Positions 1-64,000 of a DNA stretch of 64,000 nt are shown here, piece after piece. Position 1 is the stretch's first letter; each line of letters starts with the position of its first letter. Position numbers and translations under genes: made by a program. Source of the stretch: Candidatus Nitrososphaera gargensis Ga9.2 (GTDB lineage Archaea > Thermoproteota > Nitrososphaeria > Nitrososphaerales > Nitrososphaeraceae); the NCBI RefSeq assembly GCF_000303155.1, contig NC_018719.1:1922001-1986000 (forward strand), in the 5' to 3' direction. The notes under the pieces were generated by a model, which did no database searches, was not told where the DNA came from, and saw only the letters and a program-made list of their open reading frames with translations.

Positions 1-647
1 GGCAGATCGCCGACATCTGATAGCTCTGCCAGCTTGTTGTTCTTTACGGTAATTACATCTACAAGGTATCTGTATGAATATCGGAAATTTATTATCGGAT
101 CCTTCATCATCCATGCAACCCTGTCGCCGCCGATCCTGACATAAGTGGGAAAAGCCTTTGTGATGTCAAGACGCTTGCTCGGGACAAATATCCTGCCAAG
201 GAGCAATAACAAAGACTGGATTGTATTGGGCTCTGCGTCAAATCTTCTTTTCATATTGCGGACCCGAATGTACGGGCAGAGCAGGATCAACCCGTCGATG
301 GAACTCTTGAACAGGTGTGCATACCACAGCGCAAAAGTGCTGCCCATGCTGTGAGCTAGCAAGAACACCCTTGACGATCTTTTTTTCAGATCTCTAACTA
401 TCTGATCTATGGACTTTATGCACATATCAAAATCAAGGTCGCCCTTTTCGCCATCAGACCTGCCGTGACCCGGCAGATCCATGCTGGCAACATTGTATCC
501 GGCCTCTGACAGTTTGATGCCAATGTATGTAAAGATCCGGGCATCGCAGCAAAGTCCGTGTATGCATAATACAGTATCATTTTTGGGCTCCTTTGAAAGA
601 GTTTCAATGACGTTTATCTTGCCGCTTGCCGTCTCATAGAAGGTCAC
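1..647 (-). CDS. alpha/beta hydrolase (lysophospholipase-like), 3' end cut by window
   Basis: The reverse strand reads open from a GTG at 647; an in-frame TAG lies two codons upstream, so this is the only early start. The first 60 residues contain CIHGLCCDAR (oxyanion-hole HG) and a DLPGHGRSDG segment, followed by LLAHSMGS, the nucleophile elbow with the catalytic serine. This is the pattern of monoacylglycerol lipase/lysophospholipase-type serine hydrolases. About 215 codons are visible; the acid and His of the triad lie beyond the window edge. Family assignment is firm, substrate unknown. Confidence 0.85.
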   Translation of the reverse strand, partial: MTFYETASGKINVIETLSKEPKNDTVLCIHGLCCDARIFTYIGIKLSEAGYNVASMDLPGHGRSDGEKGDLDFDMCIKSIDQIVRDLKKRSSRVFLLAHSMGSTFALWYAHLFKSSIDGLILLCPYIRVRNMKRRFDAEPNTIQSLLLLLGRIFVPSKRLDITKAFPTYVRIGGDRVAWMMKDPIINFRYSYRYLVDVITVKNNKLAELSDVGDL

Positions 648-711
648 AAACTATGCACCCTAGTGCTTGCACAACTCGGAAGTTCAAATAGGTTTCTGCA
701 TTGAGGTTTTT

Positions 712-747
712 CTGCCACGCTGTGACTGTCAAGATTGTCAGTGGCAG
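712..747. repeat. inverted repeat between hydrolase and methyltransferase genes
   Basis: CTGCCAC (712-718) pairs with GTGGCAG (741-747), and an inner TGAC/GTCA extends the stem past a small bulge. It sits 5 bases beyond the stop of the 752-1561 gene and 65 bases upstream of the hydrolase start, both on the minus strand. It could end the methyltransferase transcript or be an operator for the hydrolase. No long T tract follows it, so a terminator role is only a guess. Confidence 0.4.
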
Positions 748-751
748 ACAG

Positions 752-1561
752 CTATTTTCTTTTTCTTCCAACTGCGCTAAATAGCCTCGCGTATGTCACA
801 AAACTTCCTTTTTTCTTTGCAAGCTCTTTCAAACCTTTGTACATGTTTGCAAACTCTCGCTCGCTTTGTAGCCCATGCTTTAAGATCCGCGGCTTCAAGC
901 TATCTGCAAGTTGCCATCCAAGGGAGCTGTACGGCTCGCAACCCATCAAGATGCAAGGCGAATAGCACTCTATGGTTGTATCAAGGGACTCATCCATCAG
1001 AAGTTTGTACAATTTTCTTCCTGCCAGAGGATCCGCACCAGTCTTTTTGATCAGCGCAACATAGACCTCTCTGAGACTATTGAAGGCCTTGTTCTCAGGA
1101 TACGATAACCAGGAGCCTGGCGCGTGGTCCAGCTCTTGGATTATTATCGCTCCCCCTCTTTTTGCCAGCTGGATCATGGAACGCACCGCCTTCTTCGTAT
1201 CGTTCAGATGGTGAAAGACAAACCTAGAATAGACGATATCAAACCTCTCTTTTCCATCAAGCCTGCTTTCGCAAATATTGTCATGTACAAACTCCATGTT
1301 GTGTTGGGGACTGACCGTCCGGCAGTACTGAAGGTATCTATCGTCCATGTCCACGCCTAGCACACGCCCTGCCACGCCTACCATTTCAGCCATCAATCTG
1401 CTGACAGAACCCGAGCCACAGCCAATATCAGCGCAGCTCATACCCTTCTTCAACCCGGCAGCCAAAAGCGTCTGTCTTGTCAGAGGCTCGAAGAGTTTTG
1501 CCTGTGTTTCAAGCCTTTTTATCTCGCGGTCATGATCGCCCAAGATATAACTTTCTGTCAC
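752..1561 (-). CDS. class I SAM-dependent methyltransferase
   Basis: 269 residues from a GTG start. Motif I is clear (ADIGCGSGSVSRLM, about residues 43-56), followed by the acidic end of strand 2 (VLGVDMDD) and motif IV-like FDIVYSRFVFHHL, the UbiE/ArsM-type methyltransferase_11 layout. The C-terminal 90 residues are helical and probably form the substrate lid. Small-molecule methylation is likely; nothing nearby identifies the substrate. It lies upstream of, and in the same direction as, the hydrolase at the window edge. Confidence 0.85.
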   Translation of the reverse strand: MTESYILGDHDREIKRLETQAKLFEPLTRQTLLAAGLKKGMSCADIGCGSGSVSRLMAEMVGVAGRVLGVDMDDRYLQYCRTVSPQHNMEFVHDNICESRLDGKERFDIVYSRFVFHHLNDTKKAVRSMIQLAKRGGAIIIQELDHAPGSWLSYPENKAFNSLREVYVALIKKTGADPLAGRKLYKLLMDESLDTTIECYSPCILMGCEPYSSLGWQLADSLKPRILKHGLQSEREFANMYKGLKELAKKKGSFVTYARLFSAVGRKRK

Positions 1562-1781
1562 TGCGCTCCCCCCTACACTTAGGCAAGAAGCTTTAGCCTT
1601 GCCCTCACAGTGGGAAATATTTCGTAGGTTCTCTTAACCTTTTCTCAACTCTCCATGTGTGCCTGCTTCAGGACAACAAGCAGATATAGAGTTAGGCAAA
1701 GCATTGGCGAGCTTTGCTGGGCACCTACAAGCGCAGCAACTTCACAGGAACGTGACACCGGCTGCCTTGGCTTCGACGAAG
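1562..1781. other. intergenic, nothing recognised
   Basis: 220 bases between a short doubtful gene and the methyltransferase start. No convincing open frame, RNA gene or long repeat was seen. It presumably holds the methyltransferase promoter. Confidence 0.4.
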
Positions 1782-2045
1782 TCAATATAGCCATATACAG
1801 AACATATAGAAATTGTTCTTAAGATCGTTTTGTACATGCATTTCGTGACAACCACATTTGCGACAGATTCTTTTAAGGTTGTGAACGTTTCCCCAATTTC
1901 TGATCAGTTCAAGCGCCTTCAGGTGATCTCGTGTGACATCAGCAACGTGGGCAGGAAGTCTTTTAATGTCCTTATTGACGGCATTATCAGCGAAGTAACC
2001 GTTCTCAAAAGATGCTGTGACAAGTCCGTCAAGTCGTTCAGCCAA
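1782..2045 (-). CDS. short hypothetical protein (doubtful)
   Basis: 87-codon reverse frame from a TTG. The first 70 residues look protein-like (mixed charge, a CRKCGC cluster near residue 61 that could bind metal), while the last 15 are unlike a normal C-terminus (NNFYMFCIWLY). The opposite strand is also open for 72 codons, so coding is not certain. It follows the broken phosphate transporter in the same direction and may itself be a remnant. No family recognised. Confidence 0.35.
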   Translation of the reverse strand: MAERLDGLVTASFENGYFADNAVNKDIKRLPAHVADVTRDHLKALELIRNWGNVHNLKRICRKCGCHEMHVQNDLKNNFYMFCIWLY

Positions 2046-2057
2046 TAATCATCCTTA

Positions 2058-2726
2058 TTAGTAACAGGTTGCGGCAGCCAGCGCAGCACTGGCCGGTATC
2101 ATTATTATCCATGCATACACTATGCGCCGGCCAAGGCTCCAGCGGATAGCGGAGAGTCTTTTTGTGGCTCCTGCTCCCATGATTGCGCCAGAAATCGCAT
2201 GAGTGGTGTTGACAGGAATTCCAAGCCAAGCCATCGATGTCAGGATGGCCCCGCCGCCCGTCTCTGCGCAGAACCCCTGATATGGCCTTCGGCTGGTCAG
2301 CCGGAATGCCATCGTCTTGACAATCCTCCAGCCGCCAAAGAAAGTGCCTGCAAGCCCCCAACAACAAGTGCAGAGCCAATGAGCCCTCCAATAAGCGCGT
2401 GTCTGCTTGATGATGGCAGGCCAAACCACCAAGTAATAAGGTCCCACACTATGGCGCCGATCAGACCTGCAAGAATTGCATAAACGGTCGAGAACTCGGG
2501 CTGGATTATGCCCTTGCCCACAGTTGCCGCTACCGCCGTGCCAAATACAAAGGGTCCTGCGAATTTGCAAATGCGGCAATGCTTACTGCCTGGAGCGGCA
2601 GCAGCACTCTCGTGCCCACAACTGTCGCTATCGAGTTTGCAGCATCGTGGAACTCGTTAACAAAGTCAAAAAAAGCGCTGCTGCTATTGCCCCGTAAACA
2701 ACCAGTATTATTTCCTCTTCAGCCAC
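2058..2726 (-). pseudogene. broken PiT-family phosphate transporter
   Basis: Pieces of a PiT (PHO4) inorganic phosphate permease lie in different reverse frames. The start GTG at 2726 leads into a frame that slips at a 7-base A/T homopolymer (2668-2674), after which [18 protein letters not shown] matches the PiT N-terminal signature. A second slip near 2570 leads to [15 protein letters not shown] and [13 protein letters not shown]. After LVVGGLQA (about 2345) the sequence jumps to [14 protein letters not shown] and the C-terminal repeat PVNTTHAISGAIMGAGAT. About 150 residues of the usual centre are missing. Two slips plus an internal deletion make this a true pseudogene. Its partner, the DUF47 gene 9 bases upstream, is intact. 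Confidence 0.88.
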
Positions 2727-2735
2727 GCCTGATCA

Positions 2736-3371
2736 TCAACCATACTTGAGCGCAATGTCTTCAAACACGTCAGCAACGTCGGCGCATTTGTCAAGCGCCA
2801 CCTCAAGAGTTTCATAAACCTCTTTTAGCTTGATGATTTCAAATGGGTTGCTTGTCTCAAGGAGCTCTGCAATCGCAGTCCGGTAAATCGTGTCAGCCTC
2901 GTGCTCGTACTTGCTGATGTTGCGGCAGTGCTCCACCAGGTCAGCGGAATTCTTGAACCCTCTGAGGCGTGTCATGGGCAGATGCACCTCCTGCGATGCA
3001 GACAGTAAAATCTTGGCCAGCTCTAGCATGTATGAAGTCGGTTCTTTTATCTTGAACGGAACGAATCTCTCGGCTGTCTCGTCGGTGTAATCTAGGATTC
3101 CGTCTACGACGCCTGTAAGGCTTGATATATCTTCGCGATCCAGCGGCGTCACAAAAGTTCTGTCCAGCAACATATAGAGATCGTGCGTGATCCTGTCGCC
3201 CTCGTGCTCTAGGTCCTTTATCTTTGCCTTGCGCTCGTTGACATTGTCAAAGTTTGATATCAATTCTACAAGGGCGCTGGTTGCCTTGAGCAGGTTGGCG
3301 TTCTGCATCTCCAGTTTGTCTATTATCTCCTTGTCGTTGGCGCGCACTCGCGAGAGGAAGCCGGCTATCAT
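2736..3371 (-). CDS. DUF47 (PhoU-like) phosphate transport regulator
   Basis: 211 residues, all-helical, with the two-half layout of DUF47/PhoU-like proteins: KIKDLEHEGDRITHDLY (about 50-66) and the matching second half KYEHEADTIYRTAI (about 150-165), each carrying the E-x-E/H-x-x-D metal-binding pattern. Family members are usually co-transcribed with PiT transporters and modulate phosphate uptake. Here the PiT gene immediately downstream is broken, so this copy either serves a transporter elsewhere or is an orphan. Confidence 0.88.
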   Translation of the reverse strand: MIAGFLSRVRANDKEIIDKLEMQNANLLKATSALVELISNFDNVNERKAKIKDLEHEGDRITHDLYMLLDRTFVTPLDREDISSLTGVVDGILDYTDETAERFVPFKIKEPTSYMLELAKILLSASQEVHLPMTRLRGFKNSADLVEHCRNISKYEHEADTIYRTAIAELLETSNPFEIIKLKEVYETLEVALDKCADVADVFEDIALKYG

Positions 3372-3447
3372 AGACCGAAATCTAAACTACGTGAATATAT
3401 TGCATACTACCATATACCATATGATCTATATTGATGATTGGCAGGTG

Positions 3448-3981
3448 TCAAGGTGCAAGCCACCATATAGGATTTGGCGCGACCTCATAGAGTTTTTCCC
3501 TTTTCTTCTTTTTCTCTACCGGCTTGGCCTCGGTTTCCTGCCTGCAGTGTTTTTCAAACTCGTCTAGATCCGTAAATGATGTCATGCATTTGTTGCAGAC
3601 AAGATAGCTGCTGTTCTTAGAATCTGCGATGACAGAAATCAATGGATCCTTGCTGATCCTGATTACCCTGTCATGTGGCAGCGTTATTGCTATTATCCCG
3701 CCATCTTGCCAGCTCTTGAAATGCTTCTCAAATTGTTCATAGGCAGAAACTGTAAAACAGGCAACTGGATCGTTCTCAAAGTCACATGATTTTTTCTTGC
3801 GGATGTATTCGTTGTGCAAGTTTTGCAGCCAGCGATCTACGATCTCTGGATTCTCAGACAGGATCGATTGGACGATCTCTGGAGTGTAAATCGCGATCTT
3901 GGTTTCCAGCGCGCTATTTGCTACCAAGCTATAACCTTTCAGCTCCAAGCCAAGCGACTCGTCCTCAAACGCATGTGTCAC
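3448..3981 (-). CDS. hypothetical protein with C-terminal zinc-finger-like motif
   Basis: 177 residues, no recognised family. Around residues 129-148 a C-x2-C-x12-H-x3-C pattern (starting YLVCNKCMTSF) looks like a C2H2/C2HC zinc finger, followed by a basic KPVEKKKKREK stretch and a WW-containing tail. The N-terminal part is mixed alpha/beta with no signal peptide. Reads as a cytoplasmic, possibly nucleic-acid-binding protein. Start is an ATG-length frame with an AT-rich promoter region upstream. Confidence 0.7.
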   Translation of the reverse strand: MTHAFEDESLGLELKGYSLVANSALETKIAIYTPEIVQSILSENPEIVDRWLQNLHNEYIRKKKSCDFENDPVACFTVSAYEQFEKHFKSWQDGGIIAITLPHDRVIRISKDPLISVIADSKNSSYLVCNKCMTSFTDLDEFEKHCRQETEAKPVEKKKKREKLYEVAPNPIWWLAP

Positions 3982-4392
3982 AGGGTATTATTGTTTTCCA
4001 AATTATTAAGGCTTCCTTCGTGAAAGTTGAATATTATGTATTTAAATAATTAGAATGTTGATTTTTTGCATTTTATCACTCATTAGTTCGTAATTCTATA
4101 TTATGTAAAATAGAAAGAGGGGATCTGTTAACACCCCATCTTTTTGATAGGCGCGCCAAACAAACTGCGGATTTGCCAGTCTATACTTGGAATAGTTAAT
4201 GTTGGATGTGTAGATATATACCAGGTAGCGACTATCAATACTGCTAAAATTAAGTTTGGCGTAGGTAGCATGGCTCGTCCACATGAATACCTACGTTCTG
4301 TTTATTGATTGGATAGTATAAGATAATTTATCGCCTCTAAAGTAGAAGCTTTTTACAGAAAATTAATAACAAAATCATCATTTTCTGTCACA
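3982..4392. other. AT-rich intergenic region between divergent genes
   Basis: About 410 bases, markedly more AT-rich than the flanks. It separates a minus-strand gene from the plus-strand PH-domain gene and must hold both promoters. The only open frame (62 codons, minus, 4096-4284) has poor protein character. No RNA gene recognised. Confidence 0.5.
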
Positions 4393-5064
4393 TTGACAAT
4401 TGAAGATATTGACCCCGATATCCGGGGCATACTTCTTCCGGGTGAACAGATCATATTCATAGCCTCGCAGTCAAAGGTTGCCCCGGGCGGCTCATTCTTG
4501 CCAAACAGTATCTACATTACAAACATACGCGTCATATTCAAGGACCCGCGCTGGTTCGGGTTGAAAGTAGACATAATGGATATCAGCTACAGAGACATAT
4601 CCACGGTCATGCTCAAGCGCGGAGTTTTCACGACAGAACTTTACTTCAAGCCGCATTTTACAGACTACAAAGTCAAGCTTCCAGCGCTCGAAAAAAAGGC
4701 TGCCCAGAGAATCAGTCAGCTCATCCAGAGAGGGATAAGAGGCGAGCTGCCAGGTCAGAACCAGCTGACAATTCCTGACATCAGTGCAGTGCAGACAGTA
4801 GAGCAGGCTGCTGCAGCAGAAGTACAGCCTGTCGAAAAAGAAGAAAAAAAGCCAGCGCAAAGCGCCGATAACACAACAGCTTCTTGTCGCTACTGCAATT
4901 TCACCGTGCAGCCAGCATCCAAGTTTTGCCCAGAATGCGGCAAGAGCGTGCAGATAGAGACAAATATCTTTAAAGTTTGCCCAAGCTGCGACGCAGTCAC
5001 TTCGGATGACGCGATTTTCTGCAGCACGTGCCACCAAAAGTTTCCGGACAACTTTCTCCAATAG
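4393..5064 (+). CDS. PH-like domain protein with two zinc ribbons
   Basis: 223 residues from a TTG. Residues 1-110 have the bacterial PH (bPH_2/DUF304-like) look: LLPGEQIIFIASQSK, then IYITNIRVIFKDPR and YRDISTVMLKRG. A linker rich in E, Q and A follows. The C-terminus has two CxxC...CxxC ribbons (CRYCNF / CPECGK at about 167-186; CPSCDA / CSTCHQ at about 197-217). Soluble, likely a membrane-lipid or protein adaptor. The stop is followed 48 bases later by a small membrane protein gene in the same direction. Confidence 0.75.
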   Translation: MTIEDIDPDIRGILLPGEQIIFIASQSKVAPGGSFLPNSIYITNIRVIFKDPRWFGLKVDIMDISYRDISTVMLKRGVFTTELYFKPHFTDYKVKLPALEKKAAQRISQLIQRGIRGELPGQNQLTIPDISAVQTVEQAAAAEVQPVEKEEKKPAQSADNTTASCRYCNFTVQPASKFCPECGKSVQIETNIFKVCPSCDAVTSDDAIFCSTCHQKFPDNFLQ

Positions 5065-5111
5065 AGAAAGGCTCCAGAAATCTTAAGAGTTCAATCCTGC
5101 GGCATAACTGC

Positions 5112-5306
5112 ATGGGTGCAATTCTAGCGGCAATTTTGATCGGCATCCTGGTATTGGCGATAATAGGGCTTGGCTGGCAGAAGTTCTTTTCAGGGATTGC
5201 AAGCGGCGCCAGGCAGGTGGTTGATAACCCTCTAGTCGAGGAAGCCAAGGAATACTTGGGTGGATTTGCAGGTCAGAAGGATATCCCAAAACGCGATAGG
5301 ACCTGA
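5112..5306 (+). CDS. small single-span membrane protein
   Basis: Start chosen at ATG 5112, giving 64 residues: a hydrophobic segment directly after the start (GAILAAILIGILVLAIIGLG) followed by a polar tail ending in basic residues. An earlier in-frame start at 5028 would overlap the upstream gene and add a charged, unlikely N-terminus. Probably one membrane helix with the tail in the cytoplasm. Function unknown; may be co-transcribed with the PH-domain gene. Confidence 0.65.
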   Translation: MGAILAAILIGILVLAIIGLGWQKFFSGIASGARQVVDNPLVEEAKEYLGGFAGQKDIPKRDRT

Positions 5307-5349
5307 GCACTAGAATTTTTATGCTTCGCTGCACTTGTACCGGCCGAGC

Positions 5350-5703
5350 ATGAACAATCAAGAGCTCTGCAAAGCCGTGGCCGGCTTGCATGGCAGCGTA
5401 GAAGTCGCCATGGTACTGTCAAATGGCAAGATCGTCGGCTCATACCTAAAATCAGGCGGCCCTGTGCCGGACGAGGACGAGTTCCGCTACATGATTTCAC
5501 AAATTGAGATGATAGTCAGGGCAACAAAGGCCAACGAGGACAAGTTTGGCGAACTTGGATTCATCACCATCCACTACAAGTATATCGACGGGCTCTTTTT
5601 CCCCCTAAACGACCGCGATACCCTGATTGTGGGGGCAGTTCAACCTTACGACCATGATGCTCTGACAGGCAAGATATTGACGCTTTTGGTACGCATGAAG
5701 TAG
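5350..5703 (+). CDS. hypothetical protein, possibly roadblock-like fold
   Basis: 117 residues from ATG 5350 (a TTG 15 bases upstream is also in frame). Sequence alternates strands and helices: LHGSVEVAMVLSNGKIVGSYL, then FRYMISQIEMIVRAT, then FITIHYKYIDGLFFPL and TLIVGAVQPYDHDALTGKIL. This beta-beta-alpha-beta pattern resembles small roadblock/LC7 or profilin-like regulatory domains common in archaea, but no diagnostic motif is present. Cytoplasmic. Confidence 0.6.
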   Translation: MNNQELCKAVAGLHGSVEVAMVLSNGKIVGSYLKSGGPVPDEDEFRYMISQIEMIVRATKANEDKFGELGFITIHYKYIDGLFFPLNDRDTLIVGAVQPYDHDALTGKILTLLVRMK

Positions 5704-5710
5704 GTAAAAG

Positions 5711-5785
5711 TGGGCAGGGGGTGATTTGAACACCCGACCACCTCGATGTCAACGAGGTATCATAACCGAGCTAGACCACCTGCCC
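5711..5785 (-). tRNA. tRNA-Val (anticodon GAC)
   Basis: Reverse strand folds as a complete cloverleaf. Acceptor GGGCAGG pairs with CCTGCCC, with discriminator A at 5711. The D arm starts GTCT, the anticodon stem is CCTCG/CGAGG around loop TTGACAT (anticodon GAC), and the T arm contains GTTCAAATC. No intron; CCA is not encoded. Confidence 0.93.
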
Positions 5786-5906
5786 CGTTATTAACTGCAA
5801 ATTTTTGCTGCCCAAATATATGTTGTAGATTTTGCATACCTGTGGAACGGCGCTCCTGAGCTTTGTTCTACAAGCCAGATATACGCTAGAGATTCAATTT
5901 TAGCAG

Positions 5907-6074
5907 ATGAAAGGGCGCGATGCTCAGTATTACGAGGAGACGCTGCGTCTATTGAGCGAGATCCTCGCAACTCTGAAAGAGAACAATAGCATGCTCAAAG
6001 AGCACAACTCTGTAGTCAGCAGCATCGACGAGAGGGTAAGAAGAATAGGGGTCAACACGTCCAACCTGCACTAA
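5907..6074 (+). CDS. small coiled-coil protein (55 aa)
   Basis: ATG 5907 to TAA 6074. Mostly helical with heptad-like leucines (YYEETLRLLSEILATLKEN, then MLKEHNSVV) and an RVRRIGVNTSNLH tail. It lies between tRNA-Val and the DNA methyltransferase, 16 bases before the latter's start, so the two may share a transcript. Small size and clean coding character support a real gene; role unknown. Confidence 0.6.
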   Translation: MKGRDAQYYEETLRLLSEILATLKENNSMLKEHNSVVSSIDERVRRIGVNTSNLH

Positions 6075-6090
6075 CCACAGATAAGGTTAA

Positions 6091-7182
6091 GTGTCACCCA
6101 GGGAGTTTTTATTTCAATATTTGGACAGCGAGTCCTTCAAGATAATTCACGGCGACGCTTACGAGACTGTAAGACGATTGCCCGGCAACAAGTTTCGCGC
6201 AATCATTACTTCGCCGCCGTATTATCGCCACAGGCACTATGGCAACAACGATCACGAAATAGGCAGGGAGCATACAGCCGAAGAGTATCTTGACTCGCTT
6301 ACCAAGGTATTTTCAGCGTGTCGAGACATACTTGCAGACGACGGCAGCTTGTGGATAGTCATAGGCGACACCAGGCGACGCCATGAAAAACTGAGGATTC
6401 CTCACAGGCTTGCAGAAAGGCTTGTGCATGCAGGCTATGTCTTCCGGGAAGACATTATCTGGTACAAGAAAAACAACGTGAGCAGCAGCTCGCAGGACAA
6501 CTTTTCCCAAGCATACGAATATGTCTTGTTCTTTTCAAAGAATCGCCGCTCGTATGCAAACCTTGACGCGGTAAGAGTGCAGGGCAACGAGGCGGTCGAA
6601 GGGCGCAACAAGGTACCACCACCGGACATGGTACAGTACGCGCCAGAGAACCCCAACAAGAGCGAGATCACGCGCATTGCAAACATCATACATGGTGCGT
6701 CACCTTCGACTCCACTTTCAGAGCTTCCAACGACTTCAGAGATAGCTCGAGCCTATGGCTACGATCCGGAAAAGTTCTGCCCGACATGCTACCGCAAGTT
6801 CAAGCGTCACGCTACGCGCCGGAGGATAGGAGATCACAAGCATTACCCGATATTTGCAGTCTGCAATCCACACGGCAAGAACCCGTCAAACGTGTGGGAG
6901 ATTGCAACAAAGGCGCACTATGGCAACGAGCACTTTGCGATATTTCCTGAGGAGCTAGTTGACATGATAGTCAGGTTTGCGACTGAAAAGGGCGATTATG
7001 TTCTGGACCCATTCGCCGGGAGGGGGACCACTGGCATTGTCGCGACATCTCTTGGCCGCAAGTTCGTTGGCATAGACCTTTATAAGGAAAATGTGGAAAA
7101 GGCCAGCAGGAACATCACCAAGGCAGATTGTAGCAATGGCGCAAATCTAATAATGGGACTCGCGCCCAATAGTCCGCGTTGA
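6091..7182 (+). CDS. orphan site-specific DNA methyltransferase (beta-type amino-MTase)
   Basis: 363 residues from GTG. The catalytic motif IV (IITSPPYYRHRHYG, about residue 40) precedes the SAM-binding motif I (YVLDPFAGRGTTGIVA, about 310), the order of beta-class N4-cytosine/N6-adenine methylases; SPPY favours N4-cytosine. Between them lies a cysteine/histidine cluster (FCPTCYRKF near 230, then H and C residues to about 258) that may bind zinc. No restriction endonuclease is adjacent. The stop overlaps the bluB start by 4 bases (ATGA-like coupling). Confidence 0.88.
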   Translation: MSPREFLFQYLDSESFKIIHGDAYETVRRLPGNKFRAIITSPPYYRHRHYGNNDHEIGREHTAEEYLDSLTKVFSACRDILADDGSLWIVIGDTRRRHEKLRIPHRLAERLVHAGYVFREDIIWYKKNNVSSSSQDNFSQAYEYVLFFSKNRRSYANLDAVRVQGNEAVEGRNKVPPPDMVQYAPENPNKSEITRIANIIHGASPSTPLSELPTTSEIARAYGYDPEKFCPTCYRKFKRHATRRRIGDHKHYPIFAVCNPHGKNPSNVWEIATKAHYGNEHFAIFPEELVDMIVRFATEKGDYVLDPFAGRGTTGIVATSLGRKFVGIDLYKENVEKASRNITKADCSNGANLIMGLAPNSPR

Positions 7183-7931
7183 CAGCTGCTGACAGTAGTA
7201 ATGGTAGCAGCCTGACTGGCAGCGAGAAAGAAGGGCTGTACAAGGCTATATTCTCAAGAAGGGACGTCCGCTCTCACTTTGTGGACAGGGAAATACCAGA
7301 CGATGTCCTGCTCAGGATATTGAATGCGGCCCACCATGCTCCTTCAGTCGGATTTTCACAGCCGTGGAACTTTATCCTAATAAAGGACAGGGCGATCCGC
7401 CAGAAGGTCAAAGAGTCGTTTTTGCGCGAGCGCTCGCGCTCGATTTCAATGCTTGATGGCAACAAGCAGCGGCAAAAACAATATGTTTCGCTAAAGCTTG
7501 AAGGGATATTGGAATCTGCAATTAACATCTGCGTCACCTATGACCCGACGCGCTTTGGACCCTTTGTCCTTGGTCGGACATCCATAGAGGAAACAGGCGT
7601 CTACAGCGTCGCCTGTGCGATTCAGAATCTCTGGCTCGCGGCAAGAGCCGAAGGGGTAGGGGTCGGCTGGGTGAGCATCCTTGCAAATGAAGATCTTGAA
7701 AAAATACTGGCGATACCGCCGCATGTTAAGCCTATCGCATACCTGTGCCTTGGATACGTGAGCGAGTTTGCAGAAAAGCCGGACTTGGAGCGTGCCGGCT
7801 GGCTTCCAAGGATGGACCTTGCCAGTGTGGTTTGCTATGAGCAGTGGGGCGTGCATGATTCCAAATCATGGTCATCTCTCTGTGCTATCATGGGAAAAAT
7901 GAGCGAGGGCAATCGTGAAGACAATATATAA
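7179..7931 (+). CDS. bluB: 5,6-dimethylbenzimidazole synthase-like flavoenzyme (BluB)
   Basis: 250 residues of the nitroreductase fold with BluB hallmarks: FSRRDVRSHFVDREIPDDVL near the N-terminus, AAHHAPSVGFSQPWNFI (about 50-66), and GVGVGWVSIL in the second half. BluB cleaves reduced FMN to make the lower ligand of cobalamin. The organism needs cobalamin for methylmalonyl-CoA mutase, encoded at 24-28 kb, so the context fits. Translationally coupled to the DNA methyltransferase. A general nitroreductase is the alternative. Confidence 0.85.
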   Translation: MTAADSSNGSSLTGSEKEGLYKAIFSRRDVRSHFVDREIPDDVLLRILNAAHHAPSVGFSQPWNFILIKDRAIRQKVKESFLRERSRSISMLDGNKQRQKQYVSLKLEGILESAINICVTYDPTRFGPFVLGRTSIEETGVYSVACAIQNLWLAARAEGVGVGWVSILANEDLEKILAIPPHVKPIAYLCLGYVSEFAEKPDLERAGWLPRMDLASVVCYEQWGVHDSKSWSSLCAIMGKMSEGNREDNI

Positions 7932-7969
7932 TCGTGCACTGAACGGTAATCATTCGGCAGGCAAACGGG

Positions 7970-10333
7970 TTGAAATTTGGACCTAGCATAGGCGGGCGAG
8001 AAAACTGCGACTGCTGCGCGTGCGGCAGCGGCCTGTTTTTTAGCATACATTATCACAATCTCGCCAGGTACCTATTTGTCACGCTTGCATTTGCCGGCCT
8101 CCTTTCCACAGGATGGTTTGGGATACCACTTGTCCCGCAATATCTCGTCAGTAACGAAGTAAACATCATAGCCGGCATTTTCACGCTTTTTAGCGCCCTT
8201 GGCACGATCTGGGGCGTGATGGCATATCGCGAGTTTACAAAGTCCATACAACTTGTCATGGACGCAAGGGATGCGGCGCGAAGACTGGACCACATGATAG
8301 GCGAGTACGAATACAAGTCCTACAACCCAATCACCAAGGACTATGAAGCCGGTTTTGTGCCTGCCGGCCCGATAGATTTCTGGGACAAGGAAATGCAAGT
8401 GCCGGCTTGGATGGACAAAGGCAAGTACTGGCATATACTGCTCAGCCTTCAGGGCGGGAGCCGCGAGGTCCGGCTGACAGTTGTCAAGGACAGAGACCTG
8501 CCGTTTAACACTGGCACCCGGAACGTCGCAATCACAGCCCGGCAGAGGGTTGACGGCGGAGAAGCAAAGACATCGCGCTACGTCTATGTCGTCAAGATCC
8601 CGCAATGGCTTGTGATGAATACTGACCGTAACAGGTTTGCCGACGGCGCTGCAGGCGATCAACTGGCCGAGCTTGTCGCCGACCTCAACAGGAAGATAGT
8701 AGCAGCTTCTGACGAAGTGGCAGAATGGGAGAGGCAGAGGATAAAGTACCCGTGGAGCGGCATGACGCTCGGCATCTACCTCAACAAGAGCCTGCCTTTG
8801 AGGATCGTTTACCGGCAGGTTATAAGGAACTTTCCAGGCGCAAAGAGGCGCGGCATCGAAGAGACAAACGCCAACCTTGCAAACGTCAAGGACGACGAGC
8901 TCGTCGCTTCGTTGCTCGAACTTGCATCTGAAAAAGGGATTCCCCAGAGCAGGATCGAAATGCTGCGGCTGCTTGTCAGGTTTTTAAAAAATGCATATAC
9001 CAAGCTTGGGCTTGGCGAGGGTGCAAGCGAATACCACAACTTCCATCACTCGCTTGAAGTGTCATATATGACCCTCCACATGATTCCAAAAGAATTTCAA
9101 GAGATCCAGTTTGGACCCAAGGATTACGAGATTGCGCTGGTGGCAGGGCTCCTGCACGACTATGATCCAAGCCAGCCGCTTGCATCACATGAAGGGCCCA
9201 AAGGTCCAAGCGTCGTTAGGACAATGCAGGAAATTTCAAAGACGCGAATACTGGACGCCTACTTTACCATGGGGTGGGAAGAATTTGCAAGCTATTTCCG
9301 TCAGTTCAAGTCGCCGCTTTCGCCTCCTGAGGAGTTTGCCACTACGCATCCCGAGTTCGTCAAGATGAACTGGAGCCCCCTAGAAAGCATTATGGTAGAA
9401 ATGCTGATCTGGAGAACAGACTTTCCGTTCTTCAGACAAAAGCTCGCGCAGGAAATGTTCGCGCGCCTTCAGGAGCAGCTGGCCAGCAGAGGCGAGGACA
9501 CCGACAGGATAAAGTTGCTTGCCGAAATCCTGTGGCTTGCCGACCTTGCCGTGACGTACATGGGTTCAGACCCCGTGAGGGCATGGGACAGGGTCACCAA
9601 CCTGTACGACGAGCTGAACCTGCCTAAGCTCGAGGCCGTGCCAAGGACTGATGCCTTTTTCTCAGACTTTGCTGAAAATGAGACCTTCAAGCAGATAATC
9701 GGCATGAAACACTTTCCCTATATTTTCCGGCAGAGGTGGAGCCTGATCTACCAATTCTTCCACGAGGGCAACCCGTCAACGCAGCTTAACAGGACCATAG
9801 CCACCGCCAGAAAGATGTACCTGAAAGTGAACTTGGAGATAGGTATGAGGAGGGGCGAAATGCTGCAGAACATGGCTACCAATAACTGGGCCGAGTATTT
9901 CATAGGAATTGGCAAGGATCAAAGCGAAGTTTTCAAGGCAAAGTCCCGCTTTACAGAGCTTGAGCCGCAGAACGCCTCTGCCTTCTGGGGAGACACTGAA
10001 AAGCTGCTTCCTGCAATTGCCGACAGGTCGATAGACAACTTTTTGATGGTGCTGCCGGAACATTCTGCGCCCTTTACCACGATGGAAAGCAAGAGCTCAT
10101 TCCGGTCCATGCTTGCAGTGATATCAAAAAAGCTGACAAGTGGCGGCGCGTTCCGAATCTTAACCGATATGGAAAAAGACAGTGCAGGTTTCAGGGAGCT
10201 TGTGTTGCTCGCAAATCAGGCCGGCTTTCAGCTGGCTACACACAATGACAAGGCATATTTTCCAGAGGGCTGGCGGGACCCAGAATTCCGGCATGACAGA
10301 AAAGTACAGGTCGTGGTGCTTGCTCCAAAATAG
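7970..10333 (+). CDS. membrane HD-domain phosphodiesterase fused to a methyltransferase-like domain
   Basis: 787 residues from TTG 7970. Two N-terminal membrane helices (about 27-47 and 62-80) anchor it. A middle segment (100-330) is unrecognised. Around residue 350 the string YHNFHHSLEVSYMTLHM and later ALVAGLLHDYDP (about 390) give the metal-binding H...HD pattern of class I cyclic-nucleotide phosphodiesterases. The last 170 residues (GDTEKLLPAIADRSIDNFLM, then YFPEGWRDPEF) resemble the later half of TrmB-type methyltransferases, but the glycine-rich SAM motif is not visible. Probably membrane-bound nucleotide signalling; substrate unknown. Confidence 0.72.
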   Translation: MKFGPSIGGRENCDCCACGSGLFFSIHYHNLARYLFVTLAFAGLLSTGWFGIPLVPQYLVSNEVNIIAGIFTLFSALGTIWGVMAYREFTKSIQLVMDARDAARRLDHMIGEYEYKSYNPITKDYEAGFVPAGPIDFWDKEMQVPAWMDKGKYWHILLSLQGGSREVRLTVVKDRDLPFNTGTRNVAITARQRVDGGEAKTSRYVYVVKIPQWLVMNTDRNRFADGAAGDQLAELVADLNRKIVAASDEVAEWERQRIKYPWSGMTLGIYLNKSLPLRIVYRQVIRNFPGAKRRGIEETNANLANVKDDELVASLLELASEKGIPQSRIEMLRLLVRFLKNAYTKLGLGEGASEYHNFHHSLEVSYMTLHMIPKEFQEIQFGPKDYEIALVAGLLHDYDPSQPLASHEGPKGPSVVRTMQEISKTRILDAYFTMGWEEFASYFRQFKSPLSPPEEFATTHPEFVKMNWSPLESIMVEMLIWRTDFPFFRQKLAQEMFARLQEQLASRGEDTDRIKLLAEILWLADLAVTYMGSDPVRAWDRVTNLYDELNLPKLEAVPRTDAFFSDFAENETFKQIIGMKHFPYIFRQRWSLIYQFFHEGNPSTQLNRTIATARKMYLKVNLEIGMRRGEMLQNMATNNWAEYFIGIGKDQSEVFKAKSRFTELEPQNASAFWGDTEKLLPAIADRSIDNFLMVLPEHSAPFTTMESKSSFRSMLAVISKKLTSGGAFRILTDMEKDSAGFRELVLLANQAGFQLATHNDKAYFPEGWRDPEFRHDRKVQVVVLAPK

Positions 10334-10375
10334 ACGAATGCCTTAAATTGGCGCTACAAAGGTTGAACAGTGCGA

Positions 10376-10450
10376 GGGCTCGTAGCTCAGCATGGACAGA
10401 GCGAACGCCTCCTAAGCGTTAGGTCGAGGGTTCGAATCCCTCCGGGCCCG
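10376..10450 (+). tRNA. tRNA-Arg (anticodon CCT)
   Basis: Acceptor GGGCTCG pairs with CGGGCCC, discriminator G at 10450. D arm GCTC...GAGC, anticodon stem AACGC/GCGTT around CTCCTAA (anticodon CCT), T arm with GTTCGAATC. Complete, no intron, CCA not encoded. Confidence 0.94.
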
Positions 10451-10606
10451 CTCTCTTATGGATACACGAATCCTTACACTGGTAACTTTGCAGGAGATCA
10501 GACTTATTCCACGAGGGATTTCAATGTGATCTTCCGCAAGTCATCAGAGTCCCAGTTTGTAATTTTTAAAAATGAATAGGGACAGGAGGTACGATGAAGA
10601 ATAAAC

Positions 10607-10765
10607 ATGCCGTGGCACATCGTATTCTTTTATGGGACTGTTATTGCAGGCTCGGCACTGGGGCTAGGCTGCCTGGCCGCTGGGATTTACTTTGAGTTCC
10701 TGAGAGGCAGGAGGCAAAAAAGGTTGTTGCCGCTGACCGCAGAGAAAAAGATGCCGGCAGGCTAG
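10607..10765 (+). CDS. small membrane protein (52 aa)
   Basis: ATG 10607 to TAG 10763-10765. One hydrophobic helix (IVFFYGTVIAGSALGLGCLAAGIYF) then a basic tail (LRGRRQKRLL), a typical N-out/C-in single-span micro-protein. An ATG at 10594 behind a purine-rich GGAGGT is in another frame and gives a less protein-like product. Convergent with the histidine kinase gene that ends at 10852. Confidence 0.5.
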   Translation: MPWHIVFFYGTVIAGSALGLGCLAAGIYFEFLRGRRQKRLLPLTAEKKMPAG

Positions 10766-10851
10766 CAAGACGAAAAAGAGGCTGCATGGCCTGCAAGAAC
10801 ATGAAGTTGGTGGAACTGCAGAACAATACCTGCACATACTTGCACACTCAA

Positions 10852-12165
10852 TCAGTCAGTCAGCGACATCGAGGCAACTTCTCCTTTTTCGTGTATCGGG
10901 AACGACACAGTAAACGTGGCGCCCTTGCCGTCAGCGTTGTTCTCTGCCGATATCTTGCCGCTGTGCGCCTCGATTATGCTCTTTGTTATGAACAGCCCAA
11001 GGCCGGTGCCTCTCTCGTTCTCCTTTGTCTTTGTGACAAACTTGTTAAACAGCACGGGCATGATCTCGTCAGGGATGCCGGGGCCGTCGTCACGTATCTT
11101 GATCTCCACTACACCTTCATCGTCGTTATTGATGGTCTGTATGGTGATCGTACCATTCTTGGCAAACTTTGCAGCGTTGTCAATGATGTTCGCAAATGCC
11201 TGCACAAGGCGCTCTCTGTCGCCCATTATCCTGACATCTTCGTCCAGGTCAATCTTGATGCTTATCATCCCGTCCTGGGTGGCAAACTTGGTTGACGAAG
11301 ACGATATCCTTTCCACGAGCTCCGACACGCTGAGCGGCTTCATGTCGTATGAAATATTCCCGCTCTCGATCTTGCCTACATCCAGTATGTAGGTCGCCAC
11401 GGTGGACAGCCTCTTGGCCTCAGTCACGATGCTCTTCCACGCTTGTTCGTTGCTGATGAGCCCCTTCTCTGCTAGTTTCACAGAGCCCATTATCGGCTGG
11501 ATTGGAGTGCGGAGCTCGTGCGCTGCGACAAGGATAAAGTCGGTCTTCATCTTGTCCAGTCTCTGCAGCTTTTCATTGGCTTCTGACAGCTCCTTGTTCT
11601 TTGCCGACAGCTCTTCGTTCATCTTTTTCAGGTCTTCACTTTGGCCGGTCAGCCTAGCGTTTGCCCGCTGGAGGACCTTTTCCTTCTCTACTAGCTCGTC
11701 ATTGATTCGCTGGAGATCAAAAGTCTTCATCTTGATCTGCTTGTTAAGGTTGGCATCTACTTCTGTTACCTTCCTTCTCATGACCTCAAACGCCATCATG
11801 AGACGCACCAGCTCGTCAGAGTTCTTGTAGCTGCCCTTGGTCAGCTTGCCGTTATAGACCTGCACTTCAAAGTTGCCCCTTGCTATCTGCTCTGCACTCT
11901 GCTCGATCTTTCTTACCGGCAGCAGGATGAACACTGCCAGCAACGCTCCGATGGCGCCAATCGCCGCTGCGACAATAATAATAACAATTACCAAGCCTGT
12001 TGTTGCTGCTGCGCCAGCCCCTGCAAGCGACTGCTGCATGTAGTAGCCTACGGCCCCGGTAGCCAGCGCGGCCACTGCCAGAAAGCCAATAATAATTTTT
12101 GTTACTATCTTCGTAATTTCTCTCTCCTCTCGAATGGCCCGTCTGTTTGAGAGGGGTTTGATCAC
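10852..12165 (-). CDS. membrane sensor histidine kinase (HAMP-HisKA-HATPase)
   Basis: 437 residues from GTG. Two membrane helices (about 19-42 and 55-83) with almost no extracytoplasmic loop, HAMP (about 84-140), a long coiled coil (140-210), H-box AAHELRTPIQPIMG with the phospho-accepting His (about 218), N box NIIDNAAKF, G1 RDDGPGIP and G2 ERGTGLGLFITKSI. All catalytic boxes are present. With so small an outer loop it may sense the membrane state or a partner. HELRTPIQP recurs in every kinase of this window. Confidence 0.9.
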   Translation of the reverse strand: MIKPLSNRRAIREEREITKIVTKIIIGFLAVAALATGAVGYYMQQSLAGAGAAATTGLVIVIIIVAAAIGAIGALLAVFILLPVRKIEQSAEQIARGNFEVQVYNGKLTKGSYKNSDELVRLMMAFEVMRRKVTEVDANLNKQIKMKTFDLQRINDELVEKEKVLQRANARLTGQSEDLKKMNEELSAKNKELSEANEKLQRLDKMKTDFILVAAHELRTPIQPIMGSVKLAEKGLISNEQAWKSIVTEAKRLSTVATYILDVGKIESGNISYDMKPLSVSELVERISSSSTKFATQDGMISIKIDLDEDVRIMGDRERLVQAFANIIDNAAKFAKNGTITIQTINNDDEGVVEIKIRDDGPGIPDEIMPVLFNKFVTKTKENERGTGLGLFITKSIIEAHSGKISAENNADGKGATFTVSFPIHEKGEVASMSLTD

Positions 12166-12204
12166 GTTAAACTAGTGCATGTAATCCGGTACAACAGACA
12201 GAGC

Positions 12205-12624
12205 CTACCTGTAATACGGCGAAAAGGAGTGGCGCGATTTCGCGCTCGGCTCTAGCGAAAATACTTCTTTTACTGCCAGAGTCCACACCTTTTTCGGCTT
12301 TTCAAGGATGCCAAACTCCTTGAGTCTGGTCTCTGCCTGCAAGACCAATTTCGGATCGGTCACTTCCTCCGCGCTGCCCTTCAGCTGATATCCGCCCCGC
12401 GTGTCCCTGTCAAATATTGCGACCGACACCTTGGGCCATGAATTGATGTTATGGAACGTCTTGTTCGTGAACGCGTCTGCAAACAGCAGCTTTTCGTTCT
12501 GCAGTATGCCAAGGACGTATCGTGGCGAAATGTTCGGGATGCCCTCGGCGCTGACGCTCCCGACAAGAACTACATGGTCCTGCTTTATTATGAGCCGGAT
12601 GATATCCTCATCGATCTGAACCAA
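12205..12624 (-). CDS. pyridoxamine 5'-phosphate oxidase-fold flavin-binding protein
   Basis: 139 residues: VVLVGSVSAEGIPNISPRYV followed by KLLFADAFTNKTFHNINSWPKVSVAIFD is the split-barrel PNPOx-like signature. The family binds FMN, F420 or haem; which one is not visible. C-terminal SLEPSAKSRHSFSPYYR is a common tail in this family. Divergent spacing from its neighbours suggests its own promoter. Confidence 0.8.
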   Translation of the reverse strand: MVQIDEDIIRLIIKQDHVVLVGSVSAEGIPNISPRYVLGILQNEKLLFADAFTNKTFHNINSWPKVSVAIFDRDTRGGYQLKGSAEEVTDPKLVLQAETRLKEFGILEKPKKVWTLAVKEVFSLEPSAKSRHSFSPYYR

Positions 12625-12730
12625 GCAGCTACCAGAGGCTTTTATGATAGGATGGGTTAAAAATTCTTCTACAGCCTATCGCTTCGCAGGCAGTCGCGAC
12701 TATGTGCTCTTGACAGCAGTCGTATAAGCA

Positions 12731-13645
12731 TCATCTGGCTGAGACGTCAAGCGCCCTTAGCATCATATCGGCATATTCCTTCGTCAGGTACTTCAAGAAG
12801 GCGAAACTTGGCGGCACCGATATGCCTTTTACCATCGCCCGGTACTGCTCGACCAGCGGCACCATAGAGTCAAGCGCCCCACTCTCAATTACCATTTTCC
12901 TTGCATGCTCGCGGTTTTTCAAGAGTTTTGAGAAGGTGATGGCTGCTGCTCCTGTCGCGGCCAGTATGAACATGTTGGGCATCATGTCATGCACGTCTTC
13001 TTCAATGTCCTCAAAATCGTCATGCAGGTCCTGAAGCGCCTGGTTGTAGTGCAGCACGGCCGCGACATTCTGGTTAAAATCTGGCAGCTCGGCGTCCAGC
13101 ACGTGGGCGTATATCATAGGGGCGTCTGAAGCCTTGAAGAGGCTGTAGTGCCTTATTTCCTTGAAGTTGAAGATGTGATCCTTTATCAAGAGCCGCTTTA
13201 CCGCCTGTTCATAGTCCATGAACGGCCAAGATCGCTTCAGCAGAAAGTCAAGCGAATACTTTAAGTGGCTACTCTGAACCTTTTTCACAGAGCGCAGGAC
13301 GCCCCTTGCAACCCTCTCGTACTTTTTGTTGCCAACCTCGTAGAACCGGTCTATCAAAAGCACGTACCTGACAAGCGACTTGACGGTCCTGTATATAAGG
13401 ATCGACCTGTCAAGATCCCTTGTGTTAGAATAGGCCACGAAAAAATACGTTGCCATGTCCTGCGCCTTGTGATCCAGCGCATTCAAGAGCGGCGACGGTG
13501 CAGGGTCGTACCTGCCAAGCATGCCTGCGATTTCATCCAAGCCCTCTACAAACCTCGGCTCGCCGCGCCTCAAGAGCTCTTCGGATTTGATGACGAGCAA
13601 CTGCCTGATGTCGCCTGCCAAGATCTGCTCTGAATTGTTGATCAC
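12731..13645 (-). CDS. helical hypothetical protein, isoprenoid-synthase-like
   Basis: 304 residues, all helical, from GTG. HYNQALQDLHDDFEDIEEDVHDMMPN (about 200-225) is an aspartate-rich helix, like the first Asp-rich motif of class I isoprenoid enzymes. A second canonical motif is not evident. No signal peptide or membrane span. Either a diverged prenyl-transfer enzyme or a scaffold that kept the fold; I am unsure of any reaction. Confidence 0.6.
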   Translation of the reverse strand: MINNSEQILAGDIRQLLVIKSEELLRRGEPRFVEGLDEIAGMLGRYDPAPSPLLNALDHKAQDMATYFFVAYSNTRDLDRSILIYRTVKSLVRYVLLIDRFYEVGNKKYERVARGVLRSVKKVQSSHLKYSLDFLLKRSWPFMDYEQAVKRLLIKDHIFNFKEIRHYSLFKASDAPMIYAHVLDAELPDFNQNVAAVLHYNQALQDLHDDFEDIEEDVHDMMPNMFILAATGAAAITFSKLLKNREHARKMVIESGALDSMVPLVEQYRAMVKGISVPPSFAFLKYLTKEYADMMLRALDVSAR

Positions 13646-13826
13646 AAGACAATCACCACCATCAGTAGCAGCAAGACTGGACCCAAATCGCTTCGATCTC
13701 CTTGTTCGAGGGCATCAGGCGGCTAATAACAACATAGAGTAAAGGATAGTTGACAGAGGCTGGCTCTATAAAAAATTCTATAAAAACGCCTCACGGTGCT
13801 ACAGCTATAAAAAGAACTCTGATGAT

Positions 13827-14102
13827 CTACAACGTTATTTCCTGCCAGCCTAAAATTCTTCTGATCTTGTTGTAATTTTCTTGAATAATTTTGTGCTCTT
13901 TACTTTTCATGCTGCCATTGTCGGGGACGGCCATCATCTGGTACTCGTATGCGGGGTCGTCTGCGCCATAGCCGTCGGCCAGAGTCGCCTCACGTATCAG
14001 TGCCTTCCTGATTAGATCTGATATGGTCTCGCCGCACAGATTGGCATATTCCCGTATCGCCTCAAGTTCTTTCTGGCTTAATTCTGCGGTTATAGTCGGC
14101 AT
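13827..14102 (-). CDS. small ribbon-helix-helix-like protein
   Basis: 91 residues. The N-terminus (TITAELSQKELEAIREYA, then CGETISDLIRKALIREA) has one strand and two helices, as in CopG/MetJ-type DNA-binding dimers. The tail is charged and ends GWQEITL. No toxin gene is adjacent, so it is more likely a regulator than an antitoxin. DNA binding is inferred from pattern only. Confidence 0.65.
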   Translation of the reverse strand: MPTITAELSQKELEAIREYANLCGETISDLIRKALIREATLADGYGADDPAYEYQMMAVPDNGSMKSKEHKIIQENYNKIRRILGWQEITL

Positions 14103-14166
14103 CTGCGGGGAATTTTTCTGCCCGGTTCATTTGATAAAAGCACTTGTATGTATGGTTGTGTTACAT

Positions 14167-14979
14167 TCACCAATTGACCAGCTTTTTGTCGCTGATGATG
14201 AACTGCCTGTTGTACCATAACAGCCCTGCGGCAAAGCACAGGTACGCGGCGTTGTATGCCATGGTGATATGGAATACTTCAGACATGTCGGATGCGGCCG
14301 CAACTCCAAGCATGCTGTCGGCAAGGACCAGCAATATCCATCCTATGAATATCCACGGGATAGACGTGAGCTGGCCCTTTCCAGCATTCATGACTATGAG
14401 GACGGCCGGGACTATGAGCAGGGCGTCCAGCACAGGGTAGACTATGCTTATCGCCAGAGTTGCTAGGGCACCGGGACCTTCAAGCTCAAAGACGCCCACC
14501 AATGTCTGGATGTAAAAAGCCAAGAACAGCGCGGCCGCTACTCCCACGATGGCTATTGCGGATCTTTTCAGCCCTTTGCCAAAGAACCTTGCAGTGCTGA
14601 GCAGGTGGTAGGCGAAGGGCCCATAGCCGGAAATCCAGAATACGTCGGCTATCGAAGTAGTATGTGCCCCTATTCCTAGACCCAGCTCATAGTACGCCCA
14701 GATGGATTCAGCCACGACCCATAGCATCAGCCCTGCTGCAAGGGCGGCATAAGCCCTTCCAAAGAGGCCGCCTACTTTTTGCCTCCTGACTACTACAAGC
14801 GATAGGGCAGCTGCAGCGCATACCGTGCCTACTCTGGAGATGTCGCTGACAATCGCCTCTATTTCAGAGCCAGCGGTGAAAAAGACGGCCCCGTCTATTG
14901 CTGCGATAGCAGCGATCAGTCCGAGCACCAGATTCCTGCGCGCCCGCTTGATGTCCAGATATGCTTGCTGCTCCTCCAT
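14167..14979 (-). CDS. multi-span membrane protein, possible sensor
   Basis: 270 residues with about eight to nine hydrophobic segments starting at residue 14 (LVLGLIAAIAAIDGAVFF) and ending in a short polar tail. It resembles the membrane sensory modules that precede signalling domains, but no signalling domain follows. Its start overlaps the stop of the 14979-15326 gene (TGATG), so both are co-translated. That neighbour may be its output partner. Confidence 0.7.
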   Translation of the reverse strand: MEEQQAYLDIKRARRNLVLGLIAAIAAIDGAVFFTAGSEIEAIVSDISRVGTVCAAAALSLVVVRRQKVGGLFGRAYAALAAGLMLWVVAESIWAYYELGLGIGAHTTSIADVFWISGYGPFAYHLLSTARFFGKGLKRSAIAIVGVAAALFLAFYIQTLVGVFELEGPGALATLAISIVYPVLDALLIVPAVLIVMNAGKGQLTSIPWIFIGWILLVLADSMLGVAAASDMSEVFHITMAYNAAYLCFAAGLLWYNRQFIISDKKLVNW

Positions 14980-15326
14980 CAGGCTTCACCTATCTCTATC
15001 ATTTTCTGTATCCTTTCAAGCGGAGAGCACTTGGCCGGAGGATTCTGCTGGCCGGCCTTGCCTCCGCAGCGCTTTTGCAGCTGCTGCCACGTTTCTTCCA
15101 TTATCAGGTCGGCGCCCGGCCCAAGCAGATCCCGCAAATTTGAATAAAAGAAATTGATGTCAATTTTTTTCGAATTGGAAAGTACGCCCCTGCTGTTCAG
15201 ATACCATGTTATGGTCTTGTGGATCGGCCCGCCCAGCGACTCTATGGCGGCGTCTATTGACTGGCGCAAAATAACCTGACCGTTGCCGCCCATATTGTTG
15301 CTGTCACGCCCCACCATATCCACCAT
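14979..15326 (-). CDS. small putative signalling output-domain protein (NitrOD5-like)
   Basis: 115 residues. The core (AIDAAIESLGGPIHKTITWYL, then FFYSNLRDLLGPGADLIMEE) matches the layout of a small thaumarchaeal domain often found alone or at the end of sensor proteins: a helix, a paired Y-L segment, then LFGxGAxxIxE. The product of 17228-17476 has the same core. Coupled by overlapping stop/start to the membrane protein 14167-14979, suggesting a split sensor/output pair. Family name is from memory and needs a profile search. Confidence 0.6.
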   Translation of the reverse strand: MVDMVGRDSNNMGGNGQVILRQSIDAAIESLGGPIHKTITWYLNSRGVLSNSKKIDINFFYSNLRDLLGPGADLIMEETWQQLQKRCGGKAGQQNPPAKCSPLERIQKMIEIGEA

Positions 15327-15442
15327 AATTGCTGAAATTCGTATCTCCAGTTTGTCGCCGGAGTGGCTATAACGATCAAGATGTAGAATAATTTACATAC
15401 GAATTCTAATATCTAATCTTCAAGCGCTCACTCTGTAGTACA

Positions 15443-16606
15443 TTGGAACAAAAGGCAGACAGGTCCCTAGAGGATGGTAGAGGATATCCAAACACATATT
15501 TGAGGACTTATTGGATACTCGAGAGCCTCTATGAGAGTTCTCCAGTGCTCTACTGCGTCGTAAACGCAGCGGGGACAATACTTGACTGTAACGAGACATA
15601 CGCAAGGCGCGTCGGATACTCGAGAGCCGAGTCTGTGGGCAGATCGATATTCAACCATGTGGGGCCCAACAGCCTGGTCGCCATGCAAGAGTATCTTGAG
15701 GCATGGGAGAAGAAGGGGCTTGTCGAGAACTGCGAAGTATGGCTCAAGAAAAAGGATGGCAGCGTCTTCCCAGCGCTGCTAAGCGCCGCCTCTGTGCACG
15801 ACGAGCGGGGCAGGGTTGTCGCCTGCAATATCGCGCTGATAGATCAGACCGATATTTACAAGACCAAGAGAGATGTCGAAAAGGCAAATGAGGAGCTAAA
15901 GATAAAGGAGCAGCTAAAAAACGAATTTATCGCGATAGCATCACATGAGCTCCGCACCCCAATCCAGCCGCTTCTCGGCTACGCCATCCTTGCAAAGAAG
16001 GGCAAGATAAGCCAAGAGGCGGCATGGGAAGGCGTACTTCGGGAGGCGCGCAAGCTGCAGCAGCTGGCAAACGACATCCTTGACGTGAGCAGGATCGAGA
16101 GTGGCAGCCTCATGTACCAGATGGAAAAGGTTGCAATAAATGACCTTTTAGTCGGCGTGGTCGACTCTGCAAAGACCAACTTGGCAAAGGACGTGACGAT
16201 GGACCTTGTGATCGACGACGCTAGCAGGAGCCTAGAAGTCAACCTTGACAGGTCGCGCATAACCCAGGTGCTGTCCAACGTCATCGGCAACGCCGTCAAG
16301 TTCACAGAGCAGGGCAGCATAAAGGTAGAATGCCGAGCGTTCCCGGGCAAGAACAGGGTGGAGATCAGGGTAATCGACACGGGCACCGGCATACCAGAGC
16401 AGGTACTTCCGAACCTGTTTGGCAAGTTTGTCACAAAGAGCACAGGCGACACGGACGGTCACGGCGGCACAGGGCTCGGCCTTTTCATAAGCAAGGCGAT
16501 AGTGACTGCCCACAAGGGCGAGATCTATGGATACAACAACGCTACAGGCGGGGCCACATTTACAATAGTCCTGCCCATAGACCAGTCAAACATTATCCGC
16601 GACTAG
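15443..16606 (+). CDS. PAS-domain soluble histidine kinase
   Basis: 387 residues from TTG. No membrane span. PAS/PAC at about 30-145 (YCVVNAAGTILDCNETYARRVGYS, then GRVVACNIALIDQTD), HisKA with SHELRTPIQPLLGYA (His about 171), N box NVIGNAVKF, G1 VIDTGTGIP and G2 HGGTGLGLFISKAI. Complete catalytic set, cytoplasmic. Convergent with the receiver gene, the two stops overlapping by 4 bases, which makes them a likely cognate pair. Confidence 0.9.
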   Translation: MEQKADRSLEDGRGYPNTYLRTYWILESLYESSPVLYCVVNAAGTILDCNETYARRVGYSRAESVGRSIFNHVGPNSLVAMQEYLEAWEKKGLVENCEVWLKKKDGSVFPALLSAASVHDERGRVVACNIALIDQTDIYKTKRDVEKANEELKIKEQLKNEFIAIASHELRTPIQPLLGYAILAKKGKISQEAAWEGVLREARKLQQLANDILDVSRIESGSLMYQMEKVAINDLLVGVVDSAKTNLAKDVTMDLVIDDASRSLEVNLDRSRITQVLSNVIGNAVKFTEQGSIKVECRAFPGKNRVEIRVIDTGTGIPEQVLPNLFGKFVTKSTGDTDGHGGTGLGLFISKAIVTAHKGEIYGYNNATGGATFTIVLPIDQSNIIRD

Positions 16607-17127
16607 AGCGCCCTGCCTTTCTGGAGCTTTTTCAGACCTTCAAGCAGGTCCAGGACCTGCTGGTGCGTAGGGTTCAGGTCCTTGATCTCCTTGGCGTTCA
16701 CGTTCAGCTTTTCCAGTTCCGAATAGATCCCCTTGTCCTCTATGAGGTCTACGAACGGGTCAAGCTCAAACGGCTTTTGGATGAGTTCGACAACCTGCTG
16801 CAGGGTCTTGACAGAGTCCACCAAGGTCTCAAGCACATAAGCCGACGCAAAAAGGATCCTCTGCTTTGGCTCTATCGCCAAGATCTCCTTGGCTACTTCC
16901 ATGCCATCCTTTTTTGGCATGCGGTAATCCAGAATCACCGCGTCAAACGGCGGCCTCTTCATCATCTTGCGGTTGCGGGCTGGCTCGTCCTTTTCCAGTT
17001 CATGATAAAATGCTTCAAGACACTGTTCGCCGTCGTTTGTAATTATTACGTCGTGCTTCCTGTCCTTCAGCGCGAGTTCATACTGCATCGCTATGTCTGG
17101 CTCATCCTCTGCTATCAGTATCTTCAT
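16603..17127 (-). CDS. response regulator receiver protein with helical tail
   Basis: Start set at ATG 17127 (MKILIAEDEPDIAMQY); a longer in-frame start at 17190 only adds a non-homologous leader. The receiver has acidic EDEPD, phospho-accepting Asp in VILDYRMPKKDG, conserved S (FASAY) and K (QKPFE). A loop insert (KDEPARNRKMMKRPP) precedes the Asp strand. About 50 C-terminal residues form a leucine-rich helix rather than a DNA-binding domain, so output is probably protein-protein. Confidence 0.9.
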   Translation of the reverse strand: MKILIAEDEPDIAMQYELALKDRKHDVIITNDGEQCLEAFYHELEKDEPARNRKMMKRPPFDAVILDYRMPKKDGMEVAKEILAIEPKQRILFASAYVLETLVDSVKTLQQVVELIQKPFELDPFVDLIEDKGIYSELEKLNVNAKEIKDLNPTHQQVLDLLEGLKKLQKGRAL

Positions 17128-17227
17128 TAACTCAAAAGCTACCCTCCCCCATGTATATAGGAAGGTGCCTGTCAGAATTGTTACATACAACTACTTTAAG
17201 CGGATCTTGGCATATCGAAAAGGGTTG

Positions 17228-17476
17228 ATGAAGAAAAAGTCCGTCAACAGGGCTGACATGGCTGATATGCAGCTGGCCCTAAAAAAGACTCTGGATCTGT
17301 TTGGCGGCGACTCGAGGGATCTTTTGCTGTTTTACCTTTACAAGGAACACGGCATCTCTGTATATGACCCTGACAACCTGTCAAGGAAAAAGATCGAGTC
17401 GGCATTTTCTGACCTGTTTGGCAGGGGCGCGACCATATTGATGGAAAAGTTCAACTCGGAAATGAAGAGTGCCTGA
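17228..17476 (+). CDS. small putative output-domain protein, paralogue-like to 14979-15326
   Basis: 82 residues from ATG 17228. DMQLALKKTLDLFGGDSRDLLLFYLYKEHGI and FSDLFGRGATILMEKF repeat the core of the 14979-15326 protein. It is divergent from the receiver gene with about 100 bases between starts, so the promoters may be shared. Probable small signalling adaptor. An in-frame longer frame from 17093 would run through the receiver start and is unlikely. Confidence 0.6.
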   Translation: MKKKSVNRADMADMQLALKKTLDLFGGDSRDLLLFYLYKEHGISVYDPDNLSRKKIESAFSDLFGRGATILMEKFNSEMKSA

Positions 17477-17694
17477 GCTGGATAGAATAAAGAAGAGGAA
17501 AGCGCGATTTGCACTTGTAGTTTCTACGTCATTGTTGCTTGATGCTGTGCCTTTGCCCATGCCGTTCTAGGAGTGGTGGTCCTCCCAGACAAGCAGGTCA
17601 GGCGCTTCCCAGTGCCAGACAGTTTGAAGCTCTGGATGGTCAGGCTCCGATACAGCAGAATTCCACCGGCCCGGGGTAAATCAACAAAGAACGC
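17477..17694. other. intergenic; possible headless peptide remnant
   Basis: Between two convergent genes. The minus strand holds a 26-codon protein-like stretch with WHWEAPDLLVWEDHHS ending at a TAG, but no ATG, GTG or TTG starts it before an in-frame stop. It may be a gene fragment. Nothing else seen. Confidence 0.35.
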
Positions 17695-18099
17695 CTAGGG
17701 CTGTTTTTCATCACCTTCGTCATCTCCCAGCTTTTCATCTATCTTTTTCTGCAGCTCTTTGTACTGCTTGTACTTTTTCGTCCATTTCGAAAGCACGAAC
17801 CACTGCCTGATGCCTATCCCTATCCAGACAAGTACGGTGACGATCACGACAACCTGCACTATCCTGAACGAAGGGTTGTCTGGAGGCCCGCCCCTAAACG
17901 GCGGCCCCCCATCAAACCCGTCGCCATCAAAGAACGTTTCGCCGATAACTATGGTAGTAATGATGTGTGTCGTAGGAACGATGATGACAAAGGACAGTAT
18001 CATCAGGAGAAACAGCCTTTTTGTCATGTTCAGCTGGCGGACTATCTCGTCCATTGCCCTGAAGATGTTTTCAATAGGCTTGTCGTCGTCTTTTGCCAC
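17695..18099 (-). CDS. two-span membrane protein with glycine/proline loop
   Basis: 134 residues, GTG start at 18099. Amphipathic N-terminal helix (IENIFRAMDEIVRQL), TM1 (LFLLMILSFVIIVPTTHIITTIVI), an outer loop rich in G, D, P (GDGFDGGPPFRGGPPDNP), TM2 (IVQVVVIVTVLVWIGIGI), and a charged cytoplasmic coiled tail. The start lies 25 bases after a TATA box, which is preceded by the GTAAC-N3-GTTAC palindrome, so it belongs to the regulon described for 18603 and 19481. Confidence 0.75.
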   Translation of the reverse strand: MAKDDDKPIENIFRAMDEIVRQLNMTKRLFLLMILSFVIIVPTTHIITTIVIGETFFDGDGFDGGPPFRGGPPDNPSFRIVQVVVIVTVLVWIGIGIRQWFVLSKWTKKYKQYKELQKKIDEKLGDDEGDEKQP

Positions 18100-18121
18100 T
18101 GACTAAACTCCCCTCCCGCTC

Positions 18122-18149
18122 ATTATAAGAAATGTGGTAACAATGTTAC
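18122..18149 (-). promoter_or_regulatory. operator GTAAC-N3-GTTAC plus TATA box for 17695-18099
   Basis: Palindrome at 18137-18149 (spacer AAT on the plus strand). On the minus strand it is followed after 9 bases by TATAAT (18122-18127), whose centre is 25 bases from the GTG start, so transcription should be leaderless. Same architecture as the other two copies, but palindrome-to-TATA spacing is about one helical turn shorter. Confidence 0.65.
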
Positions 18150-18161
18150 TTGTAGCCGTCG

Positions 18162-18458
18162 TCATTTTTCTTCCCCCTCGCTTCTTGGAAAGAGCACTTC
18201 GTACGGCTCTAGTATCTCCTGAAAGATCGCTCGCCCCTTTTCCGAAACCTTGTACTTGATTATCGTCTTGTTGCCCCATGGCTCCTCGAACCGGATTATC
18301 AACCCTTTTTCGACCATGTCGTCGATGATTGCCTTGTGCTTGACATTGTTCAGGCCGCAGTAGCTCATCAGCTTGCTCTGGTTGAGCTCGCCGTACTCCG
18401 ACAGCTTTAGTATCACGTCTTTTCTGATGTAGACCCTGTCGCGGTATTCGTGGACCAA
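18162..18458 (-). CDS. winged-helix transcription regulator
   Basis: 98 residues. VILKLSEYGELNQSKLMSYCGLNNVKHKAIIDDMVEKGLI is a classic helix-turn-helix with recognition helix around 38-50, followed by wing strands (NKTIIKYKVSEKGRAIFQEIL). Archaeal one-domain wHTH regulators of this type bind as dimers, consistent with the nearby palindromes. It lies immediately between two of them (18137 and 18603) and is the first candidate to bind all three. Confidence 0.82.
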   Translation of the reverse strand: MVHEYRDRVYIRKDVILKLSEYGELNQSKLMSYCGLNNVKHKAIIDDMVEKGLIIRFEEPWGNKTIIKYKVSEKGRAIFQEILEPYEVLFPRSEGEEK

Positions 18459-18602
18459 TTTAACCAGATTTCTCGGGCTTGATCGCTGCAGGATTGATTA
18501 ACGATGAATAGCAATAGCCGTCAAGGCGCGGCATGTCCGCCACTAGCACTATTGTGCACCCTTCCTAAAATGGCTTGCCGGCCGAGCTAGATTAACAGTG
18601 AG

Positions 18603-18643
18603 GTAACTATGTTACGTGTCAAGGATTAACAATGTCTAAAATA
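18603..18643 (+). promoter_or_regulatory. operator GTAAC-N3-GTTAC plus TATA box for 18665-19042
   Basis: Palindrome at 18603-18615 (spacer TAT), then GTGTCA, then a TATA-like CTAAAATA at 18636-18643. The box centre is 25 bases before ATG 18665. The stretch downstream of the palindrome is closely similar to the copy at 19481 (GTGTCA(A/T)GG...AACAA..TAAAAT), with identical 20-base spacing. Confidence 0.7.
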
Positions 18644-18664
18644 GATCGGGTGAAAGACTGCGTC

Positions 18665-19042
18665 ATGACTAACAACTCGAAACTTGCATTGGCGGTGGGG
18701 CTGGCCGCGGCCGCGCTTGCCTTGGTGTTACCTAATCTAGCGGGAGGAATAGCGGTGCTGGGCTTAAGTCTCGGAACGGCGCTCAACATAAGCTCATTAG
18801 TGCTGTCAGCAGCGGCGTTTGCTGTCTCGTGGAAGCAGAGGTCATTTCTAGTGGCAGGATTGCTGGCCGCAGCTGGCGTCATATACATGATCCCGGGTCT
18901 GGTGGCTCTTGCGAGCATAAACTTTGCAGTCATTGTGTTCCCTGGCCCAATCCTTGGAGTCATCTTTGGGCTGATAGTATTCGGGCTTGGCGTCGCAAAG
19001 GGCATAAGAACGGCGAGGGCTGTGACGGTAGCCCCTCATTAA
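18665..19042 (+). CDS. four-span small membrane protein
   Basis: 125 residues from ATG 18665, chosen because it lies at leaderless distance from a TATA box; an ATG at 18632 is in frame but sits upstream of that box. Four hydrophobic helices (LALAVGLAAAALALVLP; LGTALNISSLVLSAAAFAV; FLVAGLLAAAGVIYMIPGL; INFAVIVFPGPILGVIFGLI). No catalytic motif. Followed after 20 bases by the SHOCT gene, probably the same operon. Confidence 0.7.
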   Translation: MTNNSKLALAVGLAAAALALVLPNLAGGIAVLGLSLGTALNISSLVLSAAAFAVSWKQRSFLVAGLLAAAGVIYMIPGLVALASINFAVIVFPGPILGVIFGLIVFGLGVAKGIRTARAVTVAPH

Positions 19043-19062
19043 TTTTTTGAGGGCTACATAGC

Positions 19063-19395
19063 ATGAGCGATCAGGAATCAAACCGCATCAGGCGAATCGT
19101 AGGCTGGGGCATAATAGGACTGATAGCTGTAATAGGGGTGTCGATTGCCCTGTCCCTCTACTTTGTTCCCGGGCGGCCGGGAGCATTCTTCCCATTTCCT
19201 TTCGGCTGGCTTGGCGGAATCTTTTTGATATTCATAGTCTTCTGGGTGGCAAAATGGTTCCTCTGGCCTTGGAGGGGATGGTACAGGTACGAATACAGAA
19301 CTGCTGAATCGATACTCAAGGAAAGGTACGCCAAAGGAGAGATCACGAGAGAGCAATTCGAACAGATGATGCACGACTTGGAACGTAAAACCTAA
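19063..19395 (+). CDS. membrane protein with C-terminal SHOCT domain
   Basis: 110 residues. Two membrane segments (IVGWGIIGLIAVIGVSIALS; LGGIFLIFIVFWVAKWFLW) and then the short SHOCT helix pair: AESILKERYAKGEITREQFEQMMHDLE. SHOCT domains sit at the ends of many membrane proteins and probably aid oligomerisation. Likely second gene of the 18665 operon. Confidence 0.82.
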   Translation: MSDQESNRIRRIVGWGIIGLIAVIGVSIALSLYFVPGRPGAFFPFPFGWLGGIFLIFIVFWVAKWFLWPWRGWYRYEYRTAESILKERYAKGEITREQFEQMMHDLERKT

Positions 19396-19480
19396 GGATG
19401 GCGATTAGCGCGACCTGATCCTTCATTATTTTTTAGAATTCAACTTTTATTTTTCGACTCTACCCGAGCTTGAACTTCAA

Positions 19481-19522
19481 GTAACTAAGTTACGTGTCAT
19501 GGGTAAACAACGGTTAAAATAA
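19481..19522 (+). promoter_or_regulatory. operator GTAAC-N3-GTTAC plus TATA box for 19542-20057
   Basis: Palindrome at 19481-19493 (spacer TAA), GTGTCA, and a TATA-like TTAAAATA about 19514-19522. The start codon follows about 24 bases after the box centre. Matches the 18603 copy in sequence and spacing. Confidence 0.7.
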
Positions 19523-19541
19523 TTCCTTTGCAAGTTTACGC

Positions 19542-20057
19542 ATGTCAACAAAAAATCTTCTGAGCAAGAAGGTGGTAATAGTTGCCATCATTGCTGCCGG
19601 CGCGGTGGCTGCCATTCTAGCAGCGTCGTCGGTAGTACAGGCAACTGCACAGCAAGAACAGCAGAAAATGATATGGGCAGGCGAAGGCGTGCCTGAAATA
19701 AACGGCTCAGTCAGCGTCGCAAATGAAACGATGGACTTTATCCGTGAAAATGTCGGGGTGTCGTTTGTTGCAGCCGCTGAAACTGCGCAGGGGCATGTGA
19801 CAGACGGGGCTGTACTTGGCGGGCATCTTGGCGTCGTGCAGGGGTATCTCGTATACAAGTTCCTTGTAGCAAACACTGCAAACCAGACGGGATATCTGGT
19901 CATAGTCGATGCAGGAAACGGCGATGTGCTCTACACTTCCGAAGGCCAGCAACTAGGCTCCTTTGGGCCAATGTCCGGACACTGGGGCGGACACGGATAT
20001 GGGGAATGGGGCGGACCTTGGAAAGGGCACGGACTTGGCTGGGGAATCTGGCACTAG
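19542..20057 (+). CDS. exported PepSY-like protein with His/Gly/Trp-rich tail
   Basis: 171 residues. N-terminal membrane/signal segment (VVIVAIIAAGAVAAILAASSVVQATA). The core has VVQGYLVYKFLVANTANQTGYLVIVDAGNGDVLYTSEG, the strand-turn-strand pattern of PepSY domains (VDAxxGxVL). The last 40 residues are dominated by G, H and W (SGHWGGHGYGEWGG, then GHGLGWGIWH), which could bind copper or another metal outside the cell. Expression should be controlled by the 19481 operator. Confidence 0.75.
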   Translation: MSTKNLLSKKVVIVAIIAAGAVAAILAASSVVQATAQQEQQKMIWAGEGVPEINGSVSVANETMDFIRENVGVSFVAAAETAQGHVTDGAVLGGHLGVVQGYLVYKFLVANTANQTGYLVIVDAGNGDVLYTSEGQQLGSFGPMSGHWGGHGYGEWGGPWKGHGLGWGIWH

Positions 20058-20085
20058 CCCTCTCCACCTCTTTTGTTTGGGGGCT

Positions 20086-20535
20086 TTGACAAAATTGTCA
20101 GAACAGCCTAGCATCCTCGCAAGTCAGGTACGCAGGCATGGGATAACCGGCATAGCGATTCACTTGGCCGGGTTTGCGATTGGATTCGTCAGCACCGGGC
20201 TGGTCTTGCAGGGGGTGATTGGAATAGAAGCAGGCACCACTGTGCTGACACCTTTTGCAGATCTTCTGTATGGTCTTGGTCTTGTCATTGTGGTAGCAGT
20301 CGCCGCCAGGGCCGGCGTCCCGATGAAGTATCTGGCTATAGCAGGGGCGGTAATTGGAGTAGGTCTCTTTTACAGGGGGCAGCCTCATGAGATTCACATT
20401 GCTTCTGGCATCGGGTTTGGGATTACCCATCCCGCTCACATTGGGCTTGGACACCTTTTGATGACCGTTTCTGCCGCAGCGCTTGCAGCGCTGGCGTTTG
20501 TCCTCAACAGGTTCAGGCGGGAGGACAGGAAATGA
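20086..20535 (+). CDS. four-span membrane protein
   Basis: 149 residues from TTG 20086. Hydrophobic segments at about 20-42, 55-80, 85-100 and 120-140 with histidines near membrane faces (HEIHIASGIGFGITHPAHIGLGHLL). His-rich membrane proteins of this kind may handle metal, but no family is recognised. The stop overlaps the next start (ATGA), and the following genes also overlap, so 20086-20994 is one operon. Confidence 0.65.
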   Translation: MTKLSEQPSILASQVRRHGITGIAIHLAGFAIGFVSTGLVLQGVIGIEAGTTVLTPFADLLYGLGLVIVVAVAARAGVPMKYLAIAGAVIGVGLFYRGQPHEIHIASGIGFGITHPAHIGLGHLLMTVSAAALAALAFVLNRFRREDRK

Positions 20536-20666
20536 ACCAAAATCGTGGCAGCAGGCTGCCAGATCCAAACTGCTGGTATTGCTGCCAGAAGAAGGCCGAG
20601 ATATTTCAGGTGACAGGCGACTATTGCCTGCAATGCTGGCAGAAGGAGACGCATCCAAATGTCTGA
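20532..20666 (+). CDS. 44-aa zinc-binding micro-protein
   Basis: ATG 20532 overlaps the preceding TGA. Contains PNCWYCCQKKAEIFQVTG then DYCLQCWQK, two C-x2-C knuckles about 20 residues apart, a minimal zinc ribbon. Its end overlaps the HxlR start by 8 bases. Tight coupling on both sides argues that it is a genuine gene. Confidence 0.7.
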   Translation: MNQNRGSRLPDPNCWYCCQKKAEIFQVTGDYCLQCWQKETHPNV

Positions 20667-20994
20667 GAACATGGCTGACGGCGATCTGGATCTTGGCATA
20701 TGGGGAATGCTTGGCAAGAGGTGGACATGGCCGATCCTGAAAAGCATTGGCTCAAAAGAAGCAGCGCGCTTTTGCGAGATCAAAAGAGCCCTTGCAGGAA
20801 TAAGTAGCACGGTGCTGTCCGAAAGGCTTCTGGAGCTAGAGCATGAAGGGCTGATAGCAAAGACTCGTGATTCATCAAAAGTAGAATATAGGCTGACTGC
20901 CAGCGCCAGAGAGCTTGAATTCATGCTGACAAAGCTTGACAGGTGGTGGTCTGCACATCGCAAGGAGTGCCAGCCCGTGATTGCGTATCAGTAG
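20659..20994 (+). CDS. HxlR-family winged-helix regulator
   Basis: 111 residues with the HxlR pattern: LGKRWTWPILKSIGSKEAARFCEIKRAL, then GISSTVLSERLLELEHEGLIAKTR and a wing (VEYRLTASARELE). One cysteine in the first part (FCEIKR) could serve as a redox switch. HxlR proteins bind palindromes as dimers, so this is the second candidate for the GTAAC-N3-GTTAC sites. Co-translated with the zinc micro-protein. Confidence 0.85.
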   Translation: MSENMADGDLDLGIWGMLGKRWTWPILKSIGSKEAARFCEIKRALAGISSTVLSERLLELEHEGLIAKTRDSSKVEYRLTASARELEFMLTKLDRWWSAHRKECQPVIAYQ

Positions 20995-21026
20995 AATAAT
21001 ATAATGCGTGCCAGCGACAGACACTC

Positions 21027-22031
21027 ATGCCCGCAAAGAAATGGCTTGATAACCAGGTATCGCTAGCTCCGGTAAAGGACCAGACTGTTGCAGTTATCGG
21101 TTACGGAATTCAGGGGCGCGCTCAGGCGTCCAACATGAAGGACTCTGGCCTCAATGTCATAGTCGGCCTCAGGAAGGGAGGCAAGACGTGGAAGCAGGCC
21201 GAGGCAGAAGGCCACAAGGTGATGGAGGTTGCAGAGGCGGCCAAGGCTGCAAACATTATCCACATTTTGATCCCGGACATGGAGCAGGCCGACACGTACA
21301 AGAAAGAGATTGCAAAACACGTGACAGAAGGCAAGGCGCTTTCATTTTCGCACGGCGCGGCGATCCACTGGAAGTGGATAGTCCCGCCCAAGAATGTCGA
21401 CGTCATCATGGTCGCGCCAAAGGGCCCCGGGCAGCGTGTACGCGAATTGTACCAGGAAGGCTTTGGGACGCCTTCGCTTGTCGCAGTCTACCAAGACCAC
21501 ACGGGCAAGGCGTGGGATCGCGTCCTTGCGATGGCAAAGGCGATCGGCAGCACCCGCCCAGGCGTACTGCAGACGACGTTCAAGGAAGAGGTAGAAACTG
21601 ACTGGTTCGGCGAGCAGGTCGACCTCTGCGGCGGAGCGCACGCGATGGTAATGAACGCGTTTGAGACACTCGTAGAAGCAGGCTACCAGCCGGAAGTGGC
21701 GTATTTCGAGTGCCTGCACGAATTGAAGCTGATAGTCGACCTGATACAAAAGTACGGCATCACCGGCATGTACAACCGCGTGAGCGAAACGGCGAGGTAC
21801 GGCGGGCTCACCCGCGGGCCGCGCGTAATCGACAAGGAGGCCAAGAAAAAGATGAAAGAAGCGCTCAAGGAGATCCAGTCAGGCGATTTTGCAGAGGAAT
21901 GGGTCAGCAAGTACAAGAAGGAAGGCAAGAACTCGTTTGCGCGCTACATGAAGGAGATAGAGAACCACCCTGTGGAAAAGGTAGGCAGGGAGATGCGCAA
22001 GATGATGTGGCCGGACGCCCCCGAAGTCTGA
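21027..22031 (+). CDS. ilvC: ketol-acid reductoisomerase
   Basis: 334 residues, full length for class I KARI. Rossmann motif VAVIGYGIQGRAQASNMKDSG (about 23-43), HGAAIHW/VAPKGPG, and the metal-binding helices of the knotted domain (DWFGEQVDLCGGAHAMVMNAFETLVEAGYQPEVAYFECLHELKLI). Makes 2,3-dihydroxy acids for valine, leucine and isoleucine with NADPH. Stands alone here; other ilv genes are not in view. Confidence 0.96.
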   Translation: MPAKKWLDNQVSLAPVKDQTVAVIGYGIQGRAQASNMKDSGLNVIVGLRKGGKTWKQAEAEGHKVMEVAEAAKAANIIHILIPDMEQADTYKKEIAKHVTEGKALSFSHGAAIHWKWIVPPKNVDVIMVAPKGPGQRVRELYQEGFGTPSLVAVYQDHTGKAWDRVLAMAKAIGSTRPGVLQTTFKEEVETDWFGEQVDLCGGAHAMVMNAFETLVEAGYQPEVAYFECLHELKLIVDLIQKYGITGMYNRVSETARYGGLTRGPRVIDKEAKKKMKEALKEIQSGDFAEEWVSKYKKEGKNSFARYMKEIENHPVEKVGREMRKMMWPDAPEV

Positions 22032-22088
22032 CATATCTTATAGAATATTCCATCAGGGCAATTTATCTATGAGTGCCTTGTCATTTGC

Positions 22089-23944
22089 TTGGTGTCTAGC
22101 CATCGCATAGGCATTGCGCCAGCAAAGCAGCTCGCTATTTTAGCGTCCATCGGTGCCGGCGCAGTAATCCTGTCGATCCTGTCGTACAGCTACTTTCGAT
22201 TTACTTCTAGCGAAATTACGAAACTTGTCACCGCCAACCTGCAGGAGGACACCGAGTGGAAAGCTATCATCTGGCAAACCTGGTAGAAAGCAATGTGGAT
22301 CTGATCGATAGCAACTTGGAAATACTGGCCGAAGCTCCCTCAATTCTCAATAACGACTTGGAGGCAGCCAAGATCGTGATAAACAACAGGCAGGCTGCCA
22401 CTTCAGAAATTACCGACCGCTATGTCTGGCTTGACAGGGAAGGCAAGACGGTGTGGTCAAGTGGATTTGTAAGCGAAGAGGAATACGATCAGTACAGGGG
22501 GACGGATGTCAGTTTCAGGCCGTATTTTACGTTCCCCCGCGATACCGGTCTTCCCTACTATAGCGCGACGATAGAGTCGCCTGACGGCGTCCCGCGGCTG
22601 TTCCTGGCGCATCCTGTTCTTCGCAGCGAGGCCTTTGAGGGCGTGGTGTTTTCTGCAATAACGTTGCAAAACCTTGGCAAGATACTCGAATCGTCGACCT
22701 CGCCCGAGCTGGATTCCATACTGATCTTGGCTGACACCAACGGGCTGATCGCCTACTCTAGCAACAGCGCGTCTACTGGCAGCATAATAGACATTGGTGC
22801 AATATCGCCGTCTTCATCATCATTTGATGACGGCAACAGGCAGCTTTTCGACAGGATGCTGCAAGAGTCCCATGAAGACAGGCGGGGCTCTTATGACTTT
22901 GTCGATTTTGAAGGAATGTCGACCACCGTGGCATACGCGCCGGTAGAGGCCAGAGGGGAGCGCTTCCTTACATTGTATGTAGTCGTTCCCCATCAGGTAT
23001 TGGCCCAGATAAGCCCACTTCTCCAGCAGCACAACTATTTCGTTTCTGCAATAATTCTGGCCATCGGCAGCGCGGCCGTGGGCATTGCAATCGTAATCCT
23101 GTCATTGAATGATCTCTGTAGGTCTCAGACTGAAGAGCTGACACATGCCAACGAGTCCCTTGTGAAGGCAAATGAAAAGCTCGGCACACATGACAAGATG
23201 CAGAGGGAATTTATCAACATCGCAGCGCACGAGCTTAGGACTCCGATACAGCCCCGCTGGCCGTCATTGAATTGCTGGGCGACTAGTTTGCAGACGGCAA
23301 GGACAGGGTCGAGGTAACAAAGGCGGAGATAGAAATTTTGGTGCGCAATGCAAAGAGGCTCGAGTTGCTCTCCTCAAATATACTTGAGGTATCCAGAATT
23401 GAAAGCAACGCGCTAAAGCTGCAAAGAGAAACCCTAGATATCAACGAAAAGGTAAGGGTCGTGCTTGAAGATTCGAGGAGCTTTATTCCAGACGACAAGA
23501 AGGTGCTGATCGTTTTCGAGCCTTATCGCGAGCCTCTTTTCGTGCAGGCAGACAGGGCAAGGATGTTTGAAGTACTGTCCAACCTCGTCAGAAACGCGAT
23601 CAAGTTCATTGAAAAAGAGGGGACAATTACAGTCAGGGTGGAAAAAGAACGACACCGGTTATGCCCATGTCGGCATCAAAGATACGGGGACTGGCATCGC
23701 GCCTGACATGATGCCAAGGCTCTTCACCAAATTTTCCACAAAATCAGAGCAGGGCACAAGCCTTAGGCTCTTCATCTCAAAGAGCATAGGGGAGGCTCAG
23801 GATGGTGAAATCTGGGCCAAGAACAATCCTGACGGCGAGGACGCGACTTTTTCGTTCACCCTTCCTGTTGCAGAGAGTCAGGAACAAACGCCAACAAGAG
23901 GCCAAGGATCGTCAAACTTTATATCAAAAGTTAACGCCAAATAG
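22089..23944 (+). pseudogene. broken sensor histidine kinase (dCache-HisKA-HATPase)
   Basis: Coding signal continues through four frames. Frame 1 (22089-22260) gives an N-terminal membrane helix. After a slip near 22256 a long frame gives the outer sensory domain (YVWLDREGKTVWSSGF, then PYFTFPRDTGLPYYS), a second helix and IAAHELRTPIQP. A slip near 23258 leads to PLAVIELLGD then an in-frame TAG, and onward to KRLELLSSNILEVSRIES. A last slip at about 23645 (A tract) gives KDTGTGIAPDMMPRL. The G2 box reads GTSLRLFIS instead of GTGLGLFIS. Three slips, a stop and a decayed ATP lid show a dead gene. Confidence 0.85.
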
Positions 23945-23954
23945 GCAGAAGAGA

Positions 23955-24419
23955 ATGAAGATCATAAACGCGATGCCCGGCATAGGCGCTATGACCAAGG
24001 ACGAAGTTGACAGGTTCCTTGAAAGCAAGCTGAACATACAGCTGGCAACTATTGATGAAATGGGCGATCCCAACATCCAGCCCCTCTGGTTCTATTACGA
24101 CAAGGGCGACAACAAGCTCTATGTAATGACCCGCAAGACGACAAAGAAAGTTCAGAATGTTCGTAACAACCCGAATGTCTACTTTTCAATTGACGACGAG
24201 AACTTTCCCTACAAGGGAGTCAAGGGCAAGGGGACTGCAACAATATCTGGGGACACTAGCAAGGTCATGCCAATCGTGGAAAAGATACACCTAAAGTACC
24301 TTGGCACGCTTGATCACCCTATCGCCAAGGGGAACATAGAAGCCGCAAGAAGTAGGCACGAAGTCCTAATCGAGATCGATCCAAGGTTCTTCTCTACGTG
24401 GGATTTTGGCAAGATGTAG
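23955..24419 (+). CDS. pyridoxamine 5'-phosphate oxidase-fold protein
   Basis: 154 residues from ATG 23955 (earlier in-frame codons belong to the kinase remnant). MTKDEVDRFLESKLNIQLATIDEMGDPNIQPLWFYY and KLYVMTRKTTKKVQNVRNNPNVYFSI are the split-barrel flavin/F420-binding core. Distinct from the shorter homologue at 12205-12624. Enzyme or cofactor-storage role is not predictable. Confidence 0.82.
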   Translation: MKIINAMPGIGAMTKDEVDRFLESKLNIQLATIDEMGDPNIQPLWFYYDKGDNKLYVMTRKTTKKVQNVRNNPNVYFSIDDENFPYKGVKGKGTATISGDTSKVMPIVEKIHLKYLGTLDHPIAKGNIEAARSRHEVLIEIDPRFFSTWDFGKM

Positions 24420-24429
24420 TAAAGAATCT

Positions 24430-24855
24430 CTACTTGCGCCTTTTCTGCTGTAAGTTTTCTGTGATGTGCTTGATTATCACTGGAAGCGGGGTGCCGGGGC
24501 CAAAATTGCCAGTAACGCCATGCTTTTCAAGCTCCTTCCTGTCGCTTTCCGGGATGATGCCGCCGCCCATGATGAGGATGTCGTCCGCCCCCTTTTCCTT
24601 CAAAAGGCGTGCTACCTTTGGGAACAGTGTCAAATGCGCCCCGTTAAGCAGGCTCATTGCCACCACGTCGACGTCCTCGTCTATGGCCATGTTTGCGACC
24701 TGCTCTGGCGTGCAGAACAGCCCTGAATAAATGACCTCCATGCCGGCGTCGCGGAACGCTCTGCATATGACCAGAGCCCCTCTGTCATGGCCGTCGAGCC
24801 CGAGCTTGCTTACCAGTACGCGTATTGGCCTTGTCTGTTGCTGTTGCGCCGACAT
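24430..24855 (-). CDS. methylmalonyl-CoA mutase, small (B12-binding) subunit
   Basis: 141 residues: RVLVSKLGLDGHDRGALVI carries the D-x-H-x2-G cobalamin-binding motif with the lower-axial histidine, followed by S-x-L (MSLLNG) and MGGGIIP. In archaea the mutase is split into this subunit and the catalytic one (26104-27726). It acts in the 3-hydroxypropionate/4-hydroxybutyrate cycle, turning methylmalonyl-CoA into succinyl-CoA. It faces away from the meaB-large subunit operon. Confidence 0.93.
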   Translation of the reverse strand: MSAQQQQTRPIRVLVSKLGLDGHDRGALVICRAFRDAGMEVIYSGLFCTPEQVANMAIDEDVDVVAMSLLNGAHLTLFPKVARLLKEKGADDILIMGGGIIPESDRKELEKHGVTGNFGPGTPLPVIIKHITENLQQKRRK

Positions 24856-24964
24856 ATTATATACCGGAAGGATTGGCTTTTCCGCTTAAAATATTTATTC
24901 AATTCAGACATGACTGGTCAAGCCCGGAATGAAGTCATAAATACAAAAGCTGCCATAACATTGC

Positions 24965-25138
24965 ATGGCCTCGCCAGCCGAAGAAGTTGAGGAGATCAGG
25001 GAAAAGACCGTGAGAGAGCAGATCGGCCTCTACAGGCAGCTGAGGGAGCAGCTAGTCCAGGAAATCGAGAGGTACCGCAGGGAGGGCAATGACAGGCTCG
25101 CCAGCATCATTTCTGAATCGCTCAAAGAAGAAGACTAG
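24965..25138 (+). CDS. 57-aa helical protein between mutase genes
   Basis: ATG 24965 to TAG 25138. Almost entirely a charged helix (VEEIREKTVREQIGLYRQLREQLVQEIERY), coiled-coil like. It sits 45 bases before meaB in the same direction, behind the divergent small subunit gene. It might be co-expressed with the mutase, but nothing in the sequence gives a role. Confidence 0.6.
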   Translation: MASPAEEVEEIREKTVREQIGLYRQLREQLVQEIERYRREGNDRLASIISESLKEED

Positions 25139-25183
25139 TAGTACACGTTAATATTGTCCGCCTTACAAACAAGGCAAGTAGTG

Positions 25184-26107
25184 ATGCTTCCCATAGTAAA
25201 GGGCCTGCTGGCAGGCGAGCGGCGCGCTCTTGCAAGAGCCATTTCAATTGTTGATAACGACGAGCCCGAGTCCCGAGAAATAATAAGACAGATCTTTAGC
25301 AAGATAGGGGGTGCAAGGACCGTGGGGTTCACCGGGCCGGGCGGCGCAGGCAAGAGCTCGCTTGTGGGCAGGCTGATACCAGAATGCCAGGCCCTTGGCT
25401 ACAGGGTGGCGGTGCTTGCCGTAGACCCTACAAGCCCCTTGACGGGCGGCGCGATTCTGGGCGACAGGGTCAGGATGCAGGGCAATCTTGACGACGAAAA
25501 GGTGTTCATGAGGAGCATGGCGTCGAGAGGCGCGGTGGGAGGCGTATCAAAGTCGCTGCGAAACGCGATCAGGATTCTGGACGCTGCCGGCTACAACTTA
25601 GTGTTGGTTGAAAGCGTCGGCGCTGGTCAGCTGGAAATCGAGATATCCAAGGTGGTCGATATTACGGCGGTGCTGTTCACTCCGCACACTGGCGACAACG
25701 TGCAGGCGGTCAAGGCCGGCCTGACTGAGATCGGCGATATGTACATCATCAACAAGTCAGACCTTGAAGGCGCCGGCGCGCTATACAACACCATAGTCGA
25801 CCTGATAGGCGACACGGATCGAAAGCCTGTGGTGCTCAAGGCGTCTGCCAAGACCGGCAAGGGCGTCCGCGAACTAGCCAAGAGTATTGATAAATTACTA
25901 AAGGAAAAAAGCATTAATTATAAAGAACGCGAAAGAAGGATGCTGGAGAACGAGTTGAGGGACATGGTTTTAAATACGGTCGAGAAAAAGGCTTCCCAGA
26001 TGCTTGCAGGCAGCAAGAAATATTCCGAGTTTGTCGACAAGTTGACCAGAAAAGAGATCGACCCGTACGCGGCCGCAGAAGAGCTGGCCGCCGGCCTCTT
26101 TAGGTGA
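25184..26107 (+). CDS. meaB: MeaB/ArgK-family G-protein chaperone of methylmalonyl-CoA mutase
   Basis: 307 residues from ATG 25184, matching the usual family N-terminus (VKGLLAGERRALARAIS); a TTG 30 bases upstream is possible. P-loop GFTGPGGAGKSSLVGRL, Walker-B/switch VLVESVGAGQLEIEI where the usual VET appears as VES, and specificity motif NKSD. Guards and reloads the adenosylcobalamin-dependent mutase. Stop overlaps the large-subunit start by 4 bases. Confidence 0.94.
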   Translation: MLPIVKGLLAGERRALARAISIVDNDEPESREIIRQIFSKIGGARTVGFTGPGGAGKSSLVGRLIPECQALGYRVAVLAVDPTSPLTGGAILGDRVRMQGNLDDEKVFMRSMASRGAVGGVSKSLRNAIRILDAAGYNLVLVESVGAGQLEIEISKVVDITAVLFTPHTGDNVQAVKAGLTEIGDMYIINKSDLEGAGALYNTIVDLIGDTDRKPVVLKASAKTGKGVRELAKSIDKLLKEKSINYKERERRMLENELRDMVLNTVEKKASQMLAGSKKYSEFVDKLTRKEIDPYAAAEELAAGLFR

Positions 26108-27726
26108 TGGTAGATATGGTGGCAAAACCGGCAAAGCCAACCGAGAACTTCAAGACCGATTCTAACATCCCGGTCAAGCGAGTCTACAACAGAAAAGACT
26201 TGGCGAAATACAATAGTAGCCGCCGCGATGAAGAACCGGGCAAGTACCCGTTCACGCGTGGTCTGTACCCCAACATGTACCGAGAGCGCGTCTGGACAAT
26301 GCGTCAGTACAGCGGCTTTGGTAGCGCGGAGGAGACCAACAAGCGTTTCAAATTCTTGTTGGACCACGGCCAGACGGGACTGTCGCTTGCGTTCGACCTG
26401 CCGACCCAGACGGGCAGGGATTCGGATGACCCACAGTCGGAAGGCGAGGTAGGCAGGACCGGCGTCGCCATCAGCTCTATAAAGGACATGATGACCTGCT
26501 TTGACGGGATACCACTTGACAAGGTCAGCACGTCAATGACCATCAATTCTACCGCGTCAACTCTCTTGTCGCTTTACATCACTGTTGCCGAGTCGCAAAG
26601 CGTGCCGCCAGATCAGCTGCGCGGGACGACCCAGAACGACATCTTGAAGGAATACATCGCGCGCAACACATACATCTACCCGCCCAAGCCGTCTATGCGG
26701 CTTATCGGCGACATGATAGAATACTGCTCAAAGAAGGTGCCCCAATGGTACCCGATCAGCATATCCGGCTACCACATGAGGGAGGCTGGCTGCAACGCCG
26801 TACAAGAGCTGGCGTTCACCTTTGCCAACGCGATTGAATACATCGAGACATGCATCTCAAGGGGCATGAAGGTTGACGACTTTGCGCCCCGGCTCTCGTT
26901 CTTTTTCTGCTGCACGATGGAGTTCTTTGAAGAGATCGCCAAGTTCAGGGCCGCAAGACGTATCTATGCAAAGATAATGAAGGAAAGGTTCCGCGCAAAG
27001 GATCCCAAGTCGATGCACTTGCGCTTCCACGTGCAGACCTCCGGCGAGTCGCTGACTGCGCAGCAGGTCGATAATAACATCGTCAGGGTGACGACAGAGG
27101 CGCTGGCCGCGGTGCTTGGTGGGTGCCAGTCGCTGCACACCAATTCAAGGGACGAAGCGCTAGCACTCCCGACCGAAGAGTCTGTCAAGGTGGCGCTCAG
27201 AACCCAGCAGATAATCGCAAGCGAAACCGGCGTCGTCAAGACAGTCGACCCTATGGCCGGCTCGTACTATGTCGAATACCTGACGGGCAAGATAGAGGAA
27301 GAAGTGAACAAGTACCTCAAAAAGATAGATAGGATGGGCGGCGCGATGGTCGCCGTGGAGAAGGGGTTCTTCCAAGAAGAGATCAGGAACAACGCGTACC
27401 AGCTAAAGAAAGAGATCGACGAGAACAAGCGCGTCATTGTAGGGGTCAACAAGTACCAGGACGCGCACGACGTCGAGCCCAAGCTCAACAAGATAGATCA
27501 GGAGATAGAGAACAGGCAGATCGCCCGGCTCAAGGAACTCAAAAGCAGCCGCGACAGGACCAAAGTGGATCAGGCGCTGTCGCAGCTGCAAAAGGCCGCA
27601 GAGAAGGACGACGAGAACCTGATGCCTCACATAATCAATGCTGTCAAGAACTACAGCACTCTTGGCGAGATAAGCAGCACTCTCAGGACAGTCTTTGGCA
27701 GGTACGAGCCCAAGATATCGTTCTAG
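26104..27726 (+). CDS. methylmalonyl-CoA mutase, large (catalytic) subunit
   Basis: 540 residues, the TIM-barrel half of the mutase: GLYPNMYRERVWTMRQYSGFGSAEETN, then GQTGLSLAFDLPTQTGRDSDDP and ISISGYHMREAGCNA. These are substrate- and radical-site signatures of the archaeal alpha subunit. No B12-binding domain is fused, fitting the separate small subunit at 24430. Central step of autotrophic carbon fixation in this lineage. Confidence 0.95.
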   Translation: MMVDMVAKPAKPTENFKTDSNIPVKRVYNRKDLAKYNSSRRDEEPGKYPFTRGLYPNMYRERVWTMRQYSGFGSAEETNKRFKFLLDHGQTGLSLAFDLPTQTGRDSDDPQSEGEVGRTGVAISSIKDMMTCFDGIPLDKVSTSMTINSTASTLLSLYITVAESQSVPPDQLRGTTQNDILKEYIARNTYIYPPKPSMRLIGDMIEYCSKKVPQWYPISISGYHMREAGCNAVQELAFTFANAIEYIETCISRGMKVDDFAPRLSFFFCCTMEFFEEIAKFRAARRIYAKIMKERFRAKDPKSMHLRFHVQTSGESLTAQQVDNNIVRVTTEALAAVLGGCQSLHTNSRDEALALPTEESVKVALRTQQIIASETGVVKTVDPMAGSYYVEYLTGKIEEEVNKYLKKIDRMGGAMVAVEKGFFQEEIRNNAYQLKKEIDENKRVIVGVNKYQDAHDVEPKLNKIDQEIENRQIARLKELKSSRDRTKVDQALSQLQKAAEKDDENLMPHIINAVKNYSTLGEISSTLRTVFGRYEPKISF

Positions 27727-27836
27727 TGCAATAATTATAGCGGCTAATCCAAAAAAAGTACCCGCGTGAGGTAGTCGGCCCCAGTACAACGACAACAACT
27801 TTCTTTTTATTGTAGTATATCTTTGGATATTGTGCA

Positions 27837-29150
27837 GTGAACCACACAGCTCCAACAACCTCTCCGTTGCCATCGCTTTTCCCATCCCTTGTTGGCGGAG
27901 AGAACGCGCTTGGAGACATTGTGGTAATGGACCTTGCAGTGATCATGGTAGTTGCTGCAATAATGCTTGCCATCACATTCAAGCTAAAGCAGCCAATGGT
28001 TATCGGCTACATCATTGCAGGCATGATAATTGGGCCATACACGCCACCGTTCAGCTTGGTCAGCAGCATCGAGACGGTCAGCCTGATGGCAGAAATAGGG
28101 ATCATTCTGCTCTTGTTCACGGTCGGGACGGAGTACCCGATAGCCAAGCTCCGGTCCATTGGAGGAAAGGCTATTGTCATTGCGCTGTCCGAGGCTTTGG
28201 GTACCTTTGCCATCGGCTATTTTGTAGGCCAGCAGATGGGCATGGCGTTATTTGACAGCCTCTTTCTGGCGCTTTCAATATCTGTGACGAGCACCGTAAT
28301 AGTGATGCGCGTGTTGGAGGAGCTGGGTATGGTAAGGGAGGAGTCGGCGTACCTCCTGCTCGGCGTCGCTGTAATTGAAGATATTATCATAGTATCGATG
28401 CTCGCCATTTTGCAGTCTGTGGCTTCGACAGGCGACCTTGCGTTCCAAGAGATCACAGTCGTGGTCGGGGTGGTGCTGGCCTTTATCGGCGGCGTCCTGT
28501 TCCTCGGCTCAAGGACGATACCCAAGCTGGTCGACATCATGGGCAAGACGGACCGCTACGACCTTATCCTGATAACAGTGCTGGCAGTCGCGTTCGGGCT
28601 GTCGTTCATTGCCGACGCGATCGGGATTTCGGTCGCAACCGGCGCCTTCTTTGCAGGCGTGCTGGTGGCAGAATCAAAAACGCAGGCCGTCGCCAAGATA
28701 ATCACTATCCCATTGAGGGATATGTTTGGCGCCGTGTTTTTCATATCTGTCGGGGCGCTCATGGACATCAGGCTGATCCCGTCTTTCATTGTCCCTGCCC
28801 TGATCCTGATCGCCACTTCCTTTGGAGCCAAGTTCGGAACCGTCTTTGCCTCTGCAAAGATGCTTGGGCTTAGCAAGAAGGTGTCTGCAAGGGCAGGCTT
28901 TGGCCTGTCAGCTTCGGGAGGCGAGCTGGCGCTTGTGACGGCCAAGGGAGGAGCAGACGTGGGGGCAACAAGCGCGTTTTTGCTTCCAATGATTGGAGCG
29001 ATGACAATAATTACGACGTTCTTGTCTCCCTATGTCATCAGGCTGGGGTGGAAAATCACCAAATCGCCGGAAGGCGAGCCGGCGAAAGGCAACGACAACA
29101 ATAGCAACAAAGCAAAGGATACGGAAACTTCTGGAGCAGAAGAGAAGTAG
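27837..29150 (+). CDS. CPA2-family cation:proton antiporter (KefB/NapA-like)
   Basis: 437 residues with about 12-13 membrane helices. LKQPMVIGYIIAGMIIGPYT and LLFTVGTEY mark the family, and GVAVIEDIIIVSMLAIL contains the acidic ion-binding pair (ED). C-terminal 25 residues are polar, with no TrkA-N domain. Sits between the mutase and the epimerase genes but is not obviously linked to them. Likely K+ or Na+/H+ exchange. Confidence 0.88.
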   Translation: MNHTAPTTSPLPSLFPSLVGGENALGDIVVMDLAVIMVVAAIMLAITFKLKQPMVIGYIIAGMIIGPYTPPFSLVSSIETVSLMAEIGIILLLFTVGTEYPIAKLRSIGGKAIVIALSEALGTFAIGYFVGQQMGMALFDSLFLALSISVTSTVIVMRVLEELGMVREESAYLLLGVAVIEDIIIVSMLAILQSVASTGDLAFQEITVVVGVVLAFIGGVLFLGSRTIPKLVDIMGKTDRYDLILITVLAVAFGLSFIADAIGISVATGAFFAGVLVAESKTQAVAKIITIPLRDMFGAVFFISVGALMDIRLIPSFIVPALILIATSFGAKFGTVFASAKMLGLSKKVSARAGFGLSASGGELALVTAKGGADVGATSAFLLPMIGAMTIITTFLSPYVIRLGWKITKSPEGEPAKGNDNNSNKAKDTETSGAEEK

Positions 29151-29264
29151 TATAGTAATAGAAGCATTAGCGAAATACTGCTACGCCTTTTCTTCTGTCG
29201 CTAGCGATACAAGCACCCCCAACATTAGGTTAAATAAACTGTCAATAGAAGAATAAGATCTGAA

Positions 29265-29681
29265 ATGAGAGTCGACCACATTGCCATAGCCGTGAAGAAC
29301 GTGGAAGAGGCGCTCAAAAATTATCAAAAGATACTGAATGTTGACCACCTGGAAATAGAGGAGGTTCCAAATGAAAAGGTCAAGGTCGCGATGCTGATGC
29401 TGCAGGACACCAGAATCGAGTTGATGGAGCCGACAGCTCCGGACAGCCCGATATCAAAGTTCCTGCAAGATCGCGGCGAGGGTATACATCACATTGCAAT
29501 CACGGCAGACGACATCGAAAAGGATGTTGCAAGGGCGTCTGCCAACGGCATGAAGATGCTGGGGGGACTGCGCACGGGCTCGTACGGCCGCAGGATCACT
29601 TTTATACACCCCAAGTCGCTCAACGGCGTCCTGACGGAATTCTGCGAAGCGCCGCCAGCAAATGGCAAAAAAGAAGAATAA
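29265..29681 (+). CDS. mce: methylmalonyl-CoA epimerase
   Basis: 138 residues of the glyoxalase/VOC fold: RVDHIAIAVKNVEEALKNY, RIELMEP, GEGIHHIAITADDIEKDV and GVLTEFCE supply the paired-module metal ligands (H, E, H, E). Interconverts the two methylmalonyl-CoA isomers so that the mutase can use the product of propionyl-CoA carboxylation. Fits the mcm cluster just upstream. Confidence 0.93.
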   Translation: MRVDHIAIAVKNVEEALKNYQKILNVDHLEIEEVPNEKVKVAMLMLQDTRIELMEPTAPDSPISKFLQDRGEGIHHIAITADDIEKDVARASANGMKMLGGLRTGSYGRRITFIHPKSLNGVLTEFCEAPPANGKKEE

Positions 29682-29707
29682 GAAGCACCGTCTGATTTTG
29701 TTCTGTA

Positions 29708-30667
29708 TTGCACTGCGAACAGCTTGTCAGGCTGCTGACTGAAAGCGTGGAGCGGAACTGTGCAGACGCGTTGCTGCTCTCAGGCGGGCTTGATAGCAGC
29801 ATACTGGCAAGCATACTGCATCCAAAATATTCGGTGGCTGCGGGATTTGGCTCTGATGCCCCGGACCTTGCCCACGCAAGGCAGGTTGCGGGAAAATACA
29901 GCGGAAGGCACGTCGAAGTCGTATTTGACCAGAACAGGATGGCAGAGCTGGTCGAGCAGGTCATACAGGTCTTCAAGACGTTTGACCCGATAGAGATCAG
30001 GAATTCGGCAGTCGCTCTTGCCGGCATGGAGCAAGCAAAAAGCGACGGCCACTCCGCCATAATGACAGGCGACGGGGGCGACGAGCTGTTCGCAGGCTAC
30101 AACTATCTTGCCCGGTATTACTCTGACGCGCAAAAGCTGGATTTGGAATTGCGCCGGCTCTGGCAGATCATGCATTTTTCGTCAAGAAAGCTGGGCGAGC
30201 ATATCGGTGTTAAGGTAAAGACCCCTTTCCTTGACGGGGAATTTATATCGTTTGCAAAGTCGATAGGCGTCAGCGAAAAGGTTGGCGAGCATAATGGAAA
30301 AAAGTGGGGCAAGCTCATCCTCAGGAGGTGTTTTGAGACTACACTTGGCGACCTTGTTTGGAGGCAAAAGCTTGCGCAGGAGCAGGGAGCGGCCACTGGC
30401 AAATATCAAAAATATGTTGAAGAAATGATAGATGACCTGACCTTTGCAAACAAGGCAAAGATAGCAAAAGAGCTGGACAACGTCACGATAAGGAGCAAGG
30501 AGCACCTGCACTACTACGCTATTTTCCGAAGCTACTTTCCGCCGCCAAAGGAAGAAGAAAGAGAAGTGGATTGTGAATCGCGCTGCCCGGAATGCCGCGG
30601 CTGCATGGCGCGGGACGGTAGGTTCTGCAGGACGTGTGGCGCGTTTCCTGTCACGCCGTCACTTTGA
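29708..30667 (+). CDS. asparagine-synthase-domain protein without glutaminase, with zinc ribbon
   Basis: 319 residues from TTG. PP-loop ATP pyrophosphatase motif LLLSGGLDSSILAS (about 22-35) and GDGGDELFAGYNYLARYY (about 121-138) are those of the AsnB C-terminal domain. The usual N-terminal glutamine amidotransferase (Cys2) is absent. The last 30 residues add a ribbon (CPECRGCMARDGRFCRTCG). Could amidate or adenylate another substrate using free ammonia, abundant in this organism. Substrate unknown. Overlaps the 3' end of the opposing YHS gene by 9 bases. Confidence 0.85.
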   Translation: MHCEQLVRLLTESVERNCADALLLSGGLDSSILASILHPKYSVAAGFGSDAPDLAHARQVAGKYSGRHVEVVFDQNRMAELVEQVIQVFKTFDPIEIRNSAVALAGMEQAKSDGHSAIMTGDGGDELFAGYNYLARYYSDAQKLDLELRRLWQIMHFSSRKLGEHIGVKVKTPFLDGEFISFAKSIGVSEKVGEHNGKKWGKLILRRCFETTLGDLVWRQKLAQEQGAATGKYQKYVEEMIDDLTFANKAKIAKELDNVTIRSKEHLHYYAIFRSYFPPPKEEEREVDCESRCPECRGCMARDGRFCRTCGAFPVTPSL

Positions 30668-30799
30668 ATATTTCCCAGGCTTTTTCACAAAGATCCTCTT
30701 GCAGCCTTCGCAGCAAAAGTAGTAGGTCTTGCCGTTGTGTTCGTGGCTCACTGCGAGCTCTTGGTCCATTTCAATCCCGCAGACAGGATCAACAGGCAC
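30659..30799 (-). CDS. YHS-domain micro-protein (46 aa)
   Basis: GTG 30799 to TGA 30659; an in-frame TGA lies just upstream of the GTG. VPVDPVCGIEMDQELAVSHEH, then YYFCCEGCKRIF, is the full YHS signature (D-P-V-C-G-M-x and C-x2-C-x2-F), a metal-binding module found alone or in copper ATPases. Tail-to-tail with the asparagine-synthase gene. Possible copper or heavy-metal carrier. Confidence 0.85.
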   Translation of the reverse strand: MPVDPVCGIEMDQELAVSHEHNGKTYYFCCEGCKRIFVKKPGKYSK

Positions 30800-30881
30800 A
30801 CTTCAAACGCCAAGGGTTGCGTATTTATTGTTTACCAAAAAATTGATGTTGTTGCATCTTTTGTAATGTTAGCAAAGGTGC

Positions 30882-31031
30882 TTAGGCAGGTTTGCAAAAG
30901 AAAATCTGAATGCAAAATAGTAGATTATTAGAGGATTTGATCCTAAAGGCTACCCCACCAGTAATGATGATAGCTGCTGCAACACTCCCAGCTAGAAGTA
31001 AAGGAAATGCAGGACTCAGATCAAAGGGCAA
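30882..31031 (-). CDS. small single-span membrane protein
   Basis: 49 residues from TTG 31031: LPFDLSPAF then a hydrophobic helix FPLLLAGSVAAAIIITGGVAF and a positively charged end. It follows another micro-protein with one membrane span (31060-31161). Short and without a family match; coding is plausible but unproven. Confidence 0.4.
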   Translation of the reverse strand: MPFDLSPAFPLLLAGSVAAAIIITGGVAFRIKSSNNLLFCIQIFFCKPA

Positions 31032-31059
31032 ATCTGAGAAACTTCTACAGCCACTGTTT

Positions 31060-31161
31060 CTAGGACAAAAAAGAATCCTCCCTTCCATACAGACAAGCCA
31101 AGATAAAGCAGGTAATAGATACCCCAGCAGCAAGGACAGCAATTTTGCCTCTATGTTTCAA
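31060..31161 (-). CDS. 33-aa membrane micro-protein
   Basis: TTG 31161 to TAG 31060: LKHRGKIAVLAAGVSITCFIL then ACLYGREDSFLS, a basic start, one membrane helix and a short polar end. An in-frame TGA lies two codons upstream of the TTG. Together with 30882-31031 it makes a pair of single-span micro-proteins in tandem. Possibly real, low certainty. Confidence 0.35.
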   Translation of the reverse strand: MKHRGKIAVLAAGVSITCFILACLYGREDSFLS

Positions 31162-31276
31162 GCCGAAAGTTCACTTGCTAGTAAAGCTTGGTTCCAATTC
31201 TACTTTTGCAAAGAGATCGGATAGGTTGCCTGCCAAAAAAAGGCGGAACAACATTACCGCAAATCCGGTAAGGAAA

Positions 31277-31296
31277 AACTGACTGACTGGTCAGTT
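31277..31296 (+). promoter_or_regulatory. TetR-like operator upstream of export operon
   Basis: Perfect 7-base inverted repeat AACTGAC (31277-31283) and GTCAGTT (31290-31296) around TGACTG. Dyads of the TGACTGACTGGTCA type are typical of TetR-family repressors. It is 44 bases before the ABC-transporter ATPase start. No TetR gene is in this window, so the regulator would act from elsewhere. Confidence 0.55.
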
Positions 31297-31340
31297 ATGC
31301 TTATTAGGCGGCCAGCAATTTCTATAGGTGCTTGGCAGGC

Positions 31341-32054
31341 ATGAACACGAATAACGGAAGCGACGATTCGGTCGTTCTCAAGGTTGAAAACATTGTCAAG
31401 ATATTCGAGTCTGCGGCCGGCAGGGTCGCGGCTCTTCGCGGAGTGAACCTTTCGATAAGGAAGGGCGAGTTCGTCTCTATAGTGGGGCCCTCGGGCAGCG
31501 GCAAGTCGACGCTGCTCAACATGATAGGGGCGCTTGACCGGCCCACCTCAGGCAGGGTGATAATAAACGGCGTCGACGTATTTTCGCTTTCAGACGGCGA
31601 GCTTGCCACAATGAGGAACCACCTTATCGGCTTTATCTTCCAGTCATACAACCTGATAAACAGGACAACCGTCCTCAAGAATGTCGAGCTCCCTGCCATA
31701 CTATCTGGCATGGACGGCAGCAAAATGCAACAGCGCGCCATAAAGCTCCTTGACGTCTTGGGCATAAGCAACAAGGCAGACTTCAAGCCCACCAGTCTGA
31801 GCGGAGGGCAGCAGCAGAGGGTCGCAATAGCAAGGGCGCTCATGAACGACCCCGCGATAATACTTGCAGACGAGCCGACAGGCAACCTCGACACAAAGAC
31901 AGGGAATGAAGTGTTCGACCTGCTCAAGATGCTGTCAAACAAGTTCAGGCGCACTATAGTGATGGTGACGCATAACCCCGAGCTTGCAGAAGCAACCGAC
32001 AGGGCAATCTATATCCGCGACGGCACGGTGGAAAAGGAGGTCGCATACCACTAA
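31341..32054 (+). CDS. MacB/LolD-type ABC transporter ATPase
   Basis: 237 residues from ATG 31341 (a TTG 9 bases upstream is in frame). Walker A VGPSGSGKSTLLNM, Q-loop FIFQSYNLINRTTV, signature SLSGGQQQRVAIARALM, Walker B IILADEPTGNLD, H-loop MVTHNPELA. The NL after Walker B is typical of LolD/MacB/FtsE ATPases that drive mechanotransmission. Stop and next start overlap. First gene of a three-gene export unit controlled by the dyad at 31277. Confidence 0.95.
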   Translation: MNTNNGSDDSVVLKVENIVKIFESAAGRVAALRGVNLSIRKGEFVSIVGPSGSGKSTLLNMIGALDRPTSGRVIINGVDVFSLSDGELATMRNHLIGFIFQSYNLINRTTVLKNVELPAILSGMDGSKMQQRAIKLLDVLGISNKADFKPTSLSGGQQQRVAIARALMNDPAIILADEPTGNLDTKTGNEVFDLLKMLSNKFRRTIVMVTHNPELAEATDRAIYIRDGTVEKEVAYH

Positions 32055-33466
32055 TGATGATTGTGAATTCAACGATAATTTTTGCGCTGCTTGCCAGCAT
32101 GGTCTTGATCCCTGTTGCGGCATACGCACAGGAAGGTGGCCCAAGCAGAGAAGACATCATTTCAGCCTACTATAGTGGGCCGGTTTATCTTGACTCGTAC
32201 TGGACATCAGGCTTGAATTCGAGTGAGAGCACCACGGAGTTGGACGTTGCTCCCGGCGACGGCGCTTCCACCCTTGCAGTTGTCCTGATAAACAGGGGTC
32301 CGTCAGACATCTCTGGAATCACAGGCCAGCTGACGCTTCCAAGTGGCTTTCAGGCAACCGGCAAGCCAGCCGGAAGTCTTGCAACTGCCACCTTCAACCA
32401 GATTGTAAAAGTGGGAAACACGTTTACGCTCTTTTTTGATGTGGACGTGCTTGACACCGCAAGCATAGGAGAACATACTGCACAGCTATCTGTAGATTAT
32501 TCAAGGTTCTTTGAGACAGGGGTGCCAAGAAACGCGAGTATGGACGTCCCGTTCAGGGTGACAGGCAAGGCTATCATAAATGTGAGCGGGATTTCTTCTG
32601 GAGATGGGGACGCAAGCAACCAGATAGTTGCCGGCAAGATTGAGGATTACAATATCAGTGTGGCAAACAAGGGAACGGCTCCGATAACAAACGTTGTTGT
32701 GACCTTGGTGTCGCCGTCTGAATCCGTAAAGATCCTAGGCAATTCGAAATGGACGATCCAGAGTATCGGGGAAGACTCACAGGTCGACCTGCCTACAAGG
32801 GTGTTTGCCGCAAATTCGCTGATTGGAAATCCTGCTTCTTTTGACGTGACTGTTGAATATTCGTCGAACGGGCAGTCAAACACTGAAACGTTCACGCTCG
32901 GGATCTACATCGCAGGCGAGATCAGCATCAGGGCTTATGACCTTGCAATCAACTACATCGGGGGCACGCCCAACATCGTCGGGAGCCTCCTGAACGAGGG
33001 CAACACGGTGGCACTCTTTACAACGATCGAGGTCACAGGCGCAGAGAATCTTGTGTCAGACCTGCCGCCCCAGCAATACATAGGCGACTTGGAAGAGAAC
33101 TCGCCCCTGCCTTTCAGCATTCCAATAAACGTCAACAGCAGGGCCGGCGCTGGCACGTACGCTATTTCGCTCAAGGTAAGTTACAAGGACGACCTCCGGG
33201 AGACCCATATGCTTGACGTCAATTCAGAAGTGCAGTTTGCGCCCGAGCAGCCTGCCGACGAGTCCTCGCAAGGCCCGGACATAGCAAGCATAAGCCTGAT
33301 GCCTGTGGGCATTGGCGTGGCGGCTGCCGCGGCGATAGCAGGCGTGACGGTCGCCAGAAGGAGAAAAAAGAGCGCCCTCAAGCGCACTTTTCAGGCGGGC
33401 AAGGCCGATGACGACGACATCGAGTCTGTGCTTGACAGCCATAGTAGTAAGCAAGATCGCAAATGA
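32054..33466 (+). CDS. exported, membrane-anchored CARDB/COG1361-like protein
   Basis: 470 residues: signal peptide (IIFALLASMVLIPVAAYAQ), about 370 residues of repeated beta-sandwich character (GDGASTLAVVLINRGPSDISGITGQL, and similar segments each about 110 residues later), then a C-terminal membrane helix (MPVGIGVAAAAAIAGVTVA) and basic tail. In archaea such proteins accompany MacB-like permeases and may act as the extracellular adaptor. Overlaps both neighbours by 1-4 bases. Confidence 0.82.
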   Translation: MMIVNSTIIFALLASMVLIPVAAYAQEGGPSREDIISAYYSGPVYLDSYWTSGLNSSESTTELDVAPGDGASTLAVVLINRGPSDISGITGQLTLPSGFQATGKPAGSLATATFNQIVKVGNTFTLFFDVDVLDTASIGEHTAQLSVDYSRFFETGVPRNASMDVPFRVTGKAIINVSGISSGDGDASNQIVAGKIEDYNISVANKGTAPITNVVVTLVSPSESVKILGNSKWTIQSIGEDSQVDLPTRVFAANSLIGNPASFDVTVEYSSNGQSNTETFTLGIYIAGEISIRAYDLAINYIGGTPNIVGSLLNEGNTVALFTTIEVTGAENLVSDLPPQQYIGDLEENSPLPFSIPINVNSRAGAGTYAISLKVSYKDDLRETHMLDVNSEVQFAPEQPADESSQGPDIASISLMPVGIGVAAAAAIAGVTVARRRKKSALKRTFQAGKADDDDIESVLDSHSSKQDRK

Positions 33467-34707
33467 ACATTTTTCAGATTTTTTCACTGTCCTTTGACGC
33501 GCTGAAGGAGCGGAAGGTCAGGTCGGCACTGACGGTGCTGATGGTGGTTGTCGGGAGTGCTTTGATGACTGCCCTCAATGGCCTTGGTGCCGGCTTTGGC
33601 GCGTTCATTGACGACCAGTTTTCCCAGCTTGCACCAAACATTCTGTTCGTGACGAGCGCGCAGCAGAGCAGCCAAGGGCCGATAGGAGGAGGGCCTCCGC
33701 CTGCGCCCAAGATAACGCTCAACGAGGCAGTGGTCAGCAGGATAAGGTCGCTCCCATTCGTGGACGATGTCATACAGTCGTACCAGGGCCAGATCACGCT
33801 CCAGTCAAGGGGCAAGTCTGTCGATACCACCGTGTTTTCAATAGACCCGCAAAAGCTCTACGTCATTGCGCCCACTATTAAATTCGTAGAGGGCTCAAGC
33901 ATCAGGCAGAACGATCCCTCTGCGATAATCCTATCAGACAGAGTGGCAAACCCGCCCGGCGACGACGTGCCATTTGCGACGATAGGTCAGTCGCTCCGCG
34001 TGACATATACATTTGTAGACCCTGACACGGGCAAGCAGGAAGAAGAATCGAAAAGCTTTGTGGTCAGTGGCATAATGAAGCCCACAGGCAATCCGACCAT
34101 AGACAATGCAGTCGTATTCAACAGGGTGTCAGGTGACGCGCTCTTGAATAAGGCCGGCAAGTACGACGCACTCTTGGTTGCAGCAGAAGACGGCGACCAC
34201 GTGGCAATAGTGGAAGAGGAGATAAGGAAGCTTTACGGCAACGATATCGGGATCACCACGCCGGAGGCAATCCTTGAGACCATCCAACAGTTTACGTCGG
34301 GCTTTACCTCTTTTATCCTGAGCATCGCGCTTGTCGCCCTGCTAGTGGGGGGCGTCGGCATCATTACCACGCTCTACACGTCGGTCATGGAGAGGATAAG
34401 GGAGATCGGCACCATGAAAGCGATCGGAGCGCAGAACGGCTTCATCCTTTCGCTGTTCCTTGCAGAGGCCATGACCATAGGCATCTTTGGCGCGACACTC
34501 GGAATGGCGCTTGGCATAGTAGGAGGATACGTGCTTGTGGCAAGCTTTGCTCAGGGCCCGGACGCTTCAGGACTCACGCCTGTCTTCCTGCCGACAGACT
34601 TGGCTTATGTGTGGGCGCTCTCAGTGGGGCTTTCAATCCTCGCAGGCAGCTACCCCGCGTGGAAGGCGTCGAGGCTGCCGCCGATAGTGGCGCTCAGAAG
34701 AGAATAA
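33463..34707 (+). CDS. MacB/FtsX-type ABC permease
   Basis: 414 residues. N-terminal helix (KVRSALTVLMVVVGSALMTAL), a large outer MacB_PCD domain (LAPNILFVTSAQ to about 270), and three C-terminal helices with the FtsX signature (GIITTLYTSVMERIREIGTMKAIGAQ). With the ATPase and the CARDB protein it makes an outward-acting machine for peptides, lipids or drugs. Confidence 0.92.
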   Translation: MNIFQIFSLSFDALKERKVRSALTVLMVVVGSALMTALNGLGAGFGAFIDDQFSQLAPNILFVTSAQQSSQGPIGGGPPPAPKITLNEAVVSRIRSLPFVDDVIQSYQGQITLQSRGKSVDTTVFSIDPQKLYVIAPTIKFVEGSSIRQNDPSAIILSDRVANPPGDDVPFATIGQSLRVTYTFVDPDTGKQEEESKSFVVSGIMKPTGNPTIDNAVVFNRVSGDALLNKAGKYDALLVAAEDGDHVAIVEEEIRKLYGNDIGITTPEAILETIQQFTSGFTSFILSIALVALLVGGVGIITTLYTSVMERIREIGTMKAIGAQNGFILSLFLAEAMTIGIFGATLGMALGIVGGYVLVASFAQGPDASGLTPVFLPTDLAYVWALSVGLSILAGSYPAWKASRLPPIVALRRE

Positions 34708-34735
34708 AAAAGAGAGAAAAAAGGCAACAACGGCC

Positions 34736-35321
34736 CTACACATACTTGCTCAGAAACGCCAGCGTCTTGTTCCATGCATCAGCTGTTTCTTCTGGCGCAT
34801 AGTTGTCGCCTGATGGGTTTGCGAATGCGTGCCCGACCCCTTCGTAGATGTAGATCTGGTTTGTGATGCCGTTGGCGTCCAGTACGGCTTCTAGTTGACT
34901 GTGTCGACCGGGATTGACTGGTCTTCAGAGCTGAATACTCCAAGCACCGGCCAAGCGAAGCTACCCTTGAGCTGTTCACGTTTGGCAGCGACGAAACATA
35001 CTCTACCGCGGCATTCAGGTTGCTGATTGCTTCGCCGGGGTTGTTCCTTACAGAGCCGGCCAGCTGGCCTGCGCGGCTTGACTCTGTCGCCACTTCTCCG
35101 TTGTAGAGGTCGACAGCTAGAACGACATATCCTTCATTGGCAAGCTGCTCTGTCATGTCCTTGATGTTCTGGTTGAGTCCCCACCACTCGTGGATCATGA
35201 CGACTGCTAGGAGGTCGCTCCCATTCTTGGGGTACGCCAGGTACCCTGTCGCGTTCCCGTAATAGTTGACAGAGCTGCTTTCCAACGTGCTAGCCGGATT
35301 GTTGGGCGCGGCCGCCGGTCT
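34736..35321 (-). pseudogene. broken dienelactone hydrolase-like gene
   Basis: From about 35285 the reverse frame gives GNATGYLAYPKNGSDLLAVV then MIHEWWGLNQNIKDMTEQLA, a clear dienelactone hydrolase N-terminal half, up to SSRVASLG. There the family expects the nucleophile region (GWCFGGG...) but the sequence joins directly to PVLGVFSSEDQSIPVDTV, so about 60 residues are gone. A further frame change at the following TAG restores LEAVLDANGITNQIYIYEGV and FANPSGDNYAPEETADAW to a TAG at 34736. Nucleophile lost: non-functional. Confidence 0.85.
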
Positions 35322-35899
35322 TTAGCTCATCGGCATGCCTCTGCGCATCTCGGCCATCATTGACCTCGAAGACTCGACAAGCATGCCATACACCGGATTT
35401 GCCCCAAAGTGCGAATCTATCTTGTCCGGCCCTATCTACATCCCGATCACCGCGTTGTTGAATATTTTGATCGTTAGCGGGACTTCGGAAACCGGCCCGT
35501 CCCTCATTGTGACGGTCGCTGTCCCCTGAACACGGTCGTCGTGTTGTTGTCCTCCGTAGCAACATTGGTCAGCCCGAAATTGGATATGGCGTGGTCGTGC
35601 ATTGCAGTCCCGTCGGTCCTGACCATTGCTATCCTGGCTACCAGATGCGCCGACGGCATATCTGATTCAGCAGCGGTTGGCCTCAGGCGCAGGACCCAAT
35701 CCCTGACTCGATCCATTCCGGGTCGTCGCTGTCAAGCTGGACATTGGCTATCAAGCCTTTCAGCACTGCAGAACTTGTCACATGAATCGTAGATGTTGGC
35801 GATACCTGCGGTATTGATGTGGCAAAACTACTGTTTTCCAGTCATTGAAACAAGGGTTGCCAAAAGCACTGCCGCAAGCAATATTGCACGTAGATTCAT
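35322..35899 (-). pseudogene. broken exported protein gene
   Basis: ATG 35899 begins a signal peptide (LRAILLAAVLLATLVSMTG), then a stop/slip near 35840, a frame with SSFATSIPQVSPTSTIHVTS and LIANVQLDSDDPEWIES, another slip near 35700, a frame with SAHLVARIAMVRTDGTAMHD and ISNFGLTNVATEDNN, a slip near 35525, and a last frame with an internal TAG ending at TAA 35322. At least three slips and one stop. It is in the same frame as the following hydrolase remnant, so the two may once have been one gene. Confidence 0.8.
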
Positions 35900-35980
35900 T
35901 AATAATCCTCTATCTGGTCATTGGCAGATAAAAATTTTGTAGTGGCATGAAATAGTGGAATCTACCATATAATTTTGTTA

Positions 35981-36031
35981 AAACAAAAAGGGAAAAAAGG
36001 GAAAAAGCGTGCGTCTGGGTTTTCCAGACGC
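35981..36031 (-). terminator. intrinsic terminator of amoC
   Basis: On the minus strand, an 8-bp perfect hairpin (36011-36031, GCGTCTGG/CCAGACGC, 5-base loop) lies 18 bases after the amoC stop and is followed by runs of T (complement of AAAAAG, GGAAAAAAGG, AAAACAAAAAG). Hairpin plus T tracts make this the clearest terminator in the window. Confidence 0.75.
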
Positions 36032-36049
36032 TTCGTCGAAACCCCGTTT

Positions 36050-36613
36050 TTATGGGATGGATCTGCTGTACAGCTTGCCTTCCAGTGCTAGCTTGTACAT
36101 CTCGGCCACGTACGGGTTCTTTGCAGGTGTTTCTGCACCCAGCTCCACCAGTCTGGCATACACTCTGACTACGTATGCCAGAGCACCCATGAATGCCACG
36201 ACGACACCCATGTTGAACATCCAGTGGTTAGGAACTGCGAAGATTTCTTCGACGAACCAGAAGTGCCACATCTCGTTGACACCGATTGTGAACATCGTGG
36301 CTAGGTAGCCAATGATGGTCAGCTTCAGACCGGTGTTCATTGAGTTGCCTGGACCCCTGAGGATTGGTACTCTTCTGTCGTACATTGCTACAAAGCCCCA
36401 TCCAAGCGGGAGTGCCACAAAGTGGCTGTACAGCCACCAGTGGGCTGGCGTGAATGCGGAGTCTCTGATTGCCGTCTGGTGCAGTGAGCCGTCAACAAAG
36501 TTGTCGACCTCTACTGAGGCTGCAATTGAACCCAGCATGATGACCATTATGTAGATCTTTTTCAGCCTCTGGATTTCGACTTCCTTTGGTATCAGTGCTG
36601 GCATTTGAGCCAT
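36050..36613 (-). CDS. amoC: archaeal ammonia monooxygenase subunit C
   Basis: 187 residues, the size of archaeal AmoC. Five to six membrane helices. VDGSLHQTAIRDSAFTPAHW preserves the D-x3-H-x12-H spacing of the copper C site known from particulate methane monooxygenase. PLGWGFVAMYDRRVPILRGPG and MWHFWFVEEIFAVPNHWMF are archaeal AmoC hallmarks. Own TATA box and hairpin terminator; neighbours are decayed genes. Group I.1b genomes often hold several amoC copies. Confidence 0.97.
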   Translation of the reverse strand: MAQMPALIPKEVEIQRLKKIYIMVIMLGSIAASVEVDNFVDGSLHQTAIRDSAFTPAHWWLYSHFVALPLGWGFVAMYDRRVPILRGPGNSMNTGLKLTIIGYLATMFTIGVNEMWHFWFVEEIFAVPNHWMFNMGVVVAFMGALAYVVRVYARLVELGAETPAKNPYVAEMYKLALEGKLYSRSIP

Positions 36614-36636
36614 GAATTAGCTAGTTAACTATCCTG

Positions 36637-36643
36637 TATATTA
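36637..36643 (-). promoter_or_regulatory. TATA box of amoC
   Basis: TATATTA on the plus strand (minus TAATATA) centred 27 bases before the amoC ATG at 36613, the distance expected for a nearly leaderless archaeal transcript. Confidence 0.6.
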
Positions 36644-37016
36644 ACTTGCAGTGCATGTTTACACAATAATAAATACAATATCTTTATAATATTCGATATA
36701 TATATCAAAATATCGACATCATTGTGGTAGTAATATATGAGAATAAACTAATCACTAAGCTAGACATCAATGATAAGCATTAATGATTATCATGCAATAT
36801 CACTGGAATAATAAAGGCAGCTCAGTCAAATGCCTTCTCTTCATAACTTCAGGATTAACTCTGAATCTTCACTGCTGCCAAATAACAGTACGCATATCTG
36901 ATTAATTACTTTTCGATTTTGTTGCATAACAAGATGCAGTTAGACCGGGAGTAATAGTATATGCAACAATATTTGTGGCTGCATCTGTCTCTAGAGATTC
37001 GGTAATGTGCGATGTT
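36644..37016. other. AT-rich upstream region of amoC with a dyad
   Basis: About 370 very AT-rich bases without an open frame. It contains an inverted repeat ATGATAA (36770-36776) / TTATCAT (36787-36793) with a 10-base spacer, about 157 bases upstream of the amoC start. It may be an operator or simply an AT-rich chance dyad. Confidence 0.45.
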
Positions 37017-37548
37017 CTAGATTTTCTCAAATTCCAGAATCTCTGATTCGCCTAGCTCAATCCATCTGCCGCTGCCATTACTATCGGTAACAGGTTGACC
37101 TGTATCTTAATGTCTGCAGTATCTCCAACTTTCCAACCCTCTATAGAGCCTAACAATATCGCGTTGCTCCATTCTCTTTCTTTTGGTGGTGTATTGTTCT
37201 GCCCGACTACGGTTCCACTGGCTTCATGTCTCAGACCTTCTGAGCTGGCACAGGCTGACGAGAGACATATCTGATAACCCATGACCGTAGCATTTGCATT
37301 CTTGCTTGTCACTTTAAGTGCACAGAGGAATTGCATGGAGGATTGATGGGGCATGTCGAACCCGTATTTTGATGATAATACTCCACCCTTGCATCAATGC
37401 CAAGAGGGTTGTCTCTGGTGGCTACAATTGGAGGTTCTTGTGCCCACGGCAGGCGACCATCATTCATAAACAGCAATGCAATGAAAAGAGCAAGAGCGCC
37501 TGCTCCTAGTCCCGCAAGCAATGGACTCAGACCCGCATTGCTGCTCAT
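37017..37548 (-). pseudogene. frameshifted membrane-anchored exported protein gene
   Basis: ATG 37548: membrane helix (LSPLLAGLGAGALALFIALL) then EYYHQNTGSTCPINPPCNSS. At about 37325 the frame must shift to continue VTSKNANATVMGYQICLSSA and KEREWSNAILLGSIEGWKVG. At about 37090 it shifts again to VTDSNGSGRWIELGESEILE and ends at TAG 37017. Both breaks equal one missing G in a GG pair, so either decay or assembly error. If repaired, it would be about 176 residues with one anchor and a cysteine-bearing outer domain. Confidence 0.75.
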
Positions 37549-37729
37549 GATTATTGTAGGCTAACTGAGAGCATGTTTCTTTTGAACCTTTGGCTACTTT
37601 ATTTTTCACAATGTAGCATTATTCATCATGGACAAAGCGATCATCTAGATAGAGATACAGGCACCAGCGCAGCTTTTACTCCAAAATACGATAAATGAGC
37701 TTTGGAGCTTTAAGATGCGCGGCAGGTGG
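37549..37729. other. intergenic, nothing recognised
   Basis: About 180 AT-rich bases between two broken minus-strand genes. No feature supported beyond a possible promoter for the 37548 gene. Confidence 0.4.
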
Positions 37730-38047
37730 TTAATAGGTGTCTTGGGCAGGCAAACTATTATCACCCTCCGTGCCCGTACAATCAAGTGCCACGCTAGTAT
37801 TGCCAAACGGATCAATCCTTACTGCAAGCTGCAACGATTTTGAAGAGTCACCATAATCAAAATGCCAAGTTCTGCCTATCGGATAATACAAATAGGTCAT
37901 TGTTCCATCATGACTAATCTGCTCAAGCGGGGTGTATCTGTCATAGAAGGCTTGAACTTCTGGACTGGAAGCGCGCGTACATGTCTTGTAAATTGCACCA
38001 TTTTTTCCATATGCTCTGCCGGGAACGCACGCACTCCTATGCCTGCT
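37730..38047 (-). pseudogene. headless gene fragment of unknown family
   Basis: A 105-codon open reverse frame with good protein character (VPGRAYGKNGAIYKTCTRAS, then TYLYYPIGRTWHFDYGDSSK and LQLAVRIDPFGNTSVALDC) ends at TAA 37730. Going upstream it meets an in-frame TAG without any early ATG, GTG or TTG, and it runs into the 3' end of the phosphoesterase gene. The 5' part has therefore been lost. First internal ATG is more than halfway along. Confidence 0.6.
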
Positions 38048-38798
38048 CTAGGAATGGCTTGTAGCGCTCGACAAGCTCAGCAAGTGGAAAGCGCTTCTTG
38101 CCCACTATCTTGATGTCGACGCGCGGCTTTTTCCCCATTTCTATGTCAATGATATTGTAGCAGTTTTCAAAAAAGCCCCGGAACCTTGACGATGACGTCG
38201 TGCCGGCGTACGCGATTTCCAGTCGGCCAAGGTTCCACACCCACGGCCTGTGCTTGTGGCCGCACAGCACCAGATCCACCCCTGACTGCAGGCACGTCCG
38301 CAGCGTGTCGCCGGCGTCAAGGATGATGATCTTGTCAGTGCCCGTGTCCGGTATGCCTATCAGGTGGTGGTGCATCGCCACTATCTTGGGCTTGGTCTCT
38401 GGCAATTTAGTAAGAGTCTTTTCCATCCACTGGTTCTGCCTGTAGCCTACTTCGCCCTCGTCCCTGTCAGGCCGGGCGGTGCCCAGCGTGAGCACGATTG
38501 CGTCGTCAAACTCGTAGATCTGCTTTGATGGGAAGAACTTTTTGAACAGCAGGTAGCCGGTGTGCCTGTAGTCGTGGTTGCCTGCGACTACTATGACGTT
38601 TGGACACGTAAAGCGCTTGAGCTCGTTCCTCGCCCTTTCAAACTGGAAGAGCAACCCTTCGTCCGTCAGGTCCCCGGTGACAATGATCGCGTCGGGCTTG
38701 AGCTTGTTGACCTCGTCAACCACGGTGTCAAAAACGTTCTGGACAAAGAGGCTGCCGATGTGTATGTCTGATAGCTGGACTATTTGCAAAGCCGCCAT
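38037..38798 (-). CDS. calcineurin-like metallophosphoesterase
   Basis: 253 residues from ATG 38798 (a GTG four codons earlier is in frame). Metal ligands in order: QLSDIHIG (D, H), VTGDLTDEG (GD), VVAGNHDYRH (GNHD), AMHHHLIG, and CGHKHRPWVW (GHxH). All two-metal-site residues are present. Soluble; could act on cyclic nucleotides, nucleotides or phosphodiesters. Confidence 0.92.
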   Translation of the reverse strand: MAALQIVQLSDIHIGSLFVQNVFDTVVDEVNKLKPDAIIVTGDLTDEGLLFQFERARNELKRFTCPNVIVVAGNHDYRHTGYLLFKKFFPSKQIYEFDDAIVLTLGTARPDRDEGEVGYRQNQWMEKTLTKLPETKPKIVAMHHHLIGIPDTGTDKIIILDAGDTLRTCLQSGVDLVLCGHKHRPWVWNLGRLEIAYAGTTSSSRFRGFFENCYNIIDIEMGKKPRVDIKIVGKKRFPLAELVERYKPFLEQA

Positions 38799-38883
38799 GT
38801 ATACCCACACCTGGCATTATTTAACGATGTGCTGCGCGCAAAGCAATATTAAGACGCCCTAGCATGTCCTTATTGCAACCAGT

Positions 38884-39459
38884 TTGCCAAAGCGCAAGAT
38901 AAAGGAGGAGAAGCCGAAGAAAAGGCTGGGCAAGAAGGAGCTGCTGATACCTCCGATAGCAATGGGCGCCGCTGCCCTTGTTGCGCTCGTCATTATACCC
39001 GCCTTGGCGCCGCCACCACCTCCGCACACTGTCTGCCTGAGGGGAGAAGAGGGCATCGAGACCTTCCAGCTTCATCCAAGAATTGAAGTCATAGTTGACG
39101 GCAGGAACATGATGCTACCAGACGATGTTGGCAAGCAGCCAAAAGATGGCGAGGAATGCAGGAGACCAATTCATACTGACGAAGTGGGCAACGTTGTCCA
39201 CATCGAATACATCAGGCCGGTCAGGCTCACGCTTGGCAACTTTATGGATGTCTACAACATTAACAACACGATTACCGTGGTCGACAACTCGACTGGAACA
39301 AACGTGGAAAGGACGCTGAACCTCACCGACTACGATATAGCATACTCGTACTTTTCAGAAGCAGGCGAGTTCACCCGGGTGGCCAGCCCCTACGAAACGC
39401 CGGCGTTCCCGCAGGACAACAAGATGGTGGCGCGCATAGAACTTACGTCGAAGCAATAG
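38884..39459 (+). CDS. membrane-anchored conserved hypothetical protein
   Basis: 191 residues from TTG. Lysine-rich N-terminus (PKRKIKEEKPKKRLGKKEL) then one membrane helix (LIPPIAMGAAALVALVIIPAL), a proline run, and an outer beta-rich domain with two cysteines (TVCLRGEEG, GEECRRP) likely to form a disulfide, and N-glycosylation-type sequons (NNT, NST). The domain ends in a strand, MVARIELTS. No family function known; divergent from the phosphoesterase. Confidence 0.75.
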   Translation: MPKRKIKEEKPKKRLGKKELLIPPIAMGAAALVALVIIPALAPPPPPHTVCLRGEEGIETFQLHPRIEVIVDGRNMMLPDDVGKQPKDGEECRRPIHTDEVGNVVHIEYIRPVRLTLGNFMDVYNINNTITVVDNSTGTNVERTLNLTDYDIAYSYFSEAGEFTRVASPYETPAFPQDNKMVARIELTSKQ

Positions 39460-39492
39460 AATAAATAGCTAAAAAAGTGCCGCCACTCTGAT

Positions 39493-40521
39493 TTGGCTAG
39501 TACCAAGACTGCAGCAGTAATCAGGGGCGACGGCACGGGGCCTGAGCTCGTCAACGCAATGATCAAGGTTTTGAAGGCTTGCAATTCTAAGGTTGAGCTT
39601 GTCCCATGCGACGCAGGGTCGGAATGGTGGGAAAAGAATGGCGGAACTTCATACATCTCTCCAGAAGTGTGGAAGCTGCTTGAAGAGTCGGACGCCTGTT
39701 TCAAGGGCCCGACCACGACGGTGCCGGTGCCAAACGCTCCGCGCAGCGTGGCGGTGAGCATTCGCCAAAAGTTCGAGCTGTATGCAAACATCAGGCCGAT
39801 CAAGACGTACAAGAATGCCGAAAAGCAGCTTGATTTTGTTTGTGTGCGTGAAGCCACCGAAGGGCTTTACGCGGGCATAGAGTTCAAGACCAGCGACGAC
39901 TCGGCTGTCGCAATACGCAAGACAACTAGAAAGGGCTGCGACCGCGTTGCCAAGGCAGGGTTTGAAGTAGCCAAAAAGCGGGGCTTTGGCAAAGTCTATG
40001 CGATAACAAAGCGCAACATTCTCAAGGAGACGGACGGCATTTTCTGGGCCGCCGTCGAAAACGCGCAGAAACAGTTCAAGAACATACAGGTCGAGGAATA
40101 CTACATCGACAACATGACGCAGCAGCTCGTCAAGAACCCTGAAAGGTTCAACCAGAGCGTGCTGCTCAGCACCAACCTATTCATGGACATCGTGTCAGAA
40201 TGCGCCTCTGGCCACGTTGGCTCTATCGGCAACGTGTATTCGGGCAACTATGGCGACAAGTACGCGATGTTCGAGCCGGCGCACGGCAGCGCGCCAAAAT
40301 ACGCAGGCCAGAACAAGGTCAACCCGGTCGCAACGGTGCTGTCAGGCGCGTGGATGGTAGAATACCTTGGAGAAAAGCACATCTCAGACGCGATATTCAA
40401 GGCCACAGAGGACGTCATCAACGAGGGCAAGTATGTGACCTATGACTTGGGCGGCAGCGCAACTCTGTCGCAGATGGCAGACCAGATAGCAGCGCGGGCC
40501 GGCAAGCTTTTGAAAAAGTGA
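39493..40521 (+). CDS. isocitrate/isopropylmalate dehydrogenase family enzyme
   Basis: 342 residues from TTG. AAVIRGDGTGPELV at the start, FELYANIRPIKTYKN (substrate arginines), and late metal site with NVYSGNYGDKYAMFEPAHGSAPKYAGQNKVNP. The segment VPVPNAPRSVAVSIRQKF resembles isocitrate rather than isopropylmalate enzymes; N at the third NAD/NADP position (KVNP) is family-wide. NAD or NADP preference cannot be read reliably. Supplies 2-oxoglutarate if an ICDH. Confidence 0.88.
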   Translation: MASTKTAAVIRGDGTGPELVNAMIKVLKACNSKVELVPCDAGSEWWEKNGGTSYISPEVWKLLEESDACFKGPTTTVPVPNAPRSVAVSIRQKFELYANIRPIKTYKNAEKQLDFVCVREATEGLYAGIEFKTSDDSAVAIRKTTRKGCDRVAKAGFEVAKKRGFGKVYAITKRNILKETDGIFWAAVENAQKQFKNIQVEEYYIDNMTQQLVKNPERFNQSVLLSTNLFMDIVSECASGHVGSIGNVYSGNYGDKYAMFEPAHGSAPKYAGQNKVNPVATVLSGAWMVEYLGEKHISDAIFKATEDVINEGKYVTYDLGGSATLSQMADQIAARAGKLLKK

Positions 40522-40527
40522 TGATGA

Positions 40528-41037
40528 TCAGGCACTCAATTCCACGACCGTGAGCGTCTCGTAGAACAGCTTTTTTTCCTTTACTGCCTTTTTGTGCATC
40601 TTTTTCTCCTTGATCAGCCGGTCAAGCGCAGTAGAGTCTGCAAGCGACGAAACCACAAAAAGCATCTTGCCGCCGCGAGCAAGGAGAGGCAGAGCCGACT
40701 GTATAAAGTGCATTGTTGTCTCTACCCCTGCTGGACCGCCGTGCACGGTGGTATCCCTGACTTTGTCATCGGGCAGGTATGGCGGGTTGCTCACTATCAG
40801 GTCGAACCTGCCGGCAAACGCCGATGCCGCGTCGCAGCAGACGAGCATTGCGCCTGACCTGCCCCTGCAATGCTCTAGCGCCCGCAGGTCAATGTCCGAG
40901 CCAGCCACGTTTGCAAAGCTCTTTTCAAGCAGGTTGAGCAGCACGCCAGAGCCAACTCCTATCTCAAGGGCCCATTTACCGCTGTACTCCCTGATGCAAT
41001 CTGCCAGAAGAAAAGTGTCGTCAGATGGAACATACAT
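40528..41037 (-). CDS. HemK2/PrmC-like protein or RNA N-methyltransferase
   Basis: 169 residues. SAM motif I WALEIGVGSGVLLNLL (about 22-37) and catalytic LIVSNPPYLPDD (about 80). The short size, N-terminal PSDDTFLLAD and the NPPY are those of the archaeal/eukaryal HemK2 (Mtq2) family, which methylates glutamine in the release factor GGQ loop. Overlaps the ksgA gene by 17 bases, in a translation-related operon. Confidence 0.85.
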   Translation of the reverse strand: MYVPSDDTFLLADCIREYSGKWALEIGVGSGVLLNLLEKSFANVAGSDIDLRALEHCRGRSGAMLVCCDAASAFAGRFDLIVSNPPYLPDDKVRDTTVHGGPAGVETTMHFIQSALPLLARGGKMLFVVSSLADSTALDRLIKEKKMHKKAVKEKKLFYETLTVVELSA

Positions 41038-41746
41038 TTGATATCGACTCTGCCACCCTGATCAGGTCGCCTGGAGCAAGCTGATCTACGCGCTTGCTGC
41101 CAAAGTCTACCTTTACTCTTGCCTTGGCAGCCACGGTCGAGGCTTTCTTGTTCCTCTTTGAAAACAGAAGATTGAGGTTCTTTATCGTCTCTTTTGTCAC
41201 GGTGTTGGTTGGGACTATCCTGATGACCACAGATTCTACTTTTGGCTGTGGCTGAAACGACTGCCTTCCAACGCTGAACAATCTTTCAATGGCAAAGCAA
41301 TGGGCGGCTAGCGCCGATATTGCCCTGTAGTTCTTGCTGCCAGGCCGGGCGGCAAGTTTGTCCGCAAACTCCTCCTGCACCATCACAATAGCTCTGTTAA
41401 ACTTTTGCACGGCCAGCCATTCAAAGGCGTCCCTGCTCCGCGAATATGGAAGGTTTGAAACAAAAACGTCAAAGCGTAGGCCGGTTGTCTTGAAAAGATC
41501 GGCATTTGCAAGCTCCAAATTCTGGAACTGCAGCCGCTCCTGTGCCTGCTGGTATAGCTTTCTGTCGACTTCGTACGAAACTACGTGCCTGGCCACTTTG
41601 CACAGCTCTGCTGTGAGGATTCCCCGCCCTGTGCCTGCCTCTAACACTGTCTCGTTTTTGCTTATTCTGGCAGCGTCTATGATCTTGCCAAGGACTCTTG
41701 CGTCGACAAGCATGTGCTGACCAAGGGTCTTTGTGATATTTGGCAA
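41021..41746 (-). CDS. rsmA: 16S rRNA dimethyladenosine transferase (KsgA/Dim1)
   Basis: 241 residues. LGQHMLVDARVLGKIIDAA (family N-terminus), motif I VLEAGTGRGILTAELC, and motif IV FVSNLPYSRS (NLPY). Dimethylates two adjacent adenosines in the 3' hairpin of 16S rRNA. Slightly short compared with bacterial KsgA. Preceded by the DUF655 gene in one operon, a pairing common in archaea. Confidence 0.93.
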   Translation of the reverse strand: MPNITKTLGQHMLVDARVLGKIIDAARISKNETVLEAGTGRGILTAELCKVARHVVSYEVDRKLYQQAQERLQFQNLELANADLFKTTGLRFDVFVSNLPYSRSRDAFEWLAVQKFNRAIVMVQEEFADKLAARPGSKNYRAISALAAHCFAIERLFSVGRQSFQPQPKVESVVIRIVPTNTVTKETIKNLNLLFSKRNKKASTVAAKARVKVDFGSKRVDQLAPGDLIRVAESISNVCSI

Positions 41747-41747
41747 G

Positions 41748-42374
41748 TTACTTTCGTACGAAAAGGTTCATTCTGGCCTGCCCCATTATTTCCTCGATTA
41801 TCCTTTTTGCCACGAGCTTGGCAGGGTCTCTGAGCCCCACCCTGTTCTGCAGATCCGCAAAATTCTCGAATTTTTTCTTGTCCCTTTCCTTGATTATTGT
41901 CATCATGTAGGTCTTGCCTATGCCTGGGATAAGCTCAAGCGCGTGTATCCTCGGGGTTATCGGCTGAGACACGTTGATGTATTCCACAAAGCGTTTTTCA
42001 TTGGCAACCACGATCTTTTCCACGATGTTTGGAAGCTCGTTTTTTGCAGCCTGCGAGATATCGTTGTACTCCAGCCTGCCAAGCACGCTTGCGACCTTGT
42101 CGCGGCCTTCGCGGCCGATGTACAGGCGCTCTCCAATCTCCACAGTCACGTTCTGGACGCCTAATAGCTCAAGGAGCGTCAGCCGCTCTTCGCCTATCGC
42201 TTGGATGATCACTCCTTCTCTTCCCCTTACTGTTATCGACTTGCCCCTAGGCGTAAAATCGAGCACGTAGGCGTACTCCTCGTACTTCCTTGGCTGCTGG
42301 CCGTGCTCGCCGTGGCTGTAATGCCCGGCTGCAGCAGCATCTGGAGTTGATGGTGGCTGTTGTTGTCCTGACAA
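41748..42374 (-). CDS. DUF655 RNA-binding protein
   Basis: 208 residues. A low-complexity N-terminus is followed by EEYAYVLDFTPRGKSITVRG (OB-like strands) and a C-terminal helix-hairpin-helix (HALELIPGIGKTYMMTIIKE, then GLRDPAKLVAKRIIEE). DUF655 proteins are archaeal, adjacent to rpoF and ksgA, and presumed to act in ribosome or RNA processes. The operon order here (L21e-rpoF-DUF655-ksgA) is the usual one. Confidence 0.9.
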   Translation of the reverse strand: MSGQQQPPSTPDAAAAGHYSHGEHGQQPRKYEEYAYVLDFTPRGKSITVRGREGVIIQAIGEERLTLLELLGVQNVTVEIGERLYIGREGRDKVASVLGRLEYNDISQAAKNELPNIVEKIVVANEKRFVEYINVSQPITPRIHALELIPGIGKTYMMTIIKERDKKKFENFADLQNRVGLRDPAKLVAKRIIEEIMGQARMNLFVRK

Positions 42375-42405
42375 TGTTCAATCCCTATAATGCGAGAGTG
42401 GGTAT

Positions 42406-42738
42406 TTAACTTTGGGTGCCTTCCTTTAGTATGGTCAGCATCTTTTCCAGAGTCTCGGTGAGGATGAGCTTCTTCCACCCAAAGGTAAAGGCTCTCAGCT
42501 CCTCAAGCGACACTGGCATGATGTTGACCACCTCTACTGCCTCTTCCTCTGTCAGGTCGCATTGCTCGACCAGCTGGCGCACCATTTTCTGGGCCTTTTT
42601 TGAGTCAGCCTTGGCGAACTTGGTCACATAGTCGGCTGTCCAACGCTGGATCTGGTCCATGTCGTCGGGCTTGACAGATTCGAGTATCTCCTTTACATGT
42701 GGAAGTGTGACTATCTCTTTCTTGATGATTTCCGTCAC
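42406..42738 (-). CDS. rpoF: RNA polymerase subunit F (Rpb4)
   Basis: 110 residues, all helical, with the Rpb4 HRDC-like core (AKKMVRQL-type helix, DLTEEEAVEVVNIMPVSLEELRAF). Pairs with RpoE (Rpb7) to form the polymerase stalk. Start overlaps the L21e stop by 4 bases. Confidence 0.92.
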   Translation of the reverse strand: MTEIIKKEIVTLPHVKEILESVKPDDMDQIQRWTADYVTKFAKADSKKAQKMVRQLVEQCDLTEEEAVEVVNIMPVSLEELRAFTFGWKKLILTETLEKMLTILKEGTQS

Positions 42739-43061
42739 TTGCTGTTGGCACCTGCCGCTGCTGATGACATTTCTGGAGCGCCTGCAAGAGGCTTGATGTG
42801 GTTGAACCGGGTCTGCAGTATCTTTTTCTTGTCCCCAAACATCACCGCCACCCTCAGGGTGCGCCTGCCTACGCCTTCCACCACGCCTATCCTGCCGTGG
42901 AACCTCCTGTGTGGAGTGGTATCGTGCTCCCTCGGGTCAACATCTACAATAACCTTCTCTCCAACCTTGTAATCGTGAAGCAGATATGATATCCCCCTGA
43001 CGACATTGTCCTTTGTCAGGATAGAGCGGGCCTTCCTTCTAGTACCGTGCGATCGTGGCAT
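42735..43061 (-). CDS. rpl21e: 50S ribosomal protein L21e
   Basis: Start at ATG 43061 gives 108 residues beginning PRSHGTRRKARSILTKD, the standard L21e N-terminus; an upstream in-frame start adds 22 unrelated residues. Core KVGEKVIVDVDPREHDTTPH then RFHGRIGVVEGVGRRTLRV is diagnostic. First gene of the translation/transcription operon running to 40528. Confidence 0.95.
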   Translation of the reverse strand: MPRSHGTRRKARSILTKDNVVRGISYLLHDYKVGEKVIVDVDPREHDTTPHRRFHGRIGVVEGVGRRTLRVAVMFGDKKKILQTRFNHIKPLAGAPEMSSAAAGANSK

Positions 43062-43095
43062 ATAGCAAGCCAGAGCCACCAGCCTTAATTTAATA

Positions 43096-44079
43096 TTATC
43101 TACCTTCGTTGACATCTGAAATGCCACGGTCTGTCAGGGTAAACAGGATCTCCCTTTCTGCGTGGTAAGGGCTGTCGACCATCCTTGCTATCCTGTTCTT
43201 GCCCGAACGCTTCAGGTGTATCCTGTACGTGCTGGTGTGTGCGACGACATTGCCGCCAGTCGGCCTGACCGTGTCGCCAAAATACGCATCAGGCGACGCC
43301 TGTATCTGGTTCGTCAGCACAACTGCCACCTCGTATGTCTCGGCGATTCTTACCAAGATATGCATGAACTTGTTCAGCCGCTGCTGCCGCTCTGACAACG
43401 TCGCGCGGCCGAGGAACTCGGCGCGGTAGTGCGCGACTGCCGAGTCGACTACTATCAGCCTGATGCTGTTGTCCTCGATGACTGCGCCGGCCTCCTCTAT
43501 TATGAGCTCTTGGTGGGCGCTGTTGTACGCCTTGGCCACGATCACGTTTTCAAGCGACTTGCGCGGGTCAAAGCCCCGCGCTTCGGCTATGGAAACAATC
43601 CGCTCAGGCCGGAAGGTGTTTTCGGTGTCGATGTAGAGCGCTTTTGCGTCAAGCCCGCCTGCAAGCCTGCTCTGCTGTACCATGACGCAGAGCGTGTGGC
43701 AGAGCTGCGTCTTGCCTGTGCCAAATTCGCCATAGACTTCGGTCACCGCCTTTGTCTCCAGGCCGCCTCCAAGCAGGTCGTCAAAGCTTTTCGAGCCCGT
43801 CGATATACGATCCCTGCGCCTGCTGTACAGGCTGGTCGCCGTGACAAAGCTTTTGTCTATCACTCCAAGCTCTTCGAGCATCACCCTGGCCTTGTTGCAT
43901 ATCTCGACTGACTCGTCCATCTCCATGCCGGTAGCTTCTGCTACGTCGACCGGCCCCCTCACTAATAGGTCCCGAATTGACCTAAAGCCGGCCTCCTTGA
44001 GGCGTTTTTCTGTGGCCGGGCCTATCTCCTCAATGTTGGAAAGCTCCAATCTGCCTGGTGCATCCTCTGAAGAAGCCAA
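43096..44079 (-). CDS. radA: RadA recombinase
   Basis: 327 residues. N-terminal helix-hairpin-helix (IEEIGPATEKRLKEAGF), Walker A GEFGTGKTQLCHT, Walker B LIVVDSAVAHYR, loop L2 with NQIQASPDAYFGDTVRPTGG. Archaeal Rad51/DMC1 orthologue for strand exchange in DNA repair. TTG start at 44079. Divergent from amoB; about 120 bases separate the starts. Confidence 0.96.
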   Translation of the reverse strand: MASSEDAPGRLELSNIEEIGPATEKRLKEAGFRSIRDLLVRGPVDVAEATGMEMDESVEICNKARVMLEELGVIDKSFVTATSLYSRRRDRISTGSKSFDDLLGGGLETKAVTEVYGEFGTGKTQLCHTLCVMVQQSRLAGGLDAKALYIDTENTFRPERIVSIAEARGFDPRKSLENVIVAKAYNSAHQELIIEEAGAVIEDNSIRLIVVDSAVAHYRAEFLGRATLSERQQRLNKFMHILVRIAETYEVAVVLTNQIQASPDAYFGDTVRPTGGNVVAHTSTYRIHLKRSGKNRIARMVDSPYHAEREILFTLTDRGISDVNEGR

Positions 44080-44159
44080 GTGCTACTAACTTTGCACGGA
44101 TGCCACTAATTAGCATTGACTGGGTGCCGAAATTCGGCGCACGCGCCGCCAGAGCAAAA

Positions 44160-44166
44160 TATATAT
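44160..44166 (+). promoter_or_regulatory. TATA box of amoB
   Basis: TATATAT preceded by AAAA, within the radA-amoB divergent interval and 36-42 bases before the amoB ATG, implying a short 5' leader of about 15 bases. Confidence 0.55.
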
Positions 44167-44201
44167 CTTTGTTCTTTCTGGTCTACCTAAGATATAGGGA
44201 T

Positions 44202-44759
44202 ATGATGGAAAGCAAGACGTTGGTCGTGACGGCTCTTGCGACTGTCATGGTGCTGTCAGCATTCGCGGTCGTATTCCAAAGCGCAGACGCGCACGGTGTA
44301 CAGGCACAGCTTCAGAGCAGATTCGTAAGGATTGACAATGAGCAATTTTCTGACCAGACACTGAACACAGGTGAACAGCTAACCGTAACCGGCGAGCTCA
44401 GAAGCTTGGTCAATAGGCCGCTCAGAGCGTGGCTGTCGCTATTCAGCGAATCGGCAAATGCTGGCAACAGATGGGAGTTCTTGCAGAGAGATCCACCAGG
44501 TAACATATTCGACATCCCAGCAGGCGGAACAGTTCCATACTCGATCACTGTGAAGGCACTCGAACCAGGAACATACCACGTACACACACAGCTTAACGTA
44601 GAGCACGTAGGCCCAGGTCTCGGCAGGGGTGCGACAGTGAACGTAAGCGGAGAAGCTATACTGAAGCCGATCCCATACAGCAACATTGTCTATCAATGCG
44701 TGATCATTGGTGTAGGCCTTGGCGTGACTTTCGCAACAAGACCGTGGCAAGTAATTTAA
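44202..44759 (+). CDS. amoB: archaeal ammonia monooxygenase subunit B
   Basis: 185 residues from ATG 44202. Signal peptide (TLVVTALATVMVLSAFAVVFQ) with cleavage expected after SADA, leaving a histidine as first mature residue; the N-terminal His is a copper ligand in the homologous methane monooxygenase. One cupredoxin domain (VTGELRSLVNRPLRAWLSLF; TYHVHTQLNVEHVGPGLGRG) and a C-terminal membrane helix. Archaeal size. Own promoter and T-rich terminator. Confidence 0.97.
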   Translation: MMESKTLVVTALATVMVLSAFAVVFQSADAHGVQAQLQSRFVRIDNEQFSDQTLNTGEQLTVTGELRSLVNRPLRAWLSLFSESANAGNRWEFLQRDPPGNIFDIPAGGTVPYSITVKALEPGTYHVHTQLNVEHVGPGLGRGATVNVSGEAILKPIPYSNIVYQCVIIGVGLGVTFATRPWQVI

Positions 44760-44768
44760 GCCACAACC

Positions 44769-44796
44769 CTTTTTCCTTTTAATTATTTTTAATTTT
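44769..44796 (+). terminator. T-rich terminator after amoB
   Basis: Ten bases after the amoB stop, three T runs (CTTTTTCC, TTTTAATTATTTTTAATTTT) without a strong hairpin, the usual archaeal termination signal. Confidence 0.6.
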
Positions 44797-44829
44797 CCAT
44801 GGCTCAGCAGATGCTATTGAAAATATATT

Positions 44830-45624
44830 TTACTTCTTGGCAGGTTGCTTTACAAGCTCGTACTTTGACGTGTAGCCGCGCGGGTTTATCATCATTCCTT
44901 TGTAGTTGAAGGTAGACGAGTTGCCCACGATCACGGTCGTTATCATGCCAAGCATGTCCTGGTGTTCGAGCATCTTGTCCAGAGTTGTTATCACTACCTG
45001 CTGACCTTCCCTGTATGCGCCCTTGACTATGGCCACTGGCGTGTCAGGCTTTCTATATTTGAGGAATATCTCCCGGGTGTCGCGCAGCTGGTGCACCCTC
45101 TTTTTGCTTGCGGGGTTGTAAATGACGGTGACATAGTCGCCTATCGCTGCCGCTTCGACCCTCTTGACAATGATCTCCCACGGCACAAGCAGGTCGCTCA
45201 TGCTGACGACTGCAAAGTCCGTCATAAGAGGCGAGCCCACTAGGGCTGCGCATGAATTAAGAGAAGAAACGCCGGGGACGCACTCTACATAGATGCCCTT
45301 TTCCCTGTCCCAGCCCTTTTCCGCCAAAATCTCATAAATAAGACCGATCATGCCGTAAATGCCGGGGTCGCCTGATGACACCAGCGACACCACCTTGCCC
45401 TTTTCAGCAAAGTCGATCGCCTGGTTGGCCCGGTCGACTTCCTGCGTCATGGCATAGCGATAAACCTCCTTGCCAATTATCAGGTCCTCAACAAGGCTGA
45501 CGTACGTATCGTAACCGATAATGACTTGGCTTTCGTCGATGACCTGCTTTGCGCGGTGCGTCATGTGGTCATGGCTGCCAGGCCCCACACCGACTACGTA
45601 CAGCTTGCCCTTGTTACCGCTCAT
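44830..45624 (-). CDS. cobJ: precorrin-3B/cobalt-factor III C17-methyltransferase-like enzyme
   Basis: 264 residues from ATG 45624 (MSGNKGKLYVVGVGPGSHD...); a longer frame to 45747 adds an unrelated leader. Tetrapyrrole methylase fold: VVGVGPGSHDHMTHRAKQVI, SSGDPGIYGMIGLIYEIL, CVPGVSSLNSCAALVGSPLM. The CbiH/CobJ subfamily performs C17 methylation and ring contraction in corrin synthesis. With bluB it supports cobalamin synthesis for methylmalonyl-CoA mutase. Confidence 0.9.
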   Translation of the reverse strand: MSGNKGKLYVVGVGPGSHDHMTHRAKQVIDESQVIIGYDTYVSLVEDLIIGKEVYRYAMTQEVDRANQAIDFAEKGKVVSLVSSGDPGIYGMIGLIYEILAEKGWDREKGIYVECVPGVSSLNSCAALVGSPLMTDFAVVSMSDLLVPWEIIVKRVEAAAIGDYVTVIYNPASKKRVHQLRDTREIFLKYRKPDTPVAIVKGAYREGQQVVITTLDKMLEHQDMLGMITTVIVGNSSTFNYKGMMINPRGYTSKYELVKQPAKK

Positions 45625-45655
45625 GTTTGCAACGTTGGGATTGACGAGATGCCAT

Positions 45656-47077
45656 TTATCCTTTTCCCGCAGCTCGGGCAAGCTCAAACTCGTCATGCAG
45701 CGCCCTGACTGCCTGTTCGCAGTCGCTGTCGTTGACCACGAACGCAAGGTTAAGCTCTGACGAGCCCTGCGCTATCATTATGACGTTTACGCCACGCTTT
45801 GCCACAGCTCCAAACACTTTGGCCGCGACCCCCTTGATGCCGCGCATTCCCGAGCCCACCACTGCAATAACCGCTACGTCGTCGTTTACGTTTATCTGCT
45901 TGATCACCTTGCCAAGCAGACTGAGCTCCAGCGTTGTAGTGGCCTTGTCAAGGTCGCTCTTCCTGACAACCATGGAAATGCTCGATTCCGACGGGCTCTG
46001 CGATATCATCATGATGTTGACCCGGTTCTTGGCCAGAGTATCGAATATCTTGGCTGCAGTGCCCGGGGCGCCTACCATCCCGCCCCCGCTCACGTCAATA
46101 AGAGCGGTATGACGTATCGCGCTTACCGACTTGACTATTTTCTGCGACTCCCTGCCAGGGTTCTGGGTGATGACGGTGCCGGCATGCTTTGTGTTGAACG
46201 TGTTTCTGATCCTGATCGGGATCTTGGTATCGATCACCGGTTCCAATGCGCGCGGGTGCATGTACTTTGCCCCAAAGAGCGCCATTTCCATAGCTTCCGC
46301 AAACGACACTTCCTTGAGCACCTGTGCGTCCTTTACTATTTTCGGATCTGCGGTCATGAGCCCATCAACGTCGCTCCATAGCCACACCTCTTCCGCGCCG
46401 ATGCTTGCGGCGATTATGGTGGCAGTATAGTCCGAGCCACCGCGGCCAATGGTAGTTATATTTCCATACTGATCGGCGCCAATAAAACCCGTGACAACAG
46501 GCACAGTGTCCTGCTTGAGCATCGGCTCCAGCTTGTGGCTCACCCGCAGCTTCGTCGTATCCATCAGGGGCCGGGCCTCGCCAAAGTTGCCGTCTGTCAA
46601 TACGCCAGCCTCCTTGCCTGTCAGGTACTCAGATCTGATCCCAATGTCCTGCAGCGCAAATGACACGATGGGCGTCGAAAGGCGCTCGCCAAATGACATC
46701 AGGTAGTCAAGCGACTTGGGCGTGACCTCTCCCAAGAGCACTATACCTCCAAGCACGTCTTTCAGCTCGCTGATTACCTTTTTCACGGCGGCGACAGCCT
46801 CGCTTTTCAGCTTCTTGTCAGAGATCGCGCCCTCGGCAATGTCGGTGTGGATCTTGGCCGACTTGCTCACGAACTCGTCTATCGATGTCTTGTCGCCGCG
46901 CCTGACGCTGTCTGCTATGGACAGCAGGCCATCGGTCATGCCGCGTACCGCGGAAACAACACATACGATCTCGTTGCTGTTGTTGCCCTTCTTATGTGAT
47001 TTTACCAGCTGCGCCACGTGCCTGACTTTGTCTGGGGAATCCACCGCAGTTCCGCCAAACTTCATTACAAGGCGCAT
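45656..47077 (-). CDS. aspartate kinase
   Basis: 473 residues. MKFGGTAVDSPDKVRHVAQL (KFGGT nucleotide site), MSFGERLSTPIVSFAL, TTIGRGGSDYTATIIAASIG, then two C-terminal ACT domains (VNIMMISQSPSESSISMVV; VNVIMIAQGSSELNLAFVV). Monofunctional aspartokinase with feedback-regulation domains, opening the lysine/threonine/methionine route. Three bases from the PCNA stop, so co-transcribed. Confidence 0.95.
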   Translation of the reverse strand: MRLVMKFGGTAVDSPDKVRHVAQLVKSHKKGNNSNEIVCVVSAVRGMTDGLLSIADSVRRGDKTSIDEFVSKSAKIHTDIAEGAISDKKLKSEAVAAVKKVISELKDVLGGIVLLGEVTPKSLDYLMSFGERLSTPIVSFALQDIGIRSEYLTGKEAGVLTDGNFGEARPLMDTTKLRVSHKLEPMLKQDTVPVVTGFIGADQYGNITTIGRGGSDYTATIIAASIGAEEVWLWSDVDGLMTADPKIVKDAQVLKEVSFAEAMEMALFGAKYMHPRALEPVIDTKIPIRIRNTFNTKHAGTVITQNPGRESQKIVKSVSAIRHTALIDVSGGGMVGAPGTAAKIFDTLAKNRVNIMMISQSPSESSISMVVRKSDLDKATTTLELSLLGKVIKQINVNDDVAVIAVVGSGMRGIKGVAAKVFGAVAKRGVNVIMIAQGSSELNLAFVVNDSDCEQAVRALHDEFELARAAGKG

Positions 47078-47080
47078 ATG

Positions 47081-47833
47081 CTAATCCTGAACCCGGGGTG
47101 CCAGATAGAAGTGTATCCTGCCAACGTTGGCTATCTTGAACTCTAGCCTGAGCGGCATCTTGCTCGAATACTCTGCAGCCACCGAGCCGCCCATCGATAT
47201 TACAGCCTTGGTTATTTTTGACAGGTAGTCGAGGCTGTAGGTGGCCTTGCTCTCCTCCTTGACTGCCAGCTCTTCCAGACCCTCGTTACCTGCTTCAAGC
47301 GAGATGTCGGCCTCGCCAGAGTCGCCCCTGCCTGAAAAGTTGATCCTGCCCGACTTGCTTTCAATTGAGATGTACTCAGAAACCACTTGGACGTCGGATA
47401 GCACCTTGTCAAACGCCGTGGCCGTGAGCACTGCTTTTGAATTAAAGTTGAGCTTTGGCAGCGGGGTAGAGCTGGCCGAGCTTTCTATCAGGCGCGTCTT
47501 GTATTCACGCTTGTAGCCGTTTGACATCTTTACATGCAGCATGCTGTCATCGCCCAAGCTGATTTCAATCGCGTCCTTCTTGTCCGCCCTTTTTATCAGC
47601 TTTGAAAACTCGTCTACCCTTATGCCGAATTTGACCAAGCTGTCGCATTCGTACTTTTCAAACGCGTGGTTAGGCCAGTGTATGTCTATAAGCGCAATAT
47701 GGGACGGGTCCATGCCTCTAAAAGAAATGCCTTCTGCGGCCGCTTCAAACGTTGCCTCGTCAACAAGGGTTGAGATCGCGGATGCCACGGCCTTCCATTC
47801 TTCAGGCGACTTGCTCCTAGCTACAAATACCAA
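47081..47833 (-). CDS. pcn: DNA polymerase sliding clamp (PCNA)
   Basis: 250 residues. EAAAEGISFRGMDPSHIALIDIHW and LVKFGIRVDEFSKLIKRADK are PCNA domain-1 signatures; the C-terminus MPLRLEFKIANVGRIHFYLA matches domain 2. Trimeric processivity clamp for replication. Lies with TFS and RpoL upstream in an information-processing run. Confidence 0.95.
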   Translation of the reverse strand: MVFVARSKSPEEWKAVASAISTLVDEATFEAAAEGISFRGMDPSHIALIDIHWPNHAFEKYECDSLVKFGIRVDEFSKLIKRADKKDAIEISLGDDSMLHVKMSNGYKREYKTRLIESSASSTPLPKLNFNSKAVLTATAFDKVLSDVQVVSEYISIESKSGRINFSGRGDSGEADISLEAGNEGLEELAVKEESKATYSLDYLSKITKAVISMGGSVAAEYSSKMPLRLEFKIANVGRIHFYLAPRVQD

Positions 47834-47883
47834 ATTATCCTATTTGGCAGCTCCATAGCATTTTAAAGATATCGGCGGCTAGG

Positions 47884-48240
47884 CTAGGCGTAGTTGCGCC
47901 ACGTGTGGCTGCACTTTGTGCACCTGTAGAACTGTGTGGTGGCTTCGTCTGCCGACCTTGTCTGGAGCATCCACCAGAACGCTGTGCCGTTCCCGCACTG
48001 CGGGCACTCGATGTTGGTGGTCGGAAGCGCTTCGACGCTGTCTCCTTCCATCACCTTGAGCGAAGCGTCCGAGCCTGTTGTTGTCTTCTTGTTCTCTTGT
48101 TTGGTTGTTGCGTTCTTTTCTTGCTTGCCTTTCTTGGCCTTGAAGCCGCATTTGGGGCATTCTACCATCTCTTCGTCGGGTGCGGGCCTCAGGCGCGTCT
48201 CACACTTTGGACAAAAACGCAAGGTGGAAAAAACCTCCAT
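47884..48240 (-). CDS. tfs: transcription elongation factor TFS
   Basis: 118 residues with an N-terminal ribbon (FCPKCETRL...CPKCGFK) and a C-terminal TFIIS-type ribbon (IECPQCGNGTAFWWMLQTRS, then ADEATTQFYRCTKCSHTWR). The acidic DE pair that drives transcript cleavage is present in RSADEATT. Start overlaps the rpoL stop. Confidence 0.95.
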   Translation of the reverse strand: MEVFSTLRFCPKCETRLRPAPDEEMVECPKCGFKAKKGKQEKNATTKQENKKTTTGSDASLKVMEGDSVEALPTTNIECPQCGNGTAFWWMLQTRSADEATTQFYRCTKCSHTWRNYA

Positions 48241-48518
48241 TACTTTTTGAGGGCGGACTTGATCATGCTGACCACGTCCTTGGAATATTCTTGTGCAGAA
48301 GAAGATGTGTCCTGAATGACTTCCATCGGGTCCTTTCTCTTTGTAACCACTCTCATCTGGTATTCCTTTGTCAGCGGGTGCTTTTGGATGACGCCGGCAA
48401 AGTCCACGCTCTTTTCCTTTAGCAATTCATGCTGGATAATGTATAGAATAGAAATATCCTCTTCACGTATTTTTAGCTCAATCGCGTTATCCTTGACATC
48501 GACAATTTCTGCAAGCAT
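48240..48518 (-). CDS. rpoL: RNA polymerase subunit L
   Basis: 92 residues with the Rpb11-like dimer core (ISILYIIQHELLKEKSVDFA, GVIQKHPLTKEYQMRVVTK). Pairs with RpoD in the polymerase. First gene of the rpoL-tfs-pcn-aspartokinase run, divergent from the 48571 gene. Confidence 0.93.
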   Translation of the reverse strand: MLAEIVDVKDNAIELKIREEDISILYIIQHELLKEKSVDFAGVIQKHPLTKEYQMRVVTKRKDPMEVIQDTSSSAQEYSKDVVSMIKSALKK

Positions 48519-48570
48519 GCGTTATACAGACAACTACTTATTGAGGATATAAATGATACCATCTGGACAA

Positions 48571-49089
48571 ATGGCAGATAACAGTTTCATCGCCAGCGCA
48601 TCACTTACAAAGTCACAGGACAGCGTCAAGTCCGGCCAGCCGCTCACTTTGAGCCTGAGCTTCAAGATAGAGGGCGCGATAAGAGAAGTATTTAGCCAGA
48701 AAAATTGGGAACGCGCTTATAACAAGCACGACAACGGCTTTAGGATGACGATTGAAGTCGACCTGAAATCCGGAAGAAGGACTGTCATGCCGATAAAATT
48801 TGTGAGGAAGGCTGCTCTGTTCTGGACACGCAACCCCAAGATACCGTATAGGATCTGGGTGTCGATAGTCAAGGATGACGCGCCGTTCTACCCGCTGACA
48901 GAAGAGGAAGCAAGATCGCTGCTGTTTGACGTCAACAAGGTCATCGAGCTGAGCGGGAACGACCTTGATTCAGGCACCCAAAAGCTTTACGCGGACATTC
49001 GCGTGTCGTGGGGCAAGCACGACTACACCGAGCCAACAGAGATCAAGGGCAGATCAAACGAGGTAGAGCTGATGCGAGTAGCTGCCTGA
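48571..49089 (+). CDS. conserved hypothetical protein
   Basis: 172 residues from ATG 48571 (an ATG at 48553 is in frame and equally possible). Beta-rich: SASLTKSQDSVKSGQPLTLS, GFRMTIEVDLKSGRRTVMPI, PYRIWVSIVKDDAPFYPL, then a helix around EEEARSLLFDVNKVIELSG and final strand YADIRVSWGKHDYTEP. No signal peptide, no cysteines. Looks like a compact beta-sandwich; family not recognised. Confidence 0.75.
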   Translation: MADNSFIASASLTKSQDSVKSGQPLTLSLSFKIEGAIREVFSQKNWERAYNKHDNGFRMTIEVDLKSGRRTVMPIKFVRKAALFWTRNPKIPYRIWVSIVKDDAPFYPLTEEEARSLLFDVNKVIELSGNDLDSGTQKLYADIRVSWGKHDYTEPTEIKGRSNEVELMRVAA

Positions 49090-49129
49090 GAACCCTCCTG
49101 AGGATTTATAAGATTAAAACGCGTACATC

Positions 49130-50206
49130 ATGTTCATGCAGACGAATGTGCCCGGCAAGGATGCCGAGCTTTTTACAGCATTGCCAAACGGCAGGGTCAG
49201 GTGCACAGCGTGCGCTCGGCTCTGTGAAATACCGGAAGGCAAGGTTGGCCTTTGCGGCATAAGAGGAGTGGTGAACAACAAGCTGAGGCTGTTCGTTTAC
49301 GGCCGAGTCATTGCCGGCCATATCGATCCAATTGAAAAAAAGCCGGTGACCCACTATATGCCAGGCACGGACATATTTTCAATTTCTACGACTGGTTGCA
49401 ATTGGCTCTGCCAGTACTGCCAGAACTATGACATTTCGCAGAGGCGCAAGGTGGAAGGCGCAGAAATGACGCCGGAACAGGTGGCCGAGACTGCTGCTCG
49501 CTACGGCTCGCAAGGCATAGCCTACACCTACAACGAGCCCTCCATCTTTATCGAGTTCGCGCGCGATTGCGGAATTGAGGCGCACAAGCGCGGCATATTC
49601 AACATCTTTGTTTCAAACGGCTACGATACGCCAGAGTCCGTCGGCATGATGAGTCAGTTCCTCGACTGCATCACTGTTGATTTCAAGGGAAACGGCGAGC
49701 AGAAATTTGTCAGACGCTACATCGGCATACCTGGCTCAGATCCGATCTTTCAGACGCTCAAAGAAATCCGCGACAAGACAAAGATCCACGTCGAGATCAC
49801 CGATCTTGTCGTGCCACAGGTGGGCGACGATCTGGAAGCTGCAAGAAAGCTATGCAGGTTTGTGCATGACGAGCTTGGGCCGGACACGCCAATTCACTTT
49901 CTGCGGTTCCACCCTGACTACAAAATGATGGAATTTGGTAACACGCCTGTCGAGACACTGGAGAAGCACCATGCGATAGCCAAGCAGGAAGGTCTGAAAT
50001 ACGCGTACCTTGGCAACGTCCCAGGGCACCCGCTTGAAGATACATACTGCCCGGAATGTAAGAGCCTCGTCGTTGGGCGCTATGGCTTTGCCATCGAGTC
50101 ATGGAACCTTGATGGCAACAACTGCTGCAAGAACTGTGGCTACCCGATACCAATAATTGGCAAGCTCCGCAAGGCAAGAAAGAATCTGTTCCAGTTTGTT
50201 CATTAA
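49130..50206 (+). CDS. amrS: AmrS-type radical SAM enzyme
   Basis: 358 residues. N-terminal RCTACARLCEIPEGKVGLCG, radical SAM cluster TTGCNWLCQYCQNYDISQ (C-x3-C-x2-C), SAM site GIAYTYNEPSIFIEF, and a C-terminal ribbon (YCPECKS...CCKNCGYP). These match the AmmeMemoRadiSam family related to pyruvate-formate-lyase activators; partner genes (MEMO, AMMECR1) are not in this window. Substrate unknown. Confidence 0.92.
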   Translation: MFMQTNVPGKDAELFTALPNGRVRCTACARLCEIPEGKVGLCGIRGVVNNKLRLFVYGRVIAGHIDPIEKKPVTHYMPGTDIFSISTTGCNWLCQYCQNYDISQRRKVEGAEMTPEQVAETAARYGSQGIAYTYNEPSIFIEFARDCGIEAHKRGIFNIFVSNGYDTPESVGMMSQFLDCITVDFKGNGEQKFVRRYIGIPGSDPIFQTLKEIRDKTKIHVEITDLVVPQVGDDLEAARKLCRFVHDELGPDTPIHFLRFHPDYKMMEFGNTPVETLEKHHAIAKQEGLKYAYLGNVPGHPLEDTYCPECKSLVVGRYGFAIESWNLDGNNCCKNCGYPIPIIGKLRKARKNLFQFVH

Positions 50207-50211
50207 GGTGA

Positions 50212-50304
50212 AGAACTACCCGCGCCTATAGGTGCGAGCTTCTTGCTTCCTAGGCGGAACTTGCTTATTCGTTTGATAAGTCGCGGTTCTGCCTCAGCAT
50301 GGGC
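50212..50304 (-). ncRNA. possible TnpB-associated guide (omega) RNA / element right end
   Basis: Directly beyond the TnpB stop, the minus strand holds stable hairpins, the clearest at 50221-50236 (CGCGCCTA/TAGGTGCG), close to where the transposon end should be. In IS200/IS605-type elements the TnpB guide RNA spans the last coding part and the 3' region to the element end. This placement is by analogy; boundaries are not determined and the nuclease is broken. Confidence 0.4.
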
Positions 50305-51153
50305 CTAGAACAGACCCAATTTTAGAATGTTCTTGGCCGCATTCAGGTCACGATCTATGACCATCCCACAGCTATAACATTCAAACATACGTACGTCAAG
50401 GCCAAGCTTCTTTTCTGCAACCACCCCGCATCTTGAGCATTTCTGCGACGTGCCATTTGGATTGACAACAATTACCTGTCCACCGCGCTTTCTTGTCTTC
50501 TCTCTGTTCTTAGAACCCTTCTTTTTCCTTGCAAGATTCAGCAGGGGCTTCTTGATCTTCTTCGCATGAGCTCTGACATTTAGTGTATTTTGAATTACTT
50601 GCCGTCGCTGAGCGTCAACCAGGTCGACAAGCCAACATCGATTCCGACAGATTTGTTACATCGATCTTGATAGATTTTTTAACATTATCGTCAGTAGTTA
50701 TACAAGCATACCATTGATCAACGTCACGAATGATAGTACATCTTTTCAGTGTACCAAGAGGAATTCTATGCATCTTGAACCTAATTGTACCGATGTGTGA
50801 TAATACCAGCTTGTTATCCCTAATGCGAAGCCGCCATACTGCGGATATGTGAAAGAGGTGACTTCTCTCTTCGTTTGAACCTAGGATATTTCTTTATTTT
50901 TTGAAATATGCCTGATATGCCTTATCTAATCTCTGTAGAACATCCTGCAGTACTTGGCTGTGTACCTGTTTGTAATATTTGTTATCTCGCTTTCTTGAAG
51001 TAGATTTTGCTGCTCCCAATATCCAATGCCCCAACCTGCACTCCTTTCTCCAAGCGAGTTATTGTAGAGATGTCTGCATGTTTCAATGGTGTCATTCAAG
51101 ATTTTGAATTGATGCTCTTTTGGATATAGTCTGAACTTGTGGCATCTCATCAT
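50305..51153 (-). pseudogene. degenerate TnpB (IS200/IS605, IS1341-like) gene
   Basis: ATG 51153 starts a good TnpB N-terminus (CHKFRLYPKEHQFKILNDTI, CRHLYNNSLGER). A stop and slips near 50926 and 50905 follow, with HSQVLQDVLQRLDKAYQAYF in another frame. The RuvC-I part (VGIDVGLSTWL) is at about 50650 in yet another frame. KKPLLNLARKKKGSKNREKT then joins straight to GGQVIVVNPNGTSQKCSRCG, so the RuvC-II glutamate region is deleted. The C-terminal finger and DRDLNAAKNI survive to a TAG at 50305. No tnpA nearby. A dead, TnpB-only relic. Confidence 0.88.
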
Positions 51154-51292
51154 GTCCTTCTATTAATCAAGCTTGCCTTATGATGAAAGGTAAGTAACTA
51201 AAATATCTGACGCTCGCTTTCACCTAAATTGTTAGAGCATGCAGGATTTCTCGCCAAGGTTAAAATTGCGCCTGACAGGCAAGCTCTTCGTC

Positions 51293-51366
51293 GGGGTCGT
51301 TGTCTAGCTTGGTATGATGCCAGCCTTGGGCGCTGGAGGCCGCTGGTTCGAATCCGGCCGACCCCA
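51293..51366 (+). tRNA. tRNA-Pro (anticodon TGG)
   Basis: Acceptor GGGGTCG/CGACCCC with discriminator A at 51366; D arm from GTCTAGC; anticodon stem CCAGC/GCTGG around CTTGGGC (anticodon TGG); T arm with GGTTCGAATCC. No intron, CCA not encoded. The TnpB relic starts about 140 bases upstream. Confidence 0.94.
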
Positions 51367-51431
51367 CTCTATTTTGTACAGCTCTACTGCTTCTGAAGGG
51401 TCCACAAAACAAATGCAACACGGTGACCGCA

Positions 51432-51569
51432 TCAGGCAGCTTCTACGTGCGAGCTCTCCGTCGGTACCTCGCCATGACGCTTCCTTGCCGCCCTTGTGCC
51501 AAACAGTATGGCTGTGAGGAAGGCAAAGATGCCAGCGGCTATGGCGTAGCTCATGACCGAGTCGGCCAT
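51432..51569 (-). CDS. 45-aa single-span membrane micro-protein
   Basis: ATG 51569 to TGA 51432: ADSVMSYAIAAGIFAFLTAI then LFGTRAARKRHGEVP and a short acidic tail. One helix with a positive inside end, a typical archaeal micro-membrane protein. It lies between tRNA-Pro and the broken nitroreductase, near amoA, with no evidence of a link to ammonia oxidation. Confidence 0.55.
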   Translation of the reverse strand: MADSVMSYAIAAGIFAFLTAILFGTRAARKRHGEVPTESSHVEAA

Positions 51570-51644
51570 AACATCATTAGGCAAATGCCGAAGATAAAGA
51601 TTCTCCCAAAGCTCTAGTTGCTTGTTCTAGCTACCGGCAGTCAT

Positions 51645-52179
51645 TCATGAAGTCATTGGGTTACCGTATTTTCCATAGTGGACCAGCTCGCCAAGCAGCA
51701 CGCGATCCTTTCTCCTGCCTGTCAACTTGCCTGCAGGATAATCCAAAGCCTATTACAACTGCAATATTGAGCTCTTTTGGAATTCCAAAATCATTTCGAA
51801 GCTTGTCCTCCTTTATGTCCGCGAACAATCCTAAAGCGACTCCGCGATTCCAGGCGGCCAACTGCGTTGTCCTGCAGCATCTCCCTGCGTCAATCATATG
51901 GAATTTGTGCTTTGGGTTCGTAAGGACAATGATTGCAAAGTTGGCCTCGGCAACCCACTGTCTACTTGTGCTATCTTCGGCAAGCTTTTTGAGCTGATCC
52001 TTGCACTCCACTACGATAAACCACCAGTGTTGGGTGTTAATGCCGCTGCCCATTAGCCTTGCAGCTTCAAGGATGCTCTGTTTTATTTCAGAAAGAACAT
52101 CTTGTGGGCGGAACTGCCGCACGTCAAGCTTTGTCGCTATGCCGTCAAAAATATCATCTAAAAGCCAATTGCGCTTCAA
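51645..52179 (-). pseudogene. nitroreductase-family gene with a late frameshift
   Basis: From 52179 the frame gives an NADPH/FMN nitroreductase (DGIATKLDVRQFRPQDVLSE, AARLMGSGINTQHWWFIVVE, CCRTTQLAAWNRGVALGLFA, ELNIAVVIGFG). After GFG, at about 51743, one extra T throws the frame; the shifted frame continues with the expected PAGKLTGRRKDRVLLGELVH then YGKYGNPMTS and ends at TGA 51645. In the unshifted frame the tail is basic nonsense to 51661. Only the final 30 residues are affected, so the protein might still fold, or the base may be an error. Confidence 0.75.
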
Positions 52180-52218
52180 GCATCTTGATTTTTTCTTAGT
52201 AGCGTCCGCTGGGTCGTG

Positions 52219-52246
52219 GAAAAATTAAAAAGAAAAGGAAAAAGGG
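52219..52246 (-). terminator. T-rich terminator after amoA
   Basis: On the minus strand, beginning a few bases after the amoA stop, runs of T in CTTTTTCCTTTTCTTTTTAATTTTTCC. No clear hairpin. Typical archaeal end signal. Confidence 0.6.
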
Positions 52247-52252
52247 GGAGGT

Positions 52253-52903
52253 TTAGTCCCACTTGCTCCACGCGGCCATCCATCTGTATGTCCACGTGTT
52301 AAGCTTCGCACCCAATGCAGCAATGGGAACTGACAGCACTGCTCCTGCTCCTGAACCCAAGGCTACAGGACTGTTGTAGAACTTGCCCACCTGAGGTTCG
52401 ATTGGCGTCATGTATGCAGGCAGCGTAGGCCTTGGATACTTGAATGCCACTTCGAGCGGGTCTCTGACGAGCAGCAGGTTGACCATGTTGAACAGCGGGA
52501 ACGAGAGGCCAACCAGTGTTCCACCGATAATGATTGCAGCGTGCTTGTTCCTTCTTGTTGCCCAGTATGTGAGATCCAACAGCATTGCTGAAGGTATCCA
52601 CACAGGCACCACGATGAAGTCGTACGGGTAGCCGAGTGCGAACCATGCGCCCTTTGCAACCCAGGTGTAGATTGTCATGATTGTTGCATAGTATGTGGCC
52701 GTTCCTGGTACTCCTGTGAAGAGCATGTAGTATATCGCGCCCACTACGAGCATTGTAGACTGGGAGATCGAGAATACTACGAAGGAGGTCCACATCCAGT
52801 CCGTGTAGAAGATGTAGTCACCTGCGTTGATGGTTAGCAGTGTGCTGTTGACAGCAACCACTACTATGAACAAGTAGTGCGTTGTACGTCTAAGCCAGAC
52901 CAT
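52253..52903 (-). CDS. amoA: archaeal ammonia monooxygenase subunit A
   Basis: 216 residues, exactly archaeal AmoA size, six membrane helices. Family hallmarks: LLTINAGDYIFYTDWMWTSF, STMLVVGAIYYMLFTGVPGT, WFALGYPYDFIVVPVWIPSA, FKYPRPTLPAYMTPIEPQVG. Part of the membrane copper monooxygenase that oxidises ammonia to hydroxylamine. TATA box 28 bases upstream and its own terminator make it monocistronic, although amoX lies just upstream on the same strand. Confidence 0.98.
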   Translation of the reverse strand: MVWLRRTTHYLFIVVVAVNSTLLTINAGDYIFYTDWMWTSFVVFSISQSTMLVVGAIYYMLFTGVPGTATYYATIMTIYTWVAKGAWFALGYPYDFIVVPVWIPSAMLLDLTYWATRRNKHAAIIIGGTLVGLSFPLFNMVNLLLVRDPLEVAFKYPRPTLPAYMTPIEPQVGKFYNSPVALGSGAGAVLSVPIAALGAKLNTWTYRWMAAWSKWD

Positions 52904-52926
52904 TATCTACCCAGACAGAGACGTAG

Positions 52927-52935
52927 TATATAAAA
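52927..52935 (-). promoter_or_regulatory. TATA box of amoA
   Basis: Plus-strand TATATAAAA (minus TTTTATATA), centre 28 bases before the amoA ATG at 52903, implying an almost leaderless message. Confidence 0.65.
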
Positions 52936-53046
52936 TTTTATGCCATGCCCGGGCGCATGCGAAATTCGAGCTTTCCGCATAGCGACAACCCTTGTCTATG
53001 GCAATTCGCATGTGCTAGTATGGAGGGAAGCAAAACTTGAGGAGTG

Positions 53047-53075
53047 AAAAATTAAAACAAAAAGAGGAAAAAGAG
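53047..53075 (-). terminator. T-rich terminator after amoX
   Basis: Minus-strand T runs (CTTTTTCCTCTTTTTGTTTTAATTTTTC) starting about 6 bases beyond the amoX stop and before the amoA TATA box, consistent with separate amoX and amoA transcripts. Confidence 0.55.
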
Positions 53076-53080
53076 GACGT

Positions 53081-53386
53081 TTACGCTCTTGCAGGCTTCT
53101 CGTGCGCTATCTTCATGATGAAGAAGAACCCGAGCGCCTCAATTACGGTCAGGACAGAAAGCGCGTAAATGCCACTTGGCAGCGGGTATGCCCACGGATA
53201 GACGGCTACGCCTACATAGACTCCGCCTGCGGTTGCAGCCCAGCACAGCGCAAAGCCGAGTATGTATATTCCATTCATGTTTTCGACTCTGCGGCCAATC
53301 ATGCGTTCGATGTCATCGCGGCTACCCTCGCCTCCACCGCCACCGCTTCTACGTCCACCACTTCCGTATCCCTTTGGTAGTGTCAT
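53081..53386 (-). CDS. amoX: AmoX, small membrane protein of archaeal ammonia monooxygenase
   Basis: 101 residues with two membrane helices (GIYILGFALCWAATAGGVYVG; PLPSGIYALSVLTVIEALGFF) and a cytoplasmic glycine/arginine-rich start (GYGSGGRRSGGGGGEGS). AmoX is found only in archaeal ammonia oxidisers, next to amoA, and is regarded as an extra subunit. The Gly/Arg-rich N-terminal extension is longer than in marine forms, by my recollection. Confidence 0.9.
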   Translation of the reverse strand: MTLPKGYGSGGRRSGGGGGEGSRDDIERMIGRRVENMNGIYILGFALCWAATAGGVYVGVAVYPWAYPLPSGIYALSVLTVIEALGFFFIMKIAHEKPARA

Positions 53387-53410
53387 TTGCTATACAATCA
53401 GAATATGCCT

Positions 53411-53418
53411 TTTTAAAT
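53411..53418 (-). promoter_or_regulatory. TATA-like box of amoX
   Basis: AT-rich TTTTAAAT (minus ATTTAAAA) centred about 28 bases before the amoX ATG at 53386. Weaker than the amoA box. Confidence 0.45.
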
Positions 53419-53480
53419 TTTGCTGTCAGGCATGCGGGCAGTCTTGGCAAAAACGAAATTCGTCATCAAAAAAGGAAAAG

Positions 53481-54671
53481 TTAGGGAGAGGCAGTACCCT
53501 TGTTGCCAAATAGGCTGCTGCCTATCGATGTGCCTCTTGTTCTGGTGATGATGACCACGAGGCCGATCACAGCTGCCGCGACCATGGCGGCGCTGACGGG
53601 GAATTCTGGAACTACTACTATGCCAAAGTCAGCGCCCTCAACGAACTGACCCGTAGTCTGGCCGCCAAAGGCAGTGATCGTAACTGTGACCATCATCGTT
53701 CCTGTGCCGTTAAAGTTGACTTGATGCGTTGCAGTGCCCAGCTCTGCCACCTGGTTCTTGAGCTCCTGAATCACCTGTCCGCTAGAGTCCTTTATCGTGA
53801 GGTCGTACCTGACATCCAGCAACGGGAACTTCTGCGCATCAAACATCGAGATTCCCAAGCTTACATCGTTGTTTGGCTGGATTTCTTCTGGAGTCCATTC
53901 CAGCCTAATGTAATATCCGCTGTGGGTCCTCTTTTCTATTGGCGGCTTTTGTGCCGCTCCAGATCCGCTGAGTCCTGGGGGCTCGCCCGTGCCGGTCTCT
54001 AGCAGCTCAAATCTGAACTGGGTCACTTCAGATCCCGTTGCATCCTCTGCAAAGGTATCTGCCCTGACAGGGAATGGGAACCCGTTTACGATCCATATCT
54101 TGTTGTCAACGCCTTTATGCCACATGACAAGCGTAGCATCGCAGGAATCTGCTTGACACAGATCCTGTGCACCTTCAAACGCTACTTTTTCCACACCACG
54201 TGGTCTGATCTCTTCGCCTCCAATCGCGGCAATTTTACCCCATGAGCCTGCCGTCAGCGATAGCGGCGCAGATTTTGTAGTGAACGCGTCTAGCCAGTGC
54301 AGAGAACCTTGGTATCCGCCTATGAAATCGTTCATTTCAGCAGGAACTTGGCTTCCGCCTGCAAGATAGGACATGCCGTCGGAAAGCTTCATTATCCCGG
54401 TAATGACATTATTCCCATGTTGTACGGCTGCCGGGACGATCCAGTCTCCATCTTGCTGCTCCTTAAAGTATAGAGTCATCACATAAGGGTCTCCATCGGC
54501 TGTGTCAAGCTCTTGAATCCTGTATGTCACATACATGTCCTGCCTGACACCTTCGCCAGGGTACCAGAGATCGTCTTGTTGCGCATATGCGCTACCGCTC
54601 AAGGCAACTGATGATGCTCCGAACACAAGCATCAAAGCTACCAACGCAAAGGCGAGAAATCTATAACTCAT
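53481..54671 (-). CDS. exported protein with PEF-type C-terminal sorting signal
   Basis: 396 residues. Signal peptide (FLAFALVALMLVFGASSVAL), a long beta-rich outer region with repeated aromatic strands (DMYVTYRIQELDTADGDPYV; GYYIRLEWTPEEIQPNNDVS), two cysteines (LCQADSC), and a tripartite end: VVVPEFPVSAAMVAAAVIGL, a short hydrophobic helix, then TRTRGTS. This is the thaumarchaeal archaeosortase-type signal, here PEFP instead of the usual PEFG. The enzyme should cut there and attach the protein to the cell surface. Directly upstream of amoX, same strand, with its own promoter. Confidence 0.82.
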   Translation of the reverse strand: MSYRFLAFALVALMLVFGASSVALSGSAYAQQDDLWYPGEGVRQDMYVTYRIQELDTADGDPYVMTLYFKEQQDGDWIVPAAVQHGNNVITGIMKLSDGMSYLAGGSQVPAEMNDFIGGYQGSLHWLDAFTTKSAPLSLTAGSWGKIAAIGGEEIRPRGVEKVAFEGAQDLCQADSCDATLVMWHKGVDNKIWIVNGFPFPVRADTFAEDATGSEVTQFRFELLETGTGEPPGLSGSGAAQKPPIEKRTHSGYYIRLEWTPEEIQPNNDVSLGISMFDAQKFPLLDVRYDLTIKDSSGQVIQELKNQVAELGTATHQVNFNGTGTMMVTVTITAFGGQTTGQFVEGADFGIVVVPEFPVSAAMVAAAVIGLVVIITRTRGTSIGSSLFGNKGTASP

Positions 54672-54759
54672 TAATGAAAATAGGAATATGGGAACTGATA
54701 AATGTTTATTCTACAGGTAAACAAATAAGTAGAGCCAGAGGAAGAGTTTCTATACACAA

Positions 54760-54927
54760 ATGTGCAATTGCCCCAAGGTCACATTCTATGAGGTAGAATT
54801 CAAGACAGTCGGGATGAAGGTCGTTGCAAACCACAAGAACTGCGGCGACTTTTTGAACGACGACCAGTTCTCTGCGTTCGAGAAAGAGCTGACAAAGTAC
54901 TGGGGCTTTGAGGAAAAGAAGGAATAA
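54760..54927 (+). CDS. 55-aa cysteine-containing protein
   Basis: ATG 54760 to TAA 54927. Starts CNCPKVTFYEVEFKTVGMKV, then HKNCGDFLNDDQFSAFEKEL, with three cysteines and ending in an acidic/lysine tail. Could bind one metal ion through the CNC and second C. No family recognised. An AT-rich promoter region shared with the divergent exported-protein gene lies upstream. Confidence 0.6.
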   Translation: MCNCPKVTFYEVEFKTVGMKVVANHKNCGDFLNDDQFSAFEKELTKYWGFEEKKE

Positions 54928-55040
54928 TCGCCTTTATATGTTAAAAAAGCGTGCCGTTTAAATTCACCGGCGCTGCCCGCTTGCCTACTGTGCGTCAACT
55001 TTATTAATGCCGGTATGAATTGCGTTGTAGGTGGTTTCGG

Positions 55041-55295
55041 ATGACCAAAATGTTAAACGTGAATATCGACACGTCAGGAATAGATGCGAATGAAGCCAAG
55101 GAATGGGTTAATGAGCTTGCCAACGTCTATGCAGATATGCAGATTTCAGACGTGAACGTTTCAGGCAACAAGATCTCGTTCAAGGCTGGCTTTTCAGGAA
55201 TGGACGACACTGAGCCAGACGACGTCAAGATGAAGATCGAAGAATACCTGACGATGAACGAGACGTTCCACGCAAAAAGCATAAACGTACGCTAA
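55041..55295 (+). CDS. small conserved hypothetical protein (84 aa)
   Basis: ATG 55041 chosen (a frame back to 55020 lacks an ATG). MLNVNIDTSGIDANEAKEWV, VYADMQISDVNVSGNKISFK, then helix DDVKMKIEEYLTMNETFHA and strand KSINVR: a compact beta-alpha fold, acidic overall. No motif of known function. Confidence 0.65.
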   Translation: MTKMLNVNIDTSGIDANEAKEWVNELANVYADMQISDVNVSGNKISFKAGFSGMDDTEPDDVKMKIEEYLTMNETFHAKSINVR

Positions 55296-55392
55296 AAGGC
55301 TACAAGCCTTTTTTCTTATCTTTTCTACAATCATTGCTTACCAATCATGATCAATTATTACTAAGTATTAAATAGAAAATTCCTGTCTCGTT

Positions 55393-55644
55393 ATGCAGAT
55401 GACTTGTAAAGGTATATGCATCCGTCACAAGGCTCAAAAGCCAGTCGGCTCAGGCCGGTACGCAAGCGGACAGAAGAGATGCCAGATTTGTGAGATATTC
55501 ATCAAATGGGATGGCTTGTGGTGCCCATGCTGCGGCTATCGTCTTAGGACAAAGCCAAGGAACCTGAAGTACAAGGCGAAGCTTCGAGCCAGAACCAGTG
55601 GCAGAGTCGAAGCGCCACCGGTGCTCACCGTCAGGCGGAAGTAG
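55393..55644 (+). CDS. zinc-ribbon protein, basic (DNA/RNA-binding type)
   Basis: 83 residues; start at ATG 55393 or ATG 55399. TCKGICIRHKAQKP, RCQICEIFIKWDGLWCPCCG give two Cys pairs of a zinc ribbon, followed by a strongly basic tail (YRLRTKPRNLKYKAKLRART). Proteins of this shape occur in many thaumarchaeal genomes, often in several copies, and are presumed nucleic-acid binders. Confidence 0.75.
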   Translation: MQMTCKGICIRHKAQKPVGSGRYASGQKRCQICEIFIKWDGLWCPCCGYRLRTKPRNLKYKAKLRARTSGRVEAPPVLTVRRK

Positions 55645-55661
55645 TAGTAATAAAGTAATAA

Positions 55662-56525
55662 TCAGCAGCCCTTCAGGCCACTGTTAGCGGCCCTAAAGAG
55701 GCGCTTTTGCATCTTTTCAAGATGCTGTACATCACTGGACAAGTCCAGCGCAAGCTGAACTAACTTTGCATACTGGTTATGAAATAGGTCCTTCCTGCCT
55801 GCAAGATTTTTTGCTGCAACCCTACCGACATAGTAGTAGCAGTCGGCCAGCATGCTGCGGCCAAGTAAGTAGTCCACTTTAGAAACAAAAAGATCCCTGT
55901 CATAGTCTTTTGATTTTAGCTCTTTGATGGCTTCAATGGATCGCGATATCACCGGCCGAGTGGCACGCTCTATCCCGATGCATTCAAGCGCAACCTCCAC
56001 CCCTTCTGCCATGCCACTGGCATCATCAGCCTGCCTTGCCTGCTCTAACTCGTGTAGTGGCATCGGCCTACCGCCTGACAGGGCAAGCATGCCTCCCATG
56101 AAATCGTAGGCGGCGAGTTTGAGCCACATTGCGGCCACCGCTGGGTGCTTGGCCTCTTTCATTTTTTGCTGGCAAAAGAGCGAGCTTATCAGCGATTTTC
56201 TGCCGGCGGCTGCCAGCGCCTTGCTGTATTTTGTCGGCGTAATGTCCTTGGCTATTGATGATAGAATGAACTTGGTGTCCTTGAGCACTGTCATGCTGCC
56301 CAGCTCGACAACATGGTTTCTCACCGGCCCGGTAAAATGCACAAGCTCTACTGCAAGGCCATCCACCTGCACGACTCTGTTATTATTCTGGTTTTCTGGC
56401 GCAAACACTACCAGATCGTACTCGCAGCAGTCAAGTGATGTTTCCGATGTGCGGCATCCGATCAATGCTACGGGGTGTGGGATGCTATCGGCGAACTTGA
56501 TGACCGCTGTTGGAACCTTGGGCAA
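55662..56525 (-). CDS. hypothetical protein, nucleotidyltransferase-like N-terminus
   Basis: 287 residues from TTG. PVALIGCRTSETSLDCCEYD then LVVFAPENQN resembles the G-S...D-x-D/E strand-helix of minimal nucleotidyltransferases, though the usual serine and second aspartate are altered (CCEYDLVVF). The remaining 200 residues are helical (RSLISSLF, YLLGRSMLADCYYYVGRVAA). May be a dead or atypical nucleotidyltransferase. Divergent from the nucleotide-sugar dehydrogenase. Confidence 0.6.
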   Translation of the reverse strand: MPKVPTAVIKFADSIPHPVALIGCRTSETSLDCCEYDLVVFAPENQNNNRVVQVDGLAVELVHFTGPVRNHVVELGSMTVLKDTKFILSSIAKDITPTKYSKALAAAGRKSLISSLFCQQKMKEAKHPAVAAMWLKLAAYDFMGGMLALSGGRPMPLHELEQARQADDASGMAEGVEVALECIGIERATRPVISRSIEAIKELKSKDYDRDLFVSKVDYLLGRSMLADCYYYVGRVAAKNLAGRKDLFHNQYAKLVQLALDLSSDVQHLEKMQKRLFRAANSGLKGC

Positions 56526-56620
56526 TCATGCGGAATTGGAAGCTTCGGAAATTTAACCTGTTACGAGACGCTAAAATAATCAACTCTAATATATGAACAG
56601 AAACCATATGTTAGCGCACC

Positions 56621-57997
56621 ATGAAGGGGGGCAAAGCCAAGACGGTCTCGGCGACCAAGTACAACAGCAAAGCGGACCTCGCAAGAAGAGTCAAATCGGG
56701 CGAATTCAAAATCGCGGTTTATGGTCTTGGACATGTAGGGTCTCCTCTCGCTTCAGTGTGGCTCCGGGCAGGAGCATATGTCATCGGGGTCGACAAGTCC
56801 CCAAGAGTGCTAGAAAATGCAAAGAAGGGCAAGACCCACGTGCCAGAGCCGGGGGTGAACGAGGCATTTTCAAAGGGCCTCAAGGACAAGAGGTTTTACG
56901 TTTACGATGATCCAGTCAAGGCATCGCAGAACGCTCACTTCAAATTGATATGTGTCCCGGTGCTGCTCACCGATTCGTTTTCTGCAGATCTTGCCGCAGT
57001 AAAGCAGGTCGCATCTGCGATCGGGCGCGGGCTGAAAAAGGGCGATGTTGTCTCGCTCAACCCGAGCGTGCCGCCTGGCACGTCAGAAGATGTAGTATTG
57101 CCAATACTGGAAAAGGAGAGCGGGCTGCAGGCCGAGTGGGACTTTTATATGGTATACAACCCGGAGAGGATCTACGAAGGCAGGGCGATCGAGGACATTG
57201 AAGAACGGTATCCTGCAGTTATTGCAGGCGCTGGTCCAAAGAGCCTAGAAATTGGAAGCAAGCTTTATTCGCTTGTCGCCAAAAAAGGCGTGATCAAGAT
57301 GAGCAGTATGAGGACGGCAGAGACGGAGAAGCTTCTCGAAGGCGTCTATCGCGACGTCAACATTGCGCTTGCAAACGAAATGGCCAAGTTCTGCGAAAAA
57401 GTAGGAGTCGACTTTTGGGAGGCAAGGGAAGCCGCCAACTCGCAACCATTCTGCCATATACACAAGCCGGGAGCCGGCGTGGGCGGCGCATGCATACCGG
57501 TATACCCGCATTTTGTGCTGCACACTGCCGACATTAACAAAGTCGAATGCAACATCACCCGGCTTGGGAGGAATGTCAACGACTCGATGCCTGCCTACTG
57601 TGTTGACCAAGCGATGAAACTGCTTGAGGGAGCGAGCGTTTCACAGTCGACAGTCACGCTGTTGGGGCTTGCGTTTAGGGGCAGCGTATCTGACACCCGG
57701 CTGTCGCCCACATACAAGATAATTGAAGAGCTGAAAAAGCTGAAAGTAAAAGAGATCCGCGTGCACGACCCGCTTGTAGCAAGCGATCCTGCCCTGCCGC
57801 AGGATGTCATGCTGACTTCGAACCTCTCAAAGGCAGTGCAGGGTGCCGACCTCGTGATGCTGGTTTCGGATCACCCGGAGTATAGAAGCCTGACGCAGCG
57901 GGAGCTAGGCGGAGCGCCGGTGTACGACGGCCGTGGAATCCTTGACGGATCAAGATTTGCAAGCGGTAGGTTTGCTGCGATCGGCAAGCCTAGGTAG
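56621..57997 (+). CDS. nucleotide-sugar dehydrogenase (UDP-glucose/ManNAc type)
   Basis: 458 residues, ATG start. NAD-binding KIAVYGLGHVGSPLASVWLR (about 28-47), SLNPSVPPGTSEDVV, KLLEGVYRDVNIALANEMAK, catalytic cysteine in GAGVGGACIPVYPHF, and a C-terminal UDP-binding domain (LGLAFRGSVSDTRLSPTYKI). Oxidises a nucleotide sugar to the uronic acid for cell-surface glycans. Exact sugar not readable; the GACIPVYP loop is like ManNAc dehydrogenases. Confidence 0.92.
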   Translation: MKGGKAKTVSATKYNSKADLARRVKSGEFKIAVYGLGHVGSPLASVWLRAGAYVIGVDKSPRVLENAKKGKTHVPEPGVNEAFSKGLKDKRFYVYDDPVKASQNAHFKLICVPVLLTDSFSADLAAVKQVASAIGRGLKKGDVVSLNPSVPPGTSEDVVLPILEKESGLQAEWDFYMVYNPERIYEGRAIEDIEERYPAVIAGAGPKSLEIGSKLYSLVAKKGVIKMSSMRTAETEKLLEGVYRDVNIALANEMAKFCEKVGVDFWEAREAANSQPFCHIHKPGAGVGGACIPVYPHFVLHTADINKVECNITRLGRNVNDSMPAYCVDQAMKLLEGASVSQSTVTLLGLAFRGSVSDTRLSPTYKIIEELKKLKVKEIRVHDPLVASDPALPQDVMLTSNLSKAVQGADLVMLVSDHPEYRSLTQRELGGAPVYDGRGILDGSRFASGRFAAIGKPR

Positions 57998-58031
57998 GTT
58001 TAATACCGCCTGAAAAAAGATTTTCAGATGT

Positions 58032-59075
58032 TTGCCCCGCAATCTGGACCTTTTGCTGACGGTCGCTTGGGAGAATAATTCCGTAGTGCTCATTGACCAG
58101 ACGAAGCTTCCGAACAAGCTGGTCTATGTAAAGTGCAAGGACTATCGGGAGGTGGCCGAAGCGATAAAAAAGCTTGTAGTGAGGGGCGCGCCTGCCATCG
58201 GCGTTACTGCTGCCTTTGGGCTTGCACTTGCGGCCCAGCAGAGCAAGGCCAAGACTCTGCCAGAGCTCATGACAGACCTTGACACCGCGTTCAAGGTGCT
58301 GCGGGCTACGCGCCCAACTGCCGTCAACCTGTTCTGGGCGCTAGAGCGCGTGATGGGCAGGGCAAAGAAGGCGAAAACGCTGCAGGAAGCGAAAAAAGCT
58401 GTGTTTGATGAGGCTCTCAAGATGTCTGACGAGGACATCAATGCAAACAGGCAGATGGGCGCTAACGGCGCCAAGCTGTTCAGAGACGGCGACATTGTGC
58501 TCACTCACTGCAACGCCGGCTCACTTGCAACGGTTGCCTATGGCACTGCACTTGGAGTAATTCGAGCGGCAAGGGAATCTGGCAAGCGCCTGAGCGTCAT
58601 CGCAACTGAAACGCGGCCGGTCATGCAGGGCTCACGCCTTACAGCGTTTGAGCTACAGCACGACGGAATAGATGTCAGCCTTATACCCGATACTGCGGTG
58701 GGCCATATGATGGCAAGGGGCGCGATCAGGCGGGTGATCGTTGGTGCAGACAGAGTCCTTCGCACTGGTCACGTGTTCAACAAAATAGGCACTTATCAGG
58801 TGGCAATCCTTGCAAACAAGCACAAGATCCCGTTCTATGTTGCAGCTCCGCTGTCGACGTTTGATTTTGAGAGCAACCCTGAAGACGTTGTCATTGAAGA
58901 GCGGTCGGTCGATGAAGTTGTCAGGGTGGGCAAAAAGAGGGTCGCGCCCAAGGGAGTGAGGGTGTTCAACCCGGCGTTTGACATGACTCCTCCTGAGCTC
59001 ATTACAGGCATAATCACCGAGCGTGGGGTGCTCACGCCGCCGTTTGAGAAGAACCTAAAGGCGCTGTTAGGCTAG
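58032..59075 (+). CDS. mtnA: S-methyl-5-thioribose-1-phosphate isomerase
   Basis: 347 residues. VVRGAPAIGVTAAFGLALAA (RGAPAIG), LTHCNAGSLATVAYGTALG (catalytic Cys), IATETRPVMQGSRLTAFEL, VIVGADRVLRTG (catalytic Asp) and a late FNPAFDMTPPELITGIITE. All MtnA active-site residues are present. Acts in methionine salvage; the ribose-1,5-bisphosphate isomerase of AMP degradation is a related alternative. Confidence 0.92.
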   Translation: MPRNLDLLLTVAWENNSVVLIDQTKLPNKLVYVKCKDYREVAEAIKKLVVRGAPAIGVTAAFGLALAAQQSKAKTLPELMTDLDTAFKVLRATRPTAVNLFWALERVMGRAKKAKTLQEAKKAVFDEALKMSDEDINANRQMGANGAKLFRDGDIVLTHCNAGSLATVAYGTALGVIRAARESGKRLSVIATETRPVMQGSRLTAFELQHDGIDVSLIPDTAVGHMMARGAIRRVIVGADRVLRTGHVFNKIGTYQVAILANKHKIPFYVAAPLSTFDFESNPEDVVIEERSVDEVVRVGKKRVAPKGVRVFNPAFDMTPPELITGIITERGVLTPPFEKNLKALLG

Positions 59076-59134
59076 CCTAGCCTCTACGGATAAAGTATTT
59101 ATCGTGTTTTTGCCCACATACTGCACGGCCACAT

Positions 59135-59737
59135 ATGTCACAACAGCAGACAGTCACAGAGGCTCAGGTTTACGACGCCCTGAAAAAATGCATGGATCCG
59201 GAAATACCGGTCAATGTAGTCGACCTTGGGCTCATTTATGGTGTCAAGGTCGCTAGCGGCAAGGATGTGGACATCAAGATGACCATGACCACTAGAGGCT
59301 GTCCTCTTCACGATACTCTGGTAAGCGACGTCAAGCGCTATGTCAGCAAGATAAACGGTATCGGCAACATTAATGTCGAGATCGTGTGGGACCCGCCATG
59401 GACGCTTGAAAAGATGAACCCTGATGTTCGCGAAAAGCTCGGATTTGGCAAGCCCAGGCTCCGCTTTCAGATCGATTATGAAAAGAGCAAGCCTCTCAAG
59501 ATGGGCAAGTTTGCAAAGCAGGAGGACGGCTCGCTGATCCTTGCAAATGACAAGGATCAAGGGTTCATGGTAAACGAGGCAATAGTAGAGTTCTGGAACA
59601 CTTGCGACGGCACCAAGACAATAAACCAGCTAACCGACCAGTTTTCGGCAAAGCTTGGTATGCCCAGGCAGCAGGTCGAGCAGGAAGTAGTCCAGCTGGT
59701 GCAGCAGTTGCTTGAAGCCGAGCTGCTTAAAGCCTGA
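59135..59737 (+). CDS. MIP18 (DUF59/SufT-like) domain fused to PqqD-like domain
   Basis: 200 residues. Residues 8-105: YDALKKCMDPEIPVNVVDLG then MTMTTRGCPLHDTLVSDVK and VEIVWDPPWTLEKMNPDVRE are the MIP18 family pattern (DPE...D-x-G, TTRGCP, W-x-P-P-W), linked to Fe-S assembly. Residues 115-200: LILANDKDQGFMVNEAIVEF then TINQLTDQF resemble the PqqD peptide-chaperone wing. Overlaps the next gene by one base. The fusion is unusual. Confidence 0.82.
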   Translation: MSQQQTVTEAQVYDALKKCMDPEIPVNVVDLGLIYGVKVASGKDVDIKMTMTTRGCPLHDTLVSDVKRYVSKINGIGNINVEIVWDPPWTLEKMNPDVREKLGFGKPRLRFQIDYEKSKPLKMGKFAKQEDGSLILANDKDQGFMVNEAIVEFWNTCDGTKTINQLTDQFSAKLGMPRQQVEQEVVQLVQQLLEAELLKA

Positions 59738-60303
59738 TGCTTGATAAGCTCGCCTCCTCCTATCCCAGAGTAATAGTGGAACTTGGGATGGGGGACGGCA
59801 GGCTGCTTGAAGCCCTTGCCAAGCATGACAGTAGTTCGCTATATGTTGGCATCGATCTTGATAATGCACAGTGTAAGCAGGCGCAATCTAGTATCGCACT
59901 TTCTAACGTGATCATTTTATCTGGCTCTTTTGAAGACATTGTCCCAACGTTCCCGGATGGGTCTGTCGACCGCTTTATCGCAGTGCTGCCAGACCCGGAA
60001 TTTATTGACGAAAAAAAGGAGGGCAGGTGGAAGCCATTCTACAAAGAAGTTTATTCAAAGCTGAAACCGAGCGGGACACTCGAGCTTGTCACAGAAATTA
60101 CCGATGAGCTCTTGCGGCCTGTGAGCGACGAGGCGTATGTAAAATGGGTCGCTTGGCTCAGGGCAAGCTTTCTCTCTATAGGGTTTGATCTGACAAAACA
60201 GCATGAAGGCGCACCAGCACAATATTCGTCACGCTGTCTTGACCAGTTCAGGGGAGACCCGGAGCGGATCCGCATGGTGACGCTTGAACTGGCAAAGCGA
60301 TGA
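59737..60303 (+). CDS. TrmB-like class I methyltransferase
   Basis: 188 residues. Motif I VIVELGMGDGRLLEALAKH, acidic strand 2 YVGIDLDNAQCKQAQ, then SFEDIVPTFPDGSVDRFIAV, LPDPEFIDEKKEGRWKPFY like the DPW-type motif IV of tRNA m7G46 methyltransferases. The tail differs from bacterial TrmB. Co-translated with the MIP18-PqqD gene (ATG overlaps TGA). Confidence 0.82.
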   Translation: MLDKLASSYPRVIVELGMGDGRLLEALAKHDSSSLYVGIDLDNAQCKQAQSSIALSNVIILSGSFEDIVPTFPDGSVDRFIAVLPDPEFIDEKKEGRWKPFYKEVYSKLKPSGTLELVTEITDELLRPVSDEAYVKWVAWLRASFLSIGFDLTKQHEGAPAQYSSRCLDQFRGDPERIRMVTLELAKR

Positions 60304-60313
60304 TCGGCCTTCG

Positions 60314-60703
60314 CTAGCTAGCTCCTCTGTGCCGCATAGCCCTGTGCTCGGACATGCAGTCCCTTGAGCAAAACTCTGCATTGCAGCCTTCGTGGCTGCA
60401 CGGCACCGGCTCTGTGTGGTTGAATCTCTTGTTGCAGTAGGTGCATATTGCTTCCAGCTCGGGAAAGTCGCGGTTGAGGAAGGGTTCGCAGGATCGCTTT
60501 TCACGGAACCACAGCACTTCAAGATTCATCTTTTCAGCATGGGTCAGGACCGTGTCGTAGGCTTCGTAGTAGCCGGGGGCGTAGAACTGGCGCATAAAGA
60601 CAGAGCCTCCGGGGTGCCTCTTTGAAGTGGGGTTCCGGTAGGCGACAAGCCACTTTTCCGTCGGCACCTCGTCGCCCGACGCTATGCTCTTTCGGCCCTT
60701 CAT
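60314..60703 (-). CDS. zinc-finger protein (MYND/AN1-like tail)
   Basis: 129 residues. C-terminal 50 residues hold CTYCNKRFNHTEPVPCSHEG, then FCSRDCMSEHRAMRHRG: seven Cys/His in the C-x2-C...C...C-x3-C-x3-H arrangement of MYND/ZnF types. The first 80 residues are basic and beta-rich (WLVAYRNPTSKRHPGGSVF). Probably nucleic-acid or protein binding. Convergent with the methyltransferase. Confidence 0.7.
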   Translation of the reverse strand: MKGRKSIASGDEVPTEKWLVAYRNPTSKRHPGGSVFMRQFYAPGYYEAYDTVLTHAEKMNLEVLWFREKRSCEPFLNRDFPELEAICTYCNKRFNHTEPVPCSHEGCNAEFCSRDCMSEHRAMRHRGAS

Positions 60704-60730
60704 AGCACCCTTTTTTGCCCGCTTGCGATT

Positions 60731-62215
60731 TTAATTTCTTGCTGCGTCAAGCGCGTTCTGCATGTATTGGCGCAGTTCTGATGTCTTGACCCTTTCCTGC
60801 TGCATCGTGTCCCTGTGCCTTACAGTCACGGTGTCGTCCTGCATAGTTGTCTGGTCGATCGTCACCGCAAACGGCGCGCCCACCTCTTCAAGCCTGCGGT
60901 AGCGCCGGCCTATGGACCCAGATTCATCGTAAAAGGTGTCAAAATCGTATTTCAGGTCTGAATGGATCTTGCGCGCCTTTTCGTCAAGCCCGTCCTTTGT
61001 CATCAGAGGTAGTACGCCCACAAGAATAGGTGCTAGATATGGCTTGAGCTTCAAGACCACCCTATCGTCGTGCTGCTCGTCTTCATAGTAGCAGTGCTCC
61101 AAGATGGTGTATATACTCCTGTCGATTCCCATCGACAATTCAAACACATGTGGCAGCACCTTAGTCTGATCCGCCGGGTCTACAACTTCCAAGTTCTGCT
61201 TGCTTGTTGCCCCGTGTCCCTTCAAGTCATAGTCAGAGCGATAATTGCAGGCTACAAGCTCAAGCCACCCTATGCTGGTCTCTACCTCAAAGTCGAACGC
61301 GACCGAGGCATAGAAGGCTTTTTCTTCGTCTGACAGCCGGCGGAAACGGCTGCGCTTTACGTCTATTCCGGTCTTGTCGTAGAATTCTATCAAGAGTGCA
61401 AGGTAGTAGGCGACCAGCTTGTTTGGTATCAGGCCTTTGTCGATCGCTTCTTGGGCCGTTGCCTCTGTGATCGCCGAGCCATCATGCGATGATATCCTGA
61501 GGAAGGTGTTCTTTACTTCCTCGAACTTAGGCATCTCATTCAGCCTGTTTGGGTTGCAAAACACCTCGATCTCTGCTTGGTAGAACTCCCTCAACCGGAG
61601 CAGGCTCTGCCTTGGCGCGATTTCGTTCCTAAAGCTCTTGCCTACCTGCGCGATCCCAAGGGGCAGGCGGCCGCGCATTGTCTTGAAGACACGCGCAAAG
61701 TCGACAAATATGGTCTGGCACGTTTCCGGCCGCAGGTACGCCTCCTCGGCCGCCGGGCCGATGCCGACCCTGAACATCATGTTGAACCTGCTTACCCCGC
61801 CAAACTCGCCCTTGCAGTTTGGACAGCGCAAATTGTGTTTTTTGATCAGCGCGTTTATCTCCTCGTCTGCCATCCTCTCAGGCACGTTCTCGCCCGTCTT
61901 TTCAGTGATGTAGCGGTCCGCCCTGAAGGTGGATCCGCATTTTGTGCACTTTACAATAGGATCGGTAAAGTTGCTGATGTGGCCAGATGCGACAAAGACA
62001 CTCTTGCTCATTATCTGGCACCCGTCGATCTCCATCATGCCGTCGCGCCGTACCAGCTCGCGCCGCCACAGCTCGACAAACTTGTTCTTCATGTTGACGC
62101 CTGTCGGCCCATATTCCCAGAATCCGGCGGGGGCGTCAGAGTAAATCTCGCAACTAGGAAAGTAAAACCCACGCTCTAGCGCCAGTTTCATTACCTCGTC
62201 ATAATTGGCAACCAT
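60731..62215 (-). CDS. glyS: glycyl-tRNA synthetase (class II, dimeric type)
   Basis: 494 residues from ATG 62215 (MVANYDEVMKLALERGF); a longer frame to 62299 adds a leader that overlaps the promoter. Class II motif 2 GKSFRNEIAPRQSLLRLREF, a zinc-type pair (CTKCGS, CPNCKGEF) in the N-terminal half, motif 3 FELSMGIDRSIYTILEHCY and the anticodon-binding domain at the end. Archaeal/eukaryal type. Confidence 0.95.
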   Translation of the reverse strand: MVANYDEVMKLALERGFYFPSCEIYSDAPAGFWEYGPTGVNMKNKFVELWRRELVRRDGMMEIDGCQIMSKSVFVASGHISNFTDPIVKCTKCGSTFRADRYITEKTGENVPERMADEEINALIKKHNLRCPNCKGEFGGVSRFNMMFRVGIGPAAEEAYLRPETCQTIFVDFARVFKTMRGRLPLGIAQVGKSFRNEIAPRQSLLRLREFYQAEIEVFCNPNRLNEMPKFEEVKNTFLRISSHDGSAITEATAQEAIDKGLIPNKLVAYYLALLIEFYDKTGIDVKRSRFRRLSDEEKAFYASVAFDFEVETSIGWLELVACNYRSDYDLKGHGATSKQNLEVVDPADQTKVLPHVFELSMGIDRSIYTILEHCYYEDEQHDDRVVLKLKPYLAPILVGVLPLMTKDGLDEKARKIHSDLKYDFDTFYDESGSIGRRYRRLEEVGAPFAVTIDQTTMQDDTVTVRHRDTMQQERVKTSELRQYMQNALDAARN

Positions 62216-62325
62216 CTGCAAGGAGCAGACATGCGAGACAGGCTTTAAATTTATTGTCCAGATTTTATGTAAAACTGTTTTATTGCGCAGACATAACATT
62301 TTATCTCGGTCAAATTCCCCTGTAG

Positions 62326-63522
62326 GTGTCTGGCTTGAAGGTATCTGATAGGACGCACGGCGTGGAGTATGCCATACGCGACATCACTGCCTATGCGCGA
62401 AAATACAAGGCATCGGGCAAGGAGATAATCTACCTTAACATAGGCGACCCTGTCAAGTTTGACTTCAAGACGCCCGAGCACATAAAGAAGGCGCTGGTCG
62501 ATGCAGTCACGCGCGACGAGAACTATTACACCGACTCTGAGGGACTGCCGGAGCTCCGACAGGCGATTGTAGAGAAAGAGTCCGAAAAGGGGCTAGACGT
62601 CACCGAAGACGATGTCATTGTCACAAACGGCGTGTCCGAAGGGCTCGATATGACGATGGCATCCATTGTCGACCCGAACAGCGAAGTGCTGATGCCGGGA
62701 CCCTACTACCCGCCATACTCGTCGTATGCAAAATTTTACGGCGGAAAACCGGTCGAGTTCAAGCTGTACGAAGACGGCAGGCCCGATCTTGAAGACCTCA
62801 GATCAAAGATAACGCCGAGGTCGCGGGCACTGTGCATAATCAGCCCAAACAACCCAACAGGAGAGGTTTTTGATAGAAAGAGCCTGCAGCAGCTGGTAGA
62901 CATTGCGACAGAGCACGACCTCTACGTCATCTGCGACGAGATATACGACAAGATCGTTTTTGATTCCCAGTTCACCGGCATCGGCAAGGTCGCCAAGGAT
63001 GCCCCTGTAATCCTACTCAACGGCTTTTCAAAGGCATATCTGATGACTGGCTGGCGCTGCGGCTACATAGCCATGAACAGCAGCTCCAAGAAGTTGGCAG
63101 GACTCAGGGAAGATATACCAAAGCTTGCACGCGTGCGAATAGCTGCCAACCTGCCAGTGCAGATCGCAGCCGTCCAGGCGCTCAGGGGGCCGCAAGCCCA
63201 CATTCCAAAAATGGTCGAAAAGCTTAGGTCAAGGCGCGATTATGTGGTCAAGCGCCTCAACGCGATGGGGATGCAGTGTAGGGTTCCGCGCGGGGCATTC
63301 TACGTATTCCCCAAGATCAACCTTGGTCACTGCTGGAAGGACGATCAGCATTTTGTGATCGACCTGTTGAATAACACGGGAGTCTTGACAGTGCACGGCT
63401 CTGGCTTTGGCTCTGCATATGGAGCGGGTCATTTCAGGATCGTCTATCTTCCGCCAGAAGAAATGCTGGAAAAGGCGATGGATAAGCTAGAGCGTTTTGT
63501 AAACAGCAAGCAGGCTAGCTAG
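62326..63522 (+). CDS. class I/II PLP aminotransferase (alanine aminotransferase-like)
   Basis: 398 residues from GTG. EIIYLNIGDPVKFDFKTPEH, SPNNPTGEVFDRKSLQQLVD, CDEIYDKIVFDSQ, PLP lysine in LNGFSKAYLMTGWRCGYIAM, and GHFRIVYLPPEE near the end. Closest in pattern to the archaeal AlaT/AspC group. Makes alanine or aspartate from 2-oxo acids. Divergent from glyS. Confidence 0.9.
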   Translation: MSGLKVSDRTHGVEYAIRDITAYARKYKASGKEIIYLNIGDPVKFDFKTPEHIKKALVDAVTRDENYYTDSEGLPELRQAIVEKESEKGLDVTEDDVIVTNGVSEGLDMTMASIVDPNSEVLMPGPYYPPYSSYAKFYGGKPVEFKLYEDGRPDLEDLRSKITPRSRALCIISPNNPTGEVFDRKSLQQLVDIATEHDLYVICDEIYDKIVFDSQFTGIGKVAKDAPVILLNGFSKAYLMTGWRCGYIAMNSSSKKLAGLREDIPKLARVRIAANLPVQIAAVQALRGPQAHIPKMVEKLRSRRDYVVKRLNAMGMQCRVPRGAFYVFPKINLGHCWKDDQHFVIDLLNNTGVLTVHGSGFGSAYGAGHFRIVYLPPEEMLEKAMDKLERFVNSKQAS

Positions 63523-64000
63523 CTAACTTTTTTCGTCTTTTTTTGGTGGCGGCGCGCCCTTTGGAACCATTACCGGGACTGCCTTTCTCCTGTTCACAGC
63601 TAGCGACATAGCGACCGAGGCTAACGAGATGATGGCAGCTGTAATGAATATCAGGTTGTACGCGTCCTGCGTCGGGAATTGTCTATCTACTCCCTCCACA
63701 GTTCCCCGGTACATCTGCTGGAGTATGCCGGCAGCGGCCGGCCCCACCGACTGTCCGACTAGGTTGAGGAGCAGCGTCATTCCAAGGGCAATCCCGGTCA
63801 TTTGCATCGGCACGGAAAGGAGTATCACGTTAAACGCGCCGGTGATTGAAAGCGAAAGCCCGGTTGCAAGTATCGCAAGCCCAAACGAAACCATCCCTTC
63901 GGTCGAATGGAACATGAGCAGGATAAAGAACCCGGCGGCGCTAATCAAGGTGCCGATCAGCGTCAGCTTTGTGTTTTTGATCTTGTTCAGTATAAAGCCA
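63523..64000 (-). CDS. MFS transporter, C-terminal part (5' end beyond window)
   Basis: The reverse frame is open from the window edge to TAG 63523, about 158 codons, and shows four membrane helices (ISAAGFFILLMFHSTEGMVS; IALGMTLLLNLVGQSVGPAA; LIFITAAIISLASVAMSLAV) and a proline/lysine-rich cytoplasmic tail. The GQSVGPAAAGILQQ motif fits helix 11 of drug/proton MFS antiporters. Substrate unknown. Its stop is 1 base from the aminotransferase stop. Confidence 0.85.
   Translation of the reverse strand, partial: GFILNKIKNTKLTLIGTLISAAGFFILLMFHSTEGMVSFGLAILATGLSLSITGAFNVILLSVPMQMTGIALGMTLLLNLVGQSVGPAAAGILQQMYRGTVEGVDRQFPTQDAYNLIFITAAIISLASVAMSLAVNRRKAVPVMVPKGAPPPKKDEKS

Follow-up and report, generated by a model that had tools for sequence, protein, structure and literature searches.

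A predicted membrane HD-domain protein of Nitrososphaeraceae with a TrmB-derived pseudo-methyltransferase tail: a candidate cyclic-mononucleotide phosphohydrolase

The PgpH/7TM-HD c-di-AMP phosphodiesterases are membrane-anchored HD hydrolases, an arrangement that they share with the protein described here. In archaea, signaling through cyclic nucleotides is poorly understood. The cAMP genes of Thaumarchaeota have been discussed at the level of COGs (PMC9289680), and the literature that we searched gave no description of the HD/TrmB-like protein.

We analyzed a window of 64,000 nucleotides from Candidatus Nitrososphaera gargensis Ga9.2 (contig NC_018719.1, positions 1,922,001 to 1,986,000); searches of the host genome covered its one contig of 2,833,868 bases. 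The open reading frame at 7970-10333 is intact. Its TTG start codon lies 38 bases beyond the stop codon of the upstream gene, and the alignment places the same TTG at the start of the closest within-genus relatives. For comparison we used 34 homologues with 39-87% identity; the named relatives belong to Nitrososphaera and to Nitrososphaeraceae MAGs. The features are as follows.

7970..10333, forward strand: whole gene (787 aa, beginning at a TTG), predicted membrane HD hydrolase with a TrmB-like pseudo-methyltransferase tail
8051..8239, forward strand: two hydrophobic helices, aa about 28-90 (Kyte-Doolittle)
8291..8623, forward strand: conserved domain of unrecognized type, aa about 108-218, with invariant K150, G151, W154, D174, P211, Q212, and W213
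8624..8884, forward strand: linker, probably helical, aa 219-305, with an invariant KSLP (273-276)
8885..9625, forward strand: HD domain, aa 306-552, with H356, H360, H396, D397, D399, T483-D484, and D525 invariant in 34/34
9626..9802, forward strand: post-HD segment with FFHEGNPSTQ, aa 553-611, strongly conserved
9803..10177, forward strand: TrmB-like domain with an eroded SAM site, aa 612-736, R627 replacing the middle Gly and G648 the beta-2 acid
10178..10330, forward strand: C-terminal tail, aa 737-787, poorly conserved
7179-7931: bluB (5,6-dimethylbenzimidazole synthase, NCBIfam equivalog), directly upstream of the HD/TrmB-like gene
59737-60303: TrmB-like methyltransferase encoded on its own, SAM motif intact, a probable paralogue of the tail, scoring under the TrmB equivalog cut-off

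The sequence-only reading had noticed two membrane helices, and Kyte-Doolittle peaks around residues 37 and 66, present in most homologues, bear this out. The stretch preceding the helices is variable. Positively charged residues past the second helix suggest a hairpin that leaves the C-terminal part of the protein in the cytosol. No significant Pfam or PDB match was found for the N-terminal region, including in a profile search of the N-terminal domain. A poor model (pLDDT 35), taken with our reading of the sequence, faintly hints that the domain at 108-218 is rich in strands.

The HD core consists of YHNFHH at 355-360 and HDYD at 396-399, as had been pointed out in the initial reading. All 34 homologues show the pattern [YF]H[NS]xxH..HDxD, and H356, H359, H360, H396, D397, D399, P400, D484, and D525 are invariant among them; the predicted H...HD...D ligand set of the HD superfamily is conserved. 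The profile search proposed at the outset, against PDEase_I, HD, and methyltransferase families, returned matches to all three. PDEase_I (PF00233) aligned with residues 355-399 at 19.3 bits (E = 0.001; gathering cut-off 24.8 bits), ranking ahead of HD (PF01966) at 14.6 bits (E = 0.04; gathering cut-off 22 bits), with both scores under their cut-offs. At E ≤ 0.5, PDEase_I matched 33 of the 34 homologues (best 4.5e-5), Methyltransf_4 matched 32, and HD matched 31 (best 4.4e-5). Because so many homologues share them, these weak matches are more than chance.

Searches of solved structures pointed the same way. The whole-family profile retrieved PDE9A at E = 0.002; a profile of the HD domain alone retrieved PDE9A at E = 0.001, followed by PDE1B and PDE5; SAMHD1 came lower, at about 0.02-0.03. 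In the alignment with PDE9A, H356, H360, H396, and D397 coincide with the YHNxxH...HD residues of the PDE, that is, with the position of the general-acid His and the His/His/Asp positions of the metal ligands. The aligned segment extends from YHN as far as HDxD and lies mainly in the HD core's first half, which is common to several HD families; it stops before D525 and leaves unaligned the C-terminal half of the PDE domain, the part concerned with the purine-selecting Gln and the hydrophobic clamp. The PROSITE signature PS00126, which we take to be HD[LIVMFY]xHx[AG]xx[NQ]x[LIVMFY], was found in 0 of the 34 homologues; Pro-400 sits where the pattern requires a His. The suggested likeness to class I PDEs, which degrade cAMP and cGMP in animals, is therefore upheld by the nearest solved relatives, whereas formal membership is not, the Pfam score and the PROSITE signature both falling short. 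In the alignable half of its active site, the HD domain looks capable of class I PDE-like action, although its membership in PDEase_I is unproven.

Structure predictions built from seven sequences were unusable for the full-length protein (pLDDT 35) and for the HD region (pLDDT 44), the model of the latter giving no Foldseek matches; the low pLDDT probably reflects too few sequences in depth. The predicted metal site therefore rests on sequence.

A relationship of the C-terminal domain to TrmB, also noted from sequence at the outset, is firmly indicated by profile comparison. Methyltransf_4/TrmB (PF02390) matched residues 620-736 at 29.4 bits, over the Pfam cut-off of 24, and the family profile retrieved the TrmB structure 1yzh at E = 5.5e-6. 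The TrmB equivalog model TIGR00091 gave 25.5 bits, far under its cut-off of 112.65. We compared the SAM site in an alignment of 34 fused and 19 standalone sequences. Each of the 19 standalone paralogues has the beta-2 acid and the first two Gly residues of GxGxG, whereas the second (middle) Gly is found in none of the 34 fused tails, 22 of which carry an Arg there, and the beta-2 acid is found in only one. The fused tails have also lost the LPDP motif that the standalone proteins contain. The apparent lack of a SAM-binding loop in the single sequence is thus a property of the whole family.

The fused domain has invariant positions of its own (N621, N668, G674, and G726). Across seven close pairs, its dN/dS of 0.08-0.28 is similar to that of the HD domain (0.05-0.19), and the tail is under purifying selection. 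The tail is a maintained pseudo-methyltransferase and may bind a ligand. It represents a clean case in which an enzyme domain has lost its cofactor site and has been selectively retained.

The full-length protein occurred in all Nitrososphaeraceae genomes at least 90% complete in our first search for relatives, which covered the order, and in 0 of the 16 other families, where the matches were short and limited to the HD region. A class-wide search with the HD domain found it in all 39 Nitrososphaeraceae genomes among the matches listed. A homologous HD domain is also part of HD-GNAT proteins, about 440-580 aa long, which were seen in families f1, f2, f3, and f9 (loci L042-L052, for example L046:3379-4950, all Nitrososphaerales with the same HD core). 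A search of the N. gargensis genome found no HD-GNAT gene, and we found no relatives in viral contigs. In a phylum-wide sample there was no strong match to the HD family outside these four families; the borderline matches were one from f22, at E = 6.9e-4, and two from f24, with E values around 7e-4. The HD family is in essence confined to four families of Nitrososphaerales, which are probably ammonia oxidizers; f1, f2, and f9 appear to correspond to Nitrososphaeraceae, Nitrosocaldaceae, and Nitrosopumilaceae, respectively, which are ammonia oxidizers.

Finally, we assessed the nucleotide-signaling context. The search for cyclases that had been recommended identified four class III cyclase-like genes above the Pfam cut-off in the N. 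gargensis genome (L056-L059). Three of them are short and contain KYVGD and D-I-[LV]-G, which we assume to be motif sites of class III cyclases, as is the catalytic-Arg position, where the same three carry a Lys. These three Lys-bearing proteins may, judging by this residue, be inactive. Some relatives have up to 13 cyclase-like genes. Of the 17 families compared within the order, 6 have cyclase-like genes, and 4 of these contain the HD family; none of the other 11 does (Fisher p = 0.006, on related and hence non-independent families); this co-occurrence may reflect a single clade.

DAC domains were found in 0 of 31 genomes of the lineage, compared with 11 of 14 control genomes, and no GGDEF domain was found in 21 genomes. 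A search of 21 genomes for RelA/SpoT synthetases was negative in the Nitrososphaera genomes covered and in all others but one, from f9, whose domain (G044:C1:1008658-1009020, E = 6.9e-21) is possibly a transfer. Because their synthases are absent (no DAC or GGDEF in relatives, no RelA/SpoT synthetase in Nitrososphaera), the usual other messengers c-di-AMP, c-di-GMP, and (p)ppGpp were considered as substrates and set aside as unlikely. With cyclase-like genes present and synthases of c-di-AMP and c-di-GMP missing, the best candidate for the substrate, still unproven, is a cyclic mononucleotide. The N. gargensis genome contains no cNMP_binding domain, so a receptor, if there is one, would be of another kind.

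The HD/TrmB-like protein, carried by ammonia oxidizers of soil, is probably part of an unstudied signaling system. Our main reading, to which we assign a probability of roughly 0.45, is that it is a membrane-bound, metal-dependent HD phosphohydrolase that cleaves a 3',5'-cyclic mononucleotide supplied by the cyclase-like proteins, with the TrmB-derived tail as a regulatory or binding domain. The class III cyclase-like proteins would make the cyclic mononucleotide, and the HD domain would open its ring. H360, H396, D397, and D525 would hold one or more metal ions and H356 would act as general acid; the attack on the phosphorus would come from a hydroxide bound to metal, as in class I PDEs. The N-terminal hairpin would anchor the enzyme at the membrane, where the following domain may sense or dock, and the tail, devoid of SAM enzymology, would have taken on its regulatory or binding role.

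A broader and more tentative proposal is that ammonia-oxidizing archaea (AOA) have a cyclic-mononucleotide signaling system of their own, in which short class III cyclase-like proteins bearing the Arg-to-Lys change make the signal and a family of class I PDE-like HD proteins specific to the lineage, with either a ligand-binding TrmB-derived tail or an acetyltransferase-like one, ends it. If this is true, one branch of the HD family would be membrane-bound and would have turned a methyltransferase into a ligand-binding domain, and the other would carry an acetyltransferase-like domain. A PDE-like protein that belongs to the core of the sampled near-complete Nitrososphaeraceae, whose genomes contain several cyclase-like genes and lack synthases of cyclic dinucleotides, would offer a direct handle on the question whether ecologically important archaea use cAMP or cGMP.

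We also considered the gene neighborhood. In several genera bluB and the HD/TrmB-like gene stand next to each other; in genus g2 the latter is instead flanked by purB-like and SMC-like genes (assigned by eye from the sequence), and bluB was not found there in the 8 kb examined. Neighbors therefore do not define function, and we rejected them as a guide to it. A tRNA-Arg gene lies downstream in most genus members examined. Upstream of bluB, an N6/N4 DNA methylase gene at 6091-7182 is conserved within the genus.

The HD domain could hydrolyze another substrate, such as a dNTP, a nucleoside monophosphate, a linear di- or oligonucleotide, or some other phosphorylated metabolite. Families built on this HD core hydrolyze a variety of phosphoesters, SAMHD1 appeared in the profile search, one HD-GNAT relative matches the 5'-deoxynucleotidase YfbR, and we saw no conserved link between the HD/TrmB-like gene and a cyclase gene. 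Nevertheless, PDEs rank above families of the SAMHD1 and YfbR type, and H356, at the position of the PDE general acid, is invariant in the fused and HD-GNAT families alike, so we regard this explanation as rather unlikely. A substrate from the cobalamin lower-ligand branch, with the protein acting as a membrane phosphatase of alpha-ribazole or cobalamin 5'-phosphate, is suggested by the upstream BluB and its adjacency in several genera; the different surroundings in genus g2 speak against it, as do the PDE-like residues and the pseudo-methyltransferase, which would not be expected of such an enzyme, and we judge it very improbable.

Loss of catalysis altogether, leaving an inactive HD scaffold or receptor, would agree with a tail that is already a dead enzyme and with the Glu that replaces D525 in 9 of 11 HD-GNAT relatives. 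The invariance of all HD ligand positions in the fused family at 39-87% identity makes this improbable for the HD/TrmB-like protein. A c-di-AMP phosphodiesterase analogous to PgpH, to which the combination of an HD domain with a membrane anchor might point, would find no DAC domain in the 31 genomes of the lineage searched to supply it and would have an anchor of two helices rather than seven; we give this idea almost no credence.

We compared the HD/TrmB-like protein with the closest known systems. It resembles class I PDEs (PF00233; PDE9A, PDE1B, and PDE5), the best-scoring solved structures for its HD domain, in the YHNxxH...HDxD core and in the candidates for general acid and metal ligands, but it has P400 in place of a PDE His, a predicted membrane hairpin, and a TrmB-like tail. 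Its C-terminal 125 residues align with the tRNA m7G46 methyltransferase TrmB (PF02390, TIGR00091), yet in contrast with standalone TrmB-like paralogues they lack GxGxG, the beta-2 acid, and LPDP. From the PgpH/7TM-HD proteins it differs in the number of helices and in the lack of a DAC cyclase in the genomes of its lineage that were searched. The thaumarchaeal HD-GNAT proteins share a homologous HD domain with YHN..H...HD[YF]DP and RTxxP and likewise end in a transferase-type domain; they differ in that this tail is GNAT-like, that the membrane hairpin and the N-terminal domain are missing, and that the residue corresponding to D525 is mostly Glu.
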